Assembly: GCA_025062415.1 (NCBI GenBank) | Contig: JANXAH010000189.1 | Coordinates: 1-34,743 of the forward strand | DNA length: 34,743 nt | Direction: 5' to 3' | DNA from: Anaerolineae bacterium | GTDB taxonomy: Bacteria > Chloroflexota > Anaerolineae > B4-G1 > DUEL01 | Shown here: piece after piece, positions 1 to 34,743 of the stretch | Layout of the letters: the number at the start of each line of letters is the position of its first letter | Numbering within the stretch: the stretch's first letter is position 1 | Made by a program: the position numbers and the translations under genes | The notes under the pieces: generated by a model | Told to the model about the DNA's origin: nothing | Database searches by the model: none | Seen by the model: only the letters and a program-made list of their open reading frames with translations

Positions 1-1827
1 CTCGTCGCCGGTGTCGGCGGACTCCCAGGCGTACATGGCCCCCTCGTAGCCGTGCCGCTGGGCCTTGCGGCGCGCGCCGGGGAGCGTGTGGTAGCGGTAC
101 ATCAGCAGGTTGCGGGCGATCTCCGGCCGGGTAAAGGTGAAAAAGGGCAGGATGAAAATGTCCGTGTCCCAGAAAACGTGGCCCCGGTAGCCGAAACCGC
201 TGAGGGTCTTGGCGGGGATGCTCACTCGGTCGTCGTGGCGCGGGGCGGCGATCAATAACTGGAACAGGCTGTGACGGACGGCCTGCTGGGCCCGGTCGTC
301 GCCCTCAATGACGACGTCGCAGGTTTCCCACTCCCGCGCCCAGGCGGACTCTTGGGCCGCACGCAGGTCGCTGTAGGGCCGGACAACGGCCCCTTCCAGC
401 GCGGCCAGGGCTGCCTCCCGGACATTGGGGATGTCGCGGCCCGTGTACAGGGCCACCCGTTTCTCCGCCACCAGCGTGTCGCCGGGCCGGACCGTCGTCC
501 GGGCGACCACCGCTGGCGCGTTCTCGCAGTCCATCGGGGCATACGCCACCTCTTCCGGCGCCGCAACGGCCAGGTGCGCCGCCAGGCACGCCTCTATCCG
601 GGAGTGCCGGGTGCGGGTGTGGAGATAAACAGCCTGCGGCCCCACAGCGCCCTGCTCCATCAGTTCCCAGTGGTAGAGTTCGGGGTTGAAGGAGTAGCCA
701 TTGATCCCGGCCCGCACCTCCACGGTCCCGGCGAAGTCCAGCGCGGTGGCCCGCAGGCGAATCACCAGCAGGTGGGGGTCGTCCAGGCTGGCGAAGCGCT
801 CTACCTTCAGGTCCACCGTGTGTCCGGCGGGGCTGCGCCAGCGCACCAGGCGGGTCAGGACTCCCGTCCGTAGGTCCAGTTCCCGACGGTAGGCCAGGAC
901 CGTCCCCCGGTCCAGCCGGAAGCGCTCGCCCTCCACGACCAGGGTCAGGGGAAGCCAGTTGGGGAAGTTGACCAGTTCAGTGTAGGCCAGGGGGTGGTCA
1001 TCAAAGACGCCGTTGACCAGCGTGGCGGGGGTTTCGCCGGGATAGCCCTCCTCAAAGGCGCCGCGCGTGCCCAGGTAGCCGTTGCCGATGGTGAAGACCG
1101 TCTCCATCTGGCGGAGACGCTCGGGCTGAAACTCCCGCTCCACCACGCGCCAGGTATCGGTGGGGAGGGACTGCGCCGGGATGGGGAGACGGGAGAGGAT
1201 GTCGGCCAGAGCCACGCCCTCCAGGGAGGGAAAGACGACGTGGGCATCTCCCACCCTGGTCTGGGGCCCCAGCCCGACGGCCCAGAAGCCACCGGCCAGC
1301 GCCGCCTGGACACCCGCAGCGGCGTCCTCCACCACGACGGCCTCCTCCGGCGCCACACCCAGTTGCTGCGCGCAGTGCAGGAAGAGATCGGGGGCCGGCT
1401 TGGTCCGCTCCACGCTGTAGCCATCGGAGACTGCGTCGGTCAGGCCCCAGAGGTTCAGCCGGTCCAGGACGGTGCGGGTGTTCTTGCTGGCGGAAGCGAT
1501 GCCGACCTTCAACCCGGCCCGGCGGAGTTCCTGAAGAAGGTCCAGTGCGCCGGGGAGGAGGTCGGCAGGGGTGAGGGATTCCAGGGACTCCACGTAGTAG
1601 CGGTTCTTGCGCTCCATCCACTCCGCCATCTGCTCCTCGGTGGCGGGGCGGCCATCCAGGAGGAGTTCCAGGGAGCGGCGGCGGGAGACGCCGCGCAGGG
1701 CCTCGTTGCGCTCGCGGTCAAAGGGGATACCCAGTTCGTCGGCCAGCCGCTTCCAGGCCCGGTAGTGGTATTCGGAGGTATCGGTCAGGACGCCGTCCAG
1801 GTCAAAGATGAAGGCTTTGATTCCCAT
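1..1827 (-). CDS. Beta-phosphoglucomutase (HAD) - glycoside hydrolase family 65 phosphorylase fusion (kojibiose/maltose/trehalose phosphorylase-like), truncated at window edge
   Basis: Minus-strand frame from ATG at 1827 stays open to base 1, so the ORF track (closed ORFs only) misses it. N-terminus MGIKAFIFDLDGVLTDTSEYHYRAWK (HAD/beta-PGM). Further in: METVFTIGNGYLGTRGAFEEGYPGE and YEGAMYAWESADTGDE, GH65 hallmarks. Confidence 0.93.
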   Translation of the reverse strand, partial: MGIKAFIFDLDGVLTDTSEYHYRAWKRLADELGIPFDRERNEALRGVSRRRSLELLLDGRPATEEQMAEWMERKNRYYVESLESLTPADLLPGALDLLQELRRAGLKVGIASASKNTRTVLDRLNLWGLTDAVSDGYSVERTKPAPDLFLHCAQQLGVAPEEAVVVEDAAAGVQAALAGGFWAVGLGPQTRVGDAHVVFPSLEGVALADILSRLPIPAQSLPTDTWRVVEREFQPERLRQMETVFTIGNGYLGTRGAFEEGYPGETPATLVNGVFDDHPLAYTELVNFPNWLPLTLVVEGERFRLDRGTVLAYRRELDLRTGVLTRLVRWRSPAGHTVDLKVERFASLDDPHLLVIRLRATALDFAGTVEVRAGINGYSFNPELYHWELMEQGAVGPQAVYLHTRTRHSRIEACLAAHLAVAAPEEVAYAPMDCENAPAVVARTTVRPGDTLVAEKRVALYTGRDIPNVREAALAALEGAVVRPYSDLRAAQESAWAREWETCDVVIEGDDRAQQAVRHSLFQLLIAAPRHDDRVSIPAKTLSGFGYRGHVFWDTDIFILPFFTFTRPEIARNLLMYRYHTLPGARRKAQRHGYEGAMYAWESADTGDE

Positions 1828-2088
1828 TGGGCAGCTCTCCGGCTCTGTGGTATAATTACGAAACGCGCGATGCCCACCTGCCTGCACCCGGGTTGGGTGG
1901 GCGTCGGTGCGCTGGGCAGGGGCCAGCAGTCTCCTGGCCCGGGACGGGCCCCTGCCCGGATTTTCCTCATCTCGCCCTTTGACCCCTTCCTCTCTCCTGA
2001 CCTTTAGTCAAGAGAGGAGAGGGGGTGCCGCCGGAAGCGGCGGGGGAGGGACGAGGAGAAACGTCCTTCCCTCATCCCCTGTGGCGGC

Positions 2089-3135
2089 TCATCCGCCGGA
2101 GGAGGGGTGAGGACCGCTGGATTCCCGAACGATCAGCCGGGGCATAAGAAGCACTCTCCGCTCCGGCAGCGGTTCTCCCCGAATCAGCCTCAGGAGCATC
2201 TCCACCACTTTGGCCCCGACCTCCGCGATGGGCTGGCGAAGGGTGGTCAGGGGTGGGCGGAGGTATTGGGCCATTGGCACGTCGTCAAACCCCACAATGG
2301 AGACGTCCCGGCCCGGCTGCAGGCCGGCCTCGTAGAGGGCGTTCATCGCGCCGATGGCCATCAGGTCGCTCATCGTCACCACGGCGGTGGGGCGACGGTC
2401 GGGCGGCAGGGCCAGCAGCGCCTGCATCGCCTGACGCCCCGCTGCTTCGGAGTGCTCCGTCCGGACGATCCACTCCGGGTCCACCGAAAGGCCCGCCGCT
2501 GCCATTCCCTCCAGGTATCCCTGGAGCCGGTAACTGCCGGTGAGGGAGTCCTCCGGCCAGGCAATGACGGCGATCCGCCAGTGGCCGAGCGCGGTCAGAT
2601 GCTCCACCGCCATCCGGGTCCCCGCCGCGTTGTCCACGTCCACGTAGGGGAAATCCCATTCCTCATTGGCGCGCCCGAAGGCGACGAAGGGAAAATTGTG
2701 GTCCAGGAGGTAACGGATACGCGGGTCATCCCGGTTGGTTTCGGAGAGAATGAACCCGTCCACCCGGCCCGTGAGCATCAGTTCCTGGTAGGGGCGCCAG
2801 GGGTCGCCGTCGGCCGGCTGGGCGAAGGTGAGAATGTGGTATCCCTCGGCCTCGGCGGCCTGGGCGATGCTGTAGAGGAAGGGGTCCAGAATGGGATGCC
2901 AGCGGTCCCGGGGGACATGGTGCCAGGAGTAGCCGATGGTGTGGCTCTGGCGAGCGCGCAGGCCGCGGGCCAGGGCACTGGGGCGGTAGCCCAGTTCGGC
3001 GGCGGCTGCCAGGACCCGGGCGCGAGTCTCCTCACTGATGGGGGCGCTCTCGTTGAGGACGTAGGAGACGGTAGCAATGGAGACCCCGGCGCGGCGGGCG
3101 ACTTCCCGTATGGTGACGGAGTTCCCTCTGGGCAT
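2089..3135 (-). CDS. LacI-family transcriptional regulator
   Basis: MPRGNSVTIREVARRAGVSIATVSYVLNESAPISEETRARVLAAAAELGYRPSALARGLR: LacI HTH and hinge, then periplasmic-binding-like sensor domain. Confidence 0.96.
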   Translation of the reverse strand: MPRGNSVTIREVARRAGVSIATVSYVLNESAPISEETRARVLAAAAELGYRPSALARGLRARQSHTIGYSWHHVPRDRWHPILDPFLYSIAQAAEAEGYHILTFAQPADGDPWRPYQELMLTGRVDGFILSETNRDDPRIRYLLDHNFPFVAFGRANEEWDFPYVDVDNAAGTRMAVEHLTALGHWRIAVIAWPEDSLTGSYRLQGYLEGMAAAGLSVDPEWIVRTEHSEAAGRQAMQALLALPPDRRPTAVVTMSDLMAIGAMNALYEAGLQPGRDVSIVGFDDVPMAQYLRPPLTTLRQPIAEVGAKVVEMLLRLIRGEPLPERRVLLMPRLIVRESSGPHPSSGG

Positions 3136-3138
3136 AAC

Positions 3139-3150
3139 TGAAACGTTTCA
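3139..3150. promoter_or_regulatory. LacI-family operator 1 (TGAAACGTTTCA)
   Basis: Perfect 12-bp palindrome immediately upstream of the lacI-type start codon. Confidence 0.75.
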
Positions 3151-3178
3151 ATTCCTGGGCTTAGGAAATGGTAGGGCT

Positions 3179-3191
3179 TAAACGTTTCAAT
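3179..3191. promoter_or_regulatory. LacI-family operator 2 (TAAACGTTTCAAT; core AAACGTTT)
   Basis: Second copy of the AAACGTTTCAATTC motif, 39 bp from the first and just downstream of the -10 box, near the expected +1. Confidence 0.72.
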
Positions 3192-3195
3192 TCAG

Positions 3196-3224
3196 ATTAT
3201 ACACCAACTCCTTTGATTTGTCAA
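3196..3224 (-). promoter_or_regulatory. Sigma70-type promoter for the lacI-GH65 unit (TTGACA-17-TATAAT)
   Basis: On the minus strand: TTGACA (3224-3219), 17-nt spacer, TATAAT (3201-3196). Confidence 0.8.
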
Positions 3225-3415
3225 GAGGGCACGGGCCGTTTCTTTATAGATGTTTTTCGCCCCTTCTGACCTCGCCGTTCAAAACCCGGGCCGATTGGCA
3301 CAACGCTGGACCTCCGCCTTCCCCGGTGGGGCGTCGGCGGATGGTCGGCGATCCTTGACTTTCTCATATCTCAGGGTGTATCCCAAATTGCGCTGGTCAG
3401 CGCGGCAACTTATTT

Positions 3416-3442
3416 TTGCCCTCCTTGTCCCTGTGCTAAAAT
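3416..3442 (+). promoter_or_regulatory. Possible extended -10 promoter for the UbiA gene
   Basis: TGCTAAAAT ending at 3442, about 65 nt upstream of the ATG; -35 (TTGCCC/TTTTGC) is weak. Confidence 0.4.
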
Positions 3443-3507
3443 ATTCCGTGGGTCTCTTCAGCCCCTTCCCGATCCAACAAATCCGGAGGGTAAAGGAGGT
3501 ATCTGCG

Positions 3508-4527
3508 ATGAATCTCTCTATGTGGCGCAAAGCGCTCACCGTCATCCCCGAAGTCACTAAAGAGGAGTGGGACCGTCTGGACCTGGTCTCCCGCTGGCTT
3601 ATCAGCACGCGTGCGGCCGTCCTGCTGATGACGTTTCTCTCGGCGGTCCTGGCCGGTGTCTTCGCCATTCGGGATGGCTACCGCATCAGCCTCTGGGCCT
3701 GGGCGGTGCTCATCCTGGGCCTGGTGCTGGCCCACGCGGCCAACAATCTCTTCAACGACTACACCGACTACGCGCGCGGCGTGGACCGGGACAACTACTA
3801 CCGCACCCAGTACGGTCCGCAGCCCATCGCCAGCGGCCTGATGACGCGCCGGCAACACCTGACCTATTTCATCGTCACCGGCTTGATGGCGCTGATCTGT
3901 GGCCTGATCCTCCTGGCCTGGCGGAATTGGGACCCCTTCATCTGGATTTTGCTGGGCCTTGGGGCCTTTTTTGTGCTCTTCTATACCTGGCCCCTCAAGT
4001 ATCTGGCCCTGGGAGAACTGGCGGTCTTCGTCGTCTGGGGGCCGCTGATGATCGGGGGCGGTTACTACGTGCTGACCGGCCGGTGGGACTGGTTGGTGGT
4101 CCTGGCCAGCATGCCCTACACGCTGGGGGTGACCACCGTCCTTCTGGGCAAACACATTGACAAACTGGCGATGGACAAGGAGAAGCGCATCTACACGCTC
4201 CCGGTGGTCATCGGGGAGAAGGCCGCACGGTACCTGATGCTGGGGATGATGGTCCTCTCCTACGTGCTGGTCATCGGGATGGTCGTGGCGGGGGTCTTCA
4301 CTCCGGTGATGCTGGCGGTAGTTCTGGCCCTGCCGACATTCCGCAAACTGTATCCGATGATGCTTAAGCCCAAGCCGGAGACCTGTCCGCCCGGTTTCCC
4401 GCAGGGGCAGGGCGGGTGGCCCCTCTACTTCGCGCCCATCGCCTTTGTCAACAACCGGGCCTTTGGGACCTGGTTTCTCCTGGGACTGCTGGTGGATACG
4501 GCCCTGAAGGTCTTCGTAATAGGGTGA
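3508..4527 (+). CDS. UbiA-family prenyltransferase (MenA/UbiA-like membrane protein)
   Basis: AAAGGAGGT ribosome-binding site upstream of ATG 3508; NNLFNDYTDYARGVDRDNYYRTQYGPQPIASG and second Asp-rich loop GKHIDKLAMDKEKRIYTLPVVIG; many TM segments. The track start at 3250 is too far upstream. Confidence 0.85.
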   Translation: MNLSMWRKALTVIPEVTKEEWDRLDLVSRWLISTRAAVLLMTFLSAVLAGVFAIRDGYRISLWAWAVLILGLVLAHAANNLFNDYTDYARGVDRDNYYRTQYGPQPIASGLMTRRQHLTYFIVTGLMALICGLILLAWRNWDPFIWILLGLGAFFVLFYTWPLKYLALGELAVFVVWGPLMIGGGYYVLTGRWDWLVVLASMPYTLGVTTVLLGKHIDKLAMDKEKRIYTLPVVIGEKAARYLMLGMMVLSYVLVIGMVVAGVFTPVMLAVVLALPTFRKLYPMMLKPKPETCPPGFPQGQGGWPLYFAPIAFVNNRAFGTWFLLGLLVDTALKVFVIG

Positions 4528-4568
4528 CCGTTCACCCGCAGAGGGCGGCCGCCATCCCCATCCAGATG

Positions 4569-4610
4569 AAGAGCCCTTTGCGGCGACTTCATCGCCGCAA
4601 AGGGCTCTTT
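4569..4610 (+). terminator. Intrinsic terminator-like hairpin downstream of the UbiA gene
   Basis: Perfect 18-bp stem AAGAGCCCTTTGCGGCGA-cttca-TCGCCGCAAAGGGCTCTT; short T tract. Confidence 0.75.
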
Positions 4611-4713
4611 ATGTCTGTATAGAAAGGCTGCCGAAGGCGGCGGGGTGGGTGAGGAAATATCCTCAACATCTCCTCAAAATTTATGTCTGAACATCAGCCG
4701 TCGGCGGTTGCTT

Positions 4714-4742
4714 TTGACAAAATCACCCTTGGGTGTTATACT
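4714..4742 (+). promoter_or_regulatory. Sigma70-type promoter of rpoB (TTGACA-17-TATACT)
   Basis: TTGACA 4714-4719, 17-nt spacer, TATACT 4737-4742, about 42 nt upstream of the probable ATG. Confidence 0.85.
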
Positions 4743-4783
4743 ATAAAGTCACTGCCAGTAACGCCATACCCCAGGGGAGTGGG

Positions 4784-7700
4784 ATGATTTTGCAGATGAA
4801 TCAAAAGAAATCATACGGGCGAATTTCCAGCACGTTGGGCCTGCCGGCCCTGATAGAGGTCCAACTCAAATCCTACGAATGGTTTCGGAACGAGGGCCTG
4901 CTGGACCTCTTCACCGAGATTTCGCCGATAGAGAGTTACACCGGTAACCTGCGGCTCCATTTCCCCAGCCGGAAGCCAGAAAGTCAGGAACTGCAACTGA
5001 AGTACCGCTTCGGGGACCCGCCGCACACTCAGGCCGAGTGCCTGGAGCGGGACCTGACCTACGCGGTCCCCCTGCACGTGGAGGTCGCCCTGGAGAACCG
5101 GGTGACCGGGGAGATCCAGAAATCGGAAATCTTCCTGGGCGACTTCCCCCTGATGACCGAAAACGGGACCTTCATCATCAACGGGACCGAACGGGTCGTT
5201 GTCAGCCAGTTAATTCGTTCTCCGGGTGTCTATTTTGACCTGGAGGAGGACCGTACGACGGGCCAGCGGCTCTGTATGGCCCGCCTGATCCCTGACCGGG
5301 GCGCCTGGCTGGAGTTTGAGAGCCGCAAGACCGGCTATCTGACCCTGAAGTTCAACCGGAAGCGCACTCTACCGCTCACCATCTTCCTGCGAGCCCTGGC
5401 GGCGGTGGACGACGGCACGGGCGACTCTGTTCTCACGGAAGGGACTGACGAGGAACTGCTGAAACTCTTTGAGGACGTGGATACCTCGCCCGATGTCCAG
5501 TGGATCCTCACCACGTTCCGCCAGGAACCGAACTGGGATACCCATGGAGGGCGCTCTATCGCCGAAGAGGCGCTTCTGGAGTTCTACCGCCGGGTCCGCC
5601 CCGGCGACCTGGCAACTCTGGACAACGCCCAGGAGTTTCTGGTTGCCCAACTCTTTGACGACCGGCGGTACGACCTTCAGCGGGTGGGGCGCTACAAACT
5701 GAACCAGCGCCTGGGCCTGAACCTGCCTCTGGACCGGCGCACGCTCACCAAGCGGGACATCGTCGCCGTTGTCCAACATCTGATCCGGATCAACAACGGA
5801 ATGGAGGACGCCGACGACATAGACCACCTGGGCAACCGCCGGGTCAAGACCGTCGGCGAACTTATCCAGGGCAAACTGCGGGTGGGCCTGCTGCGGCTGG
5901 AGCGGGTCATTAAGGAGCGAATGTCCCTCCACAGCGAGACCGAGTCCATCTCTCCTCTTGCGCTCATCAACATTCGTCCTATCGTCGCTGTGCTGCGGGA
6001 GTTCTTCGGCTCCAGCCAATTGTCACAGTTCATGGACCAGACCAACCCGCTGGCGGAATTGACCCACAAGCGGACACTTTCTGCCCTTGGGCCCGGCGGT
6101 CTGCGCCGGGAGCGGGCCGGTTTTGAGGTCCGGGACGTCCATCACTCTCACTACGGTCGTATTTGCCCGATTGAGACTCCGGAGGGTCCGAACATCGGCC
6201 TTATCGGCCGTCTGGCCACTTACGCGCGCGTCAATGACCTGGGCTTCGTGGAGACGCCGTACCGGAAAGTGATCCGCTCTGTGCCCCCTGAGCCCGATAA
6301 ACTGGTGGGCGAAATCCTCCGGGAGCGAATCGTAGATCCGACAACCGGGGAAGTGGTCGCGGAGGCAGGCGTGGAGGTGACCCCCGAACTGGCAGAGCGG
6401 ATCGCCTCCCTTGGCCTGCGGGGTGAGGTGCCCATTAAGCCACGGGTGACCGGCGAAATAGTCTATCTCTCCGCCGACAAAGAGGAGCGGTACACCATTG
6501 CCCAGGCGACCACGAAACTGGACGAGAAGGGTCGCTTTCTGAACCCGCGCGTCTCTGCGCGCCGGGGCGGTGATTTCCTCCTGGTCCCGCCGGAGCAGGT
6601 GGACCTGGTGGACGTGGCGCCTTCTCAGATCGTGGGTGTCTCGGCGGCTCTGATCCCCTTCCTGGAGCACGACGATGCCAACCGCGCGCTGATGGGCTCC
6701 AACATGCAGCGCCAGGCTGTCCCGTTGCTCATCCCGGAGGCCCCGCTGGTGGGGACGGGTGTGGAATGGCATGCCGCGGTGGACTCCGGCCAGGTGGTCG
6801 TCGCCGAGGCCGACGGAGAGGTCATCAGCGTCACCAGCGACCGCATTATTGTCCTACAGGAAGACGGAACGCGCCGGGTCTACCCGCTGCGCAAGTACAA
6901 CCGGTCCAACCAGTCCACCTGTGTGGACCAGCGCCCGGTCGTCTTTAAGGGCCAACGGGTCCGCAAGGGTCAGGTTCTGGCCGATAGTTCTGCCACCCAG
7001 GGCGGCGAACTGGCTCTGGGCCGCAACGTCCTCTGTGCCTTCATCTCCTGGGAGGGATGGAACTTTGAGGACGCGATCATCATCAGCGAGAGCCTGGTCC
7101 GAGACGACAAGTTCACCTCCATCCACATTGAGAAGCACGAGACGGAGGCGCGCGATACCAAACTGGGGCCGGAGGAAATCACGCGGGATATTCCCAATGT
7201 CGGCGAGGACGCCCTGCGGGACCTGGATGAGCGGGGGATCATCCGTATCGGTGCGGAGGTTGGTCCCTCGGACATCCTGGTTGGCAAGATTACCCCGAAG
7301 GGCGAAAAGGAACTGACGCCGGAAGAAAAACTGCTGCGGGCTATCTTCGGCGAGAAGGCCCGGGAGGTCAAAGATTCCAGCCTCCGGATGCCCCATGGCG
7401 AACGAGGTAAGGTTATAGACGTTAAGGTCTTTGACCGGGAGGAGTACCGGGACCTCCCCACCGGCGTGGAGAAGATGGTGCGGGTGAGTGTGGCCCAGCG
7501 CCGGAAGATCACCGAAGGGGATAAGATGGCCGGCCGCCACGGGAACAAGGGTGTTGTCTCCCGCGTGGTGCCGATTGAGGATATGCCCTTCCTGAAGGAC
7601 GGTACACCGGTGGAGATTATCCTGAACCCCCTGGGCGTTCCAGGCCGGATGAACATTGGTCAGATTCTGGAGACCCACCTGGGTTGGGCCGTCCACCGTC

Positions 7701-8713
7701 TCGGTTTCCGGGCCGTCAGCCCGGTCTTTGACGGTGCCAATGAGGAGCAGATCGCCGCTGAACTGGCGCGGGCGTGGATGATGGACCGGGCCTGGCAGGA
7801 GATCACCGAGCGGGCCTGGGCCTGGCTGCGAGCCCAGGACTATCCGCTGGACTCCTTGCGGGACGACGACGAGGCCCGGTTGCTCTTTATCCTCTCCTGG
7901 CTTCCGAACCTGGGCTACGACGAGGACCGGCTGGCCCGCGACTACGTCTATGCCCGCCGGGCGGTCCTTCGGGAGTGGCTCCGGGAGCGGGGATACAACC
8001 CGGACTTTCTGCTCTCCTTTGAGGACGACACCCGGTCTCTGGCCGAGCGGGAAAAGGCCGACCGCGCGGCCCATATCGCCTGTCTCCGTCTCTGGCTGGA
8101 GGATCACGGAGAGGATACCAGCGGTCTCTCCGATGAACAGGTGGAGTTAAGGGCCACCGAGGTCAGCGCACAGACGAAGGACCCGCTTCCCACGCTGGGC
8201 AAAGCTATCCTCTACGACGGAATGACTGGCGAGCCCTTTGACCAGCCAGTTACCGTCGGGATGATTTATATGATGAAACTGGCCCATATGGTGGAGGACA
8301 AGATCCACGCCCGCTCCACTGGCCCCTACAGTCTGGTCACCCAGCAGCCGCTGGGCGGGAAGGCCCGCTTCGGCGGTCAGCGGTTCGGTGAGATGGAGGT
8401 CTGGGCACTGGAGGCCTATGGTGCGGCCTACACCCTGCAGGAGATGCTCACCATCAAGTCCGACGATGTTCAGGGGCGGGTCCGCACCTACGAGGCCATC
8501 GTCAAGGGCAAGCCCATCACTGAGGCCGGCCTGCCCGCCTCTTTCAAGGTTCTGGTGAAGGAACTTCAGAGCCTGGGGTTGGCAGTGGAGGCGGTGACCG
8601 AGACGGGTGAGGTCCTCCGCTTCGGGCGGGAAGAGACCCGGCCGCGTATTCCGCGATTGGCGATGGGCCTCCTGGGCCTGGGGGACCGCCATATCGGTGA
8701 AACGGACAGTTAG
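4784..8713 (+). CDS. rpoB: DNA-directed RNA polymerase subunit beta
   Basis: [139 protein letters not shown]. The track start (4733) overlaps the -10 box; ATG 4784 has AGGGGAG upstream. Confidence 0.98.
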
Positions 8714-8892
8714 GCAGATGAAGCCAACCCAGCGTTGGTTGCGGAGATGGCTCCAGACTCGCCCAGAGACGCTGCGGACAGGAAGGCCAAGGTTGAGGGA
8801 GGGACCAGGGAAGCGGTGAGGGGTTGGTATCCAGCGACGGCTGACCGACGCTTGATAAATCTGAGACGCACCTGTCCTGTCTTCCACCGAGT

Positions 8893-8920
8893 TTGACAAT
8901 TCAATGAACTGTGGTAAAAT
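8893..8920 (+). promoter_or_regulatory. Sigma70-type promoter of rpsL/str operon (TTGACA-16-TAAAAT)
   Basis: TTGACA 8893-8898, 16-nt spacer, TAAAAT 8915-8920; starts a ~120-nt leader before rpsL. Confidence 0.75.
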
Positions 8921-9050
8921 TTGCGTTCGTTGGACGGACGGCGGCTATACCTCCCGCCGTTCCCGGAAGGGAAGTTCGTGAGGAAAGGGAGGCCATCGTC
9001 GGTGATGGCCTTCCTTATGCCTGAAAGAAGCGTTCGGAAGGAGCGGAACC

Positions 9051-9515
9051 GTGCCGACGATCAATCAACTGGTTCGGAAAGGCCGAAAGCCGAAGACGAA
9101 GAAGTCCAAGGCGCCTGCCCTGCAGTATATCTGGAACTCCTTTAAGCAGCGGCGGATTCGGATGCCGAAGGGCGCGCCGCAGAAGCGGGGCGTTTGCACG
9201 CAGGTGCGGACAATGACGCCGAAGAAGCCCAACTCGGCCCTGCGGAAAATCGCGCGCGTCCGTCTGACCAATGGCATTGAGATCACCGCCTACATCCCTG
9301 GCGAGGGGCACAACCTGCAGGAGCACTCGGTGGTGCTGGTGCGGGGTGGGCGTGTGAAGGACTTGCCCGGTGTCCGTTACCACATCATCCGCGGCGCACT
9401 GGACGCGGCGGGCGTGGACGGTCGTGCCCAGCAGCGCTCCAAGTACGGCACCAAGAAGGCTGCCAAGGCTCCGGCCAAGGGCGGCAAGCCCGCGCCCAAG
9501 GGCGGGAAGAAATAG
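9051..9515 (+). CDS. rpsL: 30S ribosomal protein S12
   Basis: GTG start; [71 protein letters not shown]. Confidence 0.98.
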
Positions 9516-9607
9516 CCCCGGAGAGGAGCCGGTCGGAGGCGTTGCCTGGCACGGCAACCGGGCGCCGGCGGTTCCTGAGGAAATCGGATGGTTGGGAAAG
9601 TCGGATA

Positions 9608-9913
9608 ATGGGGCTGGTCGTGTTGGGCGACATTCTGGATGTTCTGCGTCGCCACAAGAGCGAGTTGTCGGAGAAATACGGCGTTCGGGCCATTGGCATC
9701 TTCGGTTCCTGCGTGAGGGGGGAGCAGACTGAAACCAGCGATGTGGATGTGCTGGTGGAGTTTGACCCCGAAGCGCGAGTTAGTCTGCTGGATTTTGTCC
9801 AACTGGAAGAGCACTTAACGCAACTTCTGGGGGTGCAGGTAGACCTGGTGGAGGGGTCGGCCCTGAAACCGCGCATCAGTCAACGTGTCTTTGCAGAAGT
9901 CGTGTATGTATGA
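9608..9913 (+). CDS. mntA: MntA-type minimal nucleotidyltransferase antitoxin
   Basis: GIFGSCVRGEQTETSDVDVLVEF matches the GSX10DXD nucleotidyltransferase motif; ~100 aa; ATGA overlap with the following HEPN gene. Confidence 0.9.
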   Translation: MGLVVLGDILDVLRRHKSELSEKYGVRAIGIFGSCVRGEQTETSDVDVLVEFDPEARVSLLDFVQLEEHLTQLLGVQVDLVEGSALKPRISQRVFAEVVYV

Positions 9914-10254
9914 AACGGGAAGTTGGGGATTACTTGGCTGACATCGTTGAGGCCATGGTCAATGCTCAGAAGTTTGTGGAGGGTATGTCCTTTGCAGATT
10001 TCTGCAGAGACACGAAGACAGTTTATGCGGTGGTCCGGGCCATTGAGATCATCGGGGAGGCCGTTAAAAATATCCCGGACGATTTCCGGGCCAGATATCC
10101 GGACATCCCGTGGCGTAGTATGGCCGGGATGCGGGACAAATTGGCCCATGGGTATTTCAGCATCAGGCTGGAGAGAGTGTGGGAGGTCCTTCAAAAAGAC
10201 ATTCCAGACCTGAAGCCTAAGTTTGAAGCAATGCTTGCGCAATTTCCAAAGTAG
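9910..10254 (+). CDS. hepT: HepT-type HEPN (DUF86) ribonuclease toxin
   Basis: Helical ~114-aa protein with [13 protein letters not shown] = RX4HXY motif; [39 protein letters not shown] is typical of DUF86/HepT. Confidence 0.92.
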
Positions 10255-10270
10255 CGGTCCAAGAGGTGCT

Positions 10271-10741
10271 ATGCCCAGACGATACCGTCCACCGAAACGA
10301 GAAATAGAGCCGGACCTGCGGTACAACAGTGTGCTGGTCGCTAAGTTCATCAACAAAATTATGCGCAACGGCAAGAAGAGTGTGGCGACCCGGATTATGT
10401 ACCAGGCGATGGACATCGTCCAGCAGCGGATGAAGCGACCAGCCCTGGAGGTTGTGGAAGAAGCGGTCCGCAATGTCTCCCCGATCCTGGAGGTACGGCC
10501 CCGCCGGGTCGGTGGGGCGACCTACCAGGTTCCGGTGGAGGTGCCGCCGCATCGGCAATTGAGCCTGGCCATCCGCTGGCTCGTGGAAGCGGCCCGTAGC
10601 CGTTCCGGGCGCTCCATGGCGGAGAAACTGGCGGCGGAACTGATGGACGCCGTCAACAAGACCGGCGCCGCCTATAAGAAGCGGGAGGATACCCACAGGA
10701 TGGCCGAGGCGAACCAGGCCTTTGCACACTACCGGTGGTAA
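10271..10741 (+). CDS. rpsG: 30S ribosomal protein S7
   Basis: [39 protein letters not shown]...; true ATG at 10271 rather than the track start 10223. Confidence 0.98.
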
Positions 10742-10785
10742 CCCCCGCCAGTGGGCGCCCGGGCGACCCGAAGGGGGTGATGGAT

Positions 10786-12858
10786 ATGGCCTGGCCGCTG
10801 GATCGGGTCCGCAACATCGGGATCATCGCCCATATAGACGCGGGGAAAACCACCACCACCGAGCGAATTCTCTTTTACACAGGACGTACCCATCGGATGG
10901 GGACGGTGGACGAAGGGACCACCGTCACCGACTGGATGATCCAGGAGCGGGAACGGGGCATCACGATTACCGCTGCCGCCGTCACCTGCTTCTGGAGGGA
11001 CCATCAGATTAACATCATAGACACACCGGGGCACATAGATTTCACTGCCGAGGTGCAGCGCAGCCTGCGCGTCCTGGACGGCGGCGTTGTGGTCTTTGAT
11101 GCCGTGGCGGGTGTGGAGCCCCAATCGGAAACGGTCTGGCGGCAGGCCCGCACCTTCGGTGTGCCCCTGATCGCTTTCATTAACAAGATGGACAAACTGG
11201 GCGCCGACTTCGCCCACGCCACCGAGACGATTCGGGAGCGGCTCGGCGCCAACCCCGTGATGGTCCAGTGGCCCATCGGACGGGAATCCTCTTTTCAGGG
11301 GGTGATAGACCTGCTGGAATGGCGGGCCATCACCTGGGTGGACGAACTGGGAAAGGAGCCCGTCTATGGCCCTGTCCCTCCGGCGCTGGAAGAGGAAGCG
11401 CGGGCTCTGCGGGAGCGAGCGATAGAGCAGATTGTGGAGACCGACGACGACCTGATGGCCCGCTACCTGGAAGGGGAGGAAATCCCGGCAGCGGACCTGC
11501 GACGGGCGTTGCGGCGGGCCACCATCGCCGGGACGCTGGTCCCAGTGCTCTGTGGCTCCGCCCTCCGCAATAAGGGGGTACAGCCTCTCCTGGACGCCAT
11601 TGTGGACTATCTTCCCTCGCCGCTGGATATCCCGCCCGTAAAGGGGGAGAATCCCCGGACCGGGGAGGTGGAGACCCGTCCCGCCGATGTGAATGCGCCG
11701 CTGGCGGCGCTGGCCTTCAAAGTCGCCAGCGATCCCTACGTGGGCCGGCTGGTCTACATCCGGGTCTACTCGGGCAAACTGAAGGTGGGCTCCTCCGTCT
11801 ATAACCCCGGCAAGGGCCAGACAGAGCGCATCGCTAAACTCCTGCGGATGTTTGCCCGGGATCGGGAGGAGATTCCCGAACTGACCGCCGGGGATATCGG
11901 CGCCGTTGTCGGGCTGAAGGCGACCTTCACAGGGGATACCCTCTGTACGCCCGGCGCGCCCATCGTCTTGGAGCCCATCCGCTTCCCTGAGCCGGTGGTC
12001 TTTGTCGCTATAGAGCCCAAGACGGCGGCGGACCAGGACCAGTTGCAACAGGCGCTGCGGCGGCTGGCGGAGGAGGACCCGACCTTCATCGTCCGGACCG
12101 ACGAGAACACCGGGCAGACGATCCTCGCCGGGATGGGTGAACTTCACCTGGAGATCCTGGTGGACCGGCTGGTGCGGGAGTTCCGGGTGGAGGGCAGGGT
12201 GGGGAAGCCCCGGGTGGCCTACCGGGAAACCATCACAGCCCGCGCAGAGGCCGAGGCGGTTTTTGACCGCCCCCTGGGGGGAACGCCCCAGTACGCCCGG
12301 GTCCGTTTGGCGGTGGAGCCGCTGCCCTCCGGAGCAGGTTTCCGATTTCAAGACAACACGAAGGGCAGGTTACCGGCCCAGTTTGTGAAGGCAGTGGAGG
12401 CCGGTTGCCGGGAAGCGATGGAGAGCGGTGTCCTGGCCGGGTATCCGATGGTGGATATCGGGGTGACGCTTCTGGAAGGGAACTGGAACCCCGATACCTC
12501 TACAGAGCCGGCCTTCAAAATCGCGGGCTCTGCGGCCTTCAAACGGGCGGTGGAGGAGGCAAAGCCGGTGCTCCTGGAGCCGGTGATGCGGACCGAAGTG
12601 GTGGTGCCGGAGTCCGCTCTGGGCGAAGTCATTGGAGACCTGAACAGCCGAGGGGCGACCATAGACCGGATGGAGAGCCGGCCCGGAGGCTTCCGGGCCA
12701 TCCAAGGAATGGTTCCCCTGGCCCGGATGTTCGGGTATGCGACCGACCTGCGTTCCCTGACCCAGGGGCGCGGGACGTTTACGATGGAGTTCCACCACTA
12801 CGCGCCGGTGGATAAAGCGCAGATGGAGGCCATCCTGTATGGTGGCCTTGGCTGGTAG
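10786..12858 (+). CDS. fusA: Elongation factor G
   Basis: [75 protein letters not shown] 10786 (or 10780) after AAGGGGG. Confidence 0.95.
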
Positions 12859-12895
12859 AAGACGCTCTCACAGGTTGGGAGTTGTTCTCCAGCGC

Positions 12896-12932
12896 CGATT
12901 GGGCCGGAGGATAACTCCGGCCCGATCGTTTT
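12896..12932 (+). terminator. Terminator/attenuator-like hairpin between fusA and tuf
   Basis: CGATTGGGCCGGAG-gataa-CTCCGGCCCGATCG (14-bp stem with one G.U) followed by TTTT. Confidence 0.7.
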
Positions 12933-12975
12933 CATAAACAAAAGAAAAATCATCGCACGAAAGGAGTGAGGAGAG

Positions 12976-14193
<1,218 letters not shown>

Positions 14194-14199
14194 CGACCT

Positions 14200-14508
14200 A
14201 TGGCGAAGCAGAGAATCCGCATCCGCTTGAAGGCGTACGACCATCGGGTGCTGGACGAGTCCGCACGGCGAATCGTGGAGGCGGCCGAGCGCACGGGGGC
14301 GACAGTGGTCGGCCCCATCCCGCTGCCGACCAAGATTGAGCGCTACACCGTGCGCCGGTCCCCCTTCATTGACAAGGACTCTCACGAGCACTTTGAAATC
14401 CGTACGCACAAGCGGCTGATAGACGTCCTGGAACCGGATAACAAAACGATAGACGCACTGGTCCGGCTGAACCTCCCGGCCGGGGTGGACATAGAGATCA
14501 AACTGTAG
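14200..14508 (+). CDS. rpsJ: 30S ribosomal protein S10
   Basis: [51 protein letters not shown]... Confidence 0.98.
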
Positions 14509-14723
14509 GGCGGGCGGAAATCCGCTCTGTGGGATACGGGCCGGGCCTGTGTCGGGCCTTTGGACCGGGCAAGTGCGGTTTCGTCGCCTCTGTGGTGTTA
14601 CCGGGGAGGATAAAAAGGCCGCAGGACGGGTATGCCCGGTGCACCTGGGGGTGAGGGGATACGCGCGTCCGCTGGCCGGGGATCCTTCTGCCGTGGCCGA
14701 TTGCCCGGGTGGAGGAGTAGAGC

Positions 14724-15410
14724 GTGAAGGGAATTCTGGGAAAGAAAATTGGAATGACGACCATCTTCAAGGAGACGGGCGAAGCCATCCCCGTCACCAT
14801 TATTGAGGCGGGCCCGTGCTGGGTCACCCAGGTCAAGACGGTGGAACGGGATGGCTATAGCGCTGTCCAGTTGGGGTTTGAACTGGTGAAGCCCTCCCGG
14901 CTGACCCGAGGGGAACTGGGCCACCTGGGCCTGCTGAAGCCGGACCCGAAACATCCCAACCGCAGGCGCCTGAACCTGCCAGGGCCGCTACGGTATCTGC
15001 GGGAGTTCCGGGTGAAGCCAGAGGAAGCCCCCGCCGAGGGTGAGAAAATCACCGTGGCGGTCTTCCAGGTCGGTGACCGGGTGGACGTAGTGGGTACCTC
15101 CAAGGGGCGCGGGTTTGCTGGTGGCATCAAGCGGCACGGCTTCCACCGCCAACCCAAGACCCACGGTCAGTCGGACCGGGAGCGCCGCCATGGTTCCATC
15201 GGTGCGACCACGACCCCTGGTCGGGTGCTGAAGGGGCTCAAGATGCCCGGCCATATGGGAAATGCGCGCGTCACTGTCCAGAATCTGGAAGTGGTGATGG
15301 TGGATCCGGAGCGAAACCTGCTGGCAGTGCGCGGCGCCGTTCCGGGTCACCGGGGAAGCTTGGTGATGATCAAGCCGGCCCGAAAGACGAAGGAACTGCA
15401 AAAGAAGTAG
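14724..15410 (+). CDS. rplC: 50S ribosomal protein L3
   Basis: GTG start; [57 protein letters not shown]. Confidence 0.97.
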
Positions 15411-15450
15411 GGATGAAGTAGGGATTAGGAAGTAGGCAGTAGGGGGTTAA
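15411..15450 (+). repeat. Degenerate GGAGTAR-type heptad repeat spacer (rplC-rplD)
   Basis: gatgaagtagggattaggaagtaggcagtaggggg: diverged GAAGTAG/GCAGTAG units. Confidence 0.55.
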
Positions 15451-15451
15451 G

Positions 15452-16072
15452 ATGAAGGTTCCTGTCTGGAACGTGCACGGGCAGCAGGTGGGGGAAGTGG
15501 AACTGCGGCCCGACATTTTTGAGGCGCCCATCAACGTGCCGTTGATGCACCAGGCGCTGGTGCGTCAGTTGGCCAACGCCCGGCTGGGCACCCACAAGAC
15601 CAAGACCCGCGGCGAGGTCAATCGGACGACCCGGAAATGGTACCGGCAGAAGGGCACGGGCCGGGCCCGCCACGGGAGCCGGAACGCGCCGATCTTCGTC
15701 GGTGGTGGTATCGCCCACGGGCCCAAGCCGCGCAGTTACGAACAGCGGATGCCCAAGAAGATGCGCCGGGCTGCCCTTCGGAGCGCGCTCAGTGTTAAGG
15801 CGTCCAATCAGCAGATCGTGGTGGTGGACCGGCTGGAACTGCCCGAGCCCAAGACGCGGGAGATGCGGGGTGTGCTGGAGCGGCTCAACGTGGGCGAGAA
15901 CGCCCTCATCCTTCTGGCCCAGCGGAACGAAGTGGTGGAGAAGTCGGCGCGCAACCTGCCGGGCGTGAAGACCTTGCGGGCTGGATACCTGAACATCCGG
16001 GACCTGCTGAAATACGAGAAGGTCCTGATGCCTTTGGACGCTATGCAGGTCATTGAGTCCATTCTGGGGTAG
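15452..16072 (+). CDS. rplD: 50S ribosomal protein L4
   Basis: [64 protein letters not shown]. Confidence 0.97.
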
Positions 16073-16076
16073 GGCC

Positions 16077-16376
16077 ATGCACATCTATGAGGTCATCAAA
16101 CGACCGGTTTTGACGGAGAAGACGCAGCGGGCGGCCCACCTCCGCCGACGCCAGTACACCTTTGAGGTGGACCGGCGGGCCAATAAGGCGCTGGTCAAAC
16201 AGGCGGTGGAGACCATCTACCGGGTGAAGGTGGAGTCGGTGAACATCGCCAATATGCCCGCTAAGGCAGTCCGGCGATGGGGGCGTCGGCGGGTGGTCCG
16301 AATCCCGGCATGGAAGAAAGCTATCGTGACCCTGGCCGAAGGGGAACGAATCCCGGAACTGGAACTGGAGGGCTGA
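16077..16376 (+). CDS. rplW: 50S ribosomal protein L23
   Basis: [63 protein letters not shown]. Confidence 0.96.
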
Positions 16377-16377
16377 A

Positions 16378-17217
16378 GTGGGGATCAAAGTCTATAAGCC
16401 GACATCGCCCGGCCGCCGGGGGATGACCGGCTACCTGTTTGACGACATTACCAAGACCGAGCCGGAGCGGAGCCTGGTGGTCCCCCTGAAGAAGAAGGGC
16501 GGACGAAATGTCCAGGGCCGGATCACCGTCCGCCACCGAGGAGGCGGTCATAAGCGGCTCTATCGTATCATTGACTTCAAACGGGATAAGCACGGTGTCC
16601 CAGCCCGGGTGGCCGCGATAGAGTATGACCCGAACCGCTCTGCGCGGATTGCGCTGCTGGTGTACGCAGACGGGGAGAAGCGGTACATTATCGCTCCCTT
16701 GGGGCTGAAGGTTGGGGACTTGGTCATGAGCGGCCCCGATGCCGAGGTGAAAGTGGGCAACGCGTTGCCCCTGGAGAAAATTCCCGTGGGTACAACGATC
16801 CACAATATTGAACTGTACCCGGGGCGGGGCGGACAACTGGTCCGCTCTGCGGGGTGCGCGGCCCAGTTGCTGGCGAAGGAAGGGGATTACGTCACGGTGC
16901 GGCTGCCCAGCGGCGAGGTCCGGCTGATCCGCAAGGAGTGCATGGCAACCATCGGTCAGGTTGGGAACGTGGAGCACGCCAATATCAAGTTGGGAAAGGC
17001 CGGACGGAAGCGCTGGCTGGGATGGCGGCCCACGGTCCGTGGTTCGGCGATGACCCCGCGGGACCATCCCCACGGTGGTGGTGAGGGACGGTCGCCTATT
17101 GGCATGCCCGGCCCGAAGACTCCCTGGGGGAAGCCCGCCCTGGGCAAGAAAACCCGCCGCAACAAGGCGACGGACAAATACATCATTCGCCGCCGGGGCG
17201 CGCGGAGACAGCAATAG
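16378..17217 (+). CDS. rplB: 50S ribosomal protein L2
   Basis: GTG start; [70 protein letters not shown]. Confidence 0.98.
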
Positions 17218-17220
17218 TTC

Positions 17221-17245
17221 GTTAGGGGTCAGTGGTTAGCCGTTA
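17221..17245 (+). repeat. Short GTGGTTA-type heptad run (rplB-rpsS spacer)
   Basis: GTTA-GGGGTCA-GTGGTTA-GCCGTTA: 7-nt periodicity with imperfect units. Confidence 0.5.
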
Positions 17246-17257
17246 GCAGGAGGGATT

Positions 17258-17545
17258 ATGGGACGGTCGCTGAAAAAAGGCCCATATGTGGACCCGAAGT
17301 TGTTACGGAAGATTGAAGAGATGAACCGGACGGGGGAGAAGCGGGTGATCCGCACCTGGTCGCGCGATTCCACCATCTTCCCCCAGATGGTCGGCCATAC
17401 TATCGCCGTCCACGACGGTCGGCGGCATGTGCCCATTTACATCACGGAGAACATGGTCGGTCACAAACTGGGGGAATTCGCCCCGACCCGGACGTTCCGT
17501 GGGCACACGGTGAAGGAGAAGAAGGGTGAGGTGAAGAAGAAGTGA
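17258..17545 (+). CDS. rpsS: 30S ribosomal protein S19
   Basis: [83 protein letters not shown]. Confidence 0.98.
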
Positions 17546-17600
17546 GGAGTAAGGAGTAGGGAGTAGGGAGTAGGAAGTAGGGAGTAGTAGGAAGTAGGGG
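17546..17600 (+). repeat. GGAGTAR heptad tandem repeat (rpsS-rplV spacer)
   Basis: GGAGTAA GGAGTAG GGAGTAG GGAGTAG GAAGTAG GGAGTAG ... ending directly before rplV. Confidence 0.9.
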
Positions 17601-17606
17601 GTGGAA

Positions 17607-17963
17607 ATGGAGGTTCGTGCAATTGCCAGGTACGTACCGATGTCGGCCCGGAAGGTGCGCCGGGTCGTGGACCGGGTGCGGGGAATGGGCGTGGAGCGCG
17701 CGCTGGAACTTCTGCGCCTGCTCCCTCAGGCCGCAGCTGGACCGGTGGAGAAGGTCATCCGGTCGGCAGTTGCCAATGCGGAGGAGAACTTCGGTCTCTC
17801 CCGGGACAATCTTTACATTGCCCACATCGTGGCCGACGAGGGGCCCGGCGTGCCGCCCGGGCGCGGCTGGCGCCCCCGCTTTGCGGCCCGCGGGCGCTAC
17901 CACCCAATCCGAAAGCGCTCCTCGCATATCACGGTAGTGCTTCGCGAAATTGAAGAAGAGTAA
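17607..17963 (+). CDS. rplV: 50S ribosomal protein L22
   Basis: MEVRAIARYVPMSARKVRRVVDRVRGMGVERALELL...RAARGRYHPIRKRSSHITVVL-like C-terminus; GTG 17601 is an alternative start. Confidence 0.96.
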   Translation: MEVRAIARYVPMSARKVRRVVDRVRGMGVERALELLRLLPQAAAGPVEKVIRSAVANAEENFGLSRDNLYIAHIVADEGPGVPPGRGWRPRFAARGRYHPIRKRSSHITVVLREIEEE

Positions 17964-17975
17964 AGGAGGCCAGTT

Positions 17976-18656
17976 TTGGGACGCAAAGTTCATCCGTATG
18001 GCTTTCGGTTGAAGATTCTCCGGGACTGGCAGTCCCGCTGGTATGCGGAAGGGAAGAACTACCGGGAGTTGCTGGAAGAGGATATGCGCATCCGGGAGTA
18101 TATTGAGCGGGAACTGGCCGCCGCAGGGATCTCCCGGATAGAGATTGAGCGATATCCCAACCAGGTCCAGGTAACCATCTGGACGGCCCGCCCGGGCATT
18201 GTCATTGGCCGAAAGGGTGGAGCGGTAAAGACGCTCCGCCAGGAACTGGAGGAGATGACCGGGAAGCGGGTTCACGTGGAGGTCCAGGAGGTGGAGCGGC
18301 CCGAACTGGATGCCCGGCTGGTGGCGCAGAACATCGCAGCCCAGTTGGAGCGGCGGATTTCCCACGGTCGGGCGATGAAGCGGGCCATCCAGCAGGCGAT
18401 GCGGGCCGGTGCCCAGGGCGTCTGGATCATTTGTAAGGGCCGGATCGGCGGCGCCGAGATGGCTCGCCCAGTGGCGATGCGGGAGGGCCGTATCCCCCGC
18501 CAGACCCTCCGCGCCGATATTGACTTCGCTAAGGCCGAGGCCTACACCACCTACGGCCGCATTGGGGTCAAGGTTTGGATCTACAAGGGCGACGTATTGC
18601 CAGAGGCGAAACCCGCAGCCGCGGAGGAGCAGCCGCAACAATTGTTTGTGGTGTAA
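17976..18656 (+). CDS. rpsC: 30S ribosomal protein S3
   Basis: TTG start; GRKVHPYGFRLKILRDWQSRWYAEGKNYRELLEEDMRIREYIERELAAAGISRIEIER; KH domain IVIGRKGGAVKTL. Confidence 0.97.
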   Translation: MGRKVHPYGFRLKILRDWQSRWYAEGKNYRELLEEDMRIREYIERELAAAGISRIEIERYPNQVQVTIWTARPGIVIGRKGGAVKTLRQELEEMTGKRVHVEVQEVERPELDARLVAQNIAAQLERRISHGRAMKRAIQQAMRAGAQGVWIICKGRIGGAEMARPVAMREGRIPRQTLRADIDFAKAEAYTTYGRIGVKVWIYKGDVLPEAKPAAAEEQPQQLFVV

Positions 18657-18849
18657 AAGGGCCGTTCCATTTGGAAGCCGTGGAGGGTTTCTTAGAAGCC
18701 GCGTCGCTTTCGGAGATCCGGCGGCGCCTCAAGAAAATCGGCGCGTTGTTGGGGATTGCTCGGCGATCTGGTTTGCCTCGTGACTTGTTTGAACAAACTG
18801 ATGGGGATAAAGCGAGCCCAAATTTCCAGCGAAACGGGAGTCACGACCG

Positions 18850-19269
18850 ATGTTGATGCCCAAACGTGTGAAATACCGCAAGCAGATGCGAGGGCGGTTG
18901 AAGGGGAAGGCCAGCCGGGGCAACGAAGTGGCTTTCGGAGAGTATGGTCTGCAGGCCCTGGAGCCGGCCTGGATCACCAGCCGCCAGATTGAGGCCGCCC
19001 GGCGGACCCTGGTCCGTTTCGTCCGCCGGCGCGGGAAATACTGGATCCGAATCTTCCCCGATAAGCCCGTCACGGCGAAGCCCGCCGAGACCCGGATGGG
19101 CAAGGGGAAGGGTCCAGTGGACCACTGGGTCGCCGTGGTGAAGCCCGGCCGCATCCTCTTTGAATTGGCGGGCCTGCCTGAGGATCAGGCCCGGGAGGCG
19201 ATGCGGCTGGCGGCCCACAAATTGCCTATTAAATGCCAGTTTGTGACCCGACAGGAGGTATCGGAGTAA
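18850..19269 (+). CDS. rplP: 50S ribosomal protein L16
   Basis: [54 protein letters not shown]. Confidence 0.98.
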
Positions 19270-19488
19270 ATGCGGGCAAAAGAGTTGCGAATGTTGACCG
19301 ACGCAGAATTGCGAGCCCGTCTGGAAGAGGCCCGACGGGAACTCTTTGTGTTGCGTCAGGACTGGTATATGAACCGGCTGCAGGACAACAACCGCATCAC
19401 GGCCGTGAAGCGGGATATCGCCCGCATCCTGACCATCCTGCGGGAGCGGGAACTGGCCCGACAGATGGAACAAGGAGGCGCGCAATGA
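19270..19488 (+). CDS. rpmC: 50S ribosomal protein L29
   Basis: [61 protein letters not shown]. Confidence 0.96.
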
Positions 19489-19772
19489 GAGAGCGACGGA
19501 AACGGCTGGTCGGGCGGGTCGTCAGCGATAAGATGCAGAAGACGGTCGTGGTCCAGGTGGAGCGGACCAAGCGTCACCCGCTTTACGGCAAGGTCATCAA
19601 GGTGCGGAAGAAGTTCTACGCCCACGACGAGAACAATGAGTGTCGGGTCGGGGACCTGGTGCGTATCGTGGAATCCCGACCCTTGAGCCGGCTGAAGCGC
19701 TGGGTCGTGGAGGAGATACTGGAGCGGTCCGAACGGCCCGAGGTGGAGATTCGGGAGGAGGTGATCCTATGA
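19485..19772 (+). CDS. rpsQ: 30S ribosomal protein S17
   Basis: [72 protein letters not shown] overlap with rpmC. Confidence 0.97.
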
Positions 19773-20140
19773 TCCAGCAGGAGAGCCGCCTTGTAGTTGC
19801 CGACAATACTGGAGCCAAAGAACTTCTCTGTATCCGCGTGCTGGGTGGCTCCAAGCGGCGGTACGGTTATGTTGGCGACGTGATTGTCGCAACGGTCAAG
19901 CAGGCCACTCCCAACGCGATGGTCAAGAAGGGAGATGTGGTCAAGGCCGTGATTGTCCGCACGAAGAAGGAGTACCGCCGCCCCGACGGGTCTACTATTC
20001 GCTTTGACGACAACGCGGCCGTGTTGCTGGATGCCACAGGCACCAATCCGCGCGGCACCCGGGTCTTCGGCCCAGTGGCGCGAGAACTGCGGGATAAGGG
20101 GTTTATGAAGATTATCTCGCTGGCGCCGGAAGTGTTGTAG
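19769..20140 (+). CDS. rplN: 50S ribosomal protein L14
   Basis: [46 protein letters not shown]; start overlaps rpsQ stop. Confidence 0.98.
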
Positions 20141-20145
20141 GCCGG

Positions 20146-20190
20146 AGGAGTCGGAAGTAGAAGTGGAGTATGGAGTAGGGAGTAGGGGAA
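20146..20190 (+). repeat. Degenerate GGAGTAR heptad repeat (rplN-rplX spacer)
   Basis: ggagtcggaagtagaagtggagtatggagtagggagtagggg. Confidence 0.7.
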
Positions 20191-20203
20191 TTAAGGAGGA
20201 GCA

Positions 20204-20527
20204 ATGGGCGTTCGGGTGAAGAAGGGAGATACGGTGGAGGTCATCGCCGGGGACGACCGGGGCCAGCGTGGGCAGGTGCTGCGCGTGCTGCCCAAGGAGA
20301 ACCGGGTGGTGGTCTCCGGCGTGAACCTGGTCAAGAAACACCAGCGCCCGGTCCGCGCTGGTCGGGGCCAGATTCAACCGGGTATCATTCAGTTTGAGGC
20401 ACCGATCCATATTTCCAACGTGATGCCGGTCTGCCCCCACTGCAAGGAGCCCACGCGGGTGGGTTTCAACCGGTCGGAGGACGGGCGCAAGGTGCGGATT
20501 TGCAAGCGCTGCAATCAAACCTTTTAA
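20204..20527 (+). CDS. rplX: 50S ribosomal protein L24
   Basis: [44 protein letters not shown]...[19 protein letters not shown]...ICKRC. Confidence 0.97.
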
Positions 20528-20559
20528 AACTCGCCATCTCGTCAACTCGCAATCTCGCA
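20528..20559 (+). repeat. Octad repeat AACTCGCC-ATCTCGTC-AACTCGCA-ATCTCGCA (rplX-rplE spacer)
   Basis: Four 8-nt units; 16-nt superperiod of AACTCGCMATCTCG. Confidence 0.75.
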
Positions 20560-20568
20560 GGTGAACCT

Positions 20569-21111
20569 ATGCAACGACTGCAGGCACTTTATCGGGAACA
20601 TGTGCGGCCGACTCTGATGAGGGAGTTCGGGTACCGCAACATTATGGAAGTCCCGCGGATTCGGAAGGTTGTCATCAACATTGGGATGGGGGAGGCCCTG
20701 GACAATCCCAAGGCTCTGGACTATGCAGTGCAGGACCTGGCGACGATCACGGGCCAGCGGCCGGTCATCACCAAGGCGCGCAAGTCCATCGCCGGGTTCA
20801 AACTGCGCGCGGGCCGGCCTATCGGCGTGATGGTCACGCTGCGGGGCGAGCGGATGTGGGCCTTTCTGGACCGGCTTTTCAACATCGCTCTTCCCCGGCA
20901 GCGGGACTTCCGGGGGGTGCCCGACTCTTCCTTTGACGGGCGCGGCAACTACACGCTGGGGCTTCGGGAGCAGTTGCTCTTCCCAGAGATTGACTACGAC
21001 AAGATTGACAAAGTCCGGGGGATGGAGGTCACCATCGTGACCACCGCGAAGACGGACCAGGAGGCCAAGCGGCTGCTGGAACTCTTGGGAATGCCCTTCC
21101 GGCGGCGGTAG
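20569..21111 (+). CDS. rplE: 50S ribosomal protein L5
   Basis: [80 protein letters not shown]. Confidence 0.98.
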
Positions 21112-21124
21112 GGAGTCGGAGAGC

Positions 21125-21412
21125 ATGCGGGGGGTCCCGTGCTCCTATCGTAGTAGTGGCTGTACGCGATCCCCCGCCGGTGAAGTGGCATGGATTATCA
21201 CGGCCTGTTTGGTCCGTCGGCTGATCGGTGGGGAAGACGAGATTATCGCCCGACCCAATCCGGAGACGGGCCAGATTGAGAATCTGGAGGTTTTGTTTTG
21301 CACCGCCCGCCTGCTGCGGCGGGAATGGTTCTCGGTACCGGTTACAGCCGACTTGCGGCTGATTCCTTCACCAGCAGAGGTGGCTGAAGCGGCGGAAACA
21401 GACCGCCGATAA
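21125..21412 (+). CDS. Hypothetical protein or gene remnant between rplE and rpsN
   Basis: 95-aa ORF; the C-terminal half (WIITACLVRRLIGGEDEIIARPNPETGQIENLEVLFCTARLLRREWFSVPVTADLRLIPSP) looks protein-like, the N-terminus does not; no family recognised. Confidence 0.4.
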   Translation: MRGVPCSYRSSGCTRSPAGEVAWIITACLVRRLIGGEDEIIARPNPETGQIENLEVLFCTARLLRREWFSVPVTADLRLIPSPAEVAEAAETDRR

Positions 21413-21451
21413 GAAGCGGATGGAATCTTTTCGGAGTGGGGTGGAGCGAGG

Positions 21452-21634
21452 ATGTCCAAAAAATGCATGCCCTATCGGGAGTTGAGACGGAAGTATAAGG
21501 TGCAGGTGCGAAACCGCTGCAAGCGGTGCGGGCGCCCGCGCGGATATTACCGGAAGTTCGGGCTCTGTCGGATCTGCCTGCGGGAACTGGCGCTGCAGGG
21601 CCTGATCCCCGGTTTAGCAAAAGCCAGTTGGTAA
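21452..21634 (+). CDS. rpsN: 30S ribosomal protein S14 type Z (zinc-binding)
   Basis: [64 protein letters not shown]...CXXC. Confidence 0.97.
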
Positions 21635-21646
21635 GGTGATGGACCG

Positions 21647-22060
21647 ATGACGGTGACAGATCCGATTGCCGATATGTTGACCCGGATTCGCAACGCTCTG
21701 GCCGTGGGGCACCCCACGGTGGAGATGCCCTCTTCCAAGATGAAGGTCGCGATCGCCAAGATTTTGAAGGAAGAGGGATATATTGAGGATTACCAGGTCA
21801 AGGAGTACCCGGAGCAGCCGCGCTATCGCCTGGTGATCCGGCTCAAGTATGTTGGGGAGAGGAGAAAGCGTCGGCCGGTCATCCAGGGGCTGAAGCGGGT
21901 GAGCAAGCCCGGTCGTCGCATCTATACCCGTGCTGCCGACATCCCCTGGGTGAAAAGTGGAATGGGGATCGCTATCCTCTCTACCCCGAAGGGGATTATG
22001 ACCGGGGAACAGGCCCGGCGGCTGCGGGTCGGTGGTGAGGTCATCTGTTACGTCTGGTAG
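21647..22060 (+). CDS. rpsH: 30S ribosomal protein S8
   Basis: [46 protein letters not shown]...[31 protein letters not shown]. Confidence 0.98.
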
Positions 22061-22068
22061 GAGGAGCG

Positions 22069-22644
22069 ATGTCCCGAATTGGTCGGATGCCGATCCCCCT
22101 TCCCCCGGGGGTCAGTGTGGAGATTCAGGGGAGTCAGGTTACTGTACGGGGCCCGAAGGGGACACTGACTCGGACCTTTGACCCGGATATGCGCATCGTC
22201 CTGGAGGATAAGACACTTCGGGTCTACCGGCCCACGGATTCTCGCCGTCATCGGGCCCTGCACGGCCTGACTCGCGCTCTTCTGGCGAATATGGTGGCCG
22301 GGGTTTCCCAGGGCTATCAGAAGCAACTGGAGATCCGCGGTGTGGGGTACCGCGCCGAGCGCCAGGCCGACGGGTCGCTGGTGATGTACCTGGGCTTTTC
22401 CCATCCCGTGCGTGTCCGCCCGCCGGAGGGGATCACCTTTGAGGTGGATCCCAAGACCAATGTGATCACCGTCCGGGGAATTGACAAGGAACTGGTCGGG
22501 CGGGTCGCGGCGGAGATTCGCGCCTGGCGCCCTGCTGATCCCTACCTGGGCAAGGGCCTCCGGTACCTGGGCGAGCAGATTCGCCAGAAGGCCGGTAAGG
22601 CGGGCAAGGCCGGCAAAGGCGGCAAGGGGAAAGGGAAGAAGTAG
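22069..22644 (+). CDS. rplF: 50S ribosomal protein L6
   Basis: MSRIGRMPIPLPPGVSVEIQGSQVTVRGPKGTL...RHRALHGLTRALLANMVAGVSQGY; Lys/Gly-rich tail KAGKAGKAGKGGKGKGKK. Confidence 0.98.
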   Translation: MSRIGRMPIPLPPGVSVEIQGSQVTVRGPKGTLTRTFDPDMRIVLEDKTLRVYRPTDSRRHRALHGLTRALLANMVAGVSQGYQKQLEIRGVGYRAERQADGSLVMYLGFSHPVRVRPPEGITFEVDPKTNVITVRGIDKELVGRVAAEIRAWRPADPYLGKGLRYLGEQIRQKAGKAGKAGKGGKGKGKK

Positions 22645-22698
22645 GAGTTTGGAGTAGGGAGTAAGGAGTTAGGGAGTAAGGAGTAAGGAGTAAGGAGT
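22645..22698 (+). repeat. GGAGTAR heptad tandem repeat (rplF-rplR spacer)
   Basis: ggagtagggagtaaggagttagggagtaaggagtaaggagtaaggagtATG; the last unit runs into the rplR ATG. Confidence 0.9.
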
Positions 22699-23064
22699 AT
22701 GGGGGAAAAGGATCGCCGTCTGGGACGGTTGCGACGGAAGAAGCACGTGCGCAAGAAGGTGTTCGGCACTCCCGAGCGCCCGCGTCTGAACGTTTTCCGC
22801 AGCCTGCGTCACATCTACGCGCAGGTGATTGACGACACGATCGGACATACGCTGGTCGCAGCATCCACCCTGGAGCCGGAGATTCGGGAGCAGATTGTGG
22901 GACTCCGGAAGACGGACCAGGCGCGGGTGGTGGGGAAGGTCCTGGCCGCGCGCGCCCTGGCAAAGGGCATCACCAAGGTGGTCTTTGACCGGGCCGGGTA
23001 CAAATACCACGGCCGGGTCAAGGCCCTGGCCGACGGCGCCCGGGAGGGCGGGTTGGACTTTTAG
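22699..23064 (+). CDS. rplR: 50S ribosomal protein L18
   Basis: [54 protein letters not shown]...[29 protein letters not shown]. Confidence 0.97.
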
Positions 23065-23087
23065 ATCACCACAGGAGGCTCTGACGA

Positions 23088-23624
23088 ATGGAGGAACTGG
23101 AACAAGAGTTTGAGTTTGTCCGAGGCGCGACAGGATACGACGAGCGGGTCGTGGAGATCAAGCGCGTCGCGAAGGTGATCAAGGGTGGCCGCCGGTTCGC
23201 CTTCCGAGTCACCGCCGTCGTCGGGGACCGGAACGGACGGGTCGGCATCGGCGTGGGCAAGGCCCGCGCTGTCCCCGACGCTATTCGTAAGGCGACGGAA
23301 CGGGCCCGGGCATCTATGATCACGGTCCCCCTGGTGGGCCGGACCATTCCCCACGACGCGATCGGGAAGTGCGGAGGCGCGAAGGTGTTGATTAAGCCCG
23401 CGTCGCCGGGCACGGGCGTCATCGCCGGCGGCGGTGTGCGTGCCGTGCTGGAAGCCGCGGGGATCCAGGACGTGCTGACCAAATCCCTGGGCAGTTCCAC
23501 GATGCTGAATGTGGTGCGGGCCACGCTGGAGGCCCTCAAGCAACTGCGTTCGCCAGAGGAACTGAGTCGGGAACGGGGGCTCCCTGAAACCCGAACAATG
23601 CCCTTCTGGATGAGAGGACGATGA
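23088..23624 (+). CDS. rpsE: 30S ribosomal protein S5
   Basis: [49 protein letters not shown]. Confidence 0.97.
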
Positions 23625-23818
23625 GCGGAAAAGAGCGGTATCTGAAAATTACTCTGGTTCGCAGTCCGATCGGCTACGCAAAGGACCAGAAGGCGACGGT
23701 GCGGGCCCTGGGCCTGCGCCGGATGCATCAGACGGTCCTGCAGGCGGATACACCCACGATTCGGGGTATGGTGGCGAAGATTCAGCATCTGGTGAGAGTG
23801 GAAGAGGTGGAAGGATGA
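23621..23818 (+). CDS. rpmD: 50S ribosomal protein L30
   Basis: [56 protein letters not shown]. Confidence 0.96.
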
Positions 23819-24294
23819 AACTGCACGAGTTGCAGCCGGCCGAGGGCTCCAAAAAGCGCCGCAAGCGGGTGGGCCGCGGCATCGCTGCCGGTCAGGGCAA
23901 GACTGCCGGGCGCGGTACCAAAGGGCAGAAGGCCCGGAGCGGTGCCAGCATCCCTCCGTACTTTGAGGGTGGTCAATTGCCGCTGGTCCGGAGGCTTCCC
24001 TTCGCGCGGGGCGTGGGGTTCCGGAATCCCTGGCGGGTCCGGTTTGAGCCGGTCAACGTGGACCGCTTGAAGCGGTTTGCTCCCGGCTCCGTCGTTACGC
24101 CGCAGGAACTGGCCGATGCGGGCCTCATCCCCGATCCGGACGACCTGGTTGTCATCCTGGGGCAGGGGGAAATAGATCGGCCGCTGACGGTGAAGGCCCA
24201 TCGGTTCTCCGCCAGCGCACGGGCCAAGATTGAGGCCGCGGGCGGCACGGTGGAGGTGTTGCCTTGGCAGCGGGGCGGCTATCGGACGCGGTAA
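23815..24294 (+). CDS. rplO: 50S ribosomal protein L15
   Basis: [43 protein letters not shown]. Confidence 0.97.
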
Positions 24295-24399
24295 CGGCAG
24301 CGATCAATGAAGCCAATCCGTCTTTCGGGGCCGCCCGAGGGCAGTTGCGATATCAGGGAGTTGTTGAACGTAGAAAAAACGACAGCGTAAGGAGCGCCG

Positions 24400-25719
24400 A
24401 TGATTCAGGCTGTACGTGATGCCCTGAGATTGCCGGACCTGCGGCGGCGGATTTTCTACACCCTGCTGATCCTGGTCATCTTCCGCGCCGCGTCCCATGT
24501 CCCGGTTCCGGGGATTGACCGGGAGGCTCTGCGGAGTCTGACCGGCGGGGCGGCCCAACTGGTCAGCCTGCTGGACCTGCTCTCTGGCGGGGCGGTCGCC
24601 GAATACTCGGTGCTGGCCAGCGGCGTCTATCCTTACATCACAGCGTCCATCATCTTCCAGTTGCTGATCCCGGTCATCCCGGCGCTGAAGCGACTGGCGG
24701 AGGAGGAAGGGGAGGCGGGCCGCCGGAAGCTCAACCAGTGGACCTATCTGGCGACGGTCCCGCTGGCGATGCTCCAGGCCTGGGGGCAGGCGCAGTTCTT
24801 CAACGCGGTAGCGGCGCGCCCGGTTCTGCCCAATTTTGGCTTTGACCGACCCGAGAACATCCTGCCAACCATATCCGTCCTGGTCGCGATGACCGCAGGG
24901 ACGATGTTCGCCATCTGGCTGGGCAGCCTGATCACCGAACAGGGAATCGGCAACGGCATTTCTATGATCATCTTTGGTGGTATCGTTGCCCAGATACCGT
25001 ACAACGTCTCCCGGATCTACACCAGTGACGGGTTTCTGGGGCTCCTCTTCTTCCTGATCATTACAGCGTTGGTTGTCTTCGTTATCGTCTACATCCAGGA
25101 AGGAGAACGGCGGATCCCAGTCCAGTATGGGAAGCGGGTGCGGGGCCGGCGGATGTACGGCGGCGGCAGCACCTACATCCCGCTGCGGGTCAATATGGCG
25201 GGAATGATCCCCCTCATCTTTGCCCAGTCGTTCCTGACGTTCCCGGCGGTCATCGCTCAGTTCTTTGTCAACTCGGGGAACCCGGGCGTGGCGCGGGCGG
25301 CCGCGGACATTATGAACTTCTTCAGCGGCCACACCGTAGAGTGGTACACCACGCTGATTTACGCCGTTCTTTACTTCGCCGCGGTCGTCGGGTTTACGTA
25401 TTTCTACACGTTCGTCCTGGTAGAACAACAGAACCTGCCGGAGAACCTGCAAAAATACGGTGGGTTTATTCCCGGTATCCGGCCCGGCAAACAGACGGCC
25501 GACTACATCAACAGCATCTATAAACGCATCACTCTCTTCGGGGCGCTGTTCCTGGGAGGGGTTGCGGTTCTGCCTTTCATCATCCAGCTGCTGCTGGAGA
25601 CCAACGTCCTGCTGATCACGTCCGCCGGTTTGCTCATCGTTGTCGGTGTCGTGGTGGACACGATGCGGCAACTGGAGGCCCAGTTGCTGATGCGGCACTA
25701 CGAAGGCTTCATCCGATAA
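24400..25719 (+). CDS. secY: Preprotein translocase subunit SecY
   Basis: ASHVPVPGIDREAL, LLDLLSGGAVAEYSVLASGVYPYITASIIFQLL, YGKRVRGRRMYGGGSTYIPLRVNMAGMIPLIFA. Confidence 0.98.
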   Translation: MIQAVRDALRLPDLRRRIFYTLLILVIFRAASHVPVPGIDREALRSLTGGAAQLVSLLDLLSGGAVAEYSVLASGVYPYITASIIFQLLIPVIPALKRLAEEEGEAGRRKLNQWTYLATVPLAMLQAWGQAQFFNAVAARPVLPNFGFDRPENILPTISVLVAMTAGTMFAIWLGSLITEQGIGNGISMIIFGGIVAQIPYNVSRIYTSDGFLGLLFFLIITALVVFVIVYIQEGERRIPVQYGKRVRGRRMYGGGSTYIPLRVNMAGMIPLIFAQSFLTFPAVIAQFFVNSGNPGVARAAADIMNFFSGHTVEWYTTLIYAVLYFAAVVGFTYFYTFVLVEQQNLPENLQKYGGFIPGIRPGKQTADYINSIYKRITLFGALFLGGVAVLPFIIQLLLETNVLLITSAGLLIVVGVVVDTMRQLEAQLLMRHYEGFIR

Positions 25720-25765
25720 ATAGTGCTGTGTTTTGGATTCTTTTCTGACAGGAGCGCCGCGCTGT

Positions 25766-26428
25766 ATGGGTTGTCGCATTGTCCTTCTGGGCATGCCCGG
25801 AGCGGGAAAGGGGACTCAGGCCGACCTGTTGGCCCAGGCCCTGGGAGTCCCCCACGTCGCCAGCGGCGACCTGTTCCGGGAGCACCTTGAAAAGGGGACG
25901 GAGTTGGGCCGACTGGCCCGCTCGTATATAGACCGGGGCGACCTGGTGCCCGACGAGGTGACCATCGGCATGGTGGCCGAGCGGCTCTCCCGCCCCGACT
26001 GCGCGTCCGGGTTCATTCTGGATGGCTTTCCCCGAACGGTGCCTCAAGCGGAGGCGCTGGACCGGTTGTTGAGGGAACGGGGGGTGGCGCTGGACGCCGT
26101 CGCCTACATCCGGGTGCGGGAGGAGGTGGCCCTGGCTCGGTTGGCGGGCCGCTGGACCTGCCGGCAGTGTGGGGCGGTCTTCCACACCCTCTTCAACCCA
26201 CCTCGGCAGGCCGGTGTCTGTGACATCTGCGGTGGCGAACTCTATCAGCGGTCCGACGAAACCGAGGAGGCCCACCGCCGTCGGCTCAAAGTCTACCAGG
26301 AGCAGACATCTCCGCTGATAGACTACTACCGCCGGGCTGGCCTGCTGGTGGAGATAGACGGTGAGCAGTCCATAGAGGACGTCCAGGCCGATCTGCGGGC
26401 GGCGGTGGAAGTGGCCTGCGGCCGATGA
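25766..26428 (+). CDS. adk: Adenylate kinase (zinc-lid type)
   Basis: MGCRIVLLGMPGAGKGTQADLLAQALGVPHVASGDLFREH; FILDGFPRT; lid CRQCGAVFH...CDICGGEL. Confidence 0.97.
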   Translation: MGCRIVLLGMPGAGKGTQADLLAQALGVPHVASGDLFREHLEKGTELGRLARSYIDRGDLVPDEVTIGMVAERLSRPDCASGFILDGFPRTVPQAEALDRLLRERGVALDAVAYIRVREEVALARLAGRWTCRQCGAVFHTLFNPPRQAGVCDICGGELYQRSDETEEAHRRRLKVYQEQTSPLIDYYRRAGLLVEIDGEQSIEDVQADLRAAVEVACGR

Positions 26429-27186
26429 TCCATCTCAAGACTCCCGCCGAAATTGAAAAAATGCGGCAGGCAGGCCGCATCGTCGCCGAGGTTCTGCAGC
26501 GGATGCGGGAGTGGGTGGCCCCCGGCGTGACCACCGGCGAACTGAACCGGCGGGCCGAAGAACTGATCCGCCAGAGGGGCGGTATCCCCTCTTTTAAGGG
26601 GTATCCGCCAGGAAGTCGGCACCCGTTCCCGGCGGTTATCTGCACCTCGGTGAACGAGGAACTGGTCCACGGGATTCCTGGCCCCCGGGTTCTGAAGGAA
26701 GGGGACATCATCAGTATAGATGTCGGTGTCATTTACGACGGTTATCATGGGGACGCGGGAATCACGCTCCCGGTGGGGGAAATCAGCCCGGAGGCCCGGC
26801 GTCTGCTGGAGGTGACAGAGGCGGCCCTCTATGCGGGCATCGCCCAGGCCCGGGCAGGCAATCGTGTGGGCGATATTTCTGCAGCCATCCAGCGGACAGC
26901 GGAGTCGGCGGGCTACAGTGTGGTCCGGGAATACACCGGCCACGGCATTGGCCGCCGGATGCACGAGGAGCCTCAAGTCCCCAACTGGGGGGAGCCTGGC
27001 CAGGGGCCGCTCCTGCGGGCTGGGATGACCCTGGCCATTGAGGCGATGGTTCTGCAGGGGGCTCCCCAGGTCCGGACGCTGGAGGACCACTGGACTGTCG
27101 TCTCCGTGGATGGCAAACTGACGGCCTACTTTGAACACACCGTCCTGGTCCGGGACGGGGAGCCGGAGATTTTAACACAGTTGTAG
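26425..27186 (+). CDS. map: Methionine aminopeptidase type I
   Basis: MIHLKTPAEIEKMRQAGRIVAEVL, FPAVICTSVNEELVHGIPGPRVLKEGDIISIDVGVIYDGYHGDAG, YTGHGIGRRMHEEPQVPNW. Confidence 0.97.
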   Translation: MIHLKTPAEIEKMRQAGRIVAEVLQRMREWVAPGVTTGELNRRAEELIRQRGGIPSFKGYPPGSRHPFPAVICTSVNEELVHGIPGPRVLKEGDIISIDVGVIYDGYHGDAGITLPVGEISPEARRLLEVTEAALYAGIAQARAGNRVGDISAAIQRTAESAGYSVVREYTGHGIGRRMHEEPQVPNWGEPGQGPLLRAGMTLAIEAMVLQGAPQVRTLEDHWTVVSVDGKLTAYFEHTVLVRDGEPEILTQL

Positions 27187-27189
27187 GGG

Positions 27190-27368
27190 ATGAGCCCCAA
27201 GATCTTGCAGACTGGCCCTCTTGTTTTCTGGTTTCATAGTTACGATGCTCGCTACGAAGCGCGAGCGAGTGTTCATTGGGCAGGGGTACTCCAGATGACC
27301 GAAATGATGCCAAAATCTGGTTAGAACCGGAGATTGAGGTGGCGCGGGTTGGACGTACCCTGAGATAG
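27190..27368 (+). pseudogene. Frameshifted, truncated DUF4160-family gene
   Basis: Frame 1 from ATG 27190: MSPKILQTGPLVFWFHSYDARYEARASVHWAG; continues in frame +2 as GRGTPDDRNDAKIWLEPEIEVARVGRTLR-stop. One base missing near 27274-27280 (CAT-(G)TG-GGC would restore SVHVGRGTPDDRNDAKIW). Confidence 0.75.
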
Positions 27369-27486
27369 GGAAGGGTTGCGACGAACCCTACTATGATTTA
27401 GCAATACCGTCAGTTTTGCTGGACCAGGGGGATATCTACAGGGGAAAGGTTTCTGGGTTCTTTGAGGTTCAAACTAAGGAGGTCAG

Positions 27487-27600
27487 ATGAAAGTTTCGCC
27501 GTCTGTCAAACGACGCTGTCCAAAGTGCAAAATTATCCGCCGCAAGGGTGTGGTTCGGGTCATCTGCGAGAACCCGAAGCACAAGCAGCGGCAGGGGTGA
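27487..27600 (+). CDS. rpmJ: 50S ribosomal protein L36 (zinc-binding)
   Basis: Below the track length cutoff: [37 protein letters not shown], 37 aa, GGAGGT upstream. Confidence 0.97.
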
Positions 27601-27608
27601 GAGCGTTT

Positions 27609-27667
27609 CCTGTTGCGTGTTACGTGTTGCGTAGTGCGATTCACGTAACATGGAGCACGCAAACAGG
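27609..27667 (+). repeat. Palindromic heptad element in rpmJ-rpsM spacer
   Basis: cctgttgcgTGTTACGTGttgcgtagtgcgattCACGTAACAtggagcacgcaaacagg: 9-bp perfect inner inverted repeat, imperfect outer stem CCTGTT-GCG/CGCaAACAGG, GTTRCGT heptad periodicity. Confidence 0.7.
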
Positions 27668-27701
27668 CATCACGTTTCACGTATTCTAATTCGGAGGACG
27701 T

Positions 27702-28091
27702 ATGGCTCGTATCGCTGGTGTAGATCTGCCCAGAGATAAGCGTGTAGAGATCGGCCTGACCTACATTTACGGCATCGGGCGGAGTCTGAGCAATCAGATT
27801 CTGCGCAAGGCCGGCATTGATCCGAATAAGCGGGTGAAGGACCTGAGCGAGGCCGAGGTGGCGCGCCTGCGCGAGATCATTGATCGCGAATACAAGGTAG
27901 AGGGCGATCTCCGGCGCGAGGTCCAGATGAACATCAAGCGCCTGATAGAGATCGGCTGCTACCGGGGGTTGCGTCACAAGATGAACCTGCCCGTTCGGGG
28001 GCAGCGCACCCGCACCAACGCGCGCACCAAGCGAGGGCCGCGCAAGACCGTCCCTGGTCGCGGCCGCCGGCGCGGGATGAAGAAGAAGTAA
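27702..28091 (+). CDS. rpsM: 30S ribosomal protein S13
   Basis: [53 protein letters not shown]...[19 protein letters not shown]. Confidence 0.98.
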
Positions 28092-28118
28092 TCCATCGGA
28101 TTGGGAACGGAGTGACCT

Positions 28119-28511
28119 ATGGCTCGTGCACAGAGACGGCGAGTTACTCAGCGGGTCCGACGTGTGGTCCCGCGTGCCCTGGCCCATATTCATGCCAGTT
28201 TCAACAATACCATCATCACCATCACGGACCCTCAGGGGAACGTGATCAACTGGGCCAGCGCGGGCACTGTGGGCTTCAAGGGCTCCCGCAAGAGCACGCC
28301 CTTTGCCGCCCGACAGGCAGCCCAGCGCGCGGCCAAAGACGCAATGGACAATGGGGTCAAAGAGGTGGACGTGCTGGTGAAGGGGCCAGGACCGGGACGG
28401 GAGGCCGCCATTCGGGCCCTTCAGGCCGCAGGTCTACGGATTCGGTCCATCACCGATGTGACACCGATTCCGCACAATGGCTGTCGGCCTCCCAAGAAGC
28501 GTCGGGTGTAG
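28119..28511 (+). CDS. rpsK: 30S ribosomal protein S11
   Basis: [44 protein letters not shown]...[18 protein letters not shown]. Confidence 0.98.
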
Positions 28512-28549
28512 TCGGGAGGAAGTAGGGAGTAGGAGGGAGTAAGAAGTAG

Positions 28550-28626
28550 GGAGTAGGGAGTAGGGAGTAAGGAGTAAGGAGTAAGGAGTAAGGAGTAAGG
28601 AGTAAGGAGTAAGGAGTAAGGAGTAG
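28550..28626 (+). repeat. Near-perfect GGAGTAR heptad array, 11 contiguous units (rpsK-rpsD spacer)
   Basis: GGAGTAG x2, GGAGTAA x8, GGAGTAG x1 without interruption, preceded by diverged units from ~28515; ends 4 nt before the rpsD ATG. Confidence 0.97.
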
Positions 28627-28630
28627 GGGT

Positions 28631-29269
28631 ATGGCAAGGTATACAGGCCCAGTCTGCCGATTGTGTCGTCGTGAGGGGCAGAAATTGTTCCTGAAGGGGG
28701 CGCGCTGCATGTCGCCCAAGTGCGCGCTGGAGCGGCGGGATTACCCGCCGGGCCAGCACGGGCAATTGGCGCGCTTCCGTCGCGGCCAGCCAACGGACTA
28801 CTTTCGCCAACTGCGGGAAAAGCAGAAGGTCAAGCGGGTCTACGGCATCCTGGAGCGGCAGTTCCGTCGCTACTTCCGGGAGGCCCAGCGAATGCCCGGG
28901 ATGACCGGTGAGAACCTGCTGATTCTGCTGGAGCGGCGGCTGGATAATGTGGTCTATCGTCTGGGGTTTGCCGATTCGCGCGCCCAGGCCCGCCAGTTGG
29001 TCCAGCACGGCCATTTCACCCTGAATGGCCGGCGGGTTACTATCCCGTCCATCCTGGTCAAGCCGGGAGATATCATCAGTGTCCGGGAGGGAAGCCGAGG
29101 GCGGACGTATTTCAAAGAGCGTGCGGAGATGTTGGACGAACGGTCTGTTCCCGACTGGCTAAGCCTGGATGTGGCGAACCTTTCCGCCCGCGTTCTGGCC
29201 TTCCCGCGGCGCGACCATGTGGACATCCCGATCAACGAACAGTTGGTTGTGGAGTTCTACTCACGGTAG
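28631..29269 (+). CDS. rpsD: 30S ribosomal protein S4 (zinc-binding form)
   Basis: [45 protein letters not shown]4 domain [36 protein letters not shown]. Confidence 0.98.
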
Positions 29270-29275
29270 GTCGTT

Positions 29276-30289
<1,014 letters not shown>

Positions 30290-30291
30290 CG

Positions 30292-30693
30292 ATGCGACAT
30301 CGGGTTGCTGGGAAGAAACTGAACCGTTCGTCCGGCCATCGTCGGGCTCTCTTTCGGAACCTGGTCTCAGCGCTGATCTACCACGGACGGATTGAGACGA
30401 CGGAGGCCAAGGCGGAGGCGATCCGTCCGCACGTGGAGAAACTCATCACTCTGGCCAAGCGGGGGCTGGCAGCGGGGGATTCCGCCTACGGCGTCCACGC
30501 CCGGCGGCTCGCTGCGGCCCGCATCAACCGCTGGGTGCAGACCCCCGATGGGGAGCGGGTGGACCTGGTCAAGAAACTCTTTGACGAAATCGCTCCTCGC
30601 TACAAGGATCGGCCCGGCGGCTACACCCGGATCGTGAAACTGGGCCCTCGCAAGGGCGACGGGGCCCCGATGGCGGTCATAGAACTGGTCTAA
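30292..30693 (+). CDS. rplQ: 50S ribosomal protein L17
   Basis: [58 protein letters not shown]...[25 protein letters not shown]. Confidence 0.98.
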
Positions 30694-30732
30694 CTGTGTG
30701 TGGCGTACTGCGCGTTGCGGGATGTGTGCCCG

Positions 30733-31461
30733 ATGCGTGTTCGGGCGGTGGTGGCCTACGATGGCACCGATTACGAGGGCTTCCAGCGACAGCCCAACCG
30801 GCGGACCATCCAGGGAGTTCTGGAGGATGCGCTGGAGCAGGTGACAGGCCGTCGGGCAACCATTCTCGCCGCAGGCCGCACCGACACGGGGGTTCACGCG
30901 GAAGGCCAGGTTATCGCTTTTGATGTGGACTGGGGGCACGGGCTGGGGGAACTGCAGGATGCCCTGAACGCCGCGCTCCCGCCCGACATCGCGATCCGGG
31001 CGGTGGAACCGGCACCCCCGGACTTCCACCCCCGATACGACGCGTTAAGCCGTCGGTACCGGTATACCCTTTACAACCATCCTGTGCGTTCACCGCTGGC
31101 GCGGCGCTACAGTTTACACGTGGCGCGGCCGCTGAACCTGGCGGCTATGCAGGCCGCGGCCGCTCTGGTCGTGGGAACCCACGACTTCGCGGCCTTTGGC
31201 CGACCCCCGAAGGGGACCAACACTGTCCGCCACGTCTTTGCGGCGCAGTGGCGGGCCGAATGGCCCTGGTTGTACTTTGACATTGAGGCCGATGCCTTTC
31301 TCTACCGGATGGTCCGGACCCTCGTGGGAACGATGCTCCGGGTCGGGCTGGGCCGGATGACGGTGGAGGACTTCCAGAAGATTCTCCTCTCCCGGAACCC
31401 CCGTCTGGCCGGCCCCGCTGTCCCGGCGCGCGGGCTTTGTCTGGTAGAAGTAAAATACTGA
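30733..31461 (+). CDS. truA: tRNA pseudouridine synthase A
   Basis: VAYDGTDYEGFQRQPNRRTIQGVLEDAL, AAGRTDTGVHAEGQVIAFD, FLYRMVRTLVGTMLRVG. Confidence 0.96.
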   Translation: MRVRAVVAYDGTDYEGFQRQPNRRTIQGVLEDALEQVTGRRATILAAGRTDTGVHAEGQVIAFDVDWGHGLGELQDALNAALPPDIAIRAVEPAPPDFHPRYDALSRRYRYTLYNHPVRSPLARRYSLHVARPLNLAAMQAAAALVVGTHDFAAFGRPPKGTNTVRHVFAAQWRAEWPWLYFDIEADAFLYRMVRTLVGTMLRVGLGRMTVEDFQKILLSRNPRLAGPAVPARGLCLVEVKY

Positions 31462-31515
31462 AGCATCTGTGTTCATTTGCGTCCGATTTTGATGGAAGTG
31501 GAGGAGCAACTGGCC

Positions 31516-31944
31516 GTGAAAACCTACGTAACAAAACCAGAGGAAGTCCAGCGGGAGTGGTACGTTGTGGACGCTACCGGCAAGACCCTGGGGCGTCTGG
31601 CGACCGGCATCGCGCGCATCCTGCGCGGCAAACACAAGCCCAACTACTCTCCGATGATAGACGTGGGCGATTACGTCATCGTCATCAACGCGGAGAAGGT
31701 GCGGGTCACCGGCCGCAAACTGACCGAAAAGTTCTACTACCGCCACTCCGGGTATCCGGGTGGCTTCAAGCAGTTCAGTTTGCGGGACATGCTGGCCCGC
31801 CACCCGACCCGCGTCATTGAGTATGCGGTGCGGGGAATGCTGCCCAAGAACGCGCTGGGTCGGCGGATGTTCAAAAAACTGAAGGTCTACGCGGGGCCGG
31901 ACCATCCTCATCAGGCCCAGAATCCGAAGCCGCTGGAACTGTAA
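31516..31944 (+). CDS. rplM: 50S ribosomal protein L13
   Basis: Probable GTG 31516 after [68 protein letters not shown]. Confidence 0.96.
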
Positions 31945-31959
31945 GGGGGAGAAGAGGAG

Positions 31960-32364
31960 ATGGCTGAGGGACAACTGCAATACTACGAGGCTGTGGGACG
32001 GCGGAAGGAGGCCACCGCGCGCGTGCGCCTCTACCCCGGCGGGAATGGGACCATCGTGGTAAACGACCGTCCGCTCCAGCAGTACTTCACGCGCGAGATA
32101 GACGTGGCCCGCCTGCTGGAGCCCCTGAAAGTCACCGGGATGGACGGCCGCTTCAACATCTCGGTAAAGGTAAAGGGCGGCGGCATCAGCGGGCAGGCCG
32201 GAGCGGTCCGGCTGGGCCTGGCGCGGGCACTGCTGAAGGTCAACCCGGACCTTCGGCCTATCCTTCGCCAGAAGGGCCTGTTGACCTGCGACGCGCGCGT
32301 CAAAGAGCGCAAGAAGCCTGGCCTCAAACGGGCGCGCAAGGCCCCGCAGTACACCAAGCGGTAA
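31960..32364 (+). CDS. rpsI: 30S ribosomal protein S9
   Basis: YYEAVGRRKEATARVRLYPGGNGTIVVNDRPLQQYF...DARVKERKKPGLKRARKAPQYTKR. Confidence 0.98.
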   Translation: MAEGQLQYYEAVGRRKEATARVRLYPGGNGTIVVNDRPLQQYFTREIDVARLLEPLKVTGMDGRFNISVKVKGGGISGQAGAVRLGLARALLKVNPDLRPILRQKGLLTCDARVKERKKPGLKRARKAPQYTKR

Positions 32365-32373
32365 GGCCAAACG

Positions 32374-32413
32374 AACGAAAAAGCCGGTGCTCGAAGGCAC
32401 CGGCTTTTTCGTT
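32374..32413. terminator. Bidirectional intrinsic terminator between rpsI and thrC
   Basis: AACGAAAAAGCCGGTGC-tcgaag-GCACCGGCTTTTTCGTT: 17-bp perfect stem with A tract on one side and T tract on the other; between converging genes. Confidence 0.92.
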
Positions 32414-32441
32414 ATTGGATATCAACACTTTCAGACCTACT

Positions 32442-33734
32442 CTAACCGGCGAGGACCCCCAGCGCGCGCCGCACCTCCTCCAGACTGGGCGCGACCACCG
32501 TTGGCTGGCCCGTTGCCCTCATCACGCTGGCGACGTCCTTGAGCCCGGACCCCGTTGCCAGCACCACAATGTGCTCCTCTGGGGAGACCAGGCCCCGCTC
32601 CACGGCTTTCAACAGCCCGGCGTAGGCCGCCGCAGCCGCCGGTTCAGCAAAGACGCCGCATCCCTGGGCCAGGGCGGGGATCGCTGCCAGTATCTCTTCG
32701 TCGCTCACCCGTAGATAGGCTCCGCCCGTCTCCCGAACGGCCCGCAGCGCCTTATTCCGATCGCGCGGGAGACTTGCCACGATGCTATCTGCGATGGAGC
32801 GGGCCTCTACGGGCTGCATCTCCCATCCCTCCAGCCCTCGCTCCCATGCGTCCACCAGCGGCGAGGACCCCTCGGCCTGAACACCCATCAGGCGGGGCAT
32901 CTTCTCTATCCACCCCAGCGCGGCCAGGTCTCGCAGCCCCTTGTGGATACCGCCGATGATACATCCATCTCCCACGGGGACAAAGATCACATCCGGAGCC
33001 CGGAAAGGCGCAGGCCAGTTCGTCTGCCGGGCCAGTTGTTCGCAGATTTCGTAGGCCCCTGTCTTCTTTCCTTCGGACATATAGGGGTTGTAGGCCGTAT
33101 TGCGGTTGTACCAGCCGAAGGCTTCCGCCGCCTCCAGGCAGAGGTCAAAGGCCTGGTCGTAGGTTCCATCCACCAGAAGGACCGTGGCCCCATAGGCCAG
33201 GAGTTGGGCGACTTTCGCCTGAGGTGCAGTACGGGGTACGAAGATGACGGTGCGCTGGCCCACAGCGGCGCAGAGTCCTGCCAGTGCGGCTGCAGCGTTC
33301 CCCGTGCTGGCCGTCGTGACCACCTCCGCCCCGCGCTCCCGCGCCTTCACCACTGCGATCGCAGAGGCGCGGTCCTTGTACGAGGCCGTGGGCTGGCGGC
33401 CATCGTCCTTCACCCACAGGTTCCGGAGTCCCAGGCGGGCCCCCAACCGGGGGGCCGGATACAGGGGGGTCCAACCCACGCTCCCCAGGACGGTTCCCTC
33501 CGCCAGCCGTCGTGCCGTTTCCTCCGCCACGGGGAGCAGCGGCAGGTACCGCCAGATGGACCGTTCCGAGTTGGCTGTCAGGGCCTCCGGCGCGATCCGG
33601 CGCCGGATTTCCTCATAGTCGTAGAGGACGTCCAGAATCCCGTCGTATCCGTGCTTCGGGCATACATAGTCCACTTCGTGGACGTCGTACTCGGCGCCGC
33701 AGATAGTGCAGCGCAGGCCGATCGCGTGGCTCAT
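32442..33734 (-). CDS. thrC: Threonine synthase
   Basis: MSHAIGLRCTICGAEYDVHEVDYVCPKHGYDGILDVLYDYEEI; PLP Lys motif GRQPTASYKDRASAIAVVKARERGAEVVTTASTGNAAAALAG. Track start at 33899 is too far upstream. Confidence 0.92.
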   Translation of the reverse strand: MSHAIGLRCTICGAEYDVHEVDYVCPKHGYDGILDVLYDYEEIRRRIAPEALTANSERSIWRYLPLLPVAEETARRLAEGTVLGSVGWTPLYPAPRLGARLGLRNLWVKDDGRQPTASYKDRASAIAVVKARERGAEVVTTASTGNAAAALAGLCAAVGQRTVIFVPRTAPQAKVAQLLAYGATVLLVDGTYDQAFDLCLEAAEAFGWYNRNTAYNPYMSEGKKTGAYEICEQLARQTNWPAPFRAPDVIFVPVGDGCIIGGIHKGLRDLAALGWIEKMPRLMGVQAEGSSPLVDAWERGLEGWEMQPVEARSIADSIVASLPRDRNKALRAVRETGGAYLRVSDEEILAAIPALAQGCGVFAEPAAAAAYAGLLKAVERGLVSPEEHIVVLATGSGLKDVASVMRATGQPTVVAPSLEEVRRALGVLAG

Positions 33735-33783
33735 TGTCTCCTCCTGGTCTTCCGTTTCTGTAGGGGAATTGCAACTTGCATAA

Positions 33784-33812
33784 ACATTACCACTATTGTC
33801 GGAATCTGGCAA
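33784..33812 (-). promoter_or_regulatory. Probable thrC promoter (TTGCCA-17-TAATGT)
   Basis: Minus strand TTGCCA (33812-33807), 17-nt spacer, TAATGT (33789-33784). Confidence 0.5.
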
Positions 33813-33898
33813 CTTAGGCCCTGGACCTCTGCAACCTTTATTCCCTTCAGGTGTTATAGTTTTCAGAATTTCCATCCTCGGCAGAAGAGGAGGCCACA

Positions 33899-34743
33899 AT
33901 GCCCACCCAGCGAATTGCGGTTGTGACAGATAGCACAGCCTATCTTCCTCCGGATGTGCGAGAGCGGCTGGACATCCCGGTCATCCCGTTGAATGTTCTC
34001 TGGGGAGATGAGGTGCTGAAAGACGGCGTGGACATAGATCCCCCGACCTTCTACCGTCGTCTTCAGACGGCGAAAGTGATGCCCACGACCTCTCAACCCT
34101 CGGCGGGAGAGTTTGTGGAGTTTTTCAAGCGGGTGGCCGAGGAGAAAGGGGTGGACACCATCGTGGGGGTCTACATCTCCTCCCTCCTCAGCGGCACCAT
34201 TGCTTCTGCAGAAGCGGCCAAGGCGCTGCTCCCGGACTTGCGGATTGAGATCGTGGACTCCCGGTCTACCTCTATGGGGCAGGGCTTTCAGGCGATGGCG
34301 GCGGCAGAGGCTGCGCTGGCGGGCGCTTCGGTGGAGGAGGTCGTGGACGCAGCGCGGAAAGTCCGGGAGAAGATGCATATCCTGTTTATGGTGGACACCC
34401 TGGAGTTTCTCCACCGGGGCGGGCGAATCGGAGGGGCCAAGCGCTTCCTGGGGACGGCGCTTCAGATCAAGCCGCTTCTTTCTCTGGACGGGCAGATAGA
34501 AGCGGTGGAGTCGGTGCGGACAAAGAAGAAGGCCCTGGGTCGGATGCTGGAGATCCTGGAGGAACAGGTGGGGGGCGCCCCGGTAGTGCGGGCGGCGGTC
34601 GTGCATGCCAATGCGTTGGAGGAGTGCCTGGCGCTAAAAGAGGAGGTGGTAGCCCGCTTGAGGCCGGGGGAGATGTATGTGGCGGAGGTTAGCCCGGTGA
34701 TCGGCACCCACACGGGACCGGGGACGCTGGGGGTCTGCGTGTA
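33899..34743 (+). CDS. DegV family (fatty-acid-binding) protein, truncated at the 3' window edge
   Basis: MPTQRIAVVTDSTAYLPPDVRERLDIPVIPLNVLWGDEVLKDGVDI...MPTTSQPSAGEF...SSLLSGTIASAEAA...DSRSTSMGQG...FLHRGGRIGGAKRFLG...PVIGTHTGPGTLGV. Frame open to the window end, so absent as such from the ORF track. Confidence 0.95.
   Translation, partial: MPTQRIAVVTDSTAYLPPDVRERLDIPVIPLNVLWGDEVLKDGVDIDPPTFYRRLQTAKVMPTTSQPSAGEFVEFFKRVAEEKGVDTIVGVYISSLLSGTIASAEAAKALLPDLRIEIVDSRSTSMGQGFQAMAAAEAALAGASVEEVVDAARKVREKMHILFMVDTLEFLHRGGRIGGAKRFLGTALQIKPLLSLDGQIEAVESVRTKKKALGRMLEILEEQVGGAPVVRAAVVHANALEECLALKEEVVARLRPGEMYVAEVSPVIGTHTGPGTLGVCV

Follow-up and report, generated by a model that had tools for sequence, protein, structure and literature searches.

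A nucleotidyltransferase and HEPN gene pair between rpsL and rpsG

The DNA analysed here (the window) is one entire contig of 34,743 nt (JANXAH010000189.1; G000:C240) from a draft Anaerolineae genome of 2.70 Mb, 93% complete and in 264 contigs, whose S7 protein has "Chloroflexi bacterium isolate 626A.7" as its nearest named relative (90% identity). On the forward strand, two small genes lie between rpsL, encoding S12 (9051–9515, GTG start; TIGR00981, 219.6 bits), and rpsG, encoding S7 (10271–10741; TIGR01029, 225.6 bits), and the names of both flanking genes carry high scores in Pfam and NCBIfam. The upstream gene, mntA (9608–9913, 101 aa), encodes a predicted minimal nucleotidyltransferase antitoxin, and the downstream gene, hepT (9910–10254, 114 aa), a predicted HEPN RNase toxin. 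The hepT start and mntA stop overlap as ATGA, and spacers of 92 nt (rpsL–mntA) and 16 nt (hepT–rpsG) complete an S12–S7 gap of 755 nt; the two codirectional frames, their 4-nt overlap and both spacers thus lie where a sequence-only reading of the window had put them. Under a codon model trained on ribosomal genes both score as coding (+37 and +25), and they are genuine coding genes, with chance open reading frames ruled out. Their GC3 is 63–66%, versus 78–83% in rpsL, rpsG, rplE, secY, and fusA. Further upstream, rpoB adjoins rpsL (8714–9050) without an intervening rpoC, as it does in the congeners and same-family genera that were read, and rpoC must therefore lie elsewhere.

Profile searches place the two proteins in the MNT and HepT families, as had been proposed from the letters alone. 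MntA matches PF01909 (NTP_transf_2; E 5.8e-17) and PF18765 (E 9.6e-12), and HepT matches PF01934 (HepT-like; E 5.6e-31, 107 bits against a cut-off of 23.5). Among PDB entries, MntA matched 1wot in a phmmer search (E 1.5e-12), and its profile had this minimal nucleotidyltransferase as best match and also matched 8xeh; the single HepT sequence found no PDB match by phmmer, but its profile did. Both signature motifs are intact, also in agreement with the earlier reading: the GSX10DXD residues of MntA (9704–9748; G33 S34, D45, and D47) and the RX4HXY residues of HepT (RDKLAHGY, 10132–10155; R75, H80, and Y82) are invariant in alignments of the window protein with 20–21 relatives each (21–22 sequences in all). 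A single-sequence AlphaFold model of HepT reached a pLDDT of 84, and ranks 1–16 of its Foldseek search are all HepT/HEPN toxin chains of known MntA–HepT complexes, with probabilities of 0.94–1.00 but weak E-values (0.08–0.9); the MntA model was poor (pLDDT 69).

The published definition of Class I HEPN/MNT modules (PMC7641770) pairs a PF01934 (or PF08780) gene with a neighbouring PF01909 gene. The window holds such an adjacent PF01934 and PF01909 pair, with both motifs and a HepT-like helical fold, and is on these sequence and model grounds assigned to Class I, as a predicted toxin–antitoxin (TA) system of an ordinary, already known type. The NCBIfam MntA and HepT equivalogs NF047752 and NF047751 were missed (49.2 and 36.9 bits against a cut-off of 60), and we therefore do not class the pair as orthologous to that of Shewanella. 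MntA also matches the PADLOC candidate defence models PDC-S09 (E 2.9e-29), a hint at a possible anti-phage role.

The rpsL–rpsG joint in the genus, class, and phylum

The str-S10-spc-alpha gene order is among the most conserved in bacteria, with rpsL and rpsG side by side in almost all. Across 80 named genomes the median rpsL–rpsG spacer is 17.5 nt, with one other long case, in Roseobacter (L151), where the intervening 130-aa ORF (4594–4986) has a signal-peptide-like N-terminus and does not look like a TA gene. A joined S12 and S7 query against 48 genomes of the order found a long separation only in the genus of the window, and in a census of the class (150 genomes) no spacing outside the genus exceeded about 250 nt among the matches listed, except in genus g37, where rpsL and rpsG are not adjacent. 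A census of the phylum (71 genomes) yielded one family, f62, with S12–S7 spacers of 0.6–1.65 kb, in which no TA gene was recognisable; three loci of this Chloroflexota family (L230–L232) have 1.5–1.65 kb between the two genes.

The joint is readable in five congeners (G002–G006), three of which carry other TA-like genes there. The joint of G003 spans 1644 nt and holds two pairs, RelB-like/ParE and DUF433/DUF5615, together with a third, decayed one; that of G004 spans 754 nt with DUF433/DUF5615; and that of G005 spans 1007 nt with a PBECR2-like ORF (a match below its cut-off), DUF2283, DUF433, and a DUF5615 remnant. The DUF433(-DUF5615) insert is accordingly common to G003, G004, and G005 and missing from G002 and G006, whose gaps are 20 and 16 nt; insert-free relatives as a group have rpsL and rpsG only about 12–33 nt apart.

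An MntA–HepT pair at rpsL–rpsG is absent from the other congeners and the sister genera that were read, and is therefore specific to the lineage of the window. A tree of RpoB, S12, S7, and EF-G places this species beside the genus root, at ~88–89% identity to congeners that are 93–97% identical to one another. Comparing spacers across related genomes, which the sequence-only reading had suggested as a way to separate ancestral from recent insertion, indicates an insertion that is recent relative to the genus.

Chimeric assembly or binning, which would have placed a TA contig between rpsL and rpsG, had been named as a possible refutation. In favour of this, the assembly is a draft of 264 contigs, and no other genome from this species turned up. 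The two genes nevertheless lie in the interior of a coherent operon contig of 34.7 kb, with the operon continuous on both sides, and congeners carry independent inserts at rpsL–rpsG (in one case on a contig of 80 kb) and at rplE–rpsN (on a 462 kb contig), which makes a chimera highly improbable.

TA-like inserts across the ribosomal superoperon

The superoperon from rpoB to rpsI is complete in four species (that of the window, G002, G004, and G006), and every joint was compared among them. RelB-like and ParE-like genes lie between rpsC and rplP in G004. The rplE–rpsN joint holds MntA–HepT and an unknown ORF in G002, and a small unassigned ORF in G004. Between rplO and secY, G004 has a DUF4258–DUF2283 pair and G006 a DUF2283 remnant. 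The secY–adk joint carries MntA–HepT, a second MntA, and a truncated HepT in G004, and MntA–HepT in G006. Between map and rpmJ, G004 has a DUF4160–DUF2442 pair (PF13711/PF10387 in Pfam), and G006 a DUF2442 remnant with DUF433. Every one of these TA-like inserts is on the strand of the operon. The sister genera G007, G008, G011, and G012 of the same family, and G021 of another family of the order, gave no match to the insert proteins at joints within contig reach, where gaps were short.

The window itself bears one clear and two possible traces of further inserts, all on the forward strand. A decayed DUF4160 gene between map and rpmJ (27190–27419) is homologous to the intact pair of G004 (74% DNA identity over 263 nt; tblastn 1.8e-15), and no infA-like ORF was seen in this joint (27187–27486). 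A possible DUF4258 relic lies between rplO and secY (24327–24398), at the joint where G004 has the intact pair, with a weak tblastn match (E 0.003 over 24 aa). A 75-aa ORF between rplE and rpsN (21185–21412), the joint that holds MntA–HepT in G002, has a weak coding score (14) and no Pfam match; it is possibly a relic of another insert. These comparisons make mntA–hepT one among many TA-like inserts that the ribosomal superoperon carries in this genus, which points to repeated colonisation.

HepT matches number 35 in the seven genomes of the genus. In the four with a complete superoperon, 4 of 15 HepT genes fall in the ~0.97% of sequence that it occupies (0.15 expected; binomial P 1.1e-5), about 27 times the expected density, and the enrichment persists without the window genome (3 of 13, P about 2.4e-4), these values having been computed after the fact from few genomes. 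No contig with rpsG carried a HepT match in the other families of the order. Elsewhere in the genus, a downstream neighbour was called for 16 HepT genes and shares their strand in 15 cases, often with a 4-nt overlap, and modules also adjoin housekeeping genes head to tail, lying before mnmA (4-nt overlap), mutL, topA (a neighbour named from sequence reading), and metF, and directly before nuoK. The general habit, as far as gene order indicates, is insertion into operons, with the ribosomal superoperon as the most striking case. HepT lies just before mnmA in four congeners (L166, L167, L168, and L172), in three of them with a 4-nt overlap at the mnmA start; this is an old, conserved insertion. 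The second HepT module of the window genome (L070; G000:C190) stands immediately upstream of a metF-like (MTHFR) gene, in a head-to-tail run.

These wider insertions bear on a rival account, by which TA genes flow in at a high rate everywhere and the superoperon merely tolerates inserts at gene borders, with no ribosome-linked role and decay ahead. HepT and DUF433 genes are common across the genomes of the genus, so the ribosomal operon may be merely one of many accepted sites; relics are present in G005, G006, G002, and the window, and inserts also sit beside mnmA, mutL, topA, metF, and nuoK. This account is weakened by the roughly 27-fold HepT density of the superoperon and by the sister genera, which possess HepT genes yet have none in the superoperon as far as their contigs reach. 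It is also weakened by selection on the shared inserts: pairwise dN/dS is 0.037–0.105 for DUF433 and DUF5615 at rpsL–rpsG (0.06 for DUF5615) and 0.08 for the MntA common to G004 and G006 at secY–adk, and this overall range of 0.04–0.10 is close to that of ribosomal genes, so the shared inserts are old, inherited, and selected. We regard neutral accumulation as an unlikely explanation, though one with a real share of the probability. Because the mntA–hepT of the window is a single copy at its site, the dN/dS evidence covers the other shared inserts only. The DUF2283 copy of G006, with a dN/dS of 0.22 and a truncation, is decaying. The earlier suggestion that the module would be hard to lose therefore holds in part: some shared inserts are under strong purifying selection, while others have been lost or are decaying, as with the DUF5615 remnant of G005 and the DUF4160 relic of the window.

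Expression, possible role, and relation to known systems

A strong promoter-like site upstream of rpsL on the forward strand (8893–8920; TTGACA-16-TAAAAT with TG before the −10) matches 11 of 12 consensus positions and is, on this consensus match, a candidate promoter of rpsL-mntA-hepT-rpsG. After it, a consensus scan, which can miss promoters, found only one forward promoter-like site, weak (9/12) and inside hepT, and no forward terminator-like site was found between rpsL and rpsG. Without a convincing promoter or terminator of its own, the module should be read from the str-operon promoter. The scans fit the earlier proposal that neither signal is obvious and that the module is probably co-transcribed with r-protein mRNA. 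MntA contains no DNA-binding domain above a Pfam cut-off, and an Rfam search of the window matched no RNA family, so no known ribosomal leader is disrupted.

The claim that the module would break S12–S7 translational coupling is, by contrast, unsupported as worded. The rpsG gene, 16 nt past hepT, keeps an SD-like GAGGTG on the forward strand (10263–10268), 2 nt before its start, and coupling could pass to hepT. In G004, moreover, the 14 nt preceding rpsG match those of the insert-free G002, so the ribosome-binding region of rpsG survived insertion there.

The overall explanation that we consider probable is that promoterless TA cassettes have docked repeatedly between codirectional essential genes and are expressed with r-protein mRNA. 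A Class I MNT/HEPN module would have entered the rpsL–rpsG joint cleanly once the lineage had split from its congeners, and rpsL-mntA-hepT-rpsG would be read as a single mRNA from the str-operon promoter. MntA would be made first and, by analogy with the experimentally tested Shewanella and Thermococcus pairs, would AMPylate the RX4HXY tyrosine of HepT and keep the RNase off; failure of the antitoxin would leave HepT free to cleave mRNA and stop growth. Cassettes of several TA-like families would dock where short gaps separate codirectional genes for ribosomal and other housekeeping functions, sparing the downstream ribosome-binding site, and would be retained for some time, perhaps through addiction or another benefit, before decaying. 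The location would supply a strong, growth-linked promoter and make clean deletion risky for the host, and any translational coupling of S7 would now come from hepT.

Domesticated growth control is a further alternative, in which the toxin RNase has been recruited to cut its own r-protein transcript and adjust S12 and S7 output when antitoxin or ATP falls. The position of the module inside the transcript and the purifying selection on shared inserts are compatible with it, as are the studied pairs, in which HepT is an RNase that cleaves mRNA while MntA consumes ATP (PMC7641770). The same joint holds unrelated TA families, or none, in different species, which argues against one conserved regulatory role and leaves this alternative improbable. 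We give equally little credence to a broader version, in which the superoperon is a preferred TA docking region whose toxin RNases act on the transcripts that encode them, ribosome synthesis and toxin supply forming one feedback loop.

Under the docking explanation, selfish or defensive two-gene cassettes of several families at no fewer than six joints would mean that the most essential transcript is open to invasion by addiction modules, which selection can then retain. The genus offers a natural test of chromosomal TA persistence, in which TA genes elsewhere in the same genomes serve as the comparison for promoter capture and deletion risk. Operon-embedded toxins may also be expressed constantly with ribosomes, which models of TA activation must explain.

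Among known systems, HepT/MntA of Shewanella oneidensis (SO_3166/SO_3165; type VII; PDB 5yep/6m6u/7bxo) has the same PF01934 and PF01909 pair with RX4HXY and GSX10DXD. Its HepT fold matches that of the window with a Foldseek probability of 1.00 and a TM of 0.66–0.70, at about 19% identity in the fold alignment and with lengths of 133–139 aa against 114 aa. The window pair differs in its str operon location and in falling below the NCBIfam equivalog cut-offs. The HEPN–MNT system of Legionella pneumophila (8xeh/8xeo; PMC11586414) likewise combines an MNT antitoxin with a HEPN toxin, and the MntA profile matches 8xeh, but its fold match to the window HepT is weaker (TM 0.45). For the congener inserts, DUF433 has been proposed as an antitoxin of PIN toxins that is abundant in Chloroflexi (PMC2701414), and VapBC10 of Synechocystis (PIN-COG2442, DUF433; PMC3834315) pairs a DUF433 antitoxin with a PIN-like partner, as do the rpsL–rpsG inserts of G003 and G004; unlike in VapBC10, their partner is DUF5615, which is PIN-like only through a sub-threshold Mut7-C resemblance. 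Searches of open-licence papers combining TA systems with ribosomal protein, str, or spc operons found no description of such inserts, and what is new here is the repeated colonisation of the ribosomal superoperon by TA-like genes, not the module type. A precedent is the MNT–HEPN module inside the lysine operon of Thermus thermophilus HB8, absent in HB27 (Makarova 2009; PMC2701414), which likewise lies in a housekeeping operon and is missing from a close relative. That case involves one biosynthetic operon in one strain, whereas here numerous TA families occupy numerous superoperon joints across a genus.
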